In this document: positions 1 to 64,000 of the stretch, one piece after another
Layout: each line of letters opens with the position of its first letter
Numbering within the stretch: the stretch's first letter is position 1
Assembly (NCBI GenBank): GCA_029251525.1
Contig: JAQXDE010000048.1
Coordinates: 106,515 to 170,514 of the forward strand
DNA length: 64,000 nt
DNA from: Saprospiraceae bacterium
GTDB taxonomy: Bacteria > Bacteroidota > Bacteroidia > Chitinophagales > Saprospiraceae
Reading direction: 5' to 3'
Notes under the pieces: model-generated
Databases searched by the model: none
What the model was told of the DNA's origin: nothing
The model's input: the letters and a program-made list of their open reading frames with translations, nothing else
Position numbers and translations under genes: made by a program

Positions 1-414
1 GAGTGGTGAAATTCGTTCAACTAAAGGAGGAGTATTCATAAAAGCCACATCTAAACCTAATCCAATTGGATCTTGGCCGCTATAACCTAAAGAAGTGTAA
101 GTTGTAGTTGTAGTTTGAAAATATCTTTCAGCAAGTGGTGTTTGCCCGGTCATAAATGTTGCATTGGGAAAGGTAGCAAAATTAGCTCCTTGGTCAGGAT
201 CTAAAATAATATTCTCAAAAACAGGTCCATCTAAAAAAGAAAAATTCCATGTTAAGTCTTCCCCCGGATCTTGTAAATTAATATTAGGTTCTGCATCAAT
301 AACCGTACGCAGCGTATCTCCAGGTGCTGGAAAAGTAGCATTAGTAACAGTAATTTGTGCGATTAAACTACTGCTCACAATTGCAAAAATAAATAGGAGT
401 ATATTTTTTTTCAT
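1..414 (-). CDS. Secreted protein of unknown function, N-terminal part only (runs off the window)
   Basis: The reading frame is open from an ATG at 414 to the window edge, giving 138 codons with no stop. The first 20 residues form a typical signal peptide: a KKN start, a hydrophobic stretch LLFIFAIVSSSLI, then an AQ cleavage site. The mature part begins ITVTNATFPAPGDTL and contains the phrase DLTWNFSFLDG. This layout is common at the N-terminus of large Bacteroidota secreted proteins that end in a T9SS sorting domain, but that end lies outside the window. No function can be assigned. The gene is transcribed away from the neighbouring aminotransferase promoter region and has no visible terminator here. 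Confidence 0.7.
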   Translation of the reverse strand, partial: MKKNILLFIFAIVSSSLIAQITVTNATFPAPGDTLRTVIDAEPNINLQDPGEDLTWNFSFLDGPVFENIILDPDQGANFATFPNATFMTGQTPLAERYFQTTTTTYTSLGYSGQDPIGLGLDVAFMNTPPLVERISPL

Positions 415-496
415 AAAAAAAAATTTTTGTTATTAAAATTACGGTTTTTGGAGTTATAAACAAAGTTTTAGTACGTTAACGTTTTTAACCAAATCT

Positions 497-1597
497 TTAC
501 AAAATATTCTTCATTGCATGGATTACAGCTTCATTTGCTTCTTGCTTACCAATTGTGATTCTTACACATCCCGGTGCGCCGAAGTTTCCTACTGGACGAA
601 CCATTATTCCATAGCTTTGCATTTTTTCTTCAAATAATTGAGGATTCATAGCTGGTTTTATCGTAAAAAAATTGGCTTGGCTTTTCCAATAGATAACCCC
701 TAATTTTTCCAATTCAGGATATAAATATGCTTTTCCTTGATTGATTGCTCGAACTGTAAGATCAAGAAATTCATTATCAGTAAGGGCTGCAATAGCTGCT
801 TCTGTTGCCAAAGTATTAATATAAAATGGTCGTTGTAACTTACTTAAGTATCGACCAATTTTTGGAGTCGAGTAAGCGTAGCCAATCCTTAAACCTGCTA
901 ATCCATATGCTTTAGAAAAGCTATTTACACCAATAACATTTTTACCTTTTAAAACATAGGGTAAAGAAGTTGTATAATCATCTGCTGTTGCAAATTGAAA
1001 ATAGACTTCATCTAAGATAACTACTACATGTTCGGGAACCTTTGTCAGTAATTTATCAATATCCTTTTTCGGCAAATAGGTTCCAGTTGGATTATTTGGA
1101 CTGCAAAGCCAAATTACACGTGTATTATTATTTATATTTTCAATGATTCCATCAATGTCTATATTGTAATCTTTACCTAATAAAGGTACATCTCGAATTA
1201 TTGCTCCTACTTTTGTTGGGAAAGAAATATATGGCAAAAAAGCAGGATTACAAGCAATACATTCTAGTCCTTCTCCCAAAAAGGCATGAACTATTAGTTC
1301 AATAATTCCTACACCACTATTGGCTGTGACAAACTGATCAGGAGTTAATTTGTTTTCATAAAAAGTACTCAAAGCTTCTCGCAACCGAAGATCTGTATTG
1401 TCGGGGTATTCAAACAAATTATTTATTTTTGCCTGCATGGCAGCAATGGCTTTTGGCGAGGCACCAATTGGGTTTTCATTAGATGATAACTTGTATATAG
1501 GACCATCGAAATTGATTTCATCTTTTGACTTTCCACCCTTGTAAGCAGGTGTGTCTGTATCAAGATATGATTTGAAAAGGGAGATATTTTTCGACAT
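497..1597 (-). CDS. hisC: Pyridoxal-phosphate aminotransferase, histidinol-phosphate aminotransferase type
   Basis: This 366-residue fold-type I PLP aminotransferase resembles HisC, which converts imidazole-acetol phosphate and glutamate to histidinol phosphate in the cytoplasm. Visible motifs are KLSSNENPIG at 36-45, the SPNNPTG loop at 166-172, LDEVY at 195-199, and the Schiff-base lysine K229 inside SFSKAYGLAGLRIGY. A C-terminal arginine in CVRITIG would bind the substrate carboxylate. Length fits the family. No other histidine gene is adjacent, so the substrate could instead be an aromatic or other amino acid. A good Bacteroidota promoter lies about 45 bases upstream. The class is near certain; the exact substrate is not. 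Confidence 0.85.
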   Translation of the reverse strand: MSKNISLFKSYLDTDTPAYKGGKSKDEINFDGPIYKLSSNENPIGASPKAIAAMQAKINNLFEYPDNTDLRLREALSTFYENKLTPDQFVTANSGVGIIELIVHAFLGEGLECIACNPAFLPYISFPTKVGAIIRDVPLLGKDYNIDIDGIIENINNNTRVIWLCSPNNPTGTYLPKKDIDKLLTKVPEHVVVILDEVYFQFATADDYTTSLPYVLKGKNVIGVNSFSKAYGLAGLRIGYAYSTPKIGRYLSKLQRPFYINTLATEAAIAALTDNEFLDLTVRAINQGKAYLYPELEKLGVIYWKSQANFFTIKPAMNPQLFEEKMQSYGIMVRPVGNFGAPGCVRITIGKQEANEAVIHAMKNIL

Positions 1598-1641
1598 AAA
1601 AAATGGTACATTTTATTTCGTTAGACTGATTAATAGCAACG

Positions 1642-1672
1642 CAAAATTAAATAAAATTAGTTGCTTTGACAA
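1642..1672 (-). promoter_or_regulatory. Bacteroidota-type promoter of the hisC-like gene
   Basis: Read on the minus strand there is a -33 TTG (complement of 1670-1672), a 20-base spacer, and a -7 element TAATTTTG (complement of 1642-1649). This matches the Bacteroidota consensus TTG-N19-21-TAnnTTTG. It lies 45 bases upstream of the ATG at 1597, just before the 3' end of rlmG. Confidence 0.55.
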
Positions 1673-1675
1673 CGA

Positions 1676-2770
1676 TTAAAAACATTGATAAATAATGAAT
1701 TTATTGTTTTCTGAGATTATGAGTACGTTTTTGAAAATTTTTATCAGGTGAGTTTTGAAGTTCAAATGCTGACTCGCTACTAATTCAAATCTTCCCTCGC
1801 TTTTTAAACATCTTTTTACGTCATGAAATAATCGAATAGCTACTTCAATATTTGTTTCATGCTCAAAATGAAAGGGTGGATTTGAGATGACTAAATCAAA
1901 ATAGTCATCCTTAAAAAGTTCCATCGAATCATTAAAATGATAAGTTACATTCTCCCCATTCAAATTTAATTTTGAAGATTCAACTGCCAAAAAGGAATCA
2001 TCCATCAAATGGATTTCACAATTTGGGTTTCGTAATTGAATAGCTTTGGATAAGACACCGTTGCCAGAAGCTAAATCTAAAACCCGTTGATCACTATTTT
2101 TTATTTTAAGATGTTGAATGAAAAACTGGCTTGCGTAATCAATAATTTTTGCAGAAAAAACACCATAATATTGTTGAAAATTGAGGTCTTGAAATTTGAT
2201 GGAGTTTAAAATAAGAATTTCCTTTTCTTGTTTTTTATTTTTCAAAAGTAACACTCTAGCTTTTTTCCAAGCTTTACTTTGTTTTACTTCTTCAAAAAAA
2301 TCATTAGCTATGGATAGCATTTGTGGTGAAAAATATTTAGTCATAAATGAAGCCAAAACAATGGAGTCTTTATTTAATGATTTGGAGAGTTGAAATAATT
2401 GCATTTTGAACAAATCCATTGATTTTGGTATTTTAATAATAGAAACATCAATTTTATTAGGCAAAGATTGTAAAGGAGAAATAAAATTTAGTTTGCTAAA
2501 GTTCAAATCATTGGATTCAATATTTTGAATAATTGCCTTCTCTTGGCTTTTATAGTTCAATATAATCGTTGGTGAAAATGTATGCAAGTGACAGCTTAAA
2601 AACCCAAAGCGATCGTTGATGATTGCCATTGAGGGGTTCTCCAAATTTAGCGAATCGAATTCCGTCAAAAGATATTCATCAGCGGCACTCCATGCTTGTA
2701 AAGATTGGTTCCTTGTTTTTGGATATCGATTAATGGAGTATTTATTATTATTGGTATTATTGTCTTTCAT
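1676..2770 (-). CDS. rlmG: 23S rRNA (guanine-N2)-methyltransferase RlmG-like
   Basis: The 364-residue protein matches the RlmG/RsmC type of rRNA guanine-N2 methyltransferase. RlmG modifies G1835 of 23S rRNA with S-adenosylmethionine. The N-terminal half starts with SLQAWSAADEYLL (23-35), very close to the NPLQAWEAADEYLL stretch of E. coli RlmG, and is the catalytically inactive methyltransferase-like half. The C-terminal half carries the SAM-binding loop LDLASGNGVL at 231-240 and the catalytic ISNPPF motif at 295-300. Length is near the family norm. The gene is divergent from pnuC with a 59-base gap. The start is the only ATG before the conserved region. Confidence 0.85.
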   Translation of the reverse strand: MKDNNTNNNKYSINRYPKTRNQSLQAWSAADEYLLTEFDSLNLENPSMAIINDRFGFLSCHLHTFSPTIILNYKSQEKAIIQNIESNDLNFSKLNFISPLQSLPNKIDVSIIKIPKSMDLFKMQLFQLSKSLNKDSIVLASFMTKYFSPQMLSIANDFFEEVKQSKAWKKARVLLLKNKKQEKEILILNSIKFQDLNFQQYYGVFSAKIIDYASQFFIQHLKIKNSDQRVLDLASGNGVLSKAIQLRNPNCEIHLMDDSFLAVESSKLNLNGENVTYHFNDSMELFKDDYFDLVISNPPFHFEHETNIEVAIRLFHDVKRCLKSEGRFELVASQHLNFKTHLIKIFKNVLIISENNKFIIYQCF

Positions 2771-2777
2771 TTGCTTG

Positions 2778-2785
2778 CAAAAATA
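2778..2785 (-). promoter_or_regulatory. Possible -7 element for rlmG
   Basis: On the minus strand this reads TATTTTTG followed by C, matching the Bacteroidota -7 consensus TAnnTTTG. It lies only 8 bases upstream of the ATG at 2770, so the transcript would be nearly leaderless. No clear -33 TTTG was found. Confidence 0.3.
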
Positions 2786-2808
2786 AAGATAAAAATGTTT
2801 CCCTTTGG

Positions 2809-2816
2809 TAAATTTG
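2809..2816 (+). promoter_or_regulatory. Possible -7 element for the pnuC-like gene
   Basis: TAAATTTG matches the -7 consensus and lies 13 bases before the proposed TTG start at 2830. A matching -33 at the usual spacing is not evident. If this is the promoter, the leader is very short. Confidence 0.3.
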
Positions 2817-2829
2817 CTCGTCTAATGTT

Positions 2830-3690
2830 TTGAAAATAGAATCTAGCCCTTCAATTTGTAAGAGAAGACAACTAAGTAACTTAAAAATATATATTTTGGA
2901 GAAAACTAATCGAGCGATTGTTAGGAATTTAGTTCAATCAAAGTATCTTGATATATTTGCAGCATTACTAATCTTTGGAATCTGCACTTGGAGAAATTTT
3001 CATGGAACGATCTATATCGATGCTGGAATTCAATTTGGAATACCAATGAGCGAAATTGTTAGCTATATGCAACAAGGTGCTTTTCCTTTGGGAATACTCT
3101 CAATGGTAGGAGCTATATTTTCCGTTTTGGCCACTCGTTTGGTTGGTAAACAGAATAATTGGGGGAATTTTATTGGTATTTTTACCACAGTTACTTCTGG
3201 TGCTATTGATTATCTCTTTGGAAACCACTCAGCGATCATCACTTATCCAATAACTTTTTTTATCCAAACTTATGCATATTCAAGATGGAAGAGTGGCGAG
3301 CGAATTCGTAAAAGAGATATTTATTATTATTTGATTCTTGCTGCAGGAATGTTATTGGGGTTTGCTCTAGTTTATATGGGAGCCTATCTTTTTGGTGGAA
3401 TTACAGATCCAATCTTTTTGATTTTAGTTTCTGTGATTTTTGGATTATCTGTTGGAGGAAATGTTTGTAATGCATTTAAATATGAGGAAACTTGGTTTAG
3501 TTGGGTGATTTATAATATTGTTAATTTGGTAAAAAATGTAATGCAAGCGAATCTAGCAAATGTGGTTAAATATTTATTCTATTTGTTTAATGCTGGAATC
3601 ACTTTGTTGGATTGGAGATGGAATGGAGATGCAGGTGAAAATATTTCGGATGATTCCAACCTCTTAGAACAAGAAGTAGCAACTTCCTAA
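2830..3690 (+). CDS. pnuC: PnuC-family nicotinamide riboside/vitamin transporter
   Basis: A 286-residue integral membrane protein with about seven hydrophobic segments. The C-terminal signature, WFSWVIYNIVNLVKN followed by Y-LFYLFNAGITLLDW, matches the PnuC family, which imports nicotinamide riboside or, in the PnuT branch, thiamine by facilitated diffusion. The start used is a TTG at 2830, because no in-frame ATG precedes the first membrane segment. A second TTG lies about 22 codons later, just before the conserved part, so the true N-terminus is uncertain. It stands alone, with no nadR-type kinase beside it to identify the vitamin. The family is fairly secure; the substrate is not. Confidence 0.75.
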   Translation: MKIESSPSICKRRQLSNLKIYILEKTNRAIVRNLVQSKYLDIFAALLIFGICTWRNFHGTIYIDAGIQFGIPMSEIVSYMQQGAFPLGILSMVGAIFSVLATRLVGKQNNWGNFIGIFTTVTSGAIDYLFGNHSAIITYPITFFIQTYAYSRWKSGERIRKRDIYYYLILAAGMLLGFALVYMGAYLFGGITDPIFLILVSVIFGLSVGGNVCNAFKYEETWFSWVIYNIVNLVKNVMQANLANVVKYLFYLFNAGITLLDWRWNGDAGENISDDSNLLEQEVATS

Positions 3691-4106
3691 CAAGGGATGT
3701 AAAATAGAGAATAGTCATTTGTTTCTATAAAAAGATGAAGTGCACATATGGTAGTAGGCACTTCATTCGATATACTATGAGAAAGAAAAGTGGTTGGAAA
3801 AACCACGTCGAATATGCTTAATCAGTTTTATATTCTAAGAAAAAATAAATTTTGAACTAAGTTTTGAACCACTCATTTAGTCTTCTTCCTCCTCCTCCCT
3901 ATAATTTTTTCTTTCACTAAATCATTTTAAAAAAATCGATGTGTTTAATATTCAATTTTTTTAAAGTGTTTAGATTAGGTAGCAAAACAAGGTAGTAATT
4001 GTATTTTTAAGTATAATTCAAGATCCTAAGTTTTTTAAACGTGACATCAGATTTTGGTAAGCCATTCCCCTTTTGTATTTCCTTTAATTTTTTTGAAAAA
4101 GAATTA
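3691..4106. other. Intergenic region with a hairpin, no gene seen
   Basis: This 416-base gap separates the convergent pnuC-like and DUF2461 genes. I see no convincing reading frame. A 9-base-pair hairpin, ATGAAGTGC (3735-3743) paired with GCACTTCAT (3758-3766), lies about 45 bases past the pnuC stop. It lacks a following T-run, so it is at best a weak terminator. Confidence 0.5.
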
Positions 4107-4787
4107 TCAATCTATAAGGGAAACACCATTTGAATCAGTCGTAAGAACTTCACTCATATAATTAAAAAAGGGTTGCATTGCTTTGTAAGTTATTACTATT
4201 TCATTGATGAATTTTGGATCTCCAATTTCTTTGTTCGTAAATTTTCGGTAAACTACGAATTGTTTGTGTCTCAATAAATCGACTGCGGGATGATCTTTTT
4301 CAAAACCACGTGGTGCTGTTTTTAAAGTTGTTCCTTCTAATTGTCCAAACATTTTTTTGAAACTTGCTGACTTAATAATCCTTCGCAGAGGTTTGTCATC
4401 CATAGCAATTTCTTCTCGAATTCTTTTAAGATCAGGTGAATTGGGTGCCCAAAAACCTCCAGCCACAAATGAATTACCAGGTTCGATATGGAAATAATAT
4501 CCGCCTCTTAATTTTGCAGTCGCTCGAACTAGACTACCTGAAAGATGATTTTTGTATGGCGTTTTATCCTTTGAGAAACGAGTGTCACGATAGATACGAT
4601 GAGTTTTATATCGCTCAATATTATCAATTTTACTCATTTCGTCATTTAATGTTCGTGCAAAAGATTTGAAGAGTTCTATTTCTTGCTGGTAGCGAGGCTT
4701 ATGTTCATTAAACCATTCTCGGTTATTATTATTTTGTAAATCTTTTATAAACTCTAAAATAGAAGCTGGAATATAAAGTAATTTCAT
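4107..4787 (-). CDS. DUF2461 (TIGR02453) family protein
   Basis: The 226-residue soluble protein belongs to the DUF2461 family, of unknown biochemical function, common in Bacteroidota. Diagnostic stretches are NREWFNEHKPRYQ near residue 22, the HRIYRDTRFSKDKTPYKNH block near residues 62-80, GGYYFHIEPG near 95, and FVAGGFWAP just after. Length agrees with the family. There is no signal peptide or membrane segment, so it is probably cytoplasmic. No operon partner is present. The start ATG at 4787 sits back to back with the degraded plus-strand fragment that follows. Confidence 0.85.
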   Translation of the reverse strand: MKLLYIPASILEFIKDLQNNNNREWFNEHKPRYQQEIELFKSFARTLNDEMSKIDNIERYKTHRIYRDTRFSKDKTPYKNHLSGSLVRATAKLRGGYYFHIEPGNSFVAGGFWAPNSPDLKRIREEIAMDDKPLRRIIKSASFKKMFGQLEGTTLKTAPRGFEKDHPAVDLLRHKQFVVYRKFTNKEIGDPKFINEIVITYKAMQPFFNYMSEVLTTDSNGVSLID

Positions 4788-4854
4788 GTTGTATATTTTT
4801 TGTAAAAATAATATAAATTGTTTTAGTCAAAGAATGACTTTTATTATTTTATTG

Positions 4855-5058
4855 AGTAACAAAAAAGTAAACAATATTCTTTTAGAAACCACGCAAGATT
4901 TAGAATTGATTTTATGGACAATCTTCAGAATTCAAGGTTCCCAGAATGGAAATTCTAGAATTTATTTAGAGGTAAAGGAACAATTGGTAGCAGGAGCCTA
5001 TTCTTTAAAAGTTGAAAATTGCAATGGTTCAATCGGACATTTAAAATTAATCAAGTAG
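4855..5058 (+). pseudogene. Orphan remnant of a T9SS C-terminal sorting domain
   Basis: About 67 codons are open in one frame and end at a TAA. The segment reads like the end of a type A T9SS sorting domain: ETTQDLELILW, a short turn, LEVKEQLVAGAYSLKVE, and the terminal GHLKLIK. There is no signal peptide or cargo domain upstream; the preceding bases encode only a lysine-, isoleucine- and phenylalanine-rich stretch. I infer it is the tail of a deleted secreted-protein gene. It could also be a small free-standing reading frame of unknown role. Confidence 0.45.
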
Positions 5059-5202
5059 TAAACGGAACGATTTTTTTTGGAATTTAATTAAGTAAAGATG
5101 TATTAAGTCTATTTTCAAAAATGATAAAAATAAAAGTTATGATTTTATTTAGACCGTAAATCAAGCAGGGTTATATTATTTATTCATTCATTTCAAAAGT
5201 AA

Positions 5203-5237
5203 AATCCATGAGAATATTTTGAACCGTCTCATGGATT
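5203..5237 (-). terminator. Second hairpin downstream of the repeat protein gene
   Basis: An 11-base-pair perfect stem is formed by AATCCATGAGA (5203-5213) and TCTCATGGATT (5227-5237). It lies past the main terminator of the minus-strand repeat protein and may be a back-up stop or serve both strands. Confidence 0.4.
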
Positions 5238-5252
5238 AAAGGAAAACAAAAA

Positions 5253-5278
5253 CCTTGGTGAAATTTATTCCACCAAGG
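5253..5278 (-). terminator. Rho-independent terminator of the repeat outer-membrane protein gene
   Basis: CCTTGGTG (5253-5260) pairs perfectly with CACCAAGG (5271-5278). On the minus strand the stem is followed by a T-rich run (TTTTTGTTTT), the classic arrangement. It sits 26 bases after the stop codon. Confidence 0.75.
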
Positions 5279-5303
5279 CTTCTTGAAATAATTCATTTAC
5301 ATT

Positions 5304-8300
5304 TTAGTAAGTATGTTCTTTTGTAGCCGTCCCACTACTATTCGTTGCAGAAAATTTCACTTTATTTGATGCTTCATTCGCCAAACTAATCGATAACTGA
5401 AATACACCCGTTCGAGAATTAAAAGTAAAATCAGTTACCTTGTTTCCGTTGTGCGTAATCGTAATTTGATCCTTTTTCGAGGCGTTTTTGACATTACCAA
5501 TAATTGTACTTCCAGAAACATTTGGATTAAAAGGATTTGCAGTAGGCGTTGAAATTGAAGTAAGTGTAATTACAGGTTTGCTTTCTTGAGCAACTCTTGG
5601 ACTATACTTTAAATTTGTCTCAGCTGAAGTAGTTCCGTTTGTATTTGTCGCCATAATCACAAATTTATTACTTCCTCTTTTTAAATTAACAGGAATTGAA
5701 ACTTGTGTTTTTTGTACATCAAAATTGAAATCAATATTATTTCCGTTAAAAGTCACTTTGATCTGATCTTTCTTCTTAACGTTAGAGACAATTGCCTTGG
5801 TGGTTACTTTTTGAGATTTAGCTTTTCCTCCGGGCCGTTTAGGATTAGTAAATTTTATCGTTGGCTTCGCAATTACTATAACTTTATTTTTAAATGTAAC
5901 ACTTGCTTGGTCACTATCACTTCCATCTCTATTTTGCCCAGTTATTTTAATTGTATTCTTTCCTTCCTTTAATTTTACTTGCCCTGAAAATTGAGTTCTT
6001 TGCAATTTGAAGTTCTTTACTCGTTGTCCATTGAACAAAAAAGTTACATCATTTTTACTGCTTACATTTTTAATCTCAGCTTTTATTGTAAATATTTCTT
6101 GTAGAGTTGTAGAGTTGTTTTTAGGCGAACTAATTTTCACCGTTGGTAAAACTTTAGGCGCATTATATTTCACTCTTACCGTTTTAGAATCAGCCCCGTC
6201 AGCAGTAGTAGCTTTTATTACAATTGTATTTGTTCCTTCTTTCAAAGTAATATTAGCCGTCAAAATTTTTGAATAAGTACTGTAAGAGAAATTACTAGCA
6301 TTACTTCCGTTAAAAGTAAAACGGATATCGTTTTTACTATTCACGTTTAAAATTTTAGCTTTGACCGTTGCCATTTTTGAATCAGTGGTTGAATTATTAG
6401 TCGGTTGTGTGACATCCACAGTTGGTGGGTTTTTATCCACAACATATTTCACTCTTACCGTTTCCGAATCAGAACCATCAGTAGTAGTAGCTTTTATTAC
6501 AATTGTATTTGTTCCTTCTTTCAAATTAACATTGGCAGTCAAAATTTTCGAAAAAGTACTGTAAGAAAAATTACTAGTGTTACTTCCGTTAAACGTAAAA
6601 CGGATATCGTTTTTACTATTCACATTTAAAACTTTGGCTTTAACTACCGCAGTTTTTGTATCTGTAGTTGCATTGTTTGCAGGCTTCGTGATGTCAACCG
6701 TTGGCGGATTGTTCGGAGCATTGTATCGAACTTTGACACTTGCTTCATCTGTTCCGTCATTATTTTTTCCAAAAACAGAAATTGTATTATTTCCATTATT
6801 CAGATTAATACTTGCAGTCACAACTCCTGAAACTGGGCTAAAAGAAAAATTGGTTATAAAACTACCATTTACTCTTATGCTAATATCACTTTTCTTTTGT
6901 ACCTTTTTTACTCGTGCATTTAGGTTTGTCGTTGCAGACGAAGTTGTACTATTGTTTGTTGGTTTATTGATAATCACTTCAGGTGGATTTGAAGAAGAGA
7001 CTTCACAATTTTTATTCGCTGTATCTTCATCATCACCTACATCATTAAATGCTTTGATGCTGATCAAATTATTTCCATTATCCAAAGTCACCGTACTCTG
7101 AAACACTTTTGAATTTGAATTATAAGTGAAGTCCGTTCGCTTATTTCCATTAATTCTAAAAATGATATCGCTCTTTCTCACTACATTTAAAATCGTAGCA
7201 ACGATTGTTGTTCGACACAATTGAGCATTTGGATCCATCGGATTTGATGTACCCGAACTTACGCTTGTGATCGTTACCACAGGAGGATTCATTGTTGGCG
7301 TATTTGTTCGCTTGTAAACGATAGTCACTTCATCTTGAGCGTCTCCAATTTGATTGTATCCTTTTACTCTGATAATATTTTGCCCTTCTCTCAAATTTGC
7401 AGAACCACTAAATCTTCCAGTTCGAGAGTCATAGCTAAATGAACTCTGTTGACTTCCATTGATGTGAAAACGTACATCATTTTTAGTGGTAACATTTTCC
7501 AAAACTGCGGTTATCGTAGCTCTATCATCATTCATTTCAGAATAATTCTGACTTGGTTGAGTAATATTCACTCTTGGTGGTTGCTGTGTAGGAGTATTGT
7601 CTCTGTAAATAATTGTTACTTCATCTTGAGCCTTACCAGATTGATTATAACCTTTTACGATAACTTCGTTTTTGCCATCAACTAAGTTTAAGTCAACATT
7701 AAATCTACCAGTACGTGAATCATAATTAAATAAAATTCTTTCTTGTCCATTGAAATATAATCTTACATCACTCTTGCTGGTAACATTCACCAAATTTGCT
7801 TGAACAGATACGTTTCGTAAATCAGTTTTGAAAGGAGATCGATCAGGTGAAGTGATATTAACTATTGGAAGATCCACCCTTTTCTCATAAAAAATAATTA
7901 CGTTATCACGATCACTTCCAATTTGATTTTTCCCAATTATTTCGATTTCGTTTCGTCCTTCCTTCAATCTAATGGTCGAAGAAAATTGATCTTTTCGACT
8001 ATCATAATTAAAGCTATAATCATTTCTTCCGTTCACTCGGTACTCGATATCATTTTTACCATTTACATATTTGATGTTAGCTTGAATGGTAAAATCTTGA
8101 TTCTCAGATGCATATCTTTCGCTTCGAGGATTTGTAATATTTACTTGTGGCGCATAATTAACCACAGGCGGATTAGAACCACCATCACCATGATAAATGA
8201 TAACTGTTTCTTCGTCAGAACCCGCTTGGTTGGAAGCAGTAATTAAGACTTCATTATTTCCATATTCCAATGGGAAATCCGTTCGGAACCTTCCTTTGCT

Positions 8301-9377
8301 AAAACTAAAACTTGAAGGATTTCCATTCACATAACATCGAACGTCATTTTTATTTTTGACATTCTTAATCTTTGCATCAACTCTTCCAGATGGAATATTT
8401 GAAACGTAAGGATTTATTCCTGGATAAATTATATTGATAATTGGTGGATCCATAGTGTTAGTTCCGGGATCAACAATCCACCGCATACTTAAATTGGTAT
8501 AGTGATGAAGATCATTAGTTCCAGTTAAGTTATTATCATTATTCCATAATTCTCCATCTAAATCATCACTTAATGGGAAAGTGAATTTATGACCAGCATG
8601 CATAGAAAATTTAGGTGTAAATTGGTAACCTAATTCGACTCCAAGAGAGGGCATAACGCTAATTTTGCCTATTCCGTCCTCGAATCCATGTGCATTAGTT
8701 TCATAGACATCATCTCGAATATTATTTTGCAAAATATTTTTGATACTTGATTTGCTGTCGTTTATGTGATCAATACCTGAGTAATCATAAATTCCTCCAT
8801 TATTCGATTGATCTAATTTGACATCATACCAATCCAAGTTAATTCCACCGTAGAGCGAAGCAATGATACCAGTATTCTCCCGCAATCGATTTGCAGTTAA
8901 AACACCTTCCAATCCAAGTTCAAACTGATCTGTTTTATTATTATGAAAAATATAGCCTGGGCCACTCGGCGATGTATAATCCAAGCCTTGAACTATCTCA
9001 CGAGAACCATTTAAGGCATCGTTATTTTCCAGTCCTGTTGACCGTTTTGTATCTAGGCCAATGCTTTGTGAAAATAACCATCGACCTCTTGCATCGAATG
9101 AAATTGGGGATCCAGGTTGGTAATATAAATTTTTTGCAAGTGTCATTCCAAATCCATATCCTTGGTAAGTAGTAGGAACATCACTCGATTGATACGCCCA
9201 ACCACCATTAATGCCGATTGTCCACCAGCCTGCTTCTCGAGTAGGGAAATAACTTCTTTGAAATTTTGTCGTCTCCTTTGTTTCTTCAAAAACGATTTCT
9301 TCCTCTTGAGCAAAGGTTGAACTTGCATTGAATAATATTAATGTTAATATTCCGAAGATTCTGAGTAGATTTTTCAT
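5304..9377 (-). CDS. Large outer-membrane/surface protein: N-terminal beta-barrel-like domain plus 11 Ig-like repeats
   Basis: The protein has 1357 residues from the ATG at 9377; a TTG two codons earlier is less likely. A signal peptide ends near residue 24 (SSTFA, then QEEE). Residues about 45-305 look like an outer-membrane barrel, with alternating strands such as WWTIGINGGWAY and GVELGYQFTPKFSMHAGHKFTFPL. From about residue 310 to the end there are eleven tandem repeats of 85-97 residues. Each has the pattern PPxVxITxP, a central NVxxKNDIRFxxNG, an aromatic FxY turn, LKEGxNxIxIKA and GSDxExVxVxY. Repeats 7 and 8 are nearly identical. No T9SS sorting domain is seen at the C-terminus. A two-hairpin terminator follows. 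The function is unknown; adhesion or envelope scaffolding is an inference. The repeat fold (Ig/cadherin-like) is inferred from strand pattern only. Confidence 0.8.
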   Translation of the reverse strand: MKNLLRIFGILTLILFNASSTFAQEEEIVFEETKETTKFQRSYFPTREAGWWTIGINGGWAYQSSDVPTTYQGYGFGMTLAKNLYYQPGSPISFDARGRWLFSQSIGLDTKRSTGLENNDALNGSREIVQGLDYTSPSGPGYIFHNNKTDQFELGLEGVLTANRLRENTGIIASLYGGINLDWYDVKLDQSNNGGIYDYSGIDHINDSKSSIKNILQNNIRDDVYETNAHGFEDGIGKISVMPSLGVELGYQFTPKFSMHAGHKFTFPLSDDLDGELWNNDNNLTGTNDLHHYTNLSMRWIVDPGTNTMDPPIINIIYPGINPYVSNIPSGRVDAKIKNVKNKNDVRCYVNGNPSSFSFSKGRFRTDFPLEYGNNEVLITASNQAGSDEETVIIYHGDGGSNPPVVNYAPQVNITNPRSERYASENQDFTIQANIKYVNGKNDIEYRVNGRNDYSFNYDSRKDQFSSTIRLKEGRNEIEIIGKNQIGSDRDNVIIFYEKRVDLPIVNITSPDRSPFKTDLRNVSVQANLVNVTSKSDVRLYFNGQERILFNYDSRTGRFNVDLNLVDGKNEVIVKGYNQSGKAQDEVTIIYRDNTPTQQPPRVNITQPSQNYSEMNDDRATITAVLENVTTKNDVRFHINGSQQSSFSYDSRTGRFSGSANLREGQNIIRVKGYNQIGDAQDEVTIVYKRTNTPTMNPPVVTITSVSSGTSNPMDPNAQLCRTTIVATILNVVRKSDIIFRINGNKRTDFTYNSNSKVFQSTVTLDNGNNLISIKAFNDVGDDEDTANKNCEVSSSNPPEVIINKPTNNSTTSSATTNLNARVKKVQKKSDISIRVNGSFITNFSFSPVSGVVTASINLNNGNNTISVFGKNNDGTDEASVKVRYNAPNNPPTVDITKPANNATTDTKTAVVKAKVLNVNSKNDIRFTFNGSNTSNFSYSTFSKILTANVNLKEGTNTIVIKATTTDGSDSETVRVKYVVDKNPPTVDVTQPTNNSTTDSKMATVKAKILNVNSKNDIRFTFNGSNASNFSYSTYSKILTANITLKEGTNTIVIKATTADGADSKTVRVKYNAPKVLPTVKISSPKNNSTTLQEIFTIKAEIKNVSSKNDVTFLFNGQRVKNFKLQRTQFSGQVKLKEGKNTIKITGQNRDGSDSDQASVTFKNKVIVIAKPTIKFTNPKRPGGKAKSQKVTTKAIVSNVKKKDQIKVTFNGNNIDFNFDVQKTQVSIPVNLKRGSNKFVIMATNTNGTTSAETNLKYSPRVAQESKPVITLTSISTPTANPFNPNVSGSTIIGNVKNASKKDQITITHNGNKVTDFTFNSRTGVFQLSISLANEASNKVKFSATNSSGTATKEHTY
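6165..6428 (-). repeat. Ig-like repeat 8, near-identical DNA to repeat 7
   Basis: This segment encodes repeat 8 of the surface protein and is closely similar at DNA level to 6444-6707. Long identical blocks, for example 42 bases around the TTNTIVIKATT codons, point to a recent internal duplication. Confidence 0.75.
6444..6707 (-). repeat. Ig-like repeat 7, near-identical DNA to repeat 8
   Basis: Partner of 6165-6428. The encoded cores differ at few positions (NVNSKNDIRFTFNGSN is the same in both), whereas other repeats in the protein have diverged widely. Confidence 0.75.
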
Positions 9378-9383
9378 AAGCAA

Positions 9384-9965
9384 CTGTTATAAGAATTTTT
9401 CAAAAGATATTTATTTTCAGTAAAAAAAATCAATATTTTAGATCTCTTTACACTTAGACGATTTCTTTTTAGAAAAGTAGCAGATTTTGTGCCTAATTAA
9501 AAATGAGGATAAATGGTTTTTTAAGATTTAAAAACAACGAAAAGTATATAGAATTCATCTTTTTTTGCGGAAATTTTTAAAAAACACCATGTGTAAAGTA
9601 ATGAAAATCAATTGATTGTGGTTCCTGCCTAGGGTAGATGGTTTTTGTTTTTAAAGAGGTAAACAAATAGTACAAATATGTTAAAATAATATGTTATTTT
9701 TTGAAAGTTTAACTTGCTGTTAATAAGATTTTTGATTTATTTTCTAAATTCACAATGTAAGTAGTGAGTTTTAAGACCAAAAAAAGTTTCTAGATTAAAC
9801 TTCGCAAGTCATTTTTGGTTATATTTACAGTTCTATATCTCTCCCAATTTCCGTCAAATCAAATATCATTATTCGAAACAAGTTTTATTTTACAGGTTTT
9901 TATCATTAAATTAATAATGTAGACTATCGATATTTGTATTTTTTAATCATGAATATTCACCACGG
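9384..9965. other. Divergent intergenic region, very AT-rich, no gene seen
   Basis: This 582-base gap separates two large divergent envelope/secreted protein genes and should hold both promoters. I found no convincing match to the full -33/-7 consensus and no reading frame with coding character. Confidence 0.5.
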
Positions 9966-12854
9966 ATGGAGAAGATTATACTTTTAATAGTTGGACTTAC
10001 ATTTAGTCAAATATTTACTTTTTCTCAAGACAATCGGACGATTGATGGCTCAGCGAATAATCTTCAAAATTTAGATTGGGGAGCTGCTCATACACAACTA
10101 AAGAGATTCACTACAGTAGCTTATTCGGATGGAGTTGAAACACCAGCGGGTGCATCAAGACCTAATCCAAGGACAATTTCTAATTCACTTTTTGCGCAAG
10201 ACTCCTTGCTCAATGATCCATTGAATTTAAGTGACTTCGTTTGGGCTTTCGGTCAATTTATCGATCATGATATTTCCTTGACGGGAGATGGGAGTGAAAA
10301 TGCTTTTGTTCAAGTCCCTAGTGGTGATCCTTGGTTTGATCCATTTGGACAAGGAACTGCATTAATCTTTATGCGTCGCTCCAAAAAAATGACTGGCACT
10401 GGAACCGATCCGTCAAATCCTCGTCAACATGGAAATGAAATTACTGGATGGATTGATGCTTCTAATGTTTATGGTTCTGATATTGATAGAGCAACATGGA
10501 TTCGAACTTTTTCAGATGGAAAAATGAAAATATCCAATTATAATTTATTGCCTTGGAATACATTTACTGGGAATTTTGCAACGCCTGTAGACTATGACTC
10601 TCCATTGATGGATGACGCGGTACAAACATCTAATTATCATTTTGTAGCAGGTGATTCTAGGGCAAATGAAAATCCTTTACTGATTGCTTTTCATACTCTA
10701 TTTGTTCGTGAACACAATCGACTTTGTGATACCTTAATGATAGATAATCCAAATTGGACGGACGAAGAACTATATCAGCATGCTCGAAAAATGGTAGGTG
10801 GATTAATTCAAAATGTCGTCTATTCTGAATGGTTACCCTCGATGGGAGTTCAACTTGCTCCTTATCTAGCTTACGATGAGACTGTTGACCCTAGAATTTT
10901 AAACGTCTTTTCGGGAGCAGCTTTTAGAATGGGACACACTCTATTGAACAGTGCTATTATTAGAATTGATAATGACGGAAATGAAATAGCTGGAGGCCAT
11001 TTAGAATTACAAGAAGCGTTTTTTAATCCTCAATCAATACTTTTTTTAGGTGGAGGAATTGATCCGTTGTTTAAAGGAATGGGAACACAGGTTAGTCAAG
11101 ATTTTGATTGTAAGGTAATTAATGATGTTCGTAATTTTTTATTTGGACCTCCTGGTGCAGGTGGATTAGATTTGGCATCAATAAATATTAATAGGGGAAG
11201 AGAAAGAGGCTTACCGGATTTTAACACTATTCGAGCGGATTTTGGATTGACTGCATACAATAGTTTTTCAGAAATAAATTCAGATACGTTGATTGCTTAT
11301 TCTTTGGAGCAATTGTATGGAGATATCAATAATATTGACCCTTGGGTAGGTATGTTGGCTGAGGAGCATATGACAGATGCATTGTTTGGTGAAACAATTA
11401 TGGAAATCATGGAATTTCAATTTTCAGTTTTGAGAGATGGAGACCGTTTTTATTTTGAGAATGATACCAGTTTGTCTGTCGCTGAAATTGTTGAAATAAG
11501 AAATACAACACTTCATGATATAATCATGCGAAATACAAATATATCATTGATGCAGACGAATGTATTTGAAGCGATGCCTCATAATGATATTTGTGATCCT
11601 AATTTAGCAAGTGGAATAGCAGGTGTTGTGACAAATCAGTTTGGAGAAAATATCCAACTTGTAGATGTATTGTTAGAAAATGATAGTATGGCTACGACTT
11701 CTCCTTTAGGGGAGTATGAAATGGATGTATTAAATTGTCAAGAACATACTATAACACTCAGTAGGAGTGATAATCCAGCAAATGGAGTAACCACTTTTGA
11801 TATGGCTTTGATTCAAAAACATATTTTGCAGTTAGATACTTTAGATACCCCATTTAAAATAATTGCAGCAGATGTTAATCGTTCAAAGGAGATTACTACA
11901 ATTGACTTAGTCCACATTCGACAAGTAATATTAGGACTAGTTCCTGATTTTCCTAATAGTCCTTCTTGGTTATTCCTGGAAGAGGATTTTACTTTCGATG
12001 ACCCAAGTGATCCTTTTTCTACCGTCTTGCCTAACAATGTATACATGTTTTCAACAAATGCTGATACATTGCAAATGAATTACATGGCTTTGAAAATAGG
12101 GGACGTAAATAATAATGCAAATCCAAATTTGAATTCTGGTGTTGATACACGAGATGAATATGCAAGGACATTGTTGTTTAATGTAAATGATCAGGATGTA
12201 AAAGTTGGAGAGGAGATTGAGATTCATTTAAAGTCAAAGGAAGAAGAAGTATTAGAAGGCTATCAATTTACTTTCAATTATGATTCAGGGGTATTAGAAT
12301 TTGTTGATTTAAAATCAGAAGGAACTGAAGACTTTTCCTTAAGTAATTATGCAGTATTTGATGAACGAGGAGCTGTGACTGTTAGTTTTAATGGTGGTTT
12401 TGGTTTAGAGAAAAATCAGGCACTTTTGAATTTTACTTTTCGAGCTAATCGAGATGGGAAATTGAGTGATTTAATTTTTATCAATTCTAGGATAACAAAA
12501 GTGGAAGCATATTCTGTAGAAAATGAAATTTTAAATATTGATTTACACTTTAAAAGTGAGATTGAGAATTTTTCAACACGAGTGGTGGAAAGCCAGTATA
12601 AATTATATCAAAACCAACCTAATCCATTCAGTAATTCTACCGAGATTAATTTTTATTTACCCGTTGCCAGTTACATAGAGTTAAAAATATTTGACCTTTC
12701 AGGAAAAGTATTGACAAGTATACAACGAAATTTTGAGGAGGGGTTGCAGACGTTAGCCATTGATAAATATGATTTCGATGGTACAGGTGTTTTTTATTAT
12801 CAATTACAAACAAAATTTGGAAGATTAACGAGGAAAATGGTTCGTATACAGTAA
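9966..12854 (+). CDS. Secreted animal-type haem peroxidase with dockerin-like, cohesin-like and T9SS sorting domains
   Basis: The 962-residue protein begins with a signal peptide of about 20 residues. Residues about 22-540 form an animal haem peroxidase (peroxidasin/myeloperoxidase superfamily). They include the distal FGQFIDHD motif with H101 and calcium-ligand D102, the distal arginine in DSRANENPLL (R232), FVREHNRL at 246-253, the proximal histidine H324 in FRMGHTLLNS, and NINRGRERGLPDF. Residues about 550-715 contain a carboxypeptidase-regulatory-like turn and a dockerin-like duplicated segment (FDMALIQKHIL, DVNRSKEITTIDLVHIRQ, IGDVNNNAN). Residues about 735-860 resemble a cohesin-type beta-sandwich. 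The last 85 residues (YKLYQNQPNPF to KMVRIQ) are a type A T9SS sorting domain, so export by T9SS and surface or extracellular action are expected. Substrate is unknown; peroxide-dependent oxidation is the family activity. Confidence 0.88.
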   Translation: MEKIILLIVGLTFSQIFTFSQDNRTIDGSANNLQNLDWGAAHTQLKRFTTVAYSDGVETPAGASRPNPRTISNSLFAQDSLLNDPLNLSDFVWAFGQFIDHDISLTGDGSENAFVQVPSGDPWFDPFGQGTALIFMRRSKKMTGTGTDPSNPRQHGNEITGWIDASNVYGSDIDRATWIRTFSDGKMKISNYNLLPWNTFTGNFATPVDYDSPLMDDAVQTSNYHFVAGDSRANENPLLIAFHTLFVREHNRLCDTLMIDNPNWTDEELYQHARKMVGGLIQNVVYSEWLPSMGVQLAPYLAYDETVDPRILNVFSGAAFRMGHTLLNSAIIRIDNDGNEIAGGHLELQEAFFNPQSILFLGGGIDPLFKGMGTQVSQDFDCKVINDVRNFLFGPPGAGGLDLASININRGRERGLPDFNTIRADFGLTAYNSFSEINSDTLIAYSLEQLYGDINNIDPWVGMLAEEHMTDALFGETIMEIMEFQFSVLRDGDRFYFENDTSLSVAEIVEIRNTTLHDIIMRNTNISLMQTNVFEAMPHNDICDPNLASGIAGVVTNQFGENIQLVDVLLENDSMATTSPLGEYEMDVLNCQEHTITLSRSDNPANGVTTFDMALIQKHILQLDTLDTPFKIIAADVNRSKEITTIDLVHIRQVILGLVPDFPNSPSWLFLEEDFTFDDPSDPFSTVLPNNVYMFSTNADTLQMNYMALKIGDVNNNANPNLNSGVDTRDEYARTLLFNVNDQDVKVGEEIEIHLKSKEEEVLEGYQFTFNYDSGVLEFVDLKSEGTEDFSLSNYAVFDERGAVTVSFNGGFGLEKNQALLNFTFRANRDGKLSDLIFINSRITKVEAYSVENEILNIDLHFKSEIENFSTRVVESQYKLYQNQPNPFSNSTEINFYLPVASYIELKIFDLSGKVLTSIQRNFEEGLQTLAIDKYDFDGTGVFYYQLQTKFGRLTRKMVRIQ

Positions 12855-12881
12855 GAGGTGATAGTTTCTCTATACCTATAG

Positions 12882-12912
12882 ATCAGCTGTCTTTAAATTA
12901 AAGACAGCTGAT
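12882..12912. terminator. Perfect 31-base palindrome after the peroxidase gene
   Basis: The arms 12882-12896 (ATCAGCTGTCTTTAA) and 12898-12912 are exact reverse complements around a single central base. It starts 28 bases after the peroxidase stop. As RNA it forms a long hairpin, so a bidirectional terminator is the simplest reading, but there is no T-run after it. A protein-binding palindrome is the alternative. Confidence 0.5.
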
Positions 12913-12929
12913 AAACTTAACAATTTTCC

Positions 12930-13300
12930 ACTTTTCTAATTCCTGACTCTTTTTTCCAGGTATGGCATTATAAGGAATCGTAATCTTCGAAAAAATGCAC
13001 CAACCCAAGCTAGAGTGATCACCTCTTATATTTCTACTGAAAAGAGGTGTAGGAATTGTGCCTACCTCATCATGTTGTTAAGATAGTTGATATTGATAAC
13101 AAGTTTTTCATTAACCGTTTCTAAACTTTCCAAATCAGAATAGGAAGAATTAACCTCGTCGAGATAATCTGTAAAAGATTTTAGTAGCATAGTCAAAAGT
13201 AATAGAGTATTTTTTTAAATTTCCTCAATGGGGCATTCATCAGAGGTGGAAATAATACCTCGAGTTGGATCAAATCATAGTCCCCAAAAACCATTGACAT
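12930..13300 (-). pseudogene. Decayed protein-coding remnant, family not recognised
   Basis: On the minus strand three stretches with clear coding character are broken by stops and frame changes. Reading from 13300 downwards they are: FDPTRGIISTSDECPIEEI followed by a stop; LKSFTDYLDEVNSSYSDL and its continuation to NYLNNMM; then, in another frame, VGTIPTPLFSRNIRGDHSS continuing to GWCIFSKITIPYN. Together they would cover about 115 codons of one former gene. I do not recognise the family. The signal could also be chance open frames, but residue composition argues against that. Confidence 0.35.
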
Positions 13301-13633
13301 TATATTTAATTAGTTTACACAATGGCTGTCTTTAAGTTAGTAGAGCAAAATCTATCAGATAATGAGATGAACCTAGGCTACCTTCCAAATTAATATTATG
13401 ATTGGTAATAAAGAGGAAAAAATAAAAATGAGACTTTTTATTTTCGTGAAGTACGATAGTCTGAAAAAGGTAAGGTGTAACCTCTATTGATTTGGTTACA
13501 CTCTAAATTAAAGATTAATTAATTTTTGACGTTCAATAATAGGACAAAATACTTAAATATTCAATTTATAGATTTGAAAATAAAGGGTATAATATTTTTA
13601 AATTAATATATTTATGTGTAAAATAATTGAAAC
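13301..13633. other. Intergenic region with one hairpin
   Basis: No gene is seen in this 333-base stretch before the small membrane protein. A hairpin GTGTAACC (13475-13482) with GGTTACAC (13494-13501) is present without a T-run. The rest is AT-rich leader sequence. Confidence 0.4.
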
Positions 13634-14059
13634 ATGAATTCAATAGTGAGAAATATCATTGTTATTATTGTCGGTATACTAGTGGGTGGATTTATCAATA
13701 TGAAATTAATTGGAATTGGACCCAGTATTATTCCTCCACCAGAGGGAGTAGAAATGACAACTCCAAAAGGTTTACTTGAAGGAATATTATTGCTTAAACC
13801 AAAGAATTTTATATTTCCATTTTTAGGACATGCTTTGGGAACATTGGTCGGAGCTTTTATTGTTGCAAAGTTTGTAGAATCTAATAAGTTTAACTTTGCT
13901 TTATTGGTAGGAGGATTCTTTTTATTGGGAGGAATAACGATGGTTGTGATGGTTGGTGGACCACTTTGGTTTAATGTATTAGATTTGGTCGGAGCTTATT
14001 TTCCTATGGCGTGGTTGGGTCATAAGCTAGCTTGTAATGTTAGTAATACAAATGCCTAG
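13634..14059 (+). CDS. Small four-helix membrane protein, unknown function
   Basis: The 141-residue protein has about four hydrophobic segments: residues 6-28 (IIVIIVGILVGGFINM), about 58-80 (FPFLGHALGTLVGAFIVAKF), about 86-108 (FALLVGGFFLLGGITMVVMV) and about 112-132. A proline-rich loop GPSIIPPPEGVEM follows the first helix. Glycine-rich helices with AxxxG spacing suggest tight packing in the inner membrane. Similar small proteins occur in Bacteroidota, but I know no assigned role. It faces the YhhN gene tail to tail and has no operon partner. Confidence 0.65.
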   Translation: MNSIVRNIIVIIVGILVGGFINMKLIGIGPSIIPPPEGVEMTTPKGLLEGILLLKPKNFIFPFLGHALGTLVGAFIVAKFVESNKFNFALLVGGFFLLGGITMVVMVGGPLWFNVLDLVGAYFPMAWLGHKLACNVSNTNA

Positions 14060-14119
14060 TTTTTTTATTTTGTAAAGTATTGACATCCTATAATCTATTC
14101 TTAGTTTGACTATTTTATT

Positions 14120-14806
14120 TTACTTTTGCATCATTTCTATATTTCCACGGACTATCAAATATTGACCCAATAAGTATAAACTCATTATCCAGATATGGGC
14201 TTGAGGAATCGCTGACTTAAATTTATTTAATGCAATAATAGAATCTGAAAACATAAAAAGTAAAGCTCCCCAAAAAACAAATTTAAAGGCCTGCTTATTT
14301 ATATAATCTTTCCAGTTTAATGCAGCTATAACCATCAGAATAATTACGCTGCTATAAATTGAAATAGGTATTTGCATTGTTTTTTCCACATCAGGAAGTA
14401 AGTAATTTTGAAATCCTAAAAAGAAAACTAAAAAAGGGATTACAATCCATTTATTTTTCCATATAAAACCATTTTTTAAGGAAACCGATTTAAAAAAGAC
14501 CGAAATGTACAAAATATGAGTCAAAAGAAAACTCAACAATCCAAATAAGAAAAAATGTTCTCCCTTTGATTCTACAAACATCAAGAGTGTATCTCCTCCC
14601 CAACTAAAAAATAATGCAAATAAAATTAATTGACGAAAAGAGGAATTTTTTTCCCTCGTTTGGAAATAAAACCAGAGTGCCAAAACCGGCATTAATAATG
14701 GTTTTGAAAAAAAGATAAGAGTATTATTGTTTGTATGGCCAGCCCATAAATTTATAAAGGAGATTATCAGATAAAGAGGGAATAAGGTCGTTTTCTTATT
14801 TGGCAT
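14120..14806 (-). CDS. YhhN/TMEM86 family membrane protein (lysoplasmalogenase-like)
   Basis: The 228-residue protein has about eight hydrophobic segments and fits the YhhN/TMEM86 family. Characteristic stretches are FSKPLLMPVLALWFYF near residues 33-48, FALFFSWGGDTLLMF near 62-76, FFLFGLLSFLLTHILYISVF near 86-105 and FVFWGALLFMFSDSIIALN near 175-195. The conserved aspartates in GGDTLLM and FSDS are those expected for the active site. Mammalian TMEM86 members hydrolyse the vinyl-ether bond of lysoplasmalogens. Bacterial activity is less documented, so the reaction here is an inference. It is a single-gene unit in the inner membrane. Confidence 0.78.
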   Translation of the reverse strand: MPNKKTTLFPLYLIISFINLWAGHTNNNTLIFFSKPLLMPVLALWFYFQTREKNSSFRQLILFALFFSWGGDTLLMFVESKGEHFFLFGLLSFLLTHILYISVFFKSVSLKNGFIWKNKWIVIPFLVFFLGFQNYLLPDVEKTMQIPISIYSSVIILMVIAALNWKDYINKQAFKFVFWGALLFMFSDSIIALNKFKSAIPQAHIWIMSLYLLGQYLIVRGNIEMMQK

Positions 14807-14943
14807 AAAAAAGTTATTAACTCATGAAAGATAGAGAATTTGAAAAATTAGAATTGATGAAATATGATTTACGACCTGTATGGTCTGTAAAGATTAGTTT
14901 TTTTTTAATCCCCTTTCCCAAAATACTAGTTCAACATAAGAAA

Positions 14944-14969
14944 AGCGATGCTGAATATTCAACATCGCT
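14944..14969 (-). terminator. Terminator of the Skp/OmpH gene
   Basis: AGCGATG (14944-14950) pairs with CATCGCT (14963-14969), and an inner TGAA/TTCA stem extends it. On the minus strand it is followed by TTTTCTT. It lies about 40 bases after the stop codon at 15007. Confidence 0.7.
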
Positions 14970-15006
14970 CTTCTAATGTATAGAGTACTTGTCATTATTT
15001 TATTAA

Positions 15007-15534
15007 TTACAATCCTAATTTCTTTTTAACTAGTTCAGTCACATCATCTGAATCTTCAGCTGAGAGAATGAAATTATAAAGGCTAGAATCAAAAATCATA
15101 GAATAACCATTTTCTTTTCCTATTACTTTTATAGCGTCATTTACTTTATCTAAAATAGGAATAAGAATTTCTTCTCTTTTCTTAGTTACCTTATCCTTTA
15201 CTTCTTGCTCCAATGCTGTGATGGCTTGTTTTTCCTTTCCTAATTTTGATTCTGCTTGTTTAACCTGTAGGCCTGTTAATTCACCAGCTTGAGCTTTAGC
15301 TTGGAATTCTTTCAATTCTGTTTCCCATTTTTTTACTCGATCTTGACCTTTATTAACTAATTGATTTCTGTAAGTTTCTAGCTGAGTATTTCCACTTTTA
15401 AGTTCTGGAACTTGTTCTAATAGATTGCCATAGTTCATATGACCATATTTGCTTTGTGCCGTGAGGGGATTAGCTGAAGCCAAAAGTAGCATAAAAGCAA
15501 GGGCTAAAAAGGTGATTTTTTGTATTAATTTCAT
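15007..15534 (-). CDS. OmpH/Skp-family periplasmic chaperone
   Basis: The protein has 175 residues from the ATG at 15534, which directly precedes a signal peptide MKLIQKITFLALAFMLLLAS ending near SANPLTAQ. An upstream in-frame ATG at 15567 would put eleven residues before the signal and is unlikely. The mature part opens with YGHMNYGNLLEQVPEL, typical of OmpH/Skp. It continues as a long charged coiled coil (about residues 50-130, rich in K, E and Q) and ends in a compact segment MIFDSSLYNFILSAEDSDDVTELV. Skp chaperones hold unfolded outer-membrane proteins in the periplasm. In many Bacteroidota it follows bamA; here it is a single gene with its own terminator. Confidence 0.82.
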   Translation of the reverse strand: MKLIQKITFLALAFMLLLASANPLTAQSKYGHMNYGNLLEQVPELKSGNTQLETYRNQLVNKGQDRVKKWETELKEFQAKAQAGELTGLQVKQAESKLGKEKQAITALEQEVKDKVTKKREEILIPILDKVNDAIKVIGKENGYSMIFDSSLYNFILSAEDSDDVTELVKKKLGL

Positions 15535-15791
15535 TTTAAAAATTTTGTAAAAAAAATATGTAATCAAATCTCTAAAAATAGAGTAAACTTTTATTTTATC
15601 TGGGCAAAGGTAATGTTCCTAATTTTTTTAATCTAATTTTTAACTAAACATTAATTATCAATAAATTATTGAAAATGAGAAATGATTACTAATTAGGCAT
15701 AATAATTTGATAACCAGTAAGTTGTGTCAAAGTTGAACATATTAATAGTTTTAATGATTATTAAAAAGTATCCACTCGAAATAAGAGTTTA

Positions 15792-15822
15792 TTTGGATAA
15801 AAAGATTAGAGTCCTATCTTTG
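15792..15822 (+). promoter_or_regulatory. Bacteroidota-type promoter of the natA-like gene
   Basis: TTTG at 15792-15795, a spacer of exactly 19 bases, and TATCTTTG at 15815-15822 make a full match to the Bacteroidota -33/-7 consensus. The -7 ends 30 bases before the ATG at 15853. It is the best promoter in the window. Confidence 0.7.
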
Positions 15823-15852
15823 AAATGCAATAATTAAGAAAAATCAATCAAA

Positions 15853-16626
15853 ATGATACAAGTAGAAAATTTATCAAAATCATTTTCTCTTTCTAGACAG
15901 CAACGTAAAGAAATTGGTACTGATGCTAGAACGATTACCGCAGTTAATAATATTAGTTTTAATTGTCAACCAGGTCGAATTTATTCTTTGCTTGGACCTA
16001 ATGGAGCAGGGAAAACAACCACCTTAAGAATGATGGCAACTATTTTGAAACCTACCGGTGGAACAATAAAAATAAATGGATACGATGTGGTGCAGGAAGG
16101 AGTAAAAGTTCGATCATCAATTGGTTTTTTGACAGGTTCGACTGGCTTGTATCAAAGATTGACACCAAATGAATTAACTAAATATTTTGCTGATCTGTAT
16201 GGTGTAAAAAAGGATGTATATGAACGAAGAAAGAATGAATTGTATAGTTTATTGGGTATGCACGATTTCGCAAAAAAAAGAATAGGTCAACTGTCAACCG
16301 GAATGAGGCAAAAAGTTTCGATAGCTCGGACTATGATTCATGATCCTGATGTTGTAATCTTTGATGAGCCAACATCAGGTTTGGATGTGATTACTGCCGA
16401 AAACATTGTTAATTTAATTCGGAACTGTAAAGATGATGGAAAGACTGTTATTTTTTCTTCGCACATCATGAGTGAAGTTGATTTATTGTGTGATGATTTA
16501 GCAATTATCCACAAGGGAGACCTAATCTATTCTTCGACGATGGAAGAATTTAGGGAGCAGATGAAAAGTAAAAATTTGACTGAGGAATTTATTAGGATAG
16601 TTAATAATACTTCAGTAGTCACTTAG
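15853..16626 (+). CDS. natA: ABC transporter ATP-binding protein, NatA type (orphan)
   Basis: A 257-residue ABC ATPase. Visible parts are Walker A GPNGAGKT at 48-55, the signature LSTGMRQK at 147-154, Walker B VVIFDEPTSGLD at 167-178 and the switch histidine H204 in FSSHIMSE. The N-terminus, MIQVENLSKSFSL with a long charged insertion before the catalytic core, resembles NatA of the NatAB sodium/drug exporters. Such ATPases need a separate membrane subunit, but none is encoded on either side: the gene is closed off by a strong terminator. The permease must be elsewhere. The class is certain; the transported substrate is unknown. Confidence 0.85.
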   Translation: MIQVENLSKSFSLSRQQRKEIGTDARTITAVNNISFNCQPGRIYSLLGPNGAGKTTTLRMMATILKPTGGTIKINGYDVVQEGVKVRSSIGFLTGSTGLYQRLTPNELTKYFADLYGVKKDVYERRKNELYSLLGMHDFAKKRIGQLSTGMRQKVSIARTMIHDPDVVIFDEPTSGLDVITAENIVNLIRNCKDDGKTVIFSSHIMSEVDLLCDDLAIIHKGDLIYSSTMEEFREQMKSKNLTEEFIRIVNNTSVVT

Positions 16627-16653
16627 TAAGTAGTAAAATTAAAATTTAATTAG

Positions 16654-16689
16654 AATGAGCCTCACTTTTGATTAAAAGTGGGGCTCATT
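16654..16689. terminator. Strong bidirectional terminator between natA and the repeat protein
   Basis: A 16-base-pair stem is formed by 16654-16669 and 16674-16689 with one G-T wobble. An A-rich flank on the left and TTTTAATT on the right let it work for both convergent genes. Confidence 0.85.
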
Positions 16690-16710
16690 TTAATTAAAGA
16701 TTATTTATTT

Positions 16711-18237
16711 TTAGAAATTAACACCCAAAGATTTTAAAGTTTCAAAGTCCATTTGACCAACAGGTAAGTTATTGTCTCTTTGGTACTTCATTAAAGCAGC
16801 TTTAGTTTTTGCACCTAAAACGTTATCGATTGGTCCAGGGTCATATCCACTTGAATTTAATGCATTTTGAACAGATCGAACCATTTCAGTTGTGATATTA
16901 CTCATACAAACAACTTCTCTCCATTCTGTGAATCCACCTTGTTTTACTAGGTTTCTTTTTTTAACTGAAGCATACTCCGCAGGAATTTCAATAGTTCTAG
17001 TTTGAGCTGCAGATTTTACAACTTTTTTAGAAACTGTAGCATACTCTGCAGGAATTTCAATAGATTTTGTTTGTGCAGGAGTTTTAACAACTCTTCTACT
17101 CACTGTTTTAAAAACAGCAGGAGTCTTTACCTCTTTTGTAGTAGCAGGAGTTTTTAATCTTGTTTTAGTAATAGTAGCATACTCTGCAGGAATTTCAATA
17201 CTTCGAGTAGTAGCGGGGGTTTTCACAACTTTTCGAGTTATAGTTTTGAAAACAGCAGGAATAATTTCTTCACGAGTGGTAGCAGGAGTTTTCAACACAG
17301 TTTTTGTTACAGATGTGTATTCAGCAGGAATCTCAACTACTTTTTCTGAAGGAGGAGTTTTCATAACCCTAGAAATTCTTGATGCAAATTTTGCAGGAAT
17401 AGGCACTTCTTTGGTGCAGTTAGAGTTAGGAGTTCCATCACCACCAACACAACCCTTATTTACTTGTCTGGATACAGTTTTGTATTCGGCAGGAACTTCT
17501 ACCAAGCACCATACTTGGCAATCATTAGGGTCAGCAGAAAGGCAGTTTCGATCCGCTCTTTTTTTTATCCACTTAGTTGAAGCAGGACGAGTTTCGATCC
17601 GCTCAGTTTCTGTTACGAACGTAGGAGATATAGTTTCAATTCGAGAGGAAACAGATTCCACTTCATATTGTTCCGTTATGTTTTCGTAAGAAGCAGGTAT
17701 TACTTCAATACGAGTAGAAGCTGCTTTAGAAACTACTTTTTCAGTTTCTTTACCATATTCAGCAGGAACTGCAATTAATTTTGTTTTTGCGGGAGTAACT
17801 TCAACTTGTTCAGTAACTGTTTCGTAAGTAGCAGGAATTACTTCCAGCCTTGTAGAAGCAGCTTTTGATTCTACAGTTTCTTTATAAGTTTCGTACACTG
17901 CAGGTACAGCCACTAGTTTGGTTTTTTCTGGAGTAACCATTACTTGTTCAGTTACAGTTTCATATTCTGCAGGCGTTGCTATCATCCTTGAAGCAGCAGC
18001 TTTAACAATTACTTGCTCAGTAACTGTTTCAAAGGTAGCAGGGATTACTTCAGTTCTAACACCTGCAGCTTTAGTTTCAACTTTCTCTGCTACAGTTTCG
18101 TATTGATCAGCAATTAAACATTTTGCGTAGCACTTTCCAGCTTCGCCATTTGGTGGCATTTCAGAACTTGGTTGTGCTAAGACAACAAATCCACAAAGCA
18201 TAAAATATACAGATAAAATGAGGTTCAATCTTTTCAT
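16711..18237 (-). CDS. Secreted 23-residue-repeat protein with C-terminal peptidoglycan-binding domain
   Basis: The protein has 508 residues. A signal peptide ends near residue 21 (VVLA, then QPSS). Residues about 38-440 consist of about sixteen imperfect repeats of roughly 23 residues with the pattern IPAxYxTVTxxVxxxPAxTR. The first eight units are acidic (TEQV, EKVE); the last six or seven are strongly basic (KKVVKTPA, RRVVK). A cysteine-containing insertion sits between the halves, around NCLSADPNDCQVWC and CVGGDGTPNSNC. Residues about 445-508 form a peptidoglycan-binding type 1 domain (VRSVQNALNSSGYDPG, DNVLGAKTKAALMKYQRDN). I infer a periplasmic or surface fibre anchored on peptidoglycan. 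No enzyme domain is present. Similar repeat proteins are known to me only from Bacteroidota. Confidence 0.78.
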   Translation of the reverse strand: MKRLNLILSVYFMLCGFVVLAQPSSEMPPNGEAGKCYAKCLIADQYETVAEKVETKAAGVRTEVIPATFETVTEQVIVKAAASRMIATPAEYETVTEQVMVTPEKTKLVAVPAVYETYKETVESKAASTRLEVIPATYETVTEQVEVTPAKTKLIAVPAEYGKETEKVVSKAASTRIEVIPASYENITEQYEVESVSSRIETISPTFVTETERIETRPASTKWIKKRADRNCLSADPNDCQVWCLVEVPAEYKTVSRQVNKGCVGGDGTPNSNCTKEVPIPAKFASRISRVMKTPPSEKVVEIPAEYTSVTKTVLKTPATTREEIIPAVFKTITRKVVKTPATTRSIEIPAEYATITKTRLKTPATTKEVKTPAVFKTVSRRVVKTPAQTKSIEIPAEYATVSKKVVKSAAQTRTIEIPAEYASVKKRNLVKQGGFTEWREVVCMSNITTEMVRSVQNALNSSGYDPGPIDNVLGAKTKAALMKYQRDNNLPVGQMDFETLKSLGVNF

Positions 18238-18342
18238 ATTTTAATAATTATTGGTTTAATAAAAAGTTATTAATAAAATTATAGGGAAGTAAGTTCATCA
18301 TAACATATAAAAAAAATTATAATACCATTGTAATCATACTTT

Positions 18343-19557
18343 TTAATATTTTGGATAGCAAATATAATGTTTAGTAATTATTTTCGGCTGAACACCATGA
18401 TCTGAGGCATCAGACATTGGAACTACCTTTCCATCTTTATAGAGAATTTTAATCTCATCTTTGTTAGTTGTGTAAGCACTATTTGATTCTTTTCCATCAA
18501 AAACTAGATAATCCTTAGTTTCTGAACGGTCTTTTTTTAAGTTGGTTGCGATTATTTGACGAAGATCTTTCACATATTCCTTTTTAAATGGCTTGTTTTG
18601 CATTTTTATTTTTAATAAATTTCTTTCGATGATTCTTTTTGATAAATATGATAATACAAAATCATTGTGATTACTCCAGCTTTTTAAAGCAGATAATATA
18701 TCTACATCATCCAAAGAAGCATATTTTTCCAGTAAAATATTTCGATTTTTTTTGAAATCTTTAATTGTTATATTTTCGTAAAGAAAAAACTTCAAACCTT
18801 CTGATGCTTCCAATTCAACTCCTTGTTGAGCTAGTTCCTTTGCTCTCTTCAGTGTTCGAATTAGCATTTGTTCTGCAGCTAAAACTGTTTTATGCAAGTA
18901 AACTTGCCAATACATCAATCGACGAGCGATCAAAAATTTTTCAACGGAGTAGATGCCTTTTTCTTCTACAACAAGTTCATTATTTTTTACAGTCAACATT
19001 TTAATAAGACGATCAGATCCTATAACTCCTTCTGAGACACCTGTAAAAAAACTATCTCGGTTGAGGTAATCCATCCGATCCATGTCAAGTTGACTACTAA
19101 CTAATTGATGCAAAAACTTCTTTGGATATTTATTTTGGAAAATCTGAATAGCGGTATCAAGTTTACCCTTAAACTCTTCATTGAGTTTTTGCATAAAAAG
19201 TTCAGATAATTCTTCATGATGAACTTTTACTAATGTATTTTCCAAGGCGTGAGAGAACGGGGCATGTCCTATATCATGTAATAAAATTGCGATTAAGGCC
19301 GCGCGAGCTTCCTTTTTAGAAATATCTACATCTTTTGATTTTAAGGTTTCTATTGCATGAGTCATCAGATGCATTGCTCCAAGAGCATGATGAAATCGAG
19401 TGTGCAAAGCTCCAGGATAAACATAATGAGAAAGCCCTAATTGTGAGATCCGTCTTAATCGTTGATAATAAGGGTGCTCAATCAAGTCGAATATTATACC
19501 ATGGGGAATACTAGTAAAACCGTAAACGGGATCGTTAAATATTTTTTTCTTATTCAT
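18343..19557 (-). CDS. HD-domain nucleotide phosphohydrolase (dNTPase/SAMHD1-like)
   Basis: The 404-residue cytoplasmic enzyme belongs to the HD superfamily branch related to dGTPase and SAMHD1. The metal site is visible: H52 in the HTRFHH block at 52-57, H94-D95 in LLHDIGHAPFSH, and the later aspartate in SSQLDMDRMDYLNRD. The opening YGFTSIPHGIIFDLIEHPYYQRLRRI is typical of this group. It may hydrolyse dNTPs or a related nucleotide, but the substrate cannot be told from sequence. Length is usual for the Bacteroidota members. It is a single-gene unit; the start ATG at 19557 immediately precedes a conserved N-terminus. Confidence 0.83.
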   Translation of the reverse strand: MNKKKIFNDPVYGFTSIPHGIIFDLIEHPYYQRLRRISQLGLSHYVYPGALHTRFHHALGAMHLMTHAIETLKSKDVDISKKEARAALIAILLHDIGHAPFSHALENTLVKVHHEELSELFMQKLNEEFKGKLDTAIQIFQNKYPKKFLHQLVSSQLDMDRMDYLNRDSFFTGVSEGVIGSDRLIKMLTVKNNELVVEEKGIYSVEKFLIARRLMYWQVYLHKTVLAAEQMLIRTLKRAKELAQQGVELEASEGLKFFLYENITIKDFKKNRNILLEKYASLDDVDILSALKSWSNHNDFVLSYLSKRIIERNLLKIKMQNKPFKKEYVKDLRQIIATNLKKDRSETKDYLVFDGKESNSAYTTNKDEIKILYKDGKVVPMSDASDHGVQPKIITKHYICYPKY

Positions 19558-20041
19558 AATTTCTAAATTGCTATTGAATTTTCCCTTTTTGAGAAAACGA
19601 ACAACATTGTTTCAAAGATTGAATAAACAAAATGTCTAAAATCTAAGATTTTTTTTTTTTGCAAAAATATCTAATGAATCCTAAACGTTTTAATTATTCA
19701 AATCAGATTTATTCCCGTTTTAAATAATCTTCTTTCTTTGATAAAAGTAATAACTAGATGGATTACCCATGAAAAGGGTTGCATCTTATTTTTAGTTTAA
19801 AACTGATTACACTGCATTAAAGGTAACAAAACGAAAAAAGAGATATGTATTAAAATTAATTTAATGTTGATAAAATTTCATTTTTAGTTATACATGCGGT
19901 TTTTTTTGTTTTTTTGTAAAAAAAATAAGTTTAGGGTTTTTGTTAATAAAATCATTTTAAATAAAATACTATATCTACACTCTAACATTTTATGTATAAA
20001 ACATGTCCTGAACCTCGGGGCTAAAACCAATATATTATCTT
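19558..20041. other. Divergent intergenic region, no gene seen
   Basis: The 484 bases between the HD hydrolase and porX are AT-rich with homopolymer T and A runs. No coding frame or convincing consensus promoter was found, although both divergent genes must start here. Confidence 0.5.
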
Positions 20042-21601
20042 ATGGAAAAAATTAAAATCCTTTGGGCAGATGACGAAATTGATTTATTGAAACCACAAAT
20101 TATGTTTCTAGAAAAGAGAGATTATGATGTGATTGCAGTTAGTAATGGTTATGATGCCCTAGAAGAGTGTGAAACTACTAAAAATATTGATGTCGTATTT
20201 TTGGATGAAAGTATGCCCGGTTTAACTGGACTAGAAACTTTAGCAAAAATCAAGGAGTCAAATCCACATCTTCCTGTGGTTATGATTACAAAGAATGAGG
20301 CAGAAAATGTGATGGAAGAGGCGCTGGGTTCTCAAATTACAGATTACCTGATCAAGCCTGTTAATCCAAATCAGATTTTATTGACTTTGAAAAAAATTAT
20401 CGATAGTAAGGATTTAGTTAGCGAGAAAACTAATTCAGATTATCAACGAGAGTTTCGTCAAATTTCAATGGACATCAATAGTGGTTTGGATGTGGTAGAG
20501 TGGGTGGATGTTTATAAAAAAATTATAAACTGGGAGCTCAAATTAGATGCTTCGACTTCGACTCAAATGGGAGAAATTCTTGCCATGCAAAAGACCGAGG
20601 CGAATGCTGAGTTCTCTAGGTTTATAGAAAGAAAATATGTGAACTGGATTGGTAATCCAGATGATAATACTCCGATCATGTCTCATAATTTGATGAGAAC
20701 TAAAGTTTTTCCAAAGTTAAAAGATGATAAACCTACGATCATGTTATTGCTCGATAATTTACGTTTCGATCAATGGAAGATTTTAGAACCATTATTCACA
20801 GAATATTTTAGAGTAGAAGAGGAAGATTATTTTTATAGTATTTTGCCAACTTCAACACAGTATTCTCGGAATTCTATTTTTGCAGGAATGATGCCATCTG
20901 AAATTCAAAAGCATTATCCTGATTGGTGGTTGAATGATAATGAGCAAGGTGGAAAAAATATGCGTGAACATGATTTGCTTAATGAGCAAGTCAAACGTAT
21001 TGTTCACAGACCTATTAGGGTAGATTATGTAAAAGTGACTAATGTTAGTAAAGCTAAGCAAGTTCAAGACAATATTTTGAACTATATGAATAAAGATTTG
21101 ACAGTAATCGTTTACAATTTTATTGATATGTTGTCACATGCAAGAACTGAAATGGAGGTGCTCAAAGAATTAGCAGGCGACGAAAAAGCTTATCGTTCAT
21201 TAACTCGATCTTGGTTTGAAAATTCATTACTTTGGGATGCATTGCAAACTGCAGCCGAGAGAGGCTGCCAACTTTTAGTAACAACTGATCACGGAACCAT
21301 TAGAGTAAATACTGCTTCAAAAGTTGTAGGGGATCGAGAAACTACCACAAACTTAAGATACAAGGTGGGGCGTAATTTACAATATGATAAACGAGATGTT
21401 TTGGAAGTCCGAGATCCAAAAGATGCAAAGTTACCTCGACCAAATATGAGTTCTACTTTTATTTTTGCGAAGGAAGATGCCTTCTTTCTATATCCCAACA
21501 ATTATAATCATTTCCACAAATACTATAAGAATACTTTTCAGCATGGAGGGATTTCTTTAGAGGAAATTATTTGTCCGTTTATTACCCTTTCAAGTAAGTG
21601 A
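20042..21601 (+). CDS. porX: PorX: response regulator with PglZ alkaline-phosphatase-like domain, T9SS regulator
   Basis: The 519-residue protein has a CheY-like receiver domain (residues 1-125), with acidic pair D10-D11, phospho-acceptor D55 in FLDESMPG, T83 and K105 in LIKPVNP. After a helical linker comes a PglZ domain of the alkaline phosphatase superfamily (about 225-517), with TIMLLLDNLRFDQW, PTSTQYSRNSIFAGMMPSEI, DMLSHARTEME and LLVTTDHGTIRV carrying metal ligands. This architecture defines PorX, which with the PorY kinase controls T9SS genes in Porphyromonas gingivalis. In that species PorX also acts with the sigma factor SigP, and its PglZ domain has phosphodiesterase activity on oligonucleotides. 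No porY is adjacent. The stop codon overlaps copy A of a dispersed hairpin repeat. Confidence 0.93.
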   Translation: MEKIKILWADDEIDLLKPQIMFLEKRDYDVIAVSNGYDALEECETTKNIDVVFLDESMPGLTGLETLAKIKESNPHLPVVMITKNEAENVMEEALGSQITDYLIKPVNPNQILLTLKKIIDSKDLVSEKTNSDYQREFRQISMDINSGLDVVEWVDVYKKIINWELKLDASTSTQMGEILAMQKTEANAEFSRFIERKYVNWIGNPDDNTPIMSHNLMRTKVFPKLKDDKPTIMLLLDNLRFDQWKILEPLFTEYFRVEEEDYFYSILPTSTQYSRNSIFAGMMPSEIQKHYPDWWLNDNEQGGKNMREHDLLNEQVKRIVHRPIRVDYVKVTNVSKAKQVQDNILNYMNKDLTVIVYNFIDMLSHARTEMEVLKELAGDEKAYRSLTRSWFENSLLWDALQTAAERGCQLLVTTDHGTIRVNTASKVVGDRETTTNLRYKVGRNLQYDKRDVLEVRDPKDAKLPRPNMSSTFIFAKEDAFFLYPNNYNHFHKYYKNTFQHGGISLEEIICPFITLSSK

Positions 21602-21649
21602 TGAACCATGAGTGATGAGTCTTGTTTGTAAAATTCATCACTCATCACT
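21597..21649 (+). repeat. Dispersed hairpin repeat, copy A (also probable porX terminator)
   Basis: The left part holds AGTGATGAA (21597-21605) and AGTGATGAG (21611-21619); the right part holds overlapping TTCATCACT (21634-21642) and CTCATCACT (21641-21649). The second pair is a perfect 9-base stem followed by a T-run. The same words recur at 35657-35717 and 39671-39728. Confidence 0.6.
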
Positions 21650-21668
21650 TTTTTTGTTGCTAAAAGTA

Positions 21669-22028
21669 TTACTCTACATAACTCTTTTTGACCACTAATG
21701 CCATCCAACCATTATCCAACGGCAAATATCCATGGTCGTAACAAAAGTAATAAATCTTTCCAGCTTTAGTTTTATAAATATTAGTGAAGTAGCTGAACTT
21801 AAATCCTTTTTCTAATAATTTATCTTTATGAGTTTTGGATTTTCCATTCGGATTTAGCTCTGCAAGGATGCGTCGATTTTTTCGAAGGATATTATTGATA
21901 TTTCGTACGAAGTTAGTGGTATCACTATTGAGTTTGTTATTATAGGAACTACGGCAACTATCACAACAGAATTTTTTATCCGCTCGTCCAATGAATTCGT
22001 CGGTGCATTCAAGGCATCTTTTTTTCAT
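21669..22028 (-). CDS. Small zinc-ribbon protein, unknown function
   Basis: The 119-residue cytoplasmic protein opens with MKKRCLECTDEF and FCCDSCRSSYNNKL. A CxxC pair at residues 5-8 and a CxxC pair at about 22-25 form a zinc ribbon. The remainder has a basic helical stretch (RNINNILRKNRRILAEL) and an aromatic C-terminal part (YYFCYDHGYLPLDNGWMALVV). A DNA- or RNA-binding role is plausible for a zinc ribbon plus basic helix but is not shown. Similar short proteins are common in Bacteroidota. It converges on porX and shares the repeat hairpin with it as the likely terminator. Confidence 0.75.
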   Translation of the reverse strand: MKKRCLECTDEFIGRADKKFCCDSCRSSYNNKLNSDTTNFVRNINNILRKNRRILAELNPNGKSKTHKDKLLEKGFKFSYFTNIYKTKAGKIYYFCYDHGYLPLDNGWMALVVKKSYVE

Positions 22029-22174
22029 TTTTTTTTTAGCAATCAGGAACTGAATTTAAGAAAATAGAAGCTAAAAGATTACTTAATAAAAATAAGGTCT
22101 TTTTTATTTTGTAATCTAATTGTTATAAAATGGTATCATCATCACTTTAAAATTACAACGATAAAACTTAAGAT

Positions 22175-23483
22175 ATGAAGAAATTTTTGCTATTGCTTTT
22201 ATTTATCTACTTATTTCATTTTAGCAATGGTTAGGTCGAAGTTGCTGGTTTGTTTTTTTGACTAATTTTACGAGGGTGCATTATGAAATTGCTACCCCAC
22301 TAGTAGATTCTGAGATCAGAAATAATCTAAAATATCTGATATCTAAGAAGTTTGATTTAATGATGGGAGTTAGTCTTCAGTTTCCCCAAAGGTTATTTTC
22401 TTAAGAATACATCTGATATTTTAAATCATTTAGGGCAATTGTTTTCAATTTAAAGTTCCTATTTAAATTATCATTGTCGAATAATGCTATTCGGGTTTGG
22501 CGAATTCATTGAGTTTTTTGGAGTTCTTTACTTTAAACAATTGATGGGGATGCATGCTGAATCCGATTTTATTCACCTTCTAAAAAATAATGAGAGAACA
22601 TTTTTTAGCATTGCTTATTTAGGTACTGATGTTGACTTCGGTAGGCCTTCTCAAAAGGGATGAGGCGATTGAGTTTGGACAAAATTCACAGTATGATCGA
22701 CTTTATAATGAAGGAGAACTTCCAAAGGATTATACGATGCCTTCCCAAGAAAAATATAATTAAAGTATCGTCAAGGATAACTATGAAAAACTTGATCGAG
22801 ATAATAATGGGAATAAATTCTATCTCGAAAGTACCTATGTTGTTGACGATTTATTGAGAAGTGGATTTGTTTTGTATAATGATCCAGTTAGTGATTATGT
22901 GAATGGGGTAATGGAGGAAATAATAAAAAGTAATCCAAAGTTAAAAAGAAAGAATCCGCGGGTTTATAATCGTTACAGGTACATTTTTTTTGAAGTTGGA
23001 TATCAGCAATTTTCAAGCAGGCAAAGTGCATTGCTTCGTTTCGCTGAACAACCTTCTTTAAAATATCGAATTAGTACTCAAAGTGTAGGGATAGGTCTGT
23101 ATAAAACGAGCAAAAGAAAATCAAGATCGTTATCTCCACTTGGTTTCTTTTTTGGATATAAAGTTAATTATTCTCGATCTACTGCTACACCAATAAAATA
23201 TGCAGACACTAAGGAAAAATTCGAAAGAGTAGAAAAAGCTGCCTATAACCTTATCTATGATAGACCAGAATTAAATTTTCTGGGACTTGCCGTATCTTCA
23301 GGATTTAGAACAGTTTTGAAAGATAAGTTCACATTAAGTTATGCCTTTGATTTTGGATTTGATTTGCCACTAGGAGAATATGATAGTAATGAACCTCAAT
23401 TTGCATTTTCTAGAAAAGATCTTCAACGTAATAATTCTCTGTATTTATATTTAACGATTGGTGGTGGAATGTTGCTTTATTAG
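22175..23483 (+). pseudogene. Composite pseudogene: signal peptide, M48-type metallopeptidase N-terminal region, then outer-membrane-type C-terminal part
   Basis: An ATG at 22175 starts a signal peptide (KKFLLLLLFIYLFHFSNG) that meets a TAG at 22232. Short coding-like pieces in other frames follow, such as EIATPLVDSEIRNNLKYL. From 22650 one frame reads GELPKDYTMPSQEKYN, an in-frame TAA at 22761, then LESTYVVDDLLRSGFVLYNDPVSDYV. This strongly resembles the segment ahead of the catalytic domain of Bacteroidota M48 peptidases. Where the peptidase should continue, the frame instead runs into about 165 residues of beta-strand-rich sequence (FFEVGYQQFSSRQ, FTLSYAFDFGFDLPLG) ending at 23483. The zinc motif HExxH is absent. 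I infer a deletion that joined two genes, followed by decay. Residues from about 22854 could still be translated from a TTG. Confidence 0.5.
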
Positions 23484-23864
23484 TATTCTAAGCCAAAGGT
23501 TATCTCTAGTAAATGAAGTTTTAGAGTTAATTATAATTTCTATTCTTAAGCCAATTTTTTCTTCTATTTTTTTAAAAAGAGTCAAGGATCTGAAGGTCAA
23601 GTGGTTGGTGTTTATAATACTAAACAAAATTAGCAATCTATAGTATAACTCTTAATCAACTTTGACTTATGGGAAAGGGGATTCAGATGTAAGTATGCAT
23701 TTATTTAGAAAACATCTAAATAGCTTTTCCTTACCATAAACACATCCTTACTTATTTAAAAATTTCAAAAGGTTTATATCTTTGCGGAATATTTCATAAA
23801 GCGTTAATTCTATTAACGTTTATTGTATTTTCAAACTTATTTTTTACCATTAAATATTTGAATT
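23484..23864. other. Leader region of the nqr operon
   Basis: No gene is seen in 381 bases. The region carries the likely nqr promoter -7 element and a long AT-rich leader of about 80 bases. Confidence 0.5.
23777..23784 (+). promoter_or_regulatory. Likely -7 element for the nqr operon
   Basis: TATCTTTG followed by C is identical to the -7 found for the natA-like gene and fits TAnnTTTG. It lies 80 bases upstream of nqrA. The -33 position is poor, so the site is only probable. Confidence 0.4.
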
Positions 23865-25502
23865 TTGAGAAGCAAAATCAATCGGTTTTTTCTCCTTTTT
23901 CTCTTCTTAAATTTTACCTCCGTAGCTTCGGCACAATCTTCTGGTGGAGGAACAAATTACCTATTAACAGCGCTAGCTGCTATTGCAGTATTTATTATTC
24001 TTGGCGCTATTATTATGGTATCGGACAACCTTTTAAAAATCGAAGCAAAAGAAATTGGTGCAGATAAGACAGGCACGAATTATTCGATCTTTCCAAGATT
24101 CAACGAATTGTTTGGTGCAAGTGCACCTAATTATGTTGATGGTCCGGTTACATTTTTGAAGAAAGGACATGATATCTTGTTAGAAGGTGAAGCTACAAAA
24201 TCAACTAACGACGGCGCAGGTGTAACTACTTTTGCAATCCAACCAACTAATTTTATAGGCATGTCACCTATACCTAAAGTAATAGTGTCTGTTGGTGATG
24301 AAGTAAAAGCTGGGGATTCTATCTTCTTTGATAAGAAAAGACCAGAAATTCAATATGTTGCTCCAGTTAGTGGAGAAGTCGTTGCGATCAATCGAGGTGC
24401 AAAACGTTCGATTGCTGAAGTAGTGATTTTGGCAGATAAAGAAATGAGTTATCGAACTTTTGATGTGCCGAACTTGGAAGATTGTAGTCGAGAAGATTTA
24501 GTGAATTTCTTGATGAGCAGCGGCGCATGGTCTTTCCTAAGACAAAGACCTTTTAGTTTAGTAGCTGATCCAATTGATACTCCTCGCAATATTTTTGTTT
24601 CTACATTTGATTCTGCGCCATTGGCTCCAGATTTAAATTATGTAATAGATGGCAATGAAGCTGCCTTTCAAAAAGGTTTAGAAGTTTTGGGGAAGTTTGC
24701 TCCTGTTCATTTGGGTTTAAACGCAAAAGGTAGCGAAGCGCCACATCATGCTTTTACTCAAGTAGAAGGTGTAAATAAGAATTGGTTTCATGGGAAACAC
24801 CCTGTTGGAAATGTAGGCGTTCAAATTCACCATACTGCTCCAATTACCTCTAACTCAAAAGTTTGGGTAGCAGGTGTTCAAGATGTCATCACGATTGGTA
24901 AGTTATTTACAGAAGGAAAATTTGATGCTTCTCGAATGGTCGCTATTACTGGTGCAGAGGTAGAAACGCCTCAGTATGTAAAAACTTACCTCGGTGCAAG
25001 TATCGAAGGTTTAGTAAAAGGTAATTTGAAACCTTTGGAAGAAGGAAAATCAATCCGATTTGTATCTGGAGATGTGCTTTCTGGAAAACAAACTTCAACG
25101 GAAGGTTACCTTGGATATTACGATGATCAAGTAACGGTTTTAGAAGAAGGAGATCAATATGAAATGTTTGGTTGGTTGTTGCCTTTAGCTCCACGTCCAA
25201 CTATTTCAGGAACTTTTCCAAATGGTTTATATCCAGATTTGAAATTTCAAGCGAATACTAATACACATGGTGAGAAGCGAGCATTTGTTGTAACTGGACA
25301 GTATGAAAGCGTCCTACCTATGGATATTTATCCACAACATTTGATGAAAGCGATCATCACAAATGATTTCGAAAGAATGGAAGGTTTAGGTCTGTTGGAA
25401 TTAGCAGAAGAAGATGTAGCATTGTGTGAATTTGCTTGTACTTCAAAGCAACCATTGCAAAGTATTTTAAAACAAGGATTGGACGCTATGCGCGATCAAT
25501 AA
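23865..25502 (+). CDS. nqrA: Na+-translocating NADH:quinone reductase subunit A with an extra N-terminal membrane anchor
   Basis: NqrA is the peripheral cytoplasmic subunit of the Na+-NQR complex. The family core (about 445 residues) begins near residue 98, with VTFLKKGHDILLEGEA. It includes VIVSVGDEVKAGDSIFFDK, APVSGEVVAINRGAKRSI, FVSTFDSAPLAPDLN, HPVGNVGVQIHHTAPI and the C-terminal cysteine-containing ALCEFACTSKQ. Ahead of it lie about 97 extra residues: a signal peptide (FFLLFLFLNFTSVASA), QSSGGGTNY, then a membrane helix about 32-56 (LLTALAAIAVFIILGAIIMV). Signal peptide plus one helix would place the core in the cytoplasm, as needed. The start must be the TTG at 23865, since a TGA lies two codons before and no ATG precedes the extension. 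First gene of nqrABCDEF. Confidence 0.9.
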   Translation: MRSKINRFFLLFLFLNFTSVASAQSSGGGTNYLLTALAAIAVFIILGAIIMVSDNLLKIEAKEIGADKTGTNYSIFPRFNELFGASAPNYVDGPVTFLKKGHDILLEGEATKSTNDGAGVTTFAIQPTNFIGMSPIPKVIVSVGDEVKAGDSIFFDKKRPEIQYVAPVSGEVVAINRGAKRSIAEVVILADKEMSYRTFDVPNLEDCSREDLVNFLMSSGAWSFLRQRPFSLVADPIDTPRNIFVSTFDSAPLAPDLNYVIDGNEAAFQKGLEVLGKFAPVHLGLNAKGSEAPHHAFTQVEGVNKNWFHGKHPVGNVGVQIHHTAPITSNSKVWVAGVQDVITIGKLFTEGKFDASRMVAITGAEVETPQYVKTYLGASIEGLVKGNLKPLEEGKSIRFVSGDVLSGKQTSTEGYLGYYDDQVTVLEEGDQYEMFGWLLPLAPRPTISGTFPNGLYPDLKFQANTNTHGEKRAFVVTGQYESVLPMDIYPQHLMKAIITNDFERMEGLGLLELAEEDVALCEFACTSKQPLQSILKQGLDAMRDQ

Positions 25503-25554
25503 TAAATATTAACTACCTGATTACCAGTTAGTTAAATTAAAATAAATTAATAAC

Positions 25555-26865
25555 ATGAGTTTATTAAAATTTTTAAAGAAAATTGAACCAGACAAAAAGT
25601 CGTCTCCATTTTTACACACATTGTTTGATGGATTCTTCACTTTTGCCTATGCGCCAGATACTGTAACTAAAGGTGGTGTTCATATCAAAGATGGTATGGA
25701 TTTGAAAAGATTGATGGTGCATGTGGTTTTAGTTTTGCAATTGTGTTATGCTTTTGGTTCATTAAATATTGGACACCAGCACTTCGCTGCACTTGGAATG
25801 TATCCAGATTTTCTAGATGCTTTTCATTTGAAAATCACTTATGGTTTGATTCAACTCATTCCGATTTTCGTGGTTGCACATTTAGTTGGTTTGGGTATCG
25901 AGTTTTGGTATGCAGCTAAAAAAGGACATGCCATTGAAGAAGGATTTTTAGTTTCAGGAGCATTGATTCCATTGATTATGCCGCCAGATGTGCCATTGAT
26001 TTGGTTAGCGTTGGCAGTTGCATTTGCAGTAATTATTGGAAAAGAAGCATTCGGTGGAACAGGAATGAACATCTTTAATGTAGCCTTATTATCAAGAGCA
26101 TTTATCTTCTTTGCTTATCCTACGGAAATGGCAGGAGATACCATGATTAGTGGAAAAGAGGTTTGGGTATCAGGATTAGAATTTGATGCAGCGCAACTTG
26201 CCGAAGGTGTGAAACAACAAGTTTCCTACTACCATTGGTGGTCGCATGGTGTTTTTGATAATCTATTTAGTGCATTCGGTTGGAGAACATTTGGTGAAGG
26301 CGGTGTTGCTGTAGCTGATAGTTTTACAGGAGCAACACCACTTGGTTTAGCAAAAACTGGAGGATGGGCAGCAGTAGCTGAAGTATATACGCCAACACAA
26401 ATGTGGTGGGGAGGACTACCAGGCTCAATTGGTGAAAGTTGTAAACCATTTATTATAGTTGGTGCCGCAGCATTAGTTGCGATGAAAGTAGCCAGTTGGA
26501 GAGTAATGGTCGGAATGATTATCGGATGTGCATTAACTGGAATGTTGATGAATGGATTTACTGCAGGTTATGAAGACCCAAGTTTATCTTATTTACAAAT
26601 TCCGTGGTACTACCATTTCTACATGGGAAGTTTCTTTTTCTCTATGGCATTTATGGCTACAGATCCAGTAACCGCAGCTTCTACAAACAGAGGAAAATGG
26701 ATATATGGATTTTTTATTGGAGCAGTTGGATTAATTATTCGAGTAATGAACCCAGCCTATCCAGAAGGATGGATGTTGGCGATTTTATTCATGAATGTTT
26801 TCGCTCCTCTTATTGATCACTACGTGTTAGAATCTAACATGACAAAAAGATTAAAACGTGCATAG
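25555..26865 (+). CDS. nqrB: Na+-NQR subunit B
   Basis: The 436-residue membrane subunit carries covalent FMN. The flavinylation site is T261 within DSFTGATPLG, matching the S/TGAT motif modified by ApbE. The N-terminal KKIEPDKKSSPFLHTLFDGFFTFAYAPDTVTKGGVHIKDGMDLKR region and about ten hydrophobic segments fit the family; YPEGWMLAILFMNVFAPLIDHYV is the typical end. It lies 52 bases after nqrA and overlaps nqrC by 8 bases. The subunit forms part of the sodium channel and quinone site in the inner membrane. Confidence 0.95.
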   Translation: MSLLKFLKKIEPDKKSSPFLHTLFDGFFTFAYAPDTVTKGGVHIKDGMDLKRLMVHVVLVLQLCYAFGSLNIGHQHFAALGMYPDFLDAFHLKITYGLIQLIPIFVVAHLVGLGIEFWYAAKKGHAIEEGFLVSGALIPLIMPPDVPLIWLALAVAFAVIIGKEAFGGTGMNIFNVALLSRAFIFFAYPTEMAGDTMISGKEVWVSGLEFDAAQLAEGVKQQVSYYHWWSHGVFDNLFSAFGWRTFGEGGVAVADSFTGATPLGLAKTGGWAAVAEVYTPTQMWWGGLPGSIGESCKPFIIVGAAALVAMKVASWRVMVGMIIGCALTGMLMNGFTAGYEDPSLSYLQIPWYYHFYMGSFFFSMAFMATDPVTAASTNRGKWIYGFFIGAVGLIIRVMNPAYPEGWMLAILFMNVFAPLIDHYVLESNMTKRLKRA

Positions 26866-27580
26866 TACAAATCAAGTCTTAATGTTTGTTTTCGTAATGA
26901 CTACCATAGTTGCCGTAGGGTTAACTGGATTGCGAGAAGCAACGAAACCATTAGCAGATGCCAACGAAGCTATTTTTAATAAAAAAGGAGTTTTGGCAGC
27001 TGTTAAATCTCAAATTGGAGAAGATCCAAAAAATTGGGATAACGCACAAGTAGAATCTGAGTTCGCTAAAGTAAAAGGATATGTCTTTGATTACGAGGGA
27101 AATCCTATTCAAGATATGGTTGCTATCGATTTAGAAAAAAATCGAGATAAGAACAATAAGCTAGCGGTTAAGGAACGAGCCTTTCCAGTTTGGGTTTACG
27201 AAAAAGGAGGAGAAAAGTTTTACGTAGTTACCGTTTATGGAAAAGGACTCTGGGATAAAATATGGGGAACAGTTGCTTTGAAAAGCGATCTCAATACTAT
27301 CGTTGGTGTAAGCTTTGACCATAAAGGAGAAACGCCTGGATTGGGAGCAGAGATTAAAGATAGTCCTGCTTTTAAATCACAATTTGAAGGTAGAAAAATC
27401 TACAATGATGCTGGAGAGTATAAATCTATTATCGTTCGGAAAGGTGGTGCAAAGGATAAAACTCACGAGGTAGATTCAATATCGGGGGCAACGATCACAG
27501 GTGATGGTGTAACTGATATGTTTGTGGAAGGATTGGCTAATTATAAGCCAGTTTTGGATGCAGCTAAAAATATGAAATAA
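26858..27580 (+). CDS. nqrC: Na+-NQR subunit C
   Basis: The 240-residue protein has a single N-terminal membrane helix (VLMFVFVMTTIVAVGLTGL) and a large periplasmic FMN-binding domain. FMN attaches covalently to T212 in the SISGATITGDGV motif. GKGLWDKIWGTVAL and ETPGLGAEI are further family blocks. It begins with GTG at 26858 inside the end of nqrB, so translation is probably coupled. The next gene follows after 144 bases. Confidence 0.95.
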   Translation: MHSTNQVLMFVFVMTTIVAVGLTGLREATKPLADANEAIFNKKGVLAAVKSQIGEDPKNWDNAQVESEFAKVKGYVFDYEGNPIQDMVAIDLEKNRDKNNKLAVKERAFPVWVYEKGGEKFYVVTVYGKGLWDKIWGTVALKSDLNTIVGVSFDHKGETPGLGAEIKDSPAFKSQFEGRKIYNDAGEYKSIIVRKGGAKDKTHEVDSISGATITGDGVTDMFVEGLANYKPVLDAAKNMK

Positions 27581-27724
27581 TAGAAATTGAAATCTTGCAA
27601 TCGCATTTTCAATTCTTAAAAACTTTTAAATAATTCGTTTCTTTTATAAAAATTGAGGAAAATTTGTGGTCAAGTTAAAGCACAAATTTTTTTGAAGAAA
27701 TAAAAAAAACAAAATAATTAAGAT

Positions 27725-28468
27725 ATGGCAGAGTCAGCAACTTCAAATATAGTAGAAGTTAAAGAGCCTAGCTTTCCTTTCGGAAAAAAAGAAAAGCAAT
27801 TAATTACTGATCCATTGATGGACAATAATCCAGTTACAATTCAAGTATTGGGGATTTGTTCTGCATTGGCTGTTACAACGCAGGTATTTCCTTCGTTCGT
27901 GATTTCTATCGCAGTAGTTTTTGTTTGTGCTTTCTCAAGTTTGGCAACTTCATTACTTCGAAATAATATTCCGACACAAGTTCGTATGATTGTCCAATTG
28001 GTAATCATTGCAACTTTGGTAACTGTGGTAGAATTGGTATTGAAAGCATTTAGCTTTGAAGTGTATAAACAACTATCTGTATTCATCGGATTGATCATTA
28101 CTAATTGTATCGTAATGGGACGTTTGGAAGCTTTTGCTATGGCGAACAGACCATGGAAATCTTTCCTAGATGGAATTGGAAATGGACTAGGTTATGGATT
28201 GATCTTGTTGATTGTTGCTTTTTTCAGAGAGTTATTTGGAAAAGGGACATTATTCGTAGGAAGCCCAGCTGAGGTATTTATCATTGGAGCAAATAATGCC
28301 ACCACTACTTACTGGATCAATACTGCAGCAGAAAGTGGGTTTGGAAGTTACTTTAGTTGGTATGCTAATAACAATTTAATGGTTTTACCAGCTGCAGCAA
28401 TGTTTATCATTGGGATCTTCATCTGGTGGCAGAGAAGTAGAAATCCTAAATTGGTTGATATTTCCTAA
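27725..28468 (+). CDS. nqrD: Na+-NQR subunit D
   Basis: The 247-residue integral membrane subunit has six hydrophobic helices. The family block NNPVTIQVLGICSALAVTT starts at residue 34, and NCIVMGRLEAFAM contains the conserved inner-membrane cysteine that pairs with NqrE in binding an iron centre. The N-terminus is longer than in Vibrio NqrD (about 210 residues) by a soluble leader of about 20 residues, MAESATSNIVEVKEPSFPFG. The ATG at 27725 is preceded by an AT-rich stretch with no other start. Confidence 0.95.
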   Translation: MAESATSNIVEVKEPSFPFGKKEKQLITDPLMDNNPVTIQVLGICSALAVTTQVFPSFVISIAVVFVCAFSSLATSLLRNNIPTQVRMIVQLVIIATLVTVVELVLKAFSFEVYKQLSVFIGLIITNCIVMGRLEAFAMANRPWKSFLDGIGNGLGYGLILLIVAFFRELFGKGTLFVGSPAEVFIIGANNATTTYWINTAAESGFGSYFSWYANNNLMVLPAAAMFIIGIFIWWQRSRNPKLVDIS

Positions 28469-28511
28469 GCAGTTTTCGTTTCTATTTTCAAAAAAATAAA
28501 TAAAATTCAAT

Positions 28512-29123
28512 ATGGAATTTTTTAATGTTTTTATAAAATCAGCATTTATTGAAAATATGGTCTTGGCCTATTTCCTTGGAATGTGCTCTTTCCTTGCCGT
28601 TTCAAAAACTGTTAAAACAGCCTTTGGTTTAGGATTAGCAGTAATCTTTGTATTGGCGGTAACTATGCCAATCAACTGGGTGATCAATGAATATTTATTA
28701 GGTGAAACTGGAATTTTTGGAACAGACTTAACCTTTTTACGTTTTATTTTGTTCATTGCAGTAATTGCTTCAATGGTACAATTAGTAGAGATGGTGATAG
28801 AAAAAGTTTCTCCTTCATTATATAATTCATTGGGTATATTCCTTCCATTGATTACAGTAAACTGTGCGATTTTAGGAGGTTCATTATTCATGGTTTCACG
28901 AGAATACAACCTTTCAGAATCAGTAGCGTTTGGTTTAGGAGGAGGGTTTGGATGGTTTTTAGCAATTATTGCTTTAGCTGCAATTCGAGAAAAATTAAGA
29001 TATTCAAATGTTCCACCGGCATTGCGTGGATTAGGAATGGCGTTTATTTTAACTGGATTGATGGGAATGGCATTTATGAGTTTGATGGGAATCGATCCAA
29101 CCGTTTATTCTGTAGGAAATTAA
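28512..29123 (+). CDS. nqrE: Na+-NQR subunit E
   Basis: The 203-residue subunit is paralogous to NqrD and has inverted topology, with six helices. Diagnostic stretches are [21 protein letters not shown] at the N-terminus and [17 protein letters not shown] near residues 111-127. The cysteines in those two blocks are the expected ligands of the intramembrane iron site shared with NqrD. Length matches the family. It follows nqrD by 43 bases. Confidence 0.95.
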
Positions 29124-29260
29124 TTAATTAGTTCATTAACTGTTTTATAGAAAAGTTCGTTGTTAATTTAAAATCAAAGATGAGAACTACGAAGATTAGT
29201 AGTGTTTTGATTTTCGATTGGCGTAAAAAGTAATTTTTTTGATAAACACAAATAGGTAAT

Positions 29261-30601
29261 ATGCTTTTATTTAGTATTACAACATTGGCTTTTGCATGGA
29301 TGGTATTTGTTATCGTGATATTATTGTTATCAATGATGTTAATTCAAGCAAGAAAGAAATTAGTACCTCAAGGAAATGTCTCCATTGTCGTAAATGGTGA
29401 TACAGAGAACCCACTTTTGGTGCAACCTGGTTCGTCTTTATTGACTGTTCTTTCAGGTGAGAATATTTTCCTCCCATCAGCGTGTGGTGGAGGTGGAACT
29501 TGTGCGATGTGCGAATGTCATATTGACAGCGGAGGTGGAGATGTTTTGCCTACAGAATTAAATCACTTGTCTAGGAAGGAGGTAGCAGAAAATATGCGAA
29601 TTGCGTGTCAAGTAAAGGTTAGGGAGGATATGGAGATTAGAATTCCAGAAGAAATTTTTGGAATTAAAAAATGGGAGTGTGAAGTTGTCTCCAACTACAA
29701 TGTGGCAACTTTTATTAAGGAGTTTATTGTAAAACTTCCGGAGGGAGAGAATCTTGATTTTGAGGCAGGTGGTTATATACAAGTAGATGTTCCTGAAATA
29801 GAGGTGCCATTCAAGTCAATGGATATTACAGCACATCCAAAATATCATGATACTCCAGACAAATTTCAAAAGGATTGGGATAATTTTAAGATGTGGGACT
29901 TGAATATGAAAAATGATGAGGAAGTTTTTAGGGCTTATTCTATGTCAAACCACCCTGCGGAAGGAGATATAGTATCATTAACAATTCGTATTGCGACGCC
30001 TCCACTCAAATGGGGTGTAGATAGTGCAGGAAAACGTAAATGGGAAGGGTATCTACCAGTTAACCCAGGCATTTGTTCTTCTTATGTCTTTGGTTGTAAG
30101 CCAGGTGATAAAGTAACCATTTCTGGACCATATGGTGAGTTTTTTATCAAGCCCACAAAAGCAGAAATGTTGTATGTTGGTGGAGGTGCAGGAATGGCGC
30201 CGATGCGTTCTCACTTGTATCACTTGTTTCATACCCTGAAAACAGGTCGAAAAGTAACTTTCTTCTATGGTGGTAGAACACGGCAAGAGTTATTCTATGT
30301 TGAGGAATTTAGAGAAATAGAAAAGGCATTTCCTAACTTTAAATTTGCGGTTGCTTTGGATGGTCCACTACCAGAAGATAAATGGGTACTGAAAAAAGAT
30401 TTGGATGACCCAGAGGGTGATGGATTTAAAGGCTATGTTCACAATGTTGTAATCGATGAGTTTTTGAGCAAACACCCAGAGCCAGAAGAATTAGAATTAT
30501 ACTTCTGCGGACCTCCAATGATGAATCAATCTGTTATTAAAATGGCAGATGATTGGGGAATTCCTGAAGAAAATGTAGCATTCGATGATTTTGGAGGATA
30601 A
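29261..30601 (+). CDS. nqrF: Na+-NQR subunit F, NADH-oxidising flavoprotein
   Basis: The 446-residue subunit takes electrons from NADH. It has an N-terminal membrane helix (residues 5-27) and a 2Fe-2S ferredoxin domain with C75, C81, C84 and C116, in the pattern CGGGGTCAMCECH and then IACQVKV. The FAD-binding domain contains RAYSMSNHP, and the NADH-binding domain contains YVGGGAGMAPMRSH, FFYGGRTRQEL and the terminal YFCGPPMMNQSV. It is about 40 residues longer than Vibrio NqrF, mainly through insertions in the FAD domain (KYHDTPDKFQKDWDNFKMW), as seen in other Bacteroidota. Last gene of the operon, closed by a strong terminator. Confidence 0.96.
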   Translation: MLLFSITTLAFAWMVFVIVILLLSMMLIQARKKLVPQGNVSIVVNGDTENPLLVQPGSSLLTVLSGENIFLPSACGGGGTCAMCECHIDSGGGDVLPTELNHLSRKEVAENMRIACQVKVREDMEIRIPEEIFGIKKWECEVVSNYNVATFIKEFIVKLPEGENLDFEAGGYIQVDVPEIEVPFKSMDITAHPKYHDTPDKFQKDWDNFKMWDLNMKNDEEVFRAYSMSNHPAEGDIVSLTIRIATPPLKWGVDSAGKRKWEGYLPVNPGICSSYVFGCKPGDKVTISGPYGEFFIKPTKAEMLYVGGGAGMAPMRSHLYHLFHTLKTGRKVTFFYGGRTRQELFYVEEFREIEKAFPNFKFAVALDGPLPEDKWVLKKDLDDPEGDGFKGYVHNVVIDEFLSKHPEPEELELYFCGPPMMNQSVIKMADDWGIPEENVAFDDFGG

Positions 30602-30624
30602 TCCTGAATTATTATAAGAAAAGG

Positions 30625-30663
30625 AAAACGGCTTATTCAGAAATGGATGAGCCGTTTTTTTTT
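30625..30663 (+). terminator. Terminator of the nqr operon
   Basis: AAAACGGCT (30625-30633) pairs perfectly with AGCCGTTTT (30650-30658), followed by a long T-run. It lies 24 bases after the nqrF stop. Confidence 0.88.
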
Positions 30664-30786
30664 CAATGATTTTCTCATGTAAGTGCAGCTACCTCTACCT
30701 ATTTTCCTTCTTTATGGTTTTATTTACCGTAAAAATATAGGAATTCAGAAAAGTCACGATAATTTTAACTTAAAAACTAACTGAAA

Positions 30787-31149
30787 CTAATTTATTTTTA
30801 ATTCATTTGTAATTGATTGTTGGTTATTGGTTATTAATTCAATCGTATAATTTCCTCTACATAAGGAGTTTAAATCCAATTCATAAATGCTATTTTTTGC
30901 AAATTCTGAAACATCTTCTACTTTTATGAACTCCCCATTTTTTGTTACTTTTACTGTTTTTACCTTTTCAGATAGTATGTCAAAATCAATCAATAAAATA
31001 TTACCAAGATCATTTAAGTAAAAAATATGGTAAAAATGTTTTGCCGATAAAATTTCAATTTGTTTGAGATTTAATTTTGGTTTACTATTTGAGATGCTAA
31101 TAAATATGGAAAGGAGAATAACAATAAAACAGAATGTCAAGATTTGCAT
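30787..31149 (-). CDS. Small secreted beta-rich protein, unknown function
   Basis: The 120-residue protein has a signal-like N-terminus, MQILTFCFIVILLSIFISISNS. The mature part of about 98 residues has alternating hydrophobic strands: ILLIDFDILSEKVKTVKV, IYELDLNSLCRGNYTIELI and the terminal ITNELKIN. The segment L-RGNYTIELI plus the C-terminal strand recalls both DUF3244-like and T9SS-domain-like beta-sandwiches, but the match is too weak to name. The gene stands alone between nqrF and the saccharopine dehydrogenase-like gene. It could be a degenerated tail of a larger protein with a newly acquired signal. Confidence 0.55.
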   Translation of the reverse strand: MQILTFCFIVILLSIFISISNSKPKLNLKQIEILSAKHFYHIFYLNDLGNILLIDFDILSEKVKTVKVTKNGEFIKVEDVSEFAKNSIYELDLNSLCRGNYTIELITNNQQSITNELKIN

Positions 31150-31472
31150 GATTTTGTCTAAATTTGGTGTACTTCGGCGATGAAAGCCATCAAAAGGTTT
31201 AGGTAAAGTATACGAATATTCAGTTTTTATCTAGGGAAGATAATAGGGAAGCACTTAGGATTTCGTTTATTGAATTTTAAAAATTTCGTTTGATTAAAGA
31301 AATGGCAATTCTTGTGCCAATGTTCACTTTTACTGTCACGGATCTTTTTCTGGTGAAAATTTTAAAATTTCGAGGTGAAAAGTTAAAAAAAATGAGTAAG
31401 TGACATTCAAAAATAAAAATATAAATTTATTTCCACGTTTTTAGTTAATTTAATTAAAATAAATTGTGACAT
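31150..31472. other. Divergent intergenic region, no gene seen
   Basis: These 323 bases should carry the promoters of the small secreted protein and the dehydrogenase gene. I found neither a reading frame nor a full consensus promoter. Confidence 0.45.
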
Positions 31473-32681
31473 ATGAAGATTGGAGTAATTAGAGAAGAAA
31501 AAGTACCACCAGATTCGAGAGTTCCCTTAACGCCTGAGCAATGTTTATTTATAAATGAGCCAGGAAAAATACAAGTTGTCGTTCAACCATCTACAAATCG
31601 ATGTTTTGATGATGAATCGTATCACGAAGCCGGTATATCTCTTCAAGAAGACCTATCAGATTGTGACGTTTTGATGGGAGTTAAAGAAGTACCGATAGGG
31701 AAATTAATTTCAAATAAAACCTATTTTTTCTTTTCCCATACGATAAAGAAACAATCGTACAATCGGGATTTACTTTTGGCAATATTGAAAAAAAATATTC
31801 GATTACTCGATTATGAGGTTTTAACCAATGAACGAGGTCAACGACTTATTGCTTTTGGAAAATTTGCAGGAATGGTTGGAGCGCACAATGGTGTGATGAC
31901 TTATGGAAATCGGACCGGTGAATTTAATTTGAAGAGAATGAAAGATTGCCATGATTATTCTGAAGCGAAAACTATTTATAAAGGATTGGATTTGCCACCA
32001 ATGAAAATTGTAGTGACAGGTAAAGGAAGAGTAGCTAATGGTGCCGCACAAGTTTTGAAGGATATGGATATCGAGAATGTATCACCAGAAGATTTTTTGG
32101 AAAACGAATTTCAACATGCTGTTTTTACTCAACTAGATTGTGTCGATTATGCAGCTCATAAGGATGGAGAGATTTTCAATCTTCAAGATTTTTTCCAAAA
32201 CCCTCAAAACTACGAGTCCATTTTTACACCTTATATACAAGCAAGTGATTTAATGATAAATGGAATTTATTGGGATAACAAGGCACCTGCTTTTTTTACT
32301 AAGGAAGAAATGAAGAAGAGCGATTTTCGAATCAAAGTTATCGCTGATGTGACTTGTGATATTGCGCCAGTTGCTTCGATACCTTCAACTCTTCGAGCAT
32401 CGACTATTGCGAATCCAATTTTTGGATATGATCCAATTGCAGAGGCAGAGGCAGTTCCACATCAAGCAAGTGTAATTGACATGATGACGATTGATAATTT
32501 GCCAAATGAATTACCACGAGATGCTTCGCAAGCATTTGGGGAACAATTTATCGAACATATTTTTCAAGAATTATTGGAACAAAAGGAAGACGGGGTAATT
32601 GAAAGAGCCAGCGTTACTCAAAATGGAGATTTAGGAAAATACTTCGAATACTTGAGAGATTATGTAGAAGGAAAATCTTAA
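31473..32681 (+). CDS. Saccharopine dehydrogenase (lysine-forming)-like NAD-dependent oxidoreductase
   Basis: The 402-residue enzyme belongs to the alanine dehydrogenase/saccharopine dehydrogenase Lys1 family. The start MKIGVIREEKVPPDSRVPLTPEQ, the block LIAFGKFAGMVGAHNG near residues 126-141, the nucleotide loop VVTGKGRVANGAAQVL near 178-193 and the C-terminal VIADVTCDIAPVASIPSTLRAST are characteristic. Lys1 enzymes interconvert saccharopine with lysine and 2-oxoglutarate. In bacteria the direction may be lysine breakdown. No lysine-ketoglutarate reductase partner is adjacent. The family is secure; substrate and direction are inferred. Confidence 0.8.
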   Translation: MKIGVIREEKVPPDSRVPLTPEQCLFINEPGKIQVVVQPSTNRCFDDESYHEAGISLQEDLSDCDVLMGVKEVPIGKLISNKTYFFFSHTIKKQSYNRDLLLAILKKNIRLLDYEVLTNERGQRLIAFGKFAGMVGAHNGVMTYGNRTGEFNLKRMKDCHDYSEAKTIYKGLDLPPMKIVVTGKGRVANGAAQVLKDMDIENVSPEDFLENEFQHAVFTQLDCVDYAAHKDGEIFNLQDFFQNPQNYESIFTPYIQASDLMINGIYWDNKAPAFFTKEEMKKSDFRIKVIADVTCDIAPVASIPSTLRASTIANPIFGYDPIAEAEAVPHQASVIDMMTIDNLPNELPRDASQAFGEQFIEHIFQELLEQKEDGVIERASVTQNGDLGKYFEYLRDYVEGKS

Positions 32682-32846
32682 GTAGTTAGACAATATAAAA
32701 CGAATTTTCTAAGAATATCTATTTCCAATATTTTCTCCTAAAAAATAATTCCGTAGTGCAGACTATGCAATGATTTTTTAAGAAAAACTATTTAAAAAAT
32801 CTTATCCTTAGAACTATCCGCTTTCTTTTGTCCAACTACTTAAAAC

Positions 32847-32885
32847 AAAAAACCGCAAAAGAGAGTTTCCCTTTTGCGGTTTTTT
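32847..32885. terminator. Bidirectional terminator
   Basis: AAAAAACCGCAAAAG (32847-32861) pairs exactly with the complement at 32871-32885, with A-runs and T-runs on the two flanks. It lies between two convergent genes, just past the stop of the minus-strand gene. Confidence 0.88.
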
Positions 32886-32900
32886 ACAAAAAAATCAAAA

Positions 32901-33602
32901 TTACATTGATTCGTAATATTTAAGAATCTTAATCAAGTCAGCTTCTTTTTTCACTCCTAAATCATGATCAGAAATATATGCTTTTAATTTCTTTTGTTTC
33001 TTAGTTAAGATTTTATAAACGTTTTTCTTCTTTTTGATTCGATATAATTTTCCTTTTTTTAGAAAGAAAGTTTTTTTATCTCTAGCCAATCTTTTTTTAT
33101 GATTTGCCCCAACGATTTTGGCATTCATACTTGACTGAATTACACGAACGGAATGTATGGTTACGATTTTGAAATTGTCTCCAACTGGAGTTACTTGAGC
33201 AAAGCCTTCTAAAGGTTTTCCTCCATATTTGAAGTCAGAGGCTTTTTGGAAAAAAGTATTTGCATTTAAATCTGGGCGATTAAGTTTAACCATTTTAAAA
33301 TCTTTAGCAGGCAAAACTTTTTCTGTATTCATGTACAATACTTCTAATTGATTATTCATCAAATCAATTTTTATATTTTTGAATTCTCCTCCTTCTTCTC
33401 CTCTGAAAACGACAATTCCACTTTCCCATTCATCAAACACATATGGAGAACCTTGTGTTTTCTCTATTTTATTTTTGGTGTTCATTAAGTTAGCGAAAGC
33501 CTTTGCATAATCGTTACTTGCTAATTGTTGATTGGGAGCTTGAGCGGAGGCATTGAATCCAAGGAGGAATGCAAAAATAGATAGAAAGCTTATTTTTTTC
33601 AT
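32901..33602 (-). CDS. Secreted basic protein, unknown function
   Basis: The 233-residue protein has a signal peptide MKKISFLSIFAFLLGFNASAQ. The first two thirds contain alternating strands and aromatic residues: YVFDEWESGIVVFRGEEGGEF and FKYGGKPLEGFAQVTPVGDNF. The last 65 residues are extremely lysine-rich and basic: KKRLARDKKTFFLKKGKLYR and onward to KLKAYISDHDLGVKKEADL. The pattern resembles families in which the C-terminal helix contacts peptidoglycan or nucleic acid, but no known domain is recognised. Probably periplasmic. It shares a terminator with the convergent dehydrogenase gene. Confidence 0.65.
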   Translation of the reverse strand: MKKISFLSIFAFLLGFNASAQAPNQQLASNDYAKAFANLMNTKNKIEKTQGSPYVFDEWESGIVVFRGEEGGEFKNIKIDLMNNQLEVLYMNTEKVLPAKDFKMVKLNRPDLNANTFFQKASDFKYGGKPLEGFAQVTPVGDNFKIVTIHSVRVIQSSMNAKIVGANHKKRLARDKKTFFLKKGKLYRIKKKKNVYKILTKKQKKLKAYISDHDLGVKKEADLIKILKYYESM

Positions 33603-34203
33603 AATAATTACATTTAGTTAAAAATTAAAACGGAACTAAAGTTACCAAATCTGAAAGTAGAATGATTGGAGATTGGTGTTAAATTATTGTTATTGTAAAT
33701 TAAATCTAGGTTGGTAAAATTACTAGTGATAATAAATTTCTTTTTAGTGAAAGTGTTGAACGGTTGTTTTTCTATTAAAAAATAACAGGGCATAAAATCA
33801 AACCCTTTTTTCTCTGTTCCGATTGATGCTAACTTAGTTTGAGGAGGTTTGGGCAAAACTATATAATACAATGTTAAAAACATAAAATTACTCATCTAGA
33901 CTTAGATCCCTACTAAAAAAGACAAATAATAACCTGCTTATGTTGTATCATTTCCGACAATTCTAATTATCCGACTAGCATGATGTTGAATAACATGTAA
34001 ATACATTCTAATTAAATGGCACTAAACCCAAGATTAATTGGAACGCTTTTCTCCATTTTAAGATTGAATTTTGCTTAAGTTTCAGTCATTATTTTATCAG
34101 AGCTTAATATTCAAAACTTAGGTTTCAAAATTAAATTGGGTTTTTCCATCGCGATCTCTTTTATTCTTAAAGCGAGGAAAGAGGAGGGTGTTTTACTAGG
34201 AGG
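33603..34203. other. Long intergenic region, no convincing gene
   Basis: These 601 bases lie between the secreted basic protein and the flippase gene. One 93-codon frame exists on the minus strand (33614-33895), but it has no family resemblance and unlikely composition. No terminator or promoter consensus stands out. Confidence 0.45.
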
Positions 34204-35649
34204 TTAGAATTTATTTTTCAAAAAATCAAAAGCAAATTTTAAATTCACTAATCCAAGTAAAAATGCTAGACCGATTCCTGCAGATAAACTTAGTCCAAAT
34301 CGAATTATCCAATTTATTCCTAAATAATTATAGCAACCGTAGGTAATTATAACAATACAAATACAAAAAATTAAAATTCGTAAGGTTTCCCTAAGGTTAG
34401 TTTTCCAACCAAATTCTTTTTTTACCAAAACTACCTGAGCAAACATAGAAAAGAACTGAGTTACTAAAGTTGTCCAAGCTGCCCCTAAAGCACCATATTT
34501 TGGAATTAGCATAAAATTGAAAACAATATTTAGAATAACAGCGACAATTAAAATATAATTCATTTTTTTCAAACTCCCGTTGGCAGTCAGCAAAGTTCCA
34601 AAAATATAAGTTCCACTCACCGCTATAAAACTTAACATCAAAATCCCCAAAACTTCACCCCAATAAGGTGTAGCTTCGAGGTATAATAATTCTACAATTT
34701 CATTTTGGAAAAAATAAGTAGCGAAACTCAACGTAATTGAGCCTGACCAAATCATCAATGCACTCATTTTAACTAAAGGCAAAATGGATATTTTTTCTTT
34801 CAACATTTTCGCAAACATTGGCAGCAGTAAACCTGCAAACAAAAATCCAATCATATTACTCGCATCCAATAATCGATAACCTGCGCCATAAATTCCAGAC
34901 TCCTCTTCTCCATTTTCCAAAAGCCGCTCGATCATCACAGCATCTATTCGAGTATAAATGGACATAAGAAAAATGACCAAAGCATAGGGCGCACTTTTTT
35001 TCAGAATATTTTTAATCAATGTAAGGTCAATGTTATAAGATGGTTTCGGTATTTTATTTTTTACAATAAAAAAAGCAATGAGTGCGGTGAGAAAAAACGA
35101 AACAGTCTGTGCATAGACGAACCATTCGATTTGAAATTCCCCTTCAAAAGTTGGCAACCAAAGCAAAGCTCCACAAATAAAAATCATTAGTAATTTATCC
35201 AAAGCCGAAATCACACTATCAACTCGATACATTCCCAATCCTGAAATATTGCTTCGAAAATAATAAATGAATTGCGCCAAAATCATATTTAAAGAAAGGA
35301 AAAATAAAATATGACAAACATCAAAATCATATTTCCAAACCCAAGCCATCAAAAAAATGAAAACCAAATATGCACCACCCAACAAAGTTTTTATTACTAA
35401 AATATTTGGAAAGTATTGTTGCAGTAAATTCGGATTTTGAGAAATCGAGCGATTATTAAAATTTTGAATTCCAAAATCATTGATGATTCCAAAAAGATAA
35501 GTCAAACTTAAAAGTGTAAAATAGATCCCATAAGTTTCTGTTCCGACCACATTTTGGACAGTACGATCGATACCAAATATAAAGAATGGTTTAATCAGAA
35601 GATTAATAGAAATGAGAAAAATAATATTGAGGGAGAATTCTCGATTCAT
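34204..35649 (-). CDS. Polysaccharide flippase (Wzx/MurJ-like, MOP superfamily)
   Basis: The 481-residue membrane protein has about 13-14 hydrophobic helices. The opening NIIFLISINLLIKPFFIFGIDRTVQN and the block FGIQNFNNRSISQNP are typical of polysaccharide biosynthesis flippases of the Wzx/PST type. These flip lipid-linked oligosaccharide units across the inner membrane. VIFLMSIYTRIDAVMIERL and YGAGYRLLDASNM near residues 225-265 match the middle of the family. No glycan gene cluster surrounds it, so the substrate is unknown. Copy B of the dispersed hairpin repeat separates it from dnaN, and the two genes may be cotranscribed. Confidence 0.82.
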   Translation of the reverse strand: MNREFSLNIIFLISINLLIKPFFIFGIDRTVQNVVGTETYGIYFTLLSLTYLFGIINDFGIQNFNNRSISQNPNLLQQYFPNILVIKTLLGGAYLVFIFLMAWVWKYDFDVCHILFFLSLNMILAQFIYYFRSNISGLGMYRVDSVISALDKLLMIFICGALLWLPTFEGEFQIEWFVYAQTVSFFLTALIAFFIVKNKIPKPSYNIDLTLIKNILKKSAPYALVIFLMSIYTRIDAVMIERLLENGEEESGIYGAGYRLLDASNMIGFLFAGLLLPMFAKMLKEKISILPLVKMSALMIWSGSITLSFATYFFQNEIVELLYLEATPYWGEVLGILMLSFIAVSGTYIFGTLLTANGSLKKMNYILIVAVILNIVFNFMLIPKYGALGAAWTTLVTQFFSMFAQVVLVKKEFGWKTNLRETLRILIFCICIVIITYGCYNYLGINWIIRFGLSLSAGIGLAFLLGLVNLKFAFDFLKNKF

Positions 35650-35656
35650 GGATGGA

Positions 35657-35717
35657 AGTGATGAGCTATGAGTGATAAGTGATAATAATTTTTCATCATC
35701 ACTTATCGCTCATCACT
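35657..35717 (-). repeat. Dispersed hairpin repeat, copy B
   Basis: AGTGATGAGC (35657-35666) pairs perfectly with GCTCATCACT (35708-35717). After a 7-base bulge on the left arm (35667-35673), the next ten bases pair with the matching complement on the right. The sequence resembles copies at 21597-21649 and 39671-39728. Confidence 0.65.
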
Positions 35718-35722
35718 CTTTA

Positions 35723-36838
35723 TTAGTTACTTAACATCACCGGCATTACAAGCATCAAAATGTCTTCCCCTTCTTCTTTTTCAGTTGGGTGAAGAATTCC
35801 AGCTCGAGTCGAAGTGGAAAGTTCCATTTTAATTTCTTCGGTATCTAAAACATTTAACATTTCTATTAAGAATTTTGCATTAAAACCGATCGTTAAAGGG
35901 TCACCATTATATGAACATGGTAACTGCTCTGTTGCCTCATTAGAGAAATCTAAGTCTTGAGCAGAAACAGTTAAGCTACTTTCTGTGATATTTAAAATAA
36001 CTTGATTCGTTGTTTTATTTGCGTAAATAGCAATACGTTTAAGTGAATTTTGAAAATCACTTCTTGGAACAGATAAGGTATTTGGATTATCTGTTGGAAT
36101 TACTGCATTATAATCTGGGTAACGTGCATCAATCAATCGACAAACTAAGTGGATGTTTCCAGCACTAAAAAAGGCATTAGCGTTGTTAAATGACAACTTT
36201 AAATCCTCATCATTTGGCAAAGAACCTTTTAGAAGATTCAACGCTTTTTTAGGAATGATAAAAGAAGTCGACACTTGACTGTTGACATTTGAGAAAGTAT
36301 ATTTTACCAACTTGTGTGCATCAGTTGCTACGAAAGTTAATTTATTAAAATCCACTTGCAAATAAACTCCAGTCATCGCAGGTCGCAAATCATCATTACT
36401 TGTTGCGAACAAAGTTTTTGAAATTGCTTTCCCCAATAAACTTGAATTCAAAGTTACGGTATCTACTTCTTCTGCTTGAGGAATGTTCGGAAATTCATCT
36501 CCATTCTCACCTGCTAATTTATATTTTCCATATGCAGACGTAATCTCGATGCCGTAGTTTTCTTCATTGATATTGAATGTGACAGGTTGTCCTGGTAACT
36601 CTTTTAATGTATCTAACAGTATTCTTGCAGGGACAGCTACTCGACCATTTCCGTCAGAATTCACATCAACAGTAGTAACAATGCTTGTCTCCAGATCAGT
36701 TGCTGAAATGGTCAGATTTCTACCTTCAATGGTAAATAAAAAGTCTTCGAGTATGGGTAAGACAGGATTGGATCCAATGGCTCCACTCGCTACTTGGAGA
36801 TGCTTTAGTAAATCAGATGAGGATACGCTGAACTTCAT
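35723..36838 (-). CDS. dnaN: DNA polymerase III beta subunit (sliding clamp)
   Basis: The 371-residue protein is the ring-shaped processivity clamp that tethers DNA polymerase III to DNA. The start is taken as the ATG at 36838 (MKFSVSSSDLLKHLQVASGA); an ATG seven codons upstream is unlikely. Three clamp domains are visible, with family blocks ILDTLKELPGQPVTF, NDDLRPAMTGVYLQV, FVATDAHKLV near residues 165-175, and the C-terminal MLVMPVML that forms part of the protein-binding pocket. Length is normal. It is placed alone with its own upstream promoter rather than next to dnaA, which is common in Bacteroidota. Confidence 0.95.
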   Translation of the reverse strand: MKFSVSSSDLLKHLQVASGAIGSNPVLPILEDFLFTIEGRNLTISATDLETSIVTTVDVNSDGNGRVAVPARILLDTLKELPGQPVTFNINEENYGIEITSAYGKYKLAGENGDEFPNIPQAEEVDTVTLNSSLLGKAISKTLFATSNDDLRPAMTGVYLQVDFNKLTFVATDAHKLVKYTFSNVNSQVSTSFIIPKKALNLLKGSLPNDEDLKLSFNNANAFFSAGNIHLVCRLIDARYPDYNAVIPTDNPNTLSVPRSDFQNSLKRIAIYANKTTNQVILNITESSLTVSAQDLDFSNEATEQLPCSYNGDPLTIGFNAKFLIEMLNVLDTEEIKMELSTSTRAGILHPTEKEEGEDILMLVMPVMLSN

Positions 36839-37207
36839 AGTGGTTCTATTTTTTTTCAATTTTAAGGATGAACAATTTTTGTTCGAAAATTAATTTCAAT
36901 TTGCAAAAATAAGGCTTAGAAACCATATTTTTCCAATAAATCATCAACATTATGTTAATAACTTTTTTATGATTGATTCATGCAAAGACTTCTGTAAATC
37001 GAAATAATCCTTATTCACAGAATGTCTATTATTTATGGATTTAATAAGGTTGATTGCTATTTTTTGGGGAATATTAGGTGTGAATTTGTCAAGATAAAAA
37101 ATACGCTAAATTGATGTGGAATATATGAGGAAAGTAAATCATTTTATGATAAAAAAAAGAGTAAATTTGTGAAATTTTTTTGAATACTTTTTTAATAAAA
37201 ATAGAGG
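36839..37207. other. Divergent promoter region between dnaN and the M16 homologue
   Basis: No gene is seen in these 369 bases. On the plus strand TAAATTTG at 37162-37169 fits a -7 element for the M16 gene, 38 bases before its ATG. The dnaN promoter lies on the other side. Confidence 0.45.
36904..36936 (-). promoter_or_regulatory. Probable dnaN promoter
   Basis: On the minus strand a -7 TATTTTTG (complement of 36904-36911) is followed by C. A TTG at the complement of 36934-36936 gives a 22-base spacer, slightly longer than ideal. It lies 65 bases from the dnaN ATG. Confidence 0.4.
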
Positions 37208-38479
37208 ATGCTAGATAGATCGATTCAACCTGAGATTAAAAATATATCTAATATTCATATTCCAAATTTTCAAGAATATAAGTTGGATAACGGAATTCCC
37301 GTTTATGAGATAAGTATGGGGACTCAAGAGATATTGAAGATGGAAATTATTTTTAATGCAGGTAGGCCATTTGAACATCAGAAATTAGTGGCTAGAACTA
37401 CTTCTGCTTTGTTGAGAGAGGGGACAAAAAAAAGGAAAGGATCGGAAATTCATGAAATGATAGATTTTTATGGGGGAACGATGAATGTACCCGTCAATTT
37501 GGATACATCCAACGTAGTTTTGTATAGCCTAACAAAGCACTTTGAAAAGTTATTAGGTGTATTGTCTGAGATTCTACTAGAACCAGCCTTTCCAGAAGAT
37601 GAATTAGAAATTTTTAAGAAAAATAATAAACAACGCCTGCAGGTTGATTTGACTAAGAATGATGTTGTGGCATATAGAGCGGTTACTGAAAATATTTTTT
37701 CCTCAGCACATCCCTATGGTTATAACAGTCAGGCAGAAACTTATAATGATTTATCGCGAGGAGAATTATTACATCATTTTGACCGGAATTTTCACGCAGG
37801 AAATTGTAGGATTATAATTAGTGGGAAAACAAATACGAATGTGATCAATTTACTCAATGAATATATTGGGAAAACTCTAGTAAAAAAGGAGGTTATTAAA
37901 AGTAAAGTCATAGAAGCTTTTCCTGATGCAAAAAAAGTAAAAATACATTTGCCTAATACTCTGCAAACTGCAATACGGTTAGGATGTAAATTATTTAATC
38001 GGCATCACGAGGATTATAATGATTTCTATATTTTAAATACGATACTTGGTGGATATTTTGGATCAAGATTGATGTCAAGTATTCGGGAGGAAAAAGGGTT
38101 TACGTATAATATTTTTTCGGCTTTAGATCCTATGCATTTTGATGGGTATTTTTATGTTGGAACTGAGGTGGGTAATGAATTTGTTAGGCCGACTTTGGAT
38201 AGTATTTATCAAGAGTTTGATAAATTGAAAAATGAGCCAATCAGAAAAGAAGAATTGAAAATGGTTCAAAACTATTTGATGGGATTCTTTTTAACGAATC
38301 TGGATGGTGCATTTAATGTGGCTGAATTAGTAAAAATATCAAGGACTGAAAATTTGCCAAAAGACTTTTTTAAAAATATGGTTGAACGTGTTCAGTCGAT
38401 TACATCAGAGGAACTAATGAGTCTTTCTCAAAAATATTTAAACGAAGAAAAGATGTGGGAAGTAGTAGTTGGGGTATAA
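37208..38479 (+). CDS. M16 (insulinase) family peptidase homologue, probably non-catalytic
   Basis: The 423-residue protein has the two-domain M16 fold layout: YKLDNGIPVYEISMG at the start, MNVPVNLDTSNVVLYSLTKHFEKLLGVLSEILLEPAF in the first half, and LGGYFGSRLMSSIREEKGFTYNIFSALDPM in the second. At the position of the zinc motif HxxEH the sequence reads TTSALLREGTKKRKG, with no histidine pair. It therefore corresponds to the inactive subunit of heterodimeric M16 enzymes, which helps bind peptide. Those usually sit beside a catalytic partner gene, but none is present here. The role of the single protein is unclear; it may pair with a distant M16 protein. Confidence 0.85.
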   Translation: MLDRSIQPEIKNISNIHIPNFQEYKLDNGIPVYEISMGTQEILKMEIIFNAGRPFEHQKLVARTTSALLREGTKKRKGSEIHEMIDFYGGTMNVPVNLDTSNVVLYSLTKHFEKLLGVLSEILLEPAFPEDELEIFKKNNKQRLQVDLTKNDVVAYRAVTENIFSSAHPYGYNSQAETYNDLSRGELLHHFDRNFHAGNCRIIISGKTNTNVINLLNEYIGKTLVKKEVIKSKVIEAFPDAKKVKIHLPNTLQTAIRLGCKLFNRHHEDYNDFYILNTILGGYFGSRLMSSIREEKGFTYNIFSALDPMHFDGYFYVGTEVGNEFVRPTLDSIYQEFDKLKNEPIRKEELKMVQNYLMGFFLTNLDGAFNVAELVKISRTENLPKDFFKNMVERVQSITSEELMSLSQKYLNEEKMWEVVVGV

Positions 38480-38632
38480 CTTAGTTGAATGATTTTTACT
38501 AATTCCTACCTCAAATATGATGTGAGAACTTCGAATATTTTGCTATCTTTACGCTGATTTTCGAAAGAGTTTTTAACCGTTGTAAAAGTTTTTTGTTAAA
38601 AAAAAACAGACTAAAAAATAGAGAAATTATAA

Positions 38633-39664
38633 ATGAAATTATTTAATTTTTTCACCCAAGAACTGGCAATAGACTTGGGGACAGCGAATACGCTGATAAT
38701 CCAAGATGGAACTATAGTGATAGATGAACCTTCAATTGTTGCTTTAAATAGAGCAACAGGTGAAACGATTGCGGTAGGAAGAAAGGCGATGCAGATGCAT
38801 GAAAAAACACATGATAATATAAAAACAATTAGACCATTGAAAGATGGGGTGATCGCAGATTTTCAAGCTGCGGAGAGTATGATTGAGGGAATGATTAATA
38901 TGGCTGGAAATCGACGAAAGTTTTTTACTCATTTAAAAATGGTTATTTGTATTCCATCTGGAATTACAGAAGTAGAAAAGAGAGCCGTATTTGACTCTGC
39001 AGATCATGTTGATTCAAAGGAAACTTACTTAATTCATGAGCCTATGGCAGCTGCACTTGGAATAGGTTTAGATGTGGAGGAGCCAATTGGTAATATGATT
39101 ATTGATATTGGAGGTGGGACTACAGAAATTGCGGTTATTGCATTGTCTGGGATTGTTTGTGATCAATCTATTCGAATTGCTGGAGATGAATTTACTAATG
39201 ATATAATGAACTACATGAAGCGGCAGCACAATATCCTTATTGGAGAAAGAACTGCTGAGCAAATTAAAATTCACGTTGGTTCTGCATTACATGAATTAGA
39301 TATGCCACCTGAAGATTATGCTGTGAATGGTAGAGACTTGATGACAGGTATTCCAAAACAAATTCATGTAGCTTACACAGAAATTGCTCACGCTTTAGAT
39401 AAGTCAATTAGTAAGATTGAAGATGCAGTTTTACGAGCATTGGAAACTACACCTCCTGAGTTAGCATCGGATATTTACAAAACTGGTTTACACTTAACTG
39501 GCGGAGGAGCATTGTTACGGGGTTTAGATAAAAGGATTGAGCAAAAAACAAAACTTCCAGTTCATGTGGCTGAAGATCCATTAAGAGCAGTAGTGAGAGG
39601 AACCGGAATTGCCTTGAAGAATTCAGATCGGTTTTCTTTTTTAATAGATAGAAAAAGCGTTTAA
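38633..39664 (+). CDS. mreB: Rod-shape-determining protein MreB
   Basis: The 343-residue actin-family protein forms membrane-bound filaments that organise cell-wall elongation. Nucleotide-binding motifs are visible: phosphate-1 LAIDLGTANTLI at 11-22, phosphate-2 MIIDIGGGTTEIAVI near 155-169, and the adenosine loop LHLTGGGALLRGLD near 292-305. LKDGVIADFQAAESMI and EPMAAALGIGLDV are family blocks. Length fits. It begins the mreB-mreC-mreD-mrdA cluster and is separated from mreC by copy C of the dispersed hairpin repeat. Confidence 0.96.
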   Translation: MKLFNFFTQELAIDLGTANTLIIQDGTIVIDEPSIVALNRATGETIAVGRKAMQMHEKTHDNIKTIRPLKDGVIADFQAAESMIEGMINMAGNRRKFFTHLKMVICIPSGITEVEKRAVFDSADHVDSKETYLIHEPMAAALGIGLDVEEPIGNMIIDIGGGTTEIAVIALSGIVCDQSIRIAGDEFTNDIMNYMKRQHNILIGERTAEQIKIHVGSALHELDMPPEDYAVNGRDLMTGIPKQIHVAYTEIAHALDKSISKIEDAVLRALETTPPELASDIYKTGLHLTGGGALLRGLDKRIEQKTKLPVHVAEDPLRAVVRGTGIALKNSDRFSFLIDRKSV

Positions 39665-39670
39665 CAAAGT

Positions 39671-39728
39671 GTGATGAGCTATGGGGTCTACTCGTGAAAT
39701 CCATTACCCATAGTTATCATTCATCACT
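39671..39728 (+). repeat. Dispersed hairpin repeat, copy C
   Basis: GTGATGA (39671-39677) pairs with TCATCAC (39721-39727), and CTATGGG (39679-39685) with CCCATAG (39707-39713). A 7-base bulge (39714-39720) separates the two stems on the right arm. It lies inside the mreB-mreC gap; an in-frame GTG inside it should not be taken as the mreC start. Confidence 0.6.
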
Positions 39729-39744
39729 TCTTACCTATTTTGGC

Positions 39745-40587
39745 ATGAGACAAATATTTGCAATATTTACGAGAAGTGGTGGGGTTTTGGTTTTTTTAAT
39801 TTTGGAAGTCATATGTCTTTCAATGGTTGTATCTTTTAATAAAAACCAAAAAGAAATTTACCATAATTCTAAGAGCATCATGTCAGATAGTATGACTCAT
39901 GGTTGGAGAGAAATTACTCAATATTGGAATTTGTCAGCAGTAAACGATAGTTTGTCAGGAGTTATTGCAGAATTAAAACAGCAGCAAGATGAGGCTAAGT
40001 TTTTGAAAACCATAAACCAAGATTCATCAAAATATAGGACTGAAGATTTCGAACAGCGGTACACATACACTTCTGCAAAAGTGGTAAGTAACACCATTAA
40101 TCTACCCAACAATTTTCTTACGGTAGATAGAGGAATAGTCGATGGAATTGATAATCGAATGGGAGTATTTGATAGTAGAGGAATTGTAGGTATTGTGATT
40201 AGGTCTAATAATCGGTACTCTCAAGTAATGTCCATCTTGCACAGAGATTCAAAGATCAGTGCGAAAATTTCGAGGTTAAATGCCTTCGGGACAATGGTTT
40301 GGACAAGTATAGGGAATCCAAGATTGATGGAACTGAGGTATATACCCAAACATTTAAATCCAAAAATTGACGATATTATCCAAACAAGTGGTGCCTCATC
40401 TTATTTTCCAGGAGGACTTCCAATTGGGAAAGTTAAAGAAATACAAGAGGATCCCCAAGGTGGTAACTTTCATTTAATTACAGTTGAATTATTTAATGAT
40501 CTAAGTACAACCCAGTATGTATATATTGTTAATAATTTATTTAGAGATGAATTTAAAGAAATAGAGGAGGGAAAAGAAGATGAATAA
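39745..40587 (+). CDS. mreC: Rod-shape-determining protein MreC
   Basis: The protein has 280 residues from the ATG at 39745 (MRQIFAIFTRSGGVLVFLILEVICLSMVV). Upstream in-frame GTG codons lie in the hairpin repeat and are unlikely starts. A single N-terminal membrane helix is followed by a coiled-coil segment and a periplasmic beta-domain pair: NFLTVDRGIVDGIDNRMGVFDSRGIVGIV, DDIIQTSGASSYFPGGLPIGKVKEI, and LSTTQYVYIVNNLF at the end. MreC links MreB to the elongation enzymes. It overlaps mreD by 8 bases. Confidence 0.93.
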   Translation: MRQIFAIFTRSGGVLVFLILEVICLSMVVSFNKNQKEIYHNSKSIMSDSMTHGWREITQYWNLSAVNDSLSGVIAELKQQQDEAKFLKTINQDSSKYRTEDFEQRYTYTSAKVVSNTINLPNNFLTVDRGIVDGIDNRMGVFDSRGIVGIVIRSNNRYSQVMSILHRDSKISAKISRLNAFGTMVWTSIGNPRLMELRYIPKHLNPKIDDIIQTSGASSYFPGGLPIGKVKEIQEDPQGGNFHLITVELFNDLSTTQYVYIVNNLFRDEFKEIEEGKEDE

Positions 40588-41101
40588 TACGACACTCACA
40601 CACTCATTACGATTCATATTCTTGGTATTTCTTCAAGTCTTGGTTTTTAGACAAATGACTGTTGGTTGGGGTGATTTCAATTATGTACATGTAATGATCT
40701 ATCCATTGTTTATCCTATTATTACCTATTCGTATACCTGATCCTCTTTTAATTTTTCTAGGATTTTTGATTGGTTTGACCGTCGATGTTTTTTACATATC
40801 TTACGGTGTTCATGCAAGTGCTTCAGTTTTTCTGGCATTTATTCGCCCTTTATGTTTAAAAGTATTAACTCCTAGAGGAGGCTATAATATCACACATAGT
40901 CCAAATATAAAAAACTATGGATTTGTCTGGTTTCTGATATATTCGAGTTTATTAATGTTTTTCCATCTTTTATTCTATTTTACAATAAGTATTTTCACCC
41001 ATATATACTGGGTAGAAATCATCTTAAGAACCATATCAAGCTTTGTAGTTTCTTACGTTATAATATTATTGTATTTGAAGATTTTCAATCCAAGAGATTA
41101 A
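40580..41101 (+). CDS. mreD: Rod-shape-determining protein MreD
   Basis: The 173-residue inner-membrane protein has about five helices. The blocks MIYPLFILLLPIRIPDPLLIFLGFLIGLTVDVFY and GVHASASVFLAFIRP are those of Bacteroidota MreD. MreD works with MreC and PBP2 in side-wall synthesis. Position directly after mreC with an 8-base overlap, and before the PBP2 gene, supports the call. Confidence 0.9.
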   Translation: MNNTTLTHSLRFIFLVFLQVLVFRQMTVGWGDFNYVHVMIYPLFILLLPIRIPDPLLIFLGFLIGLTVDVFYISYGVHASASVFLAFIRPLCLKVLTPRGGYNITHSPNIKNYGFVWFLIYSSLLMFFHLLFYFTISIFTHIYWVEIILRTISSFVVSYVIILLYLKIFNPRD

Positions 41102-41129
41102 ATTTTAAGTAATAAGTGTTTAGTTTTCA

Positions 41130-42983
41130 ATGAAGGATACTTTATTATATAGGCAGAGAGTTATTCAATTCATATTTTTCCTTTCCGCAATTGTATTGTT
41201 AGGGAAAGCATTTTATATTCAAGTTTGGGATAAAAGTTCAAGTGAGAATGCTGAAGCTGCTACTTTTGGAACTAATATTTTATATCCCTCAAGGGGATTA
41301 ATTTTTGATCGCAATGATAAATTGTTAGTCAACAATAATGCAATGTTCGATTTGATGTTTACCTATAATCAGATCGATCCCAAAATGGATACACTCGAAT
41401 TTTGTGAATTGCTCAATATCACGAAAAAAGATTTTATAAAAAAGACTAATAAAAATTGGAAAAGTAATAGATACGATAAGAGACAGCCAACCACCTTTCT
41501 AAAAAAAATATCTACAGAAACATTTGCTCAGTTTCAAGAGCATCTTTTTGAGTACCCTGGTTTTTTTGTTCAAGTAAGAAATGTAAGATCCTATCCTTAT
41601 CCTAATGCAGCACATTTGTTGGGTTACATAAGTGAGGTAAATTCATTTCAAATTGATAAGTCGGAGGGCAAATATAAAAGTGGAGATTATATTGGAGTTA
41701 GCGGTTTAGAGTTTCAATACGAAGAAAGTCTTAGAGGAGAAAAAGGGCGAGAGCTAATTTTGAAAGATAATAGAGGCAGAGAAGTAGGTTCTTACAGGGG
41801 TGGAAGGGATAATTTACCAGCAATCTCCGGGAAAAATTTAATCTCTTCTATTGATATAGAGCTTCAAGCATATGCAGAGCAACTAATGGTCAACAAAACG
41901 GGAAGTATCGTTGCAATTGAACCTCGAACCGGAGAGATTTTGACAATGACAAGTATGCCTACATATGATCCAAATATTTTGACCATCAATCGAAAAAGAG
42001 GTGAGGCATTCGAACAATTGCAATCCGATACATTAAAACCTTTTTTTGATCGAGCAGTCCAAGCAAAATATCCTCCAGGTTCTATATTTAAAACAGTTAT
42101 GGGATTAGCGGCTATGGAAATGGGAGTCACAACTCCTAATCGATATATAAATTGTCCTGGTTTTTTTAATAATAATGGACGACATCAAAGATGCCACCAT
42201 AGCGGGCCGGTTCCAGATATAGCAACAGCGATTCAACACTCCTGCAATACATATTTTTTTAATTTGTTAAGAAATACTGTGGATAAATTTGGATATACTA
42301 ATCCATATGCAGGCTTGGATACATTGGCAAGTTATTGGGCAGATTTTGGTTTAGGTCAATCACTAGGGATAGACTATCCGAATGAGGGAAGAGGAAATAT
42401 TCCTACTTCAAAAACGTATGACAATATGTATCCTCGAGAGAAGGGAAGTTGGAGGTCACCGACGATTACTTCGATTGGAATTGGGCAAGGAGAAATTGAA
42501 CTAACTACATTGCAGATGGCTAATCTCGCTGCAATCATCGCTAATAAAGGTTGGTATCACAAACCACATTTGATTAAGGGATACAGGGAAAAGAACAGAG
42601 ATATGCTTTTCGAAAAAATGGATCCTAAAAAAGTTAGAGTAAATGAAAAGCACTTTCTACCAATAATTGACGGAATGGAAAAAGTTACTATCAATGGAAC
42701 TGCAACCAATGCAGCTATACCTGGTATAGCTGTATGTGGAAAAACTGGTACTTCACAAAATCCGCTAGGAGCGGATCATTCCGTTTTCTTTGCTTTTGCG
42801 CCAAAAGATAATCCAACAATAGCTATTGCAGTATACGTGGAACATGGTGTTTGGGGTACTAGGTATGCAGCGCCTATCGCGAGTCTGATGATTGAAAAAT
42901 ATTTAACTGGAGAAATTTCTCCAACAAAGAAGTTTTGGGAAAATAGGATGTTAGATTCTGATTTAATTAAAATTAATCCATAA
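41130..42983 (+). CDS. mrdA: Penicillin-binding protein 2 (elongation transpeptidase)
   Basis: The 617-residue class B penicillin-binding protein cross-links peptidoglycan during elongation. An N-terminal membrane helix lies at residues 11-30. A PBP dimer domain (YPSRGLIFDRNDKLLVNN, then NAAHLLGYISEV) precedes the transpeptidase domain. Catalytic motifs are S318-x-x-K321 in YPPGSIFKTVMG, S371-C-N in QHSCNTYFF, and K538-T-G in VCGKTGTSQNP. It follows mreD by 28 bases. In many genomes rodA comes next; here a CapA-family gene does. Confidence 0.95.
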   Translation: MKDTLLYRQRVIQFIFFLSAIVLLGKAFYIQVWDKSSSENAEAATFGTNILYPSRGLIFDRNDKLLVNNNAMFDLMFTYNQIDPKMDTLEFCELLNITKKDFIKKTNKNWKSNRYDKRQPTTFLKKISTETFAQFQEHLFEYPGFFVQVRNVRSYPYPNAAHLLGYISEVNSFQIDKSEGKYKSGDYIGVSGLEFQYEESLRGEKGRELILKDNRGREVGSYRGGRDNLPAISGKNLISSIDIELQAYAEQLMVNKTGSIVAIEPRTGEILTMTSMPTYDPNILTINRKRGEAFEQLQSDTLKPFFDRAVQAKYPPGSIFKTVMGLAAMEMGVTTPNRYINCPGFFNNNGRHQRCHHSGPVPDIATAIQHSCNTYFFNLLRNTVDKFGYTNPYAGLDTLASYWADFGLGQSLGIDYPNEGRGNIPTSKTYDNMYPREKGSWRSPTITSIGIGQGEIELTTLQMANLAAIIANKGWYHKPHLIKGYREKNRDMLFEKMDPKKVRVNEKHFLPIIDGMEKVTINGTATNAAIPGIAVCGKTGTSQNPLGADHSVFFAFAPKDNPTIAIAVYVEHGVWGTRYAAPIASLMIEKYLTGEISPTKKFWENRMLDSDLIKINP

Positions 42984-43044
42984 GTCTTTATCGATTGATT
43001 GAAGATAGATTCCAGTTTTATAAAAAAATAATAATCCTCCGCAA

Positions 43045-44277
43045 ATGAATTTTTTCATCTTAAATCCTTGTGTTTTTTTATTTCCCCTTCTACTGCTTTT
43101 TTTTGAAAAAAATACTTCCGCACAAATTGAATCTGATAGTATTTCAAAAATCAATTTACTATTTGTAGGTGATATAATGGGGCATGATCCCCAAATCGAA
43201 TCAGCAGAAATCACCAAAAATGAATCATATAATTATGAACCTTGTTTTCAATATGTGAAACCAATTATTGAAAAATCAGATCTGGCTATTGCTAATCTTG
43301 AGGTAACTCTTCCTGGTCAGCCACCTTATCGAGGATATCCTCAATTTCGATCTCCCAATGAATTGGCAAAAGCTCTTCGGTTGGCAGGATTTGATATGCT
43401 GGTCACAGCTAATAATCATTCAAATGATGCGGGTAAGAAAGGGGTAATTAATACAATTTCAACCGTCAAAGATTACGGGTTTTATCAAACAGGAACTTTC
43501 AAAAATCAGGAAGATAGAGATTTGTATTATCCTTTGATTGTATATAAAAATGGTTTTAAAATTGCCTTCCTCAATTACACTTATGGAACAAATGGAATCA
43601 AAACAAGACCTCCAGTTATCGTCAATTACATCGATGAAAAATTGATCGAAACAGATATGAAATTAGCGCACCAACTTGAACCAGATGCTATTATAGTAAT
43701 TACCCATTGGGGTAAAGAATATAAATATGTTGAAAATGAGAAACAACGAAAATTAGCAAAGAAAATATTCAATTGGGGAGCGGATTTAATTATTGGGATG
43801 CACCCTCATGTTGTACAACCAATTCGGGAGCTGGAGATTCTTCAAAAAGATTCTACCTATAAAAATGCATTGGTTGCTTATTCACTAGGTAACTTTATTT
43901 CAGGCCAAACTACACCAAATACAGAAGGCGGATTTATTTTCGAAATTACTTTGGAAAAATGTAAAGAAACTAATAAAGTTACATTAGGTGAACATCATTA
44001 TATTCCAGTTTGGAGATATGTTTATCAGGAATCTAAGGAAAAAAATATTTACTTTACAATTCCAACTTCACCATTTGAAAATGGGAATGGAACATGGATT
44101 GGTATGGACAAAGAAAATCAAAAGAATCTGAATGCCTTCGCAAACAAGACTCGAGGTCATTTGAAAGACTCTGAAAGTACTGAGAGAATAGTGACACTTG
44201 GAGAACTGGGAAAGGTTCCCAAATTAAGCTCTATGAAAAAAGGAGCCTCAAAAAGTGAATCAACTGAAAAAAACTAA
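43045..44277 (+). CDS. CapA-family metallophosphatase-like protein, secreted
   Basis: The 410-residue protein has a signal peptide (FLFPLLLLFFEKNTSAQ) and a PGA_cap/CapA domain, a calcineurin-like fold. Motifs are LLFVGDIMGHD, LAIANLEVTLPG, MLVTANNHSNDAGKKG, VITHWGKEYKY and LIIGMHPHVVQPI, together supplying the expected metal ligands. SLGNFISGQ is also typical. Founding members take part in poly-gamma-glutamate capsule assembly, but most homologues, including this one, have no capsule genes nearby. A role in envelope glycan or glutamyl chain processing is only inferred. The C-terminal tail is charged and low-complexity (KKGASKSESTEKN). Confidence 0.83.
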   Translation: MNFFILNPCVFLFPLLLLFFEKNTSAQIESDSISKINLLFVGDIMGHDPQIESAEITKNESYNYEPCFQYVKPIIEKSDLAIANLEVTLPGQPPYRGYPQFRSPNELAKALRLAGFDMLVTANNHSNDAGKKGVINTISTVKDYGFYQTGTFKNQEDRDLYYPLIVYKNGFKIAFLNYTYGTNGIKTRPPVIVNYIDEKLIETDMKLAHQLEPDAIIVITHWGKEYKYVENEKQRKLAKKIFNWGADLIIGMHPHVVQPIRELEILQKDSTYKNALVAYSLGNFISGQTTPNTEGGFIFEITLEKCKETNKVTLGEHHYIPVWRYVYQESKEKNIYFTIPTSPFENGNGTWIGMDKENQKNLNAFANKTRGHLKDSESTERIVTLGELGKVPKLSSMKKGASKSESTEKN

Positions 44278-44331
44278 AGCTTGGAATTAGAAATTAATAT
44301 TATTTATTAGCCTAAATTTATCTCTAAAAAA

Positions 44332-44823
44332 ATGATCGTTTCAACAATTGTCGCAACAGCAAAAAATAATGTTATTGGAAAAGATAATGATATACCATGG
44401 TACTTGCCTGCAGATTTAAAATATTTCAAAAAAATGACTTTGAATCATCATATCATTATGGGACGAAATTGCTATGAATCCATTGGTAAATGTTTACCAA
44501 AAAGGACAAATATGATTTTGACACGAAATCCGTTTTACATTGTTTCTAATTGTTATGTTTTGGATTCATTGGAAGAAGCCTTAAAAATTGCAGAAGAGAA
44601 TGGAGAGGAAGAGGTATTCATAATCGGAGGTGCACAGATTTATGAATTAGGAATGAAATATACTAATAAGTTGTATTTGACTGAAGTAGAATTGGAAGTG
44701 GAAGGTGATATCATTTTTCCGGAGATAAATATGGACGAATGGAAACTACTTAGCGAAGAAGCCTACGAAGCAGATGAAAAAAACAAACACAATTACACTT
44801 TTAAAATATTCCAAAGAAAATAG
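44332..44823 (+). CDS. folA: Dihydrofolate reductase
   Basis: The 163-residue enzyme reduces dihydrofolate to tetrahydrofolate with NADPH. Family motifs are VIGKDNDIPWYLPADLKYFK with the catalytic acidic residue D28, the NADPH-binding block IIMGRNCYESIGKCLPKRTN, and VFIIGGAQIYELGM. The length is typical. It lies 54 bases after the CapA-family gene and may be read from the same transcript. thyA, its usual partner, is not in the window. Confidence 0.95.
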   Translation: MIVSTIVATAKNNVIGKDNDIPWYLPADLKYFKKMTLNHHIIMGRNCYESIGKCLPKRTNMILTRNPFYIVSNCYVLDSLEEALKIAEENGEEEVFIIGGAQIYELGMKYTNKLYLTEVELEVEGDIIFPEINMDEWKLLSEEAYEADEKNKHNYTFKIFQRK

Positions 44824-44906
44824 CTGCTAACTTTTGATCGCAATTAAAAGATAACGAATCTAATCATTCTAAAAGTTAAACAGCTTAACATGTAAACCGT
44901 CTAAGT

Positions 44907-45740
44907 ATAAAGTTATTTTTTTTTACGAAAGGGTTTACACTTTTATTCCTGATATTTTTATTCCCATTTATTCTAACTGCTCAAAACTATTACTCCCCAT
45001 CACTCCTAGGAAATGAATGGGAAACCACGACTCGAACTAATACTGGTTCTTGTACCGATGATTTAGATTCTCTTTCTACATTTTTAGCAGTGAAAAATAC
45101 TAAAGTATTTATCATTTTAAAAGATGGGAAAATTGCTTTTAGGAATATTATAAGGACTTCGGGCAGTATAGTGTTTAGTATGTATTGGGTGACTGTTGCA
45201 AAAAACATTGACTAGGTATTTAGAAAGAGTCGCACAAGAGGAAGGATTGCTTGATTTGGATGATAAAATGTCAAATTATTTAGGAGTAGGGTGGATGAGT
45301 CAACCTTCGAGCAAAGAAGATTTAATTACTTTCAGACATCAGTTTTCAATGTCCACAGGATTGGATGATGGAGTGCCTAGTTCAAACTGCTAGGATCTAA
45401 TTTGTTTGTAATATTTAGCAGATGCTGGTGATCGGTGGAGTTTTCAAAATACTACTTATCGACTTTTATATGATGTGGTTGAAAATATAAGTGGGGCAAC
45501 TTCTCAAAATTATACACTTCAAAAAATCAGGCTAAAAATAGGTCTAACTGATACTTGGATTAATTATGTTTTTTATAGCAGACTTCGAAGCATGGCTTGA
45601 TTTGGTTCATTGATCTTAAATAGAGGAAATTGGAATGGTACTACAGTTTTAGCCGATCGGAATTATTAGAAGGAAATTATTTCATCTAGTTTTTCGATAA
45701 AAGAAAATTTACGTGCAATAAAAAAAATCAAGTTAAAATA
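44907..45740 (+). pseudogene. Degraded serine beta-lactamase-like hydrolase gene
   Basis: Pieces in three frames align in order with Bacteroidota class C beta-lactamase-related hydrolases. They are: a signal peptide (FTLLFLIFLFPFILTAQ); SPSLLGNEWETTTRTNTGSC; VKNTKVFIILKDGKIAF; then after a frameshift KTLTRYLERVAQEEGLLDLDD and HQFSMSTGLDDGVP; then YLADAGDRWSF after a stop, and finally FGSLILNRGNWNGTTVLADR. The original start looks like ATA (44907) in place of ATG. The SxxK catalytic serine region reads TVAK. Several stops and shifts make it non-functional. Confidence 0.72.
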
Positions 45741-45914
45741 AACGAAGGTGTATAATGTTTTGCTATTTAATGTAAAATGTCAATAAGCAAATATTTTTTG
45801 ATTATTAGTTAAGTAAAAACAATATCTATGGATTAGGATAGTTGATTAATAACAATATATTTACATTTCGTTATAATTGTGTAAGTTTAGTTAAAAAAGA
45901 ACAACTTGCATATT

Positions 45915-47186
45915 ATGAAAGAAGACTTGCTTCATTATGTTTGGAGGCTGCAAAGGTACGATTACTCTAACCTTCGAACCACCGATGGACAGCCAATTAG
46001 AATTCAAATGATAGGTGAACATAATCACCATTCTGGCCCTGATTTCATTAATGCACGTATAGAAATTGGAAAAACACTTTGGGCTGGAAATGTGGAAATG
46101 CATCTAAATTCATCAGATTGGACAGCACATAACCATCAATCTAATCCTGCTTATGATAATGTGATTTTACACGTTGTGCTCGATGAAGATGAGAAAATAA
46201 GTCGTAAAAATGGTTCTAAAATTCCTTGTCTTGAATTAAAAAAACGAATCTCCTCCAAGCTTTCAAAGGTTTATCAGGAATTTTTGCAAAATGAATATTG
46301 GATCCCATGTCAACATCATTTTTATGAAGTTGGGAATATGACTAAAGTACTTTGGTTAGATCGTTTATTGGTAGAAAGGATCGAATGTAAAACTATAACT
46401 ATAGAGGATTTGCTTAAAGGGAATACTAATAATTGGGAATCTGCTTTTTATCAAGCTATAGCGAAAAATTTTGGTATAAAAGTAAATGCAGAACCTTTCG
46501 AACGGCTTGCAAGAACTTTACCTTTAAGTATTCTGGCAAAGCATAAAAACGATCTTTTTCAAATAGAAGCATTGCTCTTTGGACAGTCAGGATTGCTAGA
46601 TGATGACTTTGGAGATGAATACCCCAATCGCCTAAAAGATGAGTATCAATTTTTGCAAAAGAAATATCAATTAACTCCGATGGAAAAAACTAGTTGGCGT
46701 TTTTTAAGAATGCGTCCTGCCAATTTTCCTACTATTCGAATTGCTCAATTTGCTCAATTAATTTTTCAATCTAATCATTTGTTTAGTAAGGTGTTGGCTG
46801 CGAAAAATGTCAGAGAAATTCAAAATATGTTTGAATTGAAACTCTCGAATTATTGGCAAGTTCATTATGTTTTTGATAAAAAGTCTGTGAAACGAAAAAA
46901 ATCATTAGGTAAAAATGCGATTCATCTTTTTATCATAAATACCATAACTCCTTTTCTTTTTTTATATGGAAATAGGAAAAGTGATGAAGGTTATATGAAT
47001 AGGGCATTTCAATTAATAGAAGAAGTCCCTGCAGAGAAAAACAATATAATTACAAAATGGGAAGAACTTGGAATAATACCTAAGTCAGCCTATGAAACTC
47101 AGGCTTTATTACAGCTAAAAAATGAATATTGTGATAAGATGAGGTGTTTGGAATGCTCGATTGGGTGTGGAATCTTAAAGAGGTGA
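45915..47186 (+). CDS. DUF2851 family protein
   Basis: The protein has 423 residues from the ATG at 45915 (MKEDLLHYVWRLQRYD); a TTG three codons earlier is a weaker start. The conserved block IGEHNHHSGPDFINARIEIG continues to TLWAGNVEMHLNSSDWTAHNH and VILHVVLDEDE, and the end has a cysteine cluster CDKMRCLECSIGCGIL. These are hallmarks of DUF2851, a Bacteroidota family of unknown biochemical role. The histidine- and acid-rich core resembles a nuclease-like metal site, and the C-terminal cysteines could bind zinc or an iron-sulphur cluster; both ideas are inference. Neighbours give no functional hint. Confidence 0.88.
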   Translation: MKEDLLHYVWRLQRYDYSNLRTTDGQPIRIQMIGEHNHHSGPDFINARIEIGKTLWAGNVEMHLNSSDWTAHNHQSNPAYDNVILHVVLDEDEKISRKNGSKIPCLELKKRISSKLSKVYQEFLQNEYWIPCQHHFYEVGNMTKVLWLDRLLVERIECKTITIEDLLKGNTNNWESAFYQAIAKNFGIKVNAEPFERLARTLPLSILAKHKNDLFQIEALLFGQSGLLDDDFGDEYPNRLKDEYQFLQKKYQLTPMEKTSWRFLRMRPANFPTIRIAQFAQLIFQSNHLFSKVLAAKNVREIQNMFELKLSNYWQVHYVFDKKSVKRKKSLGKNAIHLFIINTITPFLFLYGNRKSDEGYMNRAFQLIEEVPAEKNNIITKWEELGIIPKSAYETQALLQLKNEYCDKMRCLECSIGCGILKR

Positions 47187-47227
47187 TTTTTGAAAATGAT
47201 CACGAATAAATCGGAATTGAGTAAAAG

Positions 47228-47968
47228 CTATTCTGTGACAAGTATTTCCTTAAGAACTTTTTTCGCTTGATCAATATTTTCAATTTTCCCCACATCCATC
47301 CATATATCTGTATCATGAGGATACTCAACTATTTTTTGATAAGCCGCAGCTGCCAAATAAACGTCAATAATCGAAAATGCATTTTTATTGTCAGGCATTG
47401 CATCAAATATATCAGGACTAATTATATGGATACCACTAAATGCTCTTAAATTTAATTTTCCCTTCCTCTTTTTGCATAAAATCATTTTACCCGTTTTAAT
47501 ATTCATCCAACCGAACAATTTATTTTTTTTATTGAATAAAAGGTAGCGAGAAGTTGCTCTATGTCGAGTTGACAGACTTGCCACAGCATTAGATTTAATA
47601 TGAGTATCGTACATTTTTTTTAAATCGATATTAGAAAGAATATCTACATTGTGTACGAAGAATGGGTTTCCGTCAGAAAAGAAATTAGCCATTTTTAATA
47701 AACCACCACCAGTATCGAGTAATTTTTCTCGCTCATCTGAAATAGAAATATTAATTTCAAAGTTATTTTTACTCTGTAAAAAATCAATAATCATTTGGGC
47801 ATGGTGGTGAACATTGACAATCAGATCGGTTACACCTGCGGCTTTCAAACGTTGAATTACAATTTCTAATAAAGTTGTTCCATTAATTTCAACTAATGCT
47901 TTTGGTCGATTATCAGTTAATGGTCGGAGTCGAGTACCAAGTCCAGCGGCAAAAATTAATGCTTTCAT
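47228..47968 (-). CDS. Sugar-1-phosphate nucleotidyltransferase (MurU/mannose-1-phosphate guanylyltransferase-like)
   Basis: The protein has 246 residues from the ATG at 47968; an upstream frame adds 38 unlikely residues. The start MKALIFAAGLGTRLRPLTDNRPKALVEI is the classic nucleotide-binding signature of NTP transferases, with the GxGTRLRPLT loop and the KAL lysine. FFVHNVDILSNIDLKKM holds the metal-binding aspartate, and NVHHHAQMIIDFL is typical of the MurU-like subgroup. Such enzymes charge MurNAc-1-P, mannose-1-P or glucose-1-P for glycan synthesis. The gene is divergent from lpxK. The substrate is not fixed by sequence alone. Confidence 0.82.
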   Translation of the reverse strand: MKALIFAAGLGTRLRPLTDNRPKALVEINGTTLLEIVIQRLKAAGVTDLIVNVHHHAQMIIDFLQSKNNFEINISISDEREKLLDTGGGLLKMANFFSDGNPFFVHNVDILSNIDLKKMYDTHIKSNAVASLSTRHRATSRYLLFNKKNKLFGWMNIKTGKMILCKKRKGKLNLRAFSGIHIISPDIFDAMPDNKNAFSIIDVYLAAAAYQKIVEYPHDTDIWMDVGKIENIDQAKKVLKEILVTE

Positions 47969-48096
47969 AATGTTTAGTTTTAGGAATAAAAAAGGATGAT
48001 GTATTATTGGTTTTTTGTAAAAATAAAAAAGAAATTCAATTACTTTTGTTCTTTTGCCTTTTCTGAAAAATAATAAACTCAATAATTTAAAATTGA

Positions 48097-49164
48097 ATGT
48101 TTCGAAATAAACTCATAAAAATATTACTATTACCACTTTCATTGCTTTATGGAGCAGGTTTAAGTATAATTGATTTTTTTTACAAAAAAGGATTGCTTAA
48201 AGGAATTGCTTTCGATCTTCCAATTATATCTGTAGGGAATCTTTCCGTTGGAGGTGCAGGCAAAACACCACATATTGAGTATCTTATACAGTTGCTCCGA
48301 CCATACTTAAATGTTTCAACACTTAGTCGAGGCTATAAACGGAAAACCAAAGGTTACTTAAAGGTAGAAATACAAAATAATGCTGAAACAGTTGGAGATG
48401 AGCCTTTGCAATTCAAACGAAAATTTCCGGATGTTCACGTGGCAGTTGCAGAAAATCGAATTTTCGCAGTTCCTAAAATTTTATCAGAAAGTCCAAGTAC
48501 TCAAATTGTTTTACTCGATGATGCTTTCCAACATAGAGCAATTCAGCCTGGGTTAAATATTTTGTTGACAGAGTTTAATTTTCCGTTTACGGATGATTAT
48601 TTGTTGCCTTCAGGAAGGTTGCGAGAATGGCGATCTGCTTATAAGCGAGCAGATGTTTTGATTGTTTCAAAATGTCCACCTGAAATATCAGAGAAGGAAA
48701 AAGAGTATTTTGTTAAAAAAATAAAACCTCTTCCCCATCAAAAGATCTTCTTTTCGTACTATACATATAGAGAACCATATTATATTTTAAATCATAAATA
48801 CCGTTCTAAGTTAGATCCTAATCTTGATGTGTTATTAATTTGTGCAATTGCTCGGACAGATTATTTGGTAAACTATTTAGAATCTCAAGTTAATTCTGTG
48901 AAAACATTGGAATACGAAGACCACAGATATTTTAGTAAATTTGATATTTCATTTTTGAAGACAACTTTTGATAATATGGAGTCAAAAAAGAAAATAATTT
49001 TGACCACTGAAAAAGATGCAATGCGTCTACAATTACATCATCCTTTTTTGCAGAAAAATAAATTACCAATTTTTGCATTACCAGTTCAAGTAAAATTTCA
49101 TTTTGAGGAAGGAGAGAGTTTTGATAGAGAAGTGAAGCAATTTTTATTAAATTTCCGATCTTAA
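48097..49164 (+). CDS. lpxK: Tetraacyldisaccharide 4'-kinase
   Basis: The 355-residue enzyme phosphorylates the 4' position of the lipid A disaccharide at the inner membrane. An N-terminal hydrophobic anchor (LIKILLLPLSLLYGAGLSII) precedes the P-loop VGNLSVGGAGKTPHIEY (core GGAGKT at 52-57). Further LpxK blocks are STLSRGYKRKTKG, VGDEPLQFKRKFP, LLDDAFQHRAIQPGLNILL and LLPSGRLREW. Length is normal. It starts a tightly spaced envelope cluster with the acyltransferase, glycosyltransferase and sigma factor genes. Its presence implies lipid A synthesis. Confidence 0.95.
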   Translation: MFRNKLIKILLLPLSLLYGAGLSIIDFFYKKGLLKGIAFDLPIISVGNLSVGGAGKTPHIEYLIQLLRPYLNVSTLSRGYKRKTKGYLKVEIQNNAETVGDEPLQFKRKFPDVHVAVAENRIFAVPKILSESPSTQIVLLDDAFQHRAIQPGLNILLTEFNFPFTDDYLLPSGRLREWRSAYKRADVLIVSKCPPEISEKEKEYFVKKIKPLPHQKIFFSYYTYREPYYILNHKYRSKLDPNLDVLLICAIARTDYLVNYLESQVNSVKTLEYEDHRYFSKFDISFLKTTFDNMESKKKIILTTEKDAMRLQLHHPFLQKNKLPIFALPVQVKFHFEEGESFDREVKQFLLNFRS

Positions 49165-49187
49165 AAACTAATTTAAAAACAACAATA

Positions 49188-50510
49188 TTGAATCCATATA
49201 AATTTTTAAGTTATGCATTTGTGTGGTCGTTGGCAACGGTGACAAGTCGAATCTTTTATTCAAAAATTTTGACTAGAAATAAAAAGGCGTTTCGCCTAAA
49301 GCATCCTACCATTCTTGTTACCAATCATCCAAATACTTTATATGATCCTTTCATGGCCGCCGTACCTGTTAATCGCTTTGTTCATTTTTTAGCGAATGCA
49401 GGTCTATTTGACATCCCTGTTTTAGGAGCTTTCTTGGGAAGTACTTTTGGGATCAAGGTGGAACGGAGACAAGATGTAGGGGTTGATGGAGTGAAGTTAG
49501 ATAATGATAAAGCCTTTCGATTTGCAGAGGAATTTTTAGCAAAAGGAGGTTGTTTGTACATTGCGGCTGAGGGAGGAAGTGATATTCCTAGGAGGATTAG
49601 ACAATTCAAAACTGGCTCTGCTCGAATTGCCTTGAGTACAGAAGATAAAAATGGATTTAAATTGGGATTGGAAATATTGATAGTCGGATTGAATTATCAA
49701 GATCAAAGAAATTTTCGAACTCCAATATTTAGAAATGTTGGAGAGCCAATTAAGGTAATTGACTTTGAGGCAATATATCGAAAAGATAAATTCCAAGCTG
49801 TGACAGATTTAACTGCTGCGATGCAAAAACAAGCAGAGAGATTAACAATCCATACACATGACGATGAGGAAGATATGTTAGTGAGGCAACTAGAAGAAAT
49901 AGTCCAAACGGAGGATCCTCTTTCATTTGACCTTGTTTTTGATCGCACTAAAATAATGATTTCCAATTGGCAAGATTTTCAAAAAGAGAATCAAGAGGAA
50001 GTAAAGAAATTCACATCAAAAGTCAAACAATATTTTTCATTTTTGCAAAAAAATAAAACTAGTGATTGTATTTTTATAAAAACACAAAAATCTAATGCAA
50101 AAATAAATTGGTGGATGCGAACGCTTCTTATGGTTATTAGTTATCCAATATTTGTATATGGAATTGCAAATAATTTTTTGGCCAACTATACTCCTGCTTT
50201 GATTAACAGAAAATTAAAGTTACATGCAGCTTATACTTCGGCAGTTAAAATTTTATCAGGCATTTTTACTTACTTGATATTCTATTGGTTGCAAATTTGG
50301 ATATTTAAACAGTTTTTCACAAAAGAATTGTTTATTTGGATGTACATTGGTAGTGTAATACTAACTGGATTTTTCTCATGGTGGTATAAGGATTTTGCAA
50401 AAAGTACTTTGAGTGGCTGGAGGTTGTTTCGACTACCTGAAGAAAATTTAAAATCAAAAATAGAATTACGTAAAAGTATTATGTATCAAATTAATTCCTT
50501 GTTGAAATAA
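49188..50510 (+). CDS. PlsC-type acyltransferase with C-terminal membrane segments
   Basis: The 440-residue protein starts at a TTG (49188), since no ATG occurs before the conserved part. The acyltransferase block reads LVTNHPNTLYDP; the pair H47...D53 has five residues between them rather than the usual four (HX4D), as in a Bacteroidota subgroup. The second block is YIAAEGGSDIPRRIRQFKTGSARIAL and the third LIVGLNYQD. After a soluble charged middle part come about three hydrophobic helices (MVISYPIFVYGIANNFL, SGIFTYLIFYWLQIWIF and the next). It probably acylates glycerol phosphate or another lipid acceptor in the inner membrane. It lies 23 bases after lpxK. Confidence 0.8.
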   Translation: MNPYKFLSYAFVWSLATVTSRIFYSKILTRNKKAFRLKHPTILVTNHPNTLYDPFMAAVPVNRFVHFLANAGLFDIPVLGAFLGSTFGIKVERRQDVGVDGVKLDNDKAFRFAEEFLAKGGCLYIAAEGGSDIPRRIRQFKTGSARIALSTEDKNGFKLGLEILIVGLNYQDQRNFRTPIFRNVGEPIKVIDFEAIYRKDKFQAVTDLTAAMQKQAERLTIHTHDDEEDMLVRQLEEIVQTEDPLSFDLVFDRTKIMISNWQDFQKENQEEVKKFTSKVKQYFSFLQKNKTSDCIFIKTQKSNAKINWWMRTLLMVISYPIFVYGIANNFLANYTPALINRKLKLHAAYTSAVKILSGIFTYLIFYWLQIWIFKQFFTKELFIWMYIGSVILTGFFSWWYKDFAKSTLSGWRLFRLPEENLKSKIELRKSIMYQINSLLK

Positions 50511-50527
50511 AAATAAAATGATACCCA

Positions 50528-51706
50528 ATGCATTTTAGTTTATCCCAAATTCTTGATTATTCGATCTTTATCAATCCGCATTTATTACTTATCAATCTAT
50601 TATTTACCATATTCATCTGTTCATTTATCGTTCAAATATTCTATTGGTGTTTCCTTTTTTCAAAATTGGCTAATTATAAATCTACATTTAAAAGCATTCA
50701 AGGGGAGGTTAGAAATGAGAAACCAATCTCAATTGTCATCTGTGCACGTAACGAGGCTAATAATTTAGAAAAAAACCTTCCCCGTATTCTAAACCAAAAC
50801 TACCGTTCCTTCGAAGTGATAGTGGTCAACGATAATTCAAACGACACTACATATGATGTTTTATTAAAATATAAAAAAATATATTTTAACTTGTGCATAA
50901 TTAATCTCGACTCCAAACCTATTGGAATGGTAGGAAAAAAGTTTCCGTTAAAAATCGGGATTGAATCATCAAAGTATGCAACCTTGTTGCTAACGGATGC
51001 AGATTGTTGTCCTAATAGTTCAGAGTGGTTGTTTTGCATGCAAAGTAGGATTACTGAAACTACAAAAATCGTATTGGGCTATGGTCCATATGCAAATTAT
51101 CCAACTTTATTAAATCGTTTTATTCGTTTCGAAACTGTCTATACAGCGATTCAATATTTTTCATTTGCACTCGCAAAGCTCCCATATATGGGCGTTGGAC
51201 GCAATCTTGCATACGAAAAGGGATTATTTACTAAATCTAGTGGATTTGAAAAACATAGTCATATTGCATCAGGAGATGATGACTTATTTATTAATGAAGT
51301 TGCAAATGGAGATAATGTAGATGTAATGTTAGAAAGAGAGTCGTTTGTTTATTCTGAACCGAAAATAACATGGCGAGATTATTATCATCAAAAAAACAGA
51401 CACCTATCCACAGCTACTAGTTATCAATTAAAATATCAAATTTTGTTGGGGCTTTTATCGGCGAGTCATTTCTTTTTTTATGTGACAGGGATTATATTAT
51501 TCGCATTAAATTTTAATATAATATTTTTAGGTACGCTTTTTGTAGTACGTTATATAGTGCTTGTTTATTATTACGCACCAATTCTCAAAAGGTTTCAAGA
51601 AAAAAGACTACTTCTATGGATTCCAGTACTGGATTCCATGTACATTCTGTATTATTTTACATTCACACCTATTTTATTTTTTAGAAACACAATACAATGG
51701 AAGTAA
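50528..51706 (+). CDS. Membrane-bound family 2 glycosyltransferase
   Basis: The 392-residue protein has one N-terminal helix (about 22-45), a GT-A domain and two or three C-terminal helices. Motifs are SIVICARNEANNLEKNLPRIL near residue 69, FEVIVVNDNSNDTTYDVL, LLLTDADCCPNSSEWL with the metal-binding DAD, and GDDDLFINEVA as the acceptor-side acidic site. HQKNRHLSTATSYQ resembles the (R/Q)xxRW-type block of processive enzymes. The sugar and acceptor are unknown; location after lpxK and an acyltransferase suggests an envelope glycolipid. The end overlaps the sigma factor gene by 10 bases. Confidence 0.85.
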   Translation: MHFSLSQILDYSIFINPHLLLINLLFTIFICSFIVQIFYWCFLFSKLANYKSTFKSIQGEVRNEKPISIVICARNEANNLEKNLPRILNQNYRSFEVIVVNDNSNDTTYDVLLKYKKIYFNLCIINLDSKPIGMVGKKFPLKIGIESSKYATLLLTDADCCPNSSEWLFCMQSRITETTKIVLGYGPYANYPTLLNRFIRFETVYTAIQYFSFALAKLPYMGVGRNLAYEKGLFTKSSGFEKHSHIASGDDDLFINEVANGDNVDVMLERESFVYSEPKITWRDYYHQKNRHLSTATSYQLKYQILLGLLSASHFFFYVTGIILFALNFNIIFLGTLFVVRYIVLVYYYAPILKRFQEKRLLLWIPVLDSMYILYYFTFTPILFFRNTIQWK

Positions 51707-52359
51707 AAACAATAACTACGACAAACAACTTATCCCCAAAAGCAAAAGCTGATTATGAATTAGTTTTAAGAGCAATTGATGGTGAAGAAAAAGCCTATAC
51801 TCTTTTGATGACTCGCTATCGTAATTCTATCTTTCACATGATGTTAAAAATGATTAACAATCGAGATGATGCTGATGATTTAACTTTGGAGGCATTTGGA
51901 AAAGCTTTTAGGAAATTACCAAGTTATGCACCACGGTATGCATTTAGCACCTGGTTATTCAAAATTGCTATTAATAATTGTATCGACCATATCAGAAAGA
52001 AAAGATTACATCTTCTATCAATTGATGATCCAATCGAAAAAGGTGGAGCACATGACTTTTCATCTAACTTAAAATCAAATACATTAGATCCAGAAGAAAT
52101 TTATATTCGAACTCAAAAGGTTTCTTTGATGCGAAAAGTAATGGGAAAATTAACCCCCAAGTATCGCTTGATGATCGAATTGAGATACTTCGAAGAATTA
52201 AGTTACGAGGAAATTGCAAGAGAGTTGGAAATTCCTTTAGGTACTGTTAAAGCTCAATTATTTAGGGCCAAAGAAATTTTGTACACCTTGTTAAAAAAAC
52301 CAGGAGCACAAGCATTCCTAGATATGTCAGGTCGTGCAAGAGCCAGAAAACGTGGGTAA
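51697..52359 (+). CDS. ECF sigma factor (sigma-70 family)
   Basis: The 220-residue regulator has region 2 (YTLLMTRYRNSIFHMMLKMI, DDADDLTLEAFGKAFRKLPSY, FSTWLFKIAINNCIDHIRKKR) and region 4 (LMIELRYFEELSYEEIARELEIPLGTVKAQLFRAKEIL). These recognise the -10 and -35-type elements. A basic tail (SGRARARKRG) follows. No anti-sigma gene is adjacent. It overlaps the glycosyltransferase gene, so it is transcribed with the envelope cluster and may respond to envelope state. The sigma factor SigP that works with PorX in Porphyromonas is of this class; identity with it cannot be judged here. A strong terminator follows. Confidence 0.88.
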   Translation: MEVKTITTTNNLSPKAKADYELVLRAIDGEEKAYTLLMTRYRNSIFHMMLKMINNRDDADDLTLEAFGKAFRKLPSYAPRYAFSTWLFKIAINNCIDHIRKKRLHLLSIDDPIEKGGAHDFSSNLKSNTLDPEEIYIRTQKVSLMRKVMGKLTPKYRLMIELRYFEELSYEEIARELEIPLGTVKAQLFRAKEILYTLLKKPGAQAFLDMSGRARARKRG

Positions 52360-52381
52360 TACTTTAATATTTTGATAAAAT

Positions 52382-52417
52382 AAAAAAAGGGTAGCATGAA
52401 AATGCTACCCTTTTTTT
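52382..52417. terminator. Strong terminator of the lpxK cluster
   Basis: A-rich plus GGGTAGCA (ends at 52395) pairs with TGCTACCC (52403-52410) plus a T-run, about 14 base pairs in all. The symmetric A and T runs allow it to stop transcription from either side. It lies 23 bases after the sigma factor stop. Confidence 0.9.
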
Positions 52418-52996
52418 ATTCGGATTAAGATATCTTCTTTGGAATTATTTTATCACTATTTCAGCTGAATTTGTTTTGGCAGTATTATTTTTGGAGTAAC
52501 TAGAGGCATCGGCAGATGTAGCTAGATGATTTCAGAAGAAATGTGGTAACACTATTATCTTGGTTAAAGAACCGTAGACTATTTTTTTCGTTATTGTTTT
52601 TACATTTTTAGGAGTTGCTAAAATGCCAGTTTTTAATGTAGATGAAAAATCAACGAATGATGCTGAATTATATTCAGCAGAAGGTGTTGTAATTGTTCCG
52701 CAAAAATCTCCTATCAGAGAAAACTAAATGGTTAAATTAGAGGTTGTAGATTTTTCTAATTAGGTAAGTGGAATATCAAAAAAGCTTTTCTTGTTATCCA
52801 ACTCTACCTTTATTTTTAATGAGGAAAGGATCTTTATCCCAGATTGTTAGGCTCAGTTGATACTTTATAAATTAACAATGGATTTATTTAGTCGTAAAAT
52901 ATTGAGAGTATATTTGGAGATAATAATTGTTTTCTTTCCTAATTAAAAAACTCTCCTAAAAATTCCGTTTTTTTGCAAAAATAATATTTCAAAAAA
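52418..52996. other. Intergenic region with possible decayed coding fragments
   Basis: These 579 bases precede rsmG. A 34-codon frame at 52623-52727 (MPVFNVDEKSTNDAELYSAE, continuing EGVVIVPQK) is preceded in frame by a hydrophobic run FFVIVFTFLGVAK, so it may be the start of a lost secreted protein. On the minus strand a fragment ending KTNSAEIVIK before the terminator also looks coding. Neither is recognisable. No promoter for rsmG was identified. Confidence 0.3.
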
Positions 52997-53626
52997 ATGG
53001 AAGAATTTCTAGACTACTTTCCTGATCTCACCGATCAACAAATTGCCCAGTTATCTCAATTAGGCGAACTCTATGCAGAGTGGAATGCTAAGATCAATGT
53101 CATTTCTCGAAAAGACATTGAAAATATTTATGAAAAACATGTGCTTCACTCTTTAGCCATTGCGAAAGTAATGAGATTTGAACCAGAAGCAGATATTTTA
53201 GACTTGGGAACGGGGGGTGGATTTCCAGGAATTCCATTAGCCATACTTTTTCCTGAATCCAACTTTACCCTCATTGATGGTATTCGTAAAAAAATAACTG
53301 TAGTTCAGGGAGTAGCAGAAGCTCTTGGCTTAAAGAATATAGTTGCCAAACAAGCCCGTGCTGAAGAAATGAAAGGTCAAAGATTTGATTTTGTAGTTAC
53401 TCGTGCAGTTGCCTCTTTAGATAAATTAATGATGTGGACTCAGCGACTTTATAAAAAAGATCATCACCATTTTATGCCAAATGGAATTTTTGCATTGAAA
53501 GGAGGTGATTTGAAAAAAGAAATTAAGACTTTGGGCAAAGGACATTATGTAGAAAAATACTCTGTTTGGGATTTTTTTGAGGGAGAATTTTTTGAGGAGA
53601 AGTTTATAATCTATGTACAAGGTTAG
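52997..53626 (+). CDS. rsmG: 16S rRNA (guanine-N7)-methyltransferase RsmG (GidB)
   Basis: The 209-residue enzyme methylates G527 of 16S rRNA using S-adenosylmethionine. The SAM loop ILDLGTGGGFPGIPLA near residues 66-81, ISRKDIENIYEKHVLHSLAI before it, FTLIDGIRKKITVVQGVAEALGL after it, and FDFVVTRAVASLDKL further on are diagnostic. Length fits. It is a single-gene unit ended by a hairpin terminator, upstream of the amidohydrolase pair. Confidence 0.95.
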   Translation: MEEFLDYFPDLTDQQIAQLSQLGELYAEWNAKINVISRKDIENIYEKHVLHSLAIAKVMRFEPEADILDLGTGGGFPGIPLAILFPESNFTLIDGIRKKITVVQGVAEALGLKNIVAKQARAEEMKGQRFDFVVTRAVASLDKLMMWTQRLYKKDHHHFMPNGIFALKGGDLKKEIKTLGKGHYVEKYSVWDFFEGEFFEEKFIIYVQG

Positions 53627-53654
53627 ATATAAATTGTTCTATTAAATATTGATT

Positions 53655-53691
53655 AAAGGCTGTCAACGCATAAAGTGTTAACAGCCTTTTT
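53655..53691 (+). terminator. Terminator of rsmG
   Basis: AAAGGCTGT (53655-53663) pairs with ACAGCCTTT (53681-53689), extended inwards with one mismatch and followed by T's. It lies 29 bases after the stop codon. Confidence 0.82.
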
Positions 53692-53769
53692 ATTAATGAT
53701 GAAAAATCAAAAATATTTTCTAATTTTAGATCGCTTTCCCTGATGTTTAATTAAAACCCAACTATAAGA

Positions 53770-56700
53770 ATGAGACAAGTCAAATTATTATCCTTGATGT
53801 TAGTTTTGACCTTATTAGGTCAAAACCTTCTAGCGCAAGTTACCTTTCAACGCAATGGTGTTTATGATGAACGAGAAGGATTTTATGCTTTTACCAATGC
53901 TACCATTTTTAAGTCCTATAATGAAAAATTAGAAAATGCAACGATGATTATCAAGGATGGTCAAGTTCAAATGATTGGGCAAAAAGTCCTAATTCCTGCT
54001 GGTGCTGTGGTTGTCGATTTAAAAGGAAAATTTATATATCCATCATTTATAGATTTGTATTCAAGTTATGGATTGCCTGAGGCCAAAAGAGTTGATAGGA
54101 ATTTTCGTAGAACTCAACAATTTAATTCTAATAAAGAAGGAGCTTACGGTTGGAACCAAGCATTGAAGCCTGAGTTTCGTGCACATGAAAACTTCACAAC
54201 AGATGAAAAAACTGCTAGAGGATATCGAGGTGCAGGATTTGGAACAGTTATGACGCATCAAGAGGATGGCATCAGTCGTGGAACTGCAACCTTAGTAGTT
54301 CTCGGTGAAGATACAGAGCATCAAATGATTTTGAAAGAAAAAACTGCTCACATGCTTTCCTTCAAAAAGGGAACATCTCCTCAAAGTTATCCTGGTTCTT
54401 TAATGGGCGGAATAGCATTGTTACGTCAAACTTACATAGATGCCAATTGGTATAAACATGGAGGCAAAAATGAAGAACTTAACATCTCATTGGAGGCGTG
54501 GAATGAAATTAATTCCTTGCCGGTAGTTTTTGATATTCGTGAAAAATTAGAGGGATTACGTGCCAATAAGTTGGGTAGAGAGTTTGGAAAAACTTATATT
54601 CTAAAAGGGAACGGAGATGAATATCAACGATTAAATGAATTGAAAGCAACTGGTTGTTCGATGATTCTACCTGTGAAATTTCCAGATGCGTTTGACGTTG
54701 AAGATCCGTACGATGCAATGTTAGTTTCCCTAGCCCAATTAAAACATTGGGAATTAGCTCCTACGAATTTATCAAGAATTGATAAAGCTGGAATCGAATT
54801 TACTTTGACTACAGCAGGGTTAGATAAGAAATCTGATTTTTTGAGAAACGTAAAAAGAGCAATTAAGCATGGTTTGTCTGAAGAAGCTGCTTTAAAAGCA
54901 ATGACACATACGCCTGCCAAAATGATGGGAATGTCCAACCAAATTGGGAGTTTGAAATCAGGAACATTAGCCAACTTTATTATCACATCAGAAAATGTTT
55001 TTAACGAGAAATCAAAAATTCACCATAACTGGGTGAAAGGAAAAGTTTTTGTTTTAAAAAAATTAAATGAAACTGATTTGGAAGGGAACTATAGTTTAAA
55101 AGTGGGTGATCAAACCTTTAAATTAATGGTAGATGCTAATAACAGAATGAAAGTAGAAGAAAATGATTCTACTACAATTGCTGTCAATTCTAAAGTATCT
55201 AATGACTTAATTACACTTACTTTTTCTCCAACAAAAAAAGAATCAAACTTATTTCGATTGTCAGGAACAATTGGAGAAGAAGAATGGTCGGGAAATGGAA
55301 CTTTGATCGATGGAAGCTGGACTCCCTGGTCTGCCAAATATGAGGGTACTCCTGAGAAAAAAGGTAAGGATAAAAAAATAGAGAAAAAGACAGGACAGGG
55401 GAAAGGTAAGAAAAGTAAAGTTTTATCTAAGAATAAATTGGGTGATATAATTTATCCATTTATGGCTCATGGTTACAAGGAACGACCAAAGGAAAATAAT
55501 TACTTGATTAAAAATGCCACAGTGTGGACAAATGAGAAAGATGGAATTTTAGAAAATACAGATGTCTTAGTTCGAAATGGAAAAGTAGCTGAGATTGGAA
55601 AAAATATCAACAAAGATATAGGTATTCGAATTGATGGAACTGGAATGCATTTGACTTGTGGGGTGATTGATGAGCATTCACATATTGCCATCTCACGAGG
55701 TGTTAATGAATGCACAGAAGTGAGTACAGCGGAAGTAAGTATTGCTGATGTAGTAGATTCTGAAGACATTGATATTTATCGTCAATTGGCTGGTGGGGTG
55801 ACCACTTCGCAATTGTTGCATGGTTCGTGTAATCCAATTGGAGGTCAATCTGCGATTATTAAATTGCGGTGGGGTTTTTCTCCAGAAGAGATGAAATTTG
55901 AAGGTGCACCAGGTTTTATAAAATTTGCTTTGGGAGAAAATGTAAAGAAGTCTCGTTCAAGTACAAATAATAGATTTCCGGATACCCGAATGGGAGTGGA
56001 ACAAGTTTATCGAGATTATTTTACTCGCGCCAAAGAATATAAAATTGCCAACCAACAAAAGGAAGCAGGTTTTCGAAGAGATTTGGACTTGGAAACTGTA
56101 GTTGAAATTTTGGATGGGGAAAGATATATCTCTTGTCATTCCTACGTTCAATCTGAAATTAATATGCTGATGCATGTAGCGGATGAAATGGATTTTAAAG
56201 TGAATACTTTTACTCATATTTTGGAAGGATATAAGGTAGCTGATAAAATGGCTAAGCATGGTGCAGGTGGTTCTACGTTTTCCGATTGGTGGGCATACAA
56301 ATATGAGGTGGTTGATGCAATACCTTACAATGCAGCCTTGATGCATGAACAAGGTGTGACGACTGCAATCAATTCTGATGATGCAGAAATGGCTCGACGA
56401 TTAAATCAAGAGGCTGCCAAAGCAGTAATGTACGGAGGAGTTTCGGAAGAGGATGCTTGGAAATTTGTTACGTTGAATCCTGCAAAATTATTACACATAG
56501 ACCATAAGGTTGGAAGTATCAAAGAAGGAAAAGATGCGGATTTAGTTTTATGGAATGATAATCCACTTTCAGTTTATGCAAGAGCAGAAATGACTTTTGT
56601 TGATGGATTAAAACTTTTTGATAGAAAATTAGATTTGGAAATTCGAAAAGAAATCGCATCAGAAAGAAATCGATTAATACAAAAAATGCTAACCAATAAA

Positions 56701-56787
56701 AAAAGTGGTGGAAAAACTCGTCCTGTGAGAGGAAAGAAATCTAGACACTATCATTGTGATGATTCTGAAGATGAAATGATTGATTAG
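53770..56787 (+). CDS. Secreted double-module amidohydrolase (first module degenerate)
   Basis: The 1005-residue protein has a signal peptide (LLSLMLVLTLLGQNLLAQ). Residues about 25-440 form an amidohydrolase module (GAVVVDLKGKFIYPSFIDLYSSYG near 78-101, ending GSLKSGTLANFII). In it the metal motif D-x-H-x-H is replaced by D95-L-Y-S-S, so it is probably inactive. A beta-rich insert and a lysine-rich linker (GKDKKIEKKTGQGKGKK near 535) follow. Residues about 575-970 form a second module with D634-E-H636-S-H638, YISCHSYVQSEI, NTFTHILEGYK and INSDDAEMARRL, all metal ligands in place. Relatives include imidazolonepropionase-like hydrolases; the substrate is unknown. It leads a two-gene unit with the next gene, 60 bases away. 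Confidence 0.85.
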   Translation: MRQVKLLSLMLVLTLLGQNLLAQVTFQRNGVYDEREGFYAFTNATIFKSYNEKLENATMIIKDGQVQMIGQKVLIPAGAVVVDLKGKFIYPSFIDLYSSYGLPEAKRVDRNFRRTQQFNSNKEGAYGWNQALKPEFRAHENFTTDEKTARGYRGAGFGTVMTHQEDGISRGTATLVVLGEDTEHQMILKEKTAHMLSFKKGTSPQSYPGSLMGGIALLRQTYIDANWYKHGGKNEELNISLEAWNEINSLPVVFDIREKLEGLRANKLGREFGKTYILKGNGDEYQRLNELKATGCSMILPVKFPDAFDVEDPYDAMLVSLAQLKHWELAPTNLSRIDKAGIEFTLTTAGLDKKSDFLRNVKRAIKHGLSEEAALKAMTHTPAKMMGMSNQIGSLKSGTLANFIITSENVFNEKSKIHHNWVKGKVFVLKKLNETDLEGNYSLKVGDQTFKLMVDANNRMKVEENDSTTIAVNSKVSNDLITLTFSPTKKESNLFRLSGTIGEEEWSGNGTLIDGSWTPWSAKYEGTPEKKGKDKKIEKKTGQGKGKKSKVLSKNKLGDIIYPFMAHGYKERPKENNYLIKNATVWTNEKDGILENTDVLVRNGKVAEIGKNINKDIGIRIDGTGMHLTCGVIDEHSHIAISRGVNECTEVSTAEVSIADVVDSEDIDIYRQLAGGVTTSQLLHGSCNPIGGQSAIIKLRWGFSPEEMKFEGAPGFIKFALGENVKKSRSSTNNRFPDTRMGVEQVYRDYFTRAKEYKIANQQKEAGFRRDLDLETVVEILDGERYISCHSYVQSEINMLMHVADEMDFKVNTFTHILEGYKVADKMAKHGAGGSTFSDWWAYKYEVVDAIPYNAALMHEQGVTTAINSDDAEMARRLNQEAAKAVMYGGVSEEDAWKFVTLNPAKLLHIDHKVGSIKEGKDADLVLWNDNPLSVYARAEMTFVDGLKLFDRKLDLEIRKEIASERNRLIQKMLTNKKSGGKTRPVRGKKSRHYHCDDSEDEMID

Positions 56788-56847
56788 TAATCATTATTTA
56801 AGTTAAAAGTCTTTTAGAGTTTTTTTCTAAAAATCAAATATGTCAAA

Positions 56848-58131
56848 ATGAAAGTATTTAATATAATTTTAATCATGTGCCTTGCTTGGAGTATGACTGC
56901 TCAACCAGCACCAGCTTCACCACAAAAAGGAAAAATTGCCATCCTTGGGGCAATAGCACATTTAGGAAATGGAAAAGTGATTGGGAATAGTTTAATCACT
57001 TTCGAAAATGGAAAATTACTAGCGGTAGAAGATGCAACAGGAATTCGAATTGATCGAAATTCTTTTACAAAAGTAATTGAAGCTAATGGTAAACATGCTT
57101 ACCCGGGATTTATCGCAGCAAATACTGCACTTGGATTAAATGAAGTTTCAGCAGTTCGAGCAACTCGAGATGATAATGAAATTGGATATTTGAATCCACA
57201 TATTCGTTCAATAGTAGCATATAATACTGATTCAAAAGTAATTCCAACCCTTCGTTCTAATGGAATGTTGATGGCTCAAATAGTCCCAGGAGGAGGAAGA
57301 ATTGATGGCCAATCAAGTGTTGTTCAATTGGATGCATGGAACTGGGAAGATGCAGCTTACAAAATGGATGATGGAATTTATTTGTCATATCCTTCGATGG
57401 TAAGTTGGAGTTGGAGAACTCGAACTATCAGTAAGAATAAAAATTATGGAAAACAATTGCAAGAGGTGGAGGACTACTTTACAGAAGCACATGCATACAC
57501 AAAGAATAAAAAATTATCTTCTGAAAATTTGAAATTTGAAGCAATGCGAGGATTGTTTGATGGAAGCAAAAAGTTATACGTAAAAACTAATGCTGCCAAA
57601 TCAATTATGGAGGCGGTTTTATTATTTAAAAAATTCAATATTATACCAGTTATCGTAGGTGGAGGTGAATCTTGGATGGTTGGTGATTTTTTGAGAAAAC
57701 ACAATGTTCCTGTTATGTTGTCAAAAGTACATGATCTGCCAGATCATGAAGACTCAGATATTGACCAACCATTTAAAACTCCCCGAATGTTGCAAGAAGC
57801 GGGAGTACTTTGGTGCTTCCAAATGAATGAAGTAGCTCAGTCTCGAAATCTTCCTTTCCAAGCTGGTCATGCAGTTGGATTTGGATTAGACAAGGAAGAT
57901 GCAGTTTCAGGATTAACTTTAAACACAGCTAAAATTTTAGGTGTTGACAAATCTGTAGGATCTCTTGAAGTAGGAAAGGATGCTACGCTTTTTATCAGTT
58001 CAGGAGATGCGTTAGATATGCGAACGAATCACGTTGAAACGGCCTTTATCCAAGGAAGAGAAGTCAGTTTGAATACTAAACAGAAAGTTTTATACGAGAA
58101 ATTCAAAACGAAATACGAAATTCAAAAATAA
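56848..58131 (+). CDS. Secreted amidohydrolase-like protein lacking the metal motif
   Basis: The 427-residue protein has a signal peptide (IILIMCLAWSMTAQ) and an amidohydrolase fold layout: LGNGKVIGNSLITFENGKLLAVEDA, HAYPGFIAANTALGLNEV, FIPVIVGGGESWMVGDFLRKHNVPVML-type strands, and the closing block GSLEVGKDATLFISSGD near residues 370-390. At the usual D-x-H-x-H the sequence is A-A-N-T-A, so catalysis by the classic mechanism is unlikely. It resembles the first module of the upstream protein, and the two genes probably form one unit. It may be a partner subunit or a peptide- or substrate-binding protein. The function is not known. Confidence 0.8.
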   Translation: MKVFNIILIMCLAWSMTAQPAPASPQKGKIAILGAIAHLGNGKVIGNSLITFENGKLLAVEDATGIRIDRNSFTKVIEANGKHAYPGFIAANTALGLNEVSAVRATRDDNEIGYLNPHIRSIVAYNTDSKVIPTLRSNGMLMAQIVPGGGRIDGQSSVVQLDAWNWEDAAYKMDDGIYLSYPSMVSWSWRTRTISKNKNYGKQLQEVEDYFTEAHAYTKNKKLSSENLKFEAMRGLFDGSKKLYVKTNAAKSIMEAVLLFKKFNIIPVIVGGGESWMVGDFLRKHNVPVMLSKVHDLPDHEDSDIDQPFKTPRMLQEAGVLWCFQMNEVAQSRNLPFQAGHAVGFGLDKEDAVSGLTLNTAKILGVDKSVGSLEVGKDATLFISSGDALDMRTNHVETAFIQGREVSLNTKQKVLYEKFKTKYEIQK

Positions 58132-58658
58132 ATTTTAATATAATTTTGCTTCGGTAAATAGAATGGGATTCATCAAGTAATCTAGATAATAACAGTTGAT
58201 TAAAATTATTTTTAATTGATGCAGAGAATATAGTTATCCATACTTTTAGATGGTCTTATGGCTGCTTTTAAGCTATGAGCAAAGGGTTAATATTTTTTAA
58301 TAATGAATAGAGGCAATTTGGATTAATTTCTGAAGTGCCTCTTTTTTATAGGCAGAGATACGTCATCTTTAAATTATTTTTCATCTTGTTAATATTACTT
58401 CATTTTAACTTTACCAAGAATAAATGGCTTTACTTAAAAAGTTTAGTTGGTTTTATCAAAAACCTAAATAAGGTAAGTTGAATAACTATTCACATTTAAT
58501 ATTTTTATTTAGTTATATTTTGATGAGGAAATCTAGTTAAATATTAATTAAAATCGATCATTTAAATAATACATTCTAATTTTTCATTCGTTTTATTTTT
58601 AGTCTTTAGAGATGGTATTTTTTGAAAAATAGCTTAATTTAAATTTTCAATTAAAAAT
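58132..58658. other. Intergenic region containing a terminator
   Basis: These 527 bases hold no convincing gene. A hairpin terminator lies at 58309-58348. The rest is AT-rich and should contain the promoter for the DUF4294 gene, which I could not pinpoint. Confidence 0.45.
58309..58348 (+). terminator. Likely terminator of the amidohydrolase pair
   Basis: AGAGGCA (58309-58315) pairs with TGCCTCT (58336-58342), followed by six T's. It is rather distant, 178 bases after the stop codon. Confidence 0.65.
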
Positions 58659-59270
58659 ATGGTACGAATTATATTAATACTATTTTCATTTTTTATGATA
58701 AGTCTGCGGTTGCAAGCTCAGATGGAAGTGGAGGATACGAAAAAAGTAACCATTAATGGTTATGTTTTCGATGCCGTTATTCAAGGAACGGACACGATTA
58801 TCATGGCAGATTTAGATGATATTTCGATTTCATCACCTAAAGAGTTTAAAAATAGAGAGGACTATCGCACTTATCGAAAGTATAGATATTATGCTTCCAA
58901 GGTTTTTCCTTATGCTCAAAAAGCTATTAAAATATTTAGGGAAATAGAGGAATCGACAGAGACAATGAATAAACGAAAACGGAAAAAGTTTGTCAAAAGA
59001 AAATATAAACAGCTTAAAAAAGAATTTAAGACTCCTTTGAAGAATCTGACTAAAACCCAAGGTAAAATTTTGATAAAAATGATCGAGAAAGAATTGGATA
59101 CTCCTTTTTACACTTTGATGAAAGATATGAAAGGGGGCTGGACTGCGGGTTATTGGAATCAAATGGGAAAATTTTTTAATTACGATTTGAAAGAGGGATA
59201 CCATGAAGGCGATGATCCTATTTTAGATGTTGTTATTAATGACTTTGATATTTCATATAAAAAATATTAA
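58659..59270 (+). CDS. DUF4294 family secreted protein
   Basis: The 203-residue protein starts with a signal peptide (IILILFSFFMISLRLQAQ). Conserved stretches are NREDYRTYRKYRYYASKVFPYAQKAI, a very basic helix KRKRKKFVKRKYKQLKKEFK, LTKTQGKILIKMIEKELDTPFY, and the C-terminal GGWTAGYWNQMGKFFNYDLKEGY. These identify DUF4294, a Bacteroidota family of unknown function predicted to act in the periplasm. The basic helices suggest binding to anionic polymer or lipid. It lies upstream of mvaD but is separated from it by a terminator. Confidence 0.88.
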   Translation: MVRIILILFSFFMISLRLQAQMEVEDTKKVTINGYVFDAVIQGTDTIIMADLDDISISSPKEFKNREDYRTYRKYRYYASKVFPYAQKAIKIFREIEESTETMNKRKRKKFVKRKYKQLKKEFKTPLKNLTKTQGKILIKMIEKELDTPFYTLMKDMKGGWTAGYWNQMGKFFNYDLKEGYHEGDDPILDVVINDFDISYKKY

Positions 59271-59297
59271 ATAGTTATTTAAGTCTTTTTTTAAAAT

Positions 59298-59335
59298 AGG
59301 CGCTAAACTTGTTAAAGTTTGGCGTTTATTTTTTC
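59298..59335 (+). terminator. Terminator of the DUF4294 gene
   Basis: A 12-base-pair stem (59298-59309 with 59316-59327) with several G-T pairs is followed by a T-rich run. It starts 28 bases after the stop codon. Confidence 0.75.
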
Positions 59336-59386
59336 CATTAAATTGAATTACTTTTGTCTTTTTAAAAAGAAATAAATCATTCAAAA

Positions 59387-60478
59387 ATGATCGATTACGT
59401 CAACCCAGAATTAATTTTAAATAAAGAAAATATTCCAACTGGCCGCATAGCTTGGCGCAGTCCTTCCAATTTAGCTTTGGTCAAATATTGGGGTAAATAT
59501 GGAAGACAACTTCCTCGGAATCCATCTATTAGTTTTACGCTCAACAATGCTTTTACGGAAACAGTGCTGGAGTATAGCCCTAAAGAAGAGGATAGCCAAA
59601 ATATAAAATTAGATTTTTTTTTTGAAAAAGAGGAAAATGATGCATTTCGAAATAAGATGCTGAAATTCCTAGAAAGTATTACTGATGTTTATCCATTTTT
59701 GACTCAGTTGCATTTAACTGTTCATTCTTATAATTCATTTCCACACTCTACAGGAATAGCTTCTTCCGCTTCCGCAATGAGTGCACTAGCTGCATGCTTA
59801 TGTTCCTTGGAAAAGGAACTATTCGGAACACTTGAAAACTCGGATGATTTTTACCAAAAATCATCATTTATCGCCCGATTAGGATCTGGAAGTGCGAGTC
59901 GATCAGTTTACCCACATTTGGCAATTTGGGGTGAATCCGATGTTGCAAATGGTTCTTCCAATTTATTTGCGATACCTTGGGGTGAGCGAGTACATCCTGT
60001 TTTTAAAACTTTTCACGATACCATTTTAATAGCTGATCGAAAAGAAAAAAGTGTAAGTAGTCGAGCAGGACATAGTCTGATGGAAGGAAATATTTTTGCT
60101 CAAAATCGTTATGATCAAGCCAATGAAAGGTTTGCAAAGTTATTAAAAGCTTTGGAAGAAGGTGATCTTAAAACTTTTGGAGAAATTACTGAAAACGAAG
60201 CGCTTACACTTCATGCTCTCATGATGACTTCTGAACCATCATATATTTTGATTCGTCCGAATACTCTGGTTATGATTGAGAAAATTAGAGTTTACCGAGA
60301 GGCTACTAATCAACCTCTTTACTTCAGTTTGGATGCAGGCCCCAATATTCATTTACTTTTTCCAGATGAAATAAAAGACGATGTATTTGATTTTATTAAA
60401 CAAGAAATGGAACCGCTATGTGAAAATGGAGAATGGATTGCAGATCGAGTAGGAGAGGGCTCATATCAATTAAGTTAA
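59387..60478 (+). CDS. mvaD: Diphosphomevalonate decarboxylase
   Basis: The 363-residue GHMP-superfamily enzyme converts mevalonate 5-diphosphate to isopentenyl diphosphate with ATP. The block RIAWRSPSNLALVKYWGKYG near 20-39 is the substrate-binding start typical of decarboxylases. The ATP loop is PHSTGIASSASAMSAL at 119-134, and RLGSGSASRSVYPHLAIWG near 165-183 contains the catalytic region. The C-terminal YFSLDAGPNIHLLFP supplies the catalytic aspartate. It implies isoprenoid synthesis by the mevalonate route. Other pathway genes are not in the window. Confidence 0.93.
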   Translation: MIDYVNPELILNKENIPTGRIAWRSPSNLALVKYWGKYGRQLPRNPSISFTLNNAFTETVLEYSPKEEDSQNIKLDFFFEKEENDAFRNKMLKFLESITDVYPFLTQLHLTVHSYNSFPHSTGIASSASAMSALAACLCSLEKELFGTLENSDDFYQKSSFIARLGSGSASRSVYPHLAIWGESDVANGSSNLFAIPWGERVHPVFKTFHDTILIADRKEKSVSSRAGHSLMEGNIFAQNRYDQANERFAKLLKALEEGDLKTFGEITENEALTLHALMMTSEPSYILIRPNTLVMIEKIRVYREATNQPLYFSLDAGPNIHLLFPDEIKDDVFDFIKQEMEPLCENGEWIADRVGEGSYQLS

Positions 60479-60687
60479 ATTAAAACAATCTGGCATAATC
60501 CAAAATTATCATCTAGGTATAGTTAAAATTTGGCTCGAAGCTCCTTGACTGATTTTATAAATCGTTTTTTATCCGAAAGTTTAGAAAAAAAACATTAAAG
60601 TATTTATATTGATTTCTTTGGAGAAATGTGGGTTGATTTTAAAGTGTGAACCCTTTCTTAGATTTTCTTTACTCTAAATATAGAAGA

Positions 60688-60715
60688 GCTATTCTAGTAA
60701 TAGAATAGCATTTTT
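60688..60715 (+). terminator. Likely terminator of mvaD
   Basis: GCTATTCT (60688-60695) pairs with AGAATAGC (60702-60709) and is followed by ATTTTTC. A second, 14-base perfect palindrome (CTCTCTATAGAGAG, 60747-60760) lies just downstream, near the end of the convergent gene. Confidence 0.6.
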
Positions 60716-60773
60716 CTTTTGATATGCATCTTTTGAGGTAAAATAACTCTCTATAGAGAGAGCTGAATTAATT

Positions 60774-62036
60774 TTACTTAAGAAACGCTACAGCGAAAAC
60801 GATTACCGAAATAATTAATCCGTACATGAAAATGCTGTAACAATACCGGAGATATTTATATTTTTTTGCTAAAACAATTCCCAAAAAATATAGATCACGA
60901 GTCATCGTGCTATATAAAAAGTCAGAGTCTTTTATCATTTCCATCATTCCCCAATCAAAATCTTTTAAGTTCATGTTATAAAAATTCCCAAAAAATAAAA
61001 GATTACTTTTTCTATTGATAATATCTTCCCGAGTAACTGTTCCCTCAGTAATTTTTGGACGAGTGGATAATGTTGCGAAGATGATAGAACCTAAGCATAC
61101 GACAAGTAAAACGATTGTAGGAATTTGTAATTTTTCATTAGTTTCAAAGCTTGGAACTAATGTGGAAATTGAAATTGAGATAATAATCGCATTAATACTT
61201 AACATGATATTGGCTTTATTATCTGCAATAGAGCTTAAATTGACATGAGTTCGATATGCAGTCCGGTACATGGTTTCAACTCCTCTACCAAGTTTTAACT
61301 GACTAATTTCTTCGACATTATGGATAGCGATTTCTTCGACATTCTTGCTAGCTTCTTTTTTGAATTTTGATTTCTTTTTACTTTTTTTTCGTTCAATTTC
61401 CTTAGTCTTCTCATCATTAACAACCTCTTTTGGATGCAGTCTTTCATTTAATTTTTTTAATTGTCGAATGTGTTTTCTTTTTCGTTTCTCAAAAAGATGA
61501 TTAGCTTGACTAGTATGGTATTTATGGTTGGCAATAAATTTTATTTCAAAATCAATCCACTCAGGCTCCGACATAGTGGTATTCGTTGTCAATGTCAACT
61601 CTTGACGAATCCTTCCACATCTTTCCCAATATATTTTTTTCCCTAAATGACTCATGTCTGCATCACATAAGATTTTTTCAAATAAAGTATTTGGACTTTG
61701 TGGCATTTTAGTTGCCATAATGCAATTTTGGATCAGCTTAATATCAGTTTCTTCAAAATCATATTTTTCAAGAAATGTTTTTGCGTAATTACAACTTCGT
61801 TCTTCATGCCCGAGAGGACCTTTGTCGTAGCCAATGTCATGGAACCAGGCAGCAATCAAAAGTAGTTCTAACTCTTTGGAATGCAGATTATGGGCAGCAC
61901 TTAACTGTTTAGTAGAATTAACCACATCAAGTGTGTGTTGTATATTGTGGTAAGCAAATTTTTTATCAACATGCTCGGTGATAAAATTAGTCACATGTGC
62001 TTCTACTTCTATCAAAAGAGAATTGACTACATCCAT
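60774..62036 (-). CDS. HD-domain phosphohydrolase fused to a Pycsar-effector-like (PycTM) membrane domain
   Basis: The 420-residue protein has two parts. Residues 1-190 are an HD domain with metal ligands H30/H34 (FAYHNIQHTLDVV), H66-D67 (AWFHDIGYDKG) and D125/D127 (ILCDADMSHLG). A charged linker (about 190-240, KKSKKKSKFKKEASK) follows. Residues about 255-420 start with TAYRTHVNLSSIADNKANIM and contain hydrophobic helices at about 277-297, 306-324 and 400-419. The ADNKAN-then-helix signature is that of the Pycsar effector TM domain (PycTM), which responds to cyclic pyrimidine nucleotides in phage defence. No pyrimidine cyclase gene is nearby. It may degrade and sense a nucleotide signal; this is inference. 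A single-gene unit. Confidence 0.78.
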   Translation of the reverse strand: MDVVNSLLIEVEAHVTNFITEHVDKKFAYHNIQHTLDVVNSTKQLSAAHNLHSKELELLLIAAWFHDIGYDKGPLGHEERSCNYAKTFLEKYDFEETDIKLIQNCIMATKMPQSPNTLFEKILCDADMSHLGKKIYWERCGRIRQELTLTTNTTMSEPEWIDFEIKFIANHKYHTSQANHLFEKRKRKHIRQLKKLNERLHPKEVVNDEKTKEIERKKSKKKSKFKKEASKNVEEIAIHNVEEISQLKLGRGVETMYRTAYRTHVNLSSIADNKANIMLSINAIIISISISTLVPSFETNEKLQIPTIVLLVVCLGSIIFATLSTRPKITEGTVTREDIINRKSNLLFFGNFYNMNLKDFDWGMMEMIKDSDFLYSTMTRDLYFLGIVLAKKYKYLRYCYSIFMYGLIISVIVFAVAFLK

Positions 62037-62701
62037 ATTTTTTAGGTTCTTTAAATGAGCGTGTAAAATATGAATTTTTTTTAAAATGAAAGTGATGTGT
62101 AATATTGGTTTTAGGGTACTATGTAATTAGTAAATTTTATCATCAAATAGATAATTAATATTGGCACTTATTCTCAATCATTTCTTTAGTGATAAAAATG
62201 GACATTGGAATAGATTAAGTTGAATTTAAGTTTCAAAAATCACTGTAGTTTTTCTCTAGGCTTTAATGTGGTTTTCATTACTTTAAAGTTTTATTGTTTG
62301 AAATTACTTTTGTTAAGTAGCTATAATATCAGCAGAGTAAACTTAGTAGCTATCAAATGGAGGAATATTAAAATAATTGCAAACTACTTACGCACCAATC
62401 AAATCAAAAATACCTACTCTGTTGTTACTCCTGATCATCCATTTAAAGAAATGAATTATTGAGAATATTTTACAAAAAATCTAATTTGACAGAGTTAATC
62501 GGTTCTTTTATCGATTACCAAATGTCAATTTCTTGGTTGTTGAAAGTACTTCGTAAGAAGGTTGTGGTTTGTTTTTAATATGGAAACCCCATATTTTGAA
62601 GTTGCGTCTTTACTAATTGAAAGGTGATTATCAGTTCTTCTTGATTTCTTCAAATGCTAAATATATATTCGTAAAAGTCTGCCTCCTTATTAGTTAGCTA
62701 T
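62037..62701. other. Long intergenic region, no convincing gene
   Basis: These 665 bases separate the HD fusion gene from the patatin-like gene. An 80-codon frame from a TTG at 62220 has no recognisable features. No terminator with a T-run was found for the minus-strand gene upstream of it. Confidence 0.4.
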
Positions 62702-64000
62702 TTAAAAAGCATATCCCATCTTAAAATTCATATTAAATGTATTATTAATAATATCGTATTCAGTTGTTAGTGAGAGTGGGCCGAATTGCCTAACTAGCAT
62801 CCCAAGCTCAATTCCGACGCCTGCCATATTTTCTTTTTGTCCAGATTTTTTGAAAATTTGCCCCTCTTGTACAAGGTCAAATGGTTGCAAATCAAAGGAA
62901 CCATAACTAGCAAGTAAAGAAATGAAATATCCCAAGGATGGCTCCCACTGTAATTTTAAGCCAGAGAAGGCATATTGATTGGCCAACTGATCCATGTAGT
63001 CAAATCCGACAACATCAACAAAACGATCTTGAGTTGCGATGGTATTTCCTAAGTAAAAAAGATTGATATAATTATTCTGTCTTAATTGAGAAAAACCTGC
63101 TTGGCTAAACCAATGCAAAGAAGTTTTTTTGTCTAAGTGAAAAATTTGTGTGTACTCTAATTGAGCATAATAATTCTCTGAAGTAGATTGATCTTGGAAT
63201 TCTTCAACTCTATTTTGCAATTTTCCACCGAGGACATATTTTCCATTTATACCAATATTATAACCAGAAGTGGGGAAGTGTTTTCGATTTAATTTGTCTC
63301 TTTTATATTTTGCAAATAAGTAATTTTGAGTCAATTTTACAGATTCAAATTGATCAATTGAGAAAACTTGTTTTTGGACATAAATCTCAGTTCCCCAACC
63401 TAACCAAATAGAGGAATGTGAACTGATACCTGAGTACAAGCCAATCTGATCTTTAGCATGCTGCATAATGAATCCATCTGCTAAATTATTATTTTCATAA
63501 TATTCACCAGGGTAAAAGTTCCATTTGCCATCTATTCGAAGTCCAACATTTGGTCGGGAGCTAGTATGGATTAAATAGTCAAGAAAAACTCCTGGTGTTT
63601 CAGAGATACGCATATCAAGCGAAAGTTTAGCTCCTTTTAATAATACATTTTTAAATGAGGTATTGATTAAAATAGCAGCATTAACATTAGTATCATAAAA
63701 TCCTCCAAACTTTAAATATACATTGCTACTTTCTTTTGTTCGAACCATTAATTTGTAACCATTATCCTCCGGAAGTAGTCGATAATCAACATAGGTAAAG
63801 AATCCACTAGCATAAACTCCAATTAATTTATCAATTAATTCATCTTGAGTTAAAATCTTAGGTGGTTTAATTTTTATTAATCTACGAAGTGTTCGAATAT
63901 CAGATTTTTCTCCTCCTTCAAAATCAATAGAAGTGATATTTAATTCAGTCGGAATGGTGAAATTACGAGCTATTTTAGTTGGGGACTGATTTTTTAGATT
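62702..64000 (-). CDS. Patatin-like/BamA-type outer-membrane protein, C-terminal part (runs off the window)
   Basis: The frame is open from the window edge to a stop at 62702, covering 433 codons. An internal ATG at 63748 is not the start, because coding similarity continues upstream. The upstream part reads IKPPKILTQDELIDKLIGVYASGFFTYVDYRLLPEDNGYKLMVRTKES in pieces, a POTRA-like segment. Then comes a BamA/surface-antigen beta-barrel with alternating strands, ending in TEYDIINNTFNMNFKMGYAF with a C-terminal aromatic residue. This arrangement is typical of the tail of Bacteroidota patatin-like phospholipases (PlpD type). The patatin domain itself would lie beyond the window, so the enzyme part is inferred. 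Confidence 0.75.
   Translation of the reverse strand, partial: NLKNQSPTKIARNFTIPTELNITSIDFEGGEKSDIRTLRRLIKIKPPKILTQDELIDKLIGVYASGFFTYVDYRLLPEDNGYKLMVRTKESSNVYLKFGGFYDTNVNAAILINTSFKNVLLKGAKLSLDMRISETPGVFLDYLIHTSSRPNVGLRIDGKWNFYPGEYYENNNLADGFIMQHAKDQIGLYSGISSHSSIWLGWGTEIYVQKQVFSIDQFESVKLTQNYLFAKYKRDKLNRKHFPTSGYNIGINGKYVLGGKLQNRVEEFQDQSTSENYYAQLEYTQIFHLDKKTSLHWFSQAGFSQLRQNNYINLFYLGNTIATQDRFVDVVGFDYMDQLANQYAFSGLKLQWEPSLGYFISLLASYGSFDLQPFDLVQEGQIFKKSGQKENMAGVGIELGMLVRQFGPLSLTTEYDIINNTFNMNFKMGYAF

Follow-up and report, generated by a model that had tools for sequence, protein, structure and literature searches.

The window, that is the whole stretch of 64,000 nucleotides that was analysed, contains on its forward strand a complete nqrABCDEF cluster, in which nqrA (23865-25502) is the first gene and is followed in order by nqrB (25555-26865), nqrC (26858-27580), nqrD (27725-28468), nqrE (28512-29123) and nqrF (29261-30601), the products of the latter five each scoring above their TIGR cut-off and NqrF displaying its own N-terminal hydrophobic helix in the sequence. 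The first open reading frame, started by TTG, encodes an NqrA of 545 residues, which scores as a whole protein above the curated cut-offs of TIGR01936 (438.1 versus 321.05) and NF003761 (509.9 versus 450). While its fold is related to RnfC of Rnf complexes (7zc6_C, Foldseek E 1.3e-20), which carries FMN and two [4Fe-4S] clusters according to the section consulted of PMC12174285, the window protein scores far below the rnfC cut-off (38.5 versus 245.95) and is not RnfC. This nqrA is the single match within its own genome, and among the best 80 of 128 relatives the closest named matches are Saprospiraceae metagenome assemblies with 92 and 91% identity. Elsewhere in the window, PorX, the response regulator of type IX secretion, is found at 20042-21601 (812.6 bits versus a cut-off of 300), with a PglZ-like part. 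A promoter element of Bacteroidota is TAnnTTTG, which is fitted by TATCTTTGC at 23777-23785, 80 bases 5' of the TTG. Several relatives likewise seem to have TTTGC-type stretches of this sort before nqrA.

The canonical NqrA core begins at residue 98. As the Pfam NQRA_N match starts at residue 98, the NqrA equivalog TIGR01936 spans residues 98-542 and residues 95-542 are aligned in the best PDB match to NqrA, an extension of 97 codons (23865-24155) precedes the core, which runs from 24156 to 25502 (residues 98-545 plus stop) and is recognised by Pfam, NCBIfam, PDB and Foldseek matches. The extension opens with a predicted signal peptide (residues 1-23; 23865-23933) with K/R in the n-region, the h-region FFLLFLFLNF and the end SVASA before Q24, followed by the putative mature N-terminus with its Gly/Ser stretch QSSGGGTNY (residues 24-32; 23934-23960), predicted to lie outside and with few K/R before the helix. 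A transmembrane helix is predicted for residues 33-53 (23961-24023) from hydropathy and the structure model, and leads into a juxtamembrane helical segment (residues 54-65, DNLLKIEAKEIG; 24024-24059) and, based on the alignment and the structure model, a predicted cytoplasmic linker (residues 66-97; 24060-24155). An in-frame TGA stands two codons 5' of the start (TGA ATT TTG), so that TTG 23865 is the sole standard start yielding the entire extension, the next in-frame start being an ATG within the helix (residue 51); the four loci of the same genus (L001-L004) share a TTG at this position. An earlier note, made from the letters of this DNA, had described about 97 residues with a signal peptide, a Gly/Ser stretch and one hydrophobic helix before the core as well as a TTG start forced by the upstream stop, and both descriptions are borne out. 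The same note had placed the N-terminus outside and the core in the cytoplasm, and the predicted topology is consistent with this placement, as K/R residues are more frequent after than before the helix in 120 of 123 signal- and helix-bearing upstream frames (equal in two, fewer in one), with a mean of 0.10 in the nine residues before versus 1.93 in the fifteen after the helix (n=123).

The putative cleavage site SVASA|QSS fits the Q-rule of Bacteroidetes, by which Gln directly follows the signal peptidase I cut (as stated in the part consulted of PMC5837995). At the expected cut, the preceding residue is A in 59 of 66 aligned rows and the following residue Q in 60 of 65 (A23-Q24 in the window). 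With a looser pattern Q follows the cut in 117 of the 123 frames, the six misses including L087 and L203, the latter with the helix misplaced by the script and the Q site visible. In L087, a metagenome assembly, signal peptide and helix upstream of nqrA are apparently read in different frames. The pattern of cut site and charges thus agrees with an N-terminus outside and a core in the cytoplasm. In the structure model (mean pLDDT 83.1, pTM 0.82) residues 32-64 form one continuous helix, with modest confidence within the extension (block pLDDT 50-82), and the core matches V. cholerae NqrA with a Foldseek E of 2.4e-47.

Distribution was assessed in the 25 genomes of the window's own family within a first sample, in 298 genomes of the order, which overlap this first sample, and in a 296-genome sample of the phylum Bacteroidota. 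NqrA was present in 24 of the 25 own-family genomes of the first sample, with the helix in all 22 judgeable N-termini (G016 and G017 not judgeable). In the order sample of 298, NqrA occurs in 84 genomes of the own family and is missing from 12 listed ones; with G016 (N gap in the core, N-terminal half not found) and G550 (contig end) set aside, 82 N-termini could be judged. The earlier note had named conservation of the extension in relatives beforehand as the test of its proposal, and the helix is present in 75 of these 82, read directly in 57 and deduced in 18 from an alignment starting at query residue 6-38 (17 of the 18 at 22 or lower). These 75 comprise 64 with signal peptide and helix (47 read, 17 deduced), ten read to be without a Q-type signal peptide (helix alone in eight, two hydrophobic stretches in two) and one (G595) counted as helix-bearing by deduction. 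The helix is absent from seven own-family NqrA (G468, G570, G552, G489, G497, G554 and G568), four of which fall in another NqrA lineage. Of 28 NqrA from the remaining families of the order, eight bear a helix (two in f5, three in f70 and one each in f10, f13 and f69), and 20 are without (13 in f12, two in f2 and one each in f6, f9, f11, f14 and f66). Of these 20, 11 were read, and nine were assigned from open frames no longer than 469 residues. Outside the order, none of the 48 NqrA of the phylum sample has room for the extension, the open frames measuring at most 488 residues, with three of the alignments extending upstream over a TAA. As judged from these sequences, the helix is a lineage feature of the family.

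Upstream frames were obtained by a tblastn search of the core against the fetched loci, upon which the frame was read upstream to the first stop, and the same order of parts recurs across relatives. The 142 distinct frames of at least 50 residues (of 159), a count which omits the loci with shorter upstream frames, these being without the extension, comprise 123 with signal peptide and helix, 17 with the helix only and two with neither; the labels helix only and neither, as well as the state of L087, were assigned by eye for this count and for the 119-core tree. In three pairwise comparisons (own Nei-Gojobori count), the extension yields a Ka/Ks of 0.07 and 0.16 when the window is set against two members of its genus and of 0.18 when these are set against each other, versus 0.08-0.10 for the core in the same comparisons. 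The extension is under purifying selection, and its frame, by its conservation, is no chance open frame. Weighted mean entropy is 2.38 for the signal peptide, 2.62 for the Gly/Ser stretch, 2.24 for the helix, 1.74 for the juxtamembrane segment and 2.47 for the linker, versus 1.27 for the core and equally 1.27 for the membrane-contact loop (431-470, a range set from the alignment). The alignment, A1, consists of the window and 71 loci from L062-L137, leaving out L001-L058 (other collection), the near-copies L059-L061, L105, L131 and L134, L087 (broken frame) and L101 (helix misplaced by the script). The juxtamembrane segment, being the best conserved part of the extension, is the best candidate for a specific contact. 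As the helix itself is weakly conserved compared with the core and its conservation displays no significant helical face (periodicity test, P = 0.08), conservation does not establish a specific packing site, and helical periodicity was dropped as proof of a packing face.

A tree of 119 NqrA cores, calculated by a quick method with SH-aLRT support only and leaving out fragments, L216, L230, L238 and identical cores, unites the own-family type in 72 rows (support 99); a second tree of 130 cores, sampled differently and equally without fragments, had its state labels assigned by script, except for L087 by eye. Four rows inside the own-family group are without the helix, L202, L204 and L138 together (beside L014, support 98) and L205, and are read as two losses; with these four rows, the helix is not indispensable everywhere. 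On the other hand, the nqrA genes of L212-L215, from genus g193 of the same family, are without the extension and group in the 119-core tree with families f25 and f33, which suggests that the nqr operon of g193 was acquired from elsewhere, probably horizontally; simple loss of the extension in this genus was rejected on the same grouping. Four other g193 genomes gave no NqrA match. In several lineages the helix is retained and the signal peptide absent, a state that requires five changes in the 119-core tree (at least three forced by starred branches) and three in the 130-core tree (at least one forced). This pattern is read as repeated loss of the signal peptide with retention of the helix, while gain with reversals could also give the three forced changes. 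L206, L207, L209 and L210 possess an N-terminal helix or helices that score 0.7-13.9 bits on the family profile, below nearly all unrelated controls with signal peptide and helix. The anchor may have been kept in these four with the helix replaced or far diverged, and the helices of L206, L207 and L210 may be non-homologous as they do not match the profile.

In the V. cholerae NQR structures, as far as described in the sections consulted of PMC9325719, NqrA is without a transmembrane helix in a complex of 24 helices, and is attached through a loop at its C-terminus that intertwines with the NqrB N-terminus, with NqrF binding to NqrA. The window core aligns with V. cholerae NqrA (PDB 7xk3, 8a1u) over residues 95-542, and the C-terminal membrane-contact loop aligns gap-free and equals the core in its conservation within the family, while the window protein, unlike V. 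cholerae NqrA, adds a signal peptide and a helix in front. A compensating loss of the loop is therefore rejected, and since the window protein retains the loop by which NqrA is attached to NqrB in V. cholerae, the helix would be an addition and not a replacement. With its predicted and conserved helix 33-53 the window protein would be an NqrA outside the soluble sub-type of the V. cholerae kind. It would resemble the single-helix subunits NqrF and NqrC, in which a hydrophilic domain is carried on one helix (PMC9325719), acquisition of the NqrF helix by fusion or convergence having been proposed (PMC4014512); in contrast, a helix on NqrA is absent from the passages cited of both accounts. In the open-licence PMC literature on NqrA, Bacteroidetes and Saprospiraceae topics, as judged from titles and the opening of abstracts, we found no account of an NqrA signal peptide or N-terminal helix, and the helix is absent from the solved structures found. 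The window gene product combines a cleavable-type signal peptide with a single helix; to our knowledge, NqrF and NqrC are without a cleavable signal peptide.

We consider it likely that the window protein is a true NqrA turned single-pass membrane protein, inserted by Sec with the N-terminus outside, its signal peptide cut, its core cytoplasmic and its helix beside the complex; own-family NqrA would probably be fixed in the membrane in general. In such a scenario, the growing chain would be delivered to Sec by the signal peptide, with the Gly/Ser tail crossing the membrane and the next helix stopping within it, while signal peptidase I would cut before Gln24, to be cyclised subsequently under the Q-rule. 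The helix would exit the membrane as the conserved juxtamembrane helix, which the 32-residue linker would join to the NqrA core in the cytoplasm. NqrA would be tethered at the NqrB/NqrF side on top of the old C-terminal loop attachment, and the complex would have one helix more than the 24 known from V. cholerae.

Whether translation starts at the canonical NqrA N-terminus was a concern of the earlier note, and an annotation artefact, in which an untranslated frame would precede a real start near the core or at the ATG within the helix, might be seen in the TTG start and in the variation of start codons among 97 loci with a signal peptide, counting near-copies (ATG 59, TTG 34, GTG 3, unassigned 1; own rule). 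The low Ka/Ks of the extension and the conservation of frame and parts in 123 of the 142 long upstream frames argue against such a start, which we regard as highly improbable. Equally, a separate upstream gene for signal and helix, as envisaged by the note, was looked for by eye in three frames of the 600 bases upstream of eight extension-free loci and none was seen. Should the signal peptide remain uncut, both hydrophobic segments would stay as a membrane hairpin of two helices with the core still cytoplasmic, an arrangement to which the own-family L206 and L207, with two hydrophobic stretches and without a Q site, would conform; the strong conservation of the small residue and Q at the expected cut and the several members without any first segment make it improbable for the window protein. 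It comes closer to an even chance that the helix merely targets and tethers NqrA, keeping it close to the membrane without any specific contact within the complex, as the helix sequence is weakly conserved without a significant helical face and as L206, L207, L209 and L210 possess a helix despite their low profile scores, while the adjoining juxtamembrane segment, more conserved than helix and linker, speaks against a tether alone.

With respect to origin, the extension might have been gained several times independently in the order and not once, which we hold possible but somewhat doubtful. The other helix-bearing families stand apart from the own family in both trees, with weak forks. On the full profile, L020 of f5 (24.5 bits) and L225 (25.8) are outscored by the CcoP-like control L172 (29.0, the highest of the unrelated controls), so that this profile partly rewards signal peptide plus helix as such. 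On a profile of the juxtamembrane segment only, f69 (9.3 bits), f10 (6.6), f5 (2.1) and two of the three f70 members (6.0 and 0.6) score low; in contrast, L019 of f13 (22.6) and the f70 member L221 (14.8) lie far above the sole control reported (0.5; one of 13). No Pfam family stands behind the extension: among the 25 of 47 families listed, none is matched by more than 7 of the 72 members, and the best E is 0.00052. Weak profile matches outside NqrA (best E 1.6e-4) were fetched for 16 loci, of which 13 look like N-termini of CcmD (10) or CcoP (3): L159-L165, L168, L169 and L171 we take to be CcmD-like small proteins and L166, L172 and L173 presumably have CcoP-like N-termini, with L167, L170 and L174 falling outside this assignment. 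A comparison by hhalign of the extension with CcoP, using only two CcoP-like sequences motif-picked from 15 loci, gave a probability of 8.7 with and 0.2 without the helix; a FixP_N family search, with matches in 12 of 24 relatives and none in the genome of the window, served this comparison alone. Derivation of the extension from CcoP or CcmD finds no support for common descent, the likeness being confined to signal peptide and helix. Such Bacteroidota N-termini share with NqrA a signal peptide, a short tail and one helix before a cytoplasmic part, and this arrangement is perhaps a common way in Bacteroidota of placing proteins with the N-terminus outside.

Returning to the membrane-anchored NqrA, we suggest only tentatively that NqrA supplies a 25th transmembrane helix to the NQR of Saprospiraceae, packed beside NqrB/NqrF, that its juxtamembrane helix (DNLLxIEAKxxG) contributes to the shape of the NqrA-NqrB-NqrF interface in the vicinity of the quinone site, and that the signal-free members display conversion of a Sec-cleaved N-out protein into a reverse signal-anchor protein with unchanged topology. 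The sections consulted of PMC4014512 and PMC12174285 place NqrA in the cytosol, with neither transmembrane helix nor cofactor, and treat its function as an open question; the former calls it structural, and the latter assigns it no direct function. The sequence evidence is strong for a real and conserved architectural change, specific to this lineage, in a well-known enzyme whose NqrA would become a membrane-anchored subunit; an account of NqrA as soluble only would then be incomplete. Flavilitoribacter nigricans DSM 23189 (L062) is a culture-collection strain suited to structure work. A lineage in which NqrA is welded to the membrane, together with sub-lineages in which it has seemingly been unwelded again, may provide a natural test of whether NqrA serves to keep NqrF and NqrB in position.
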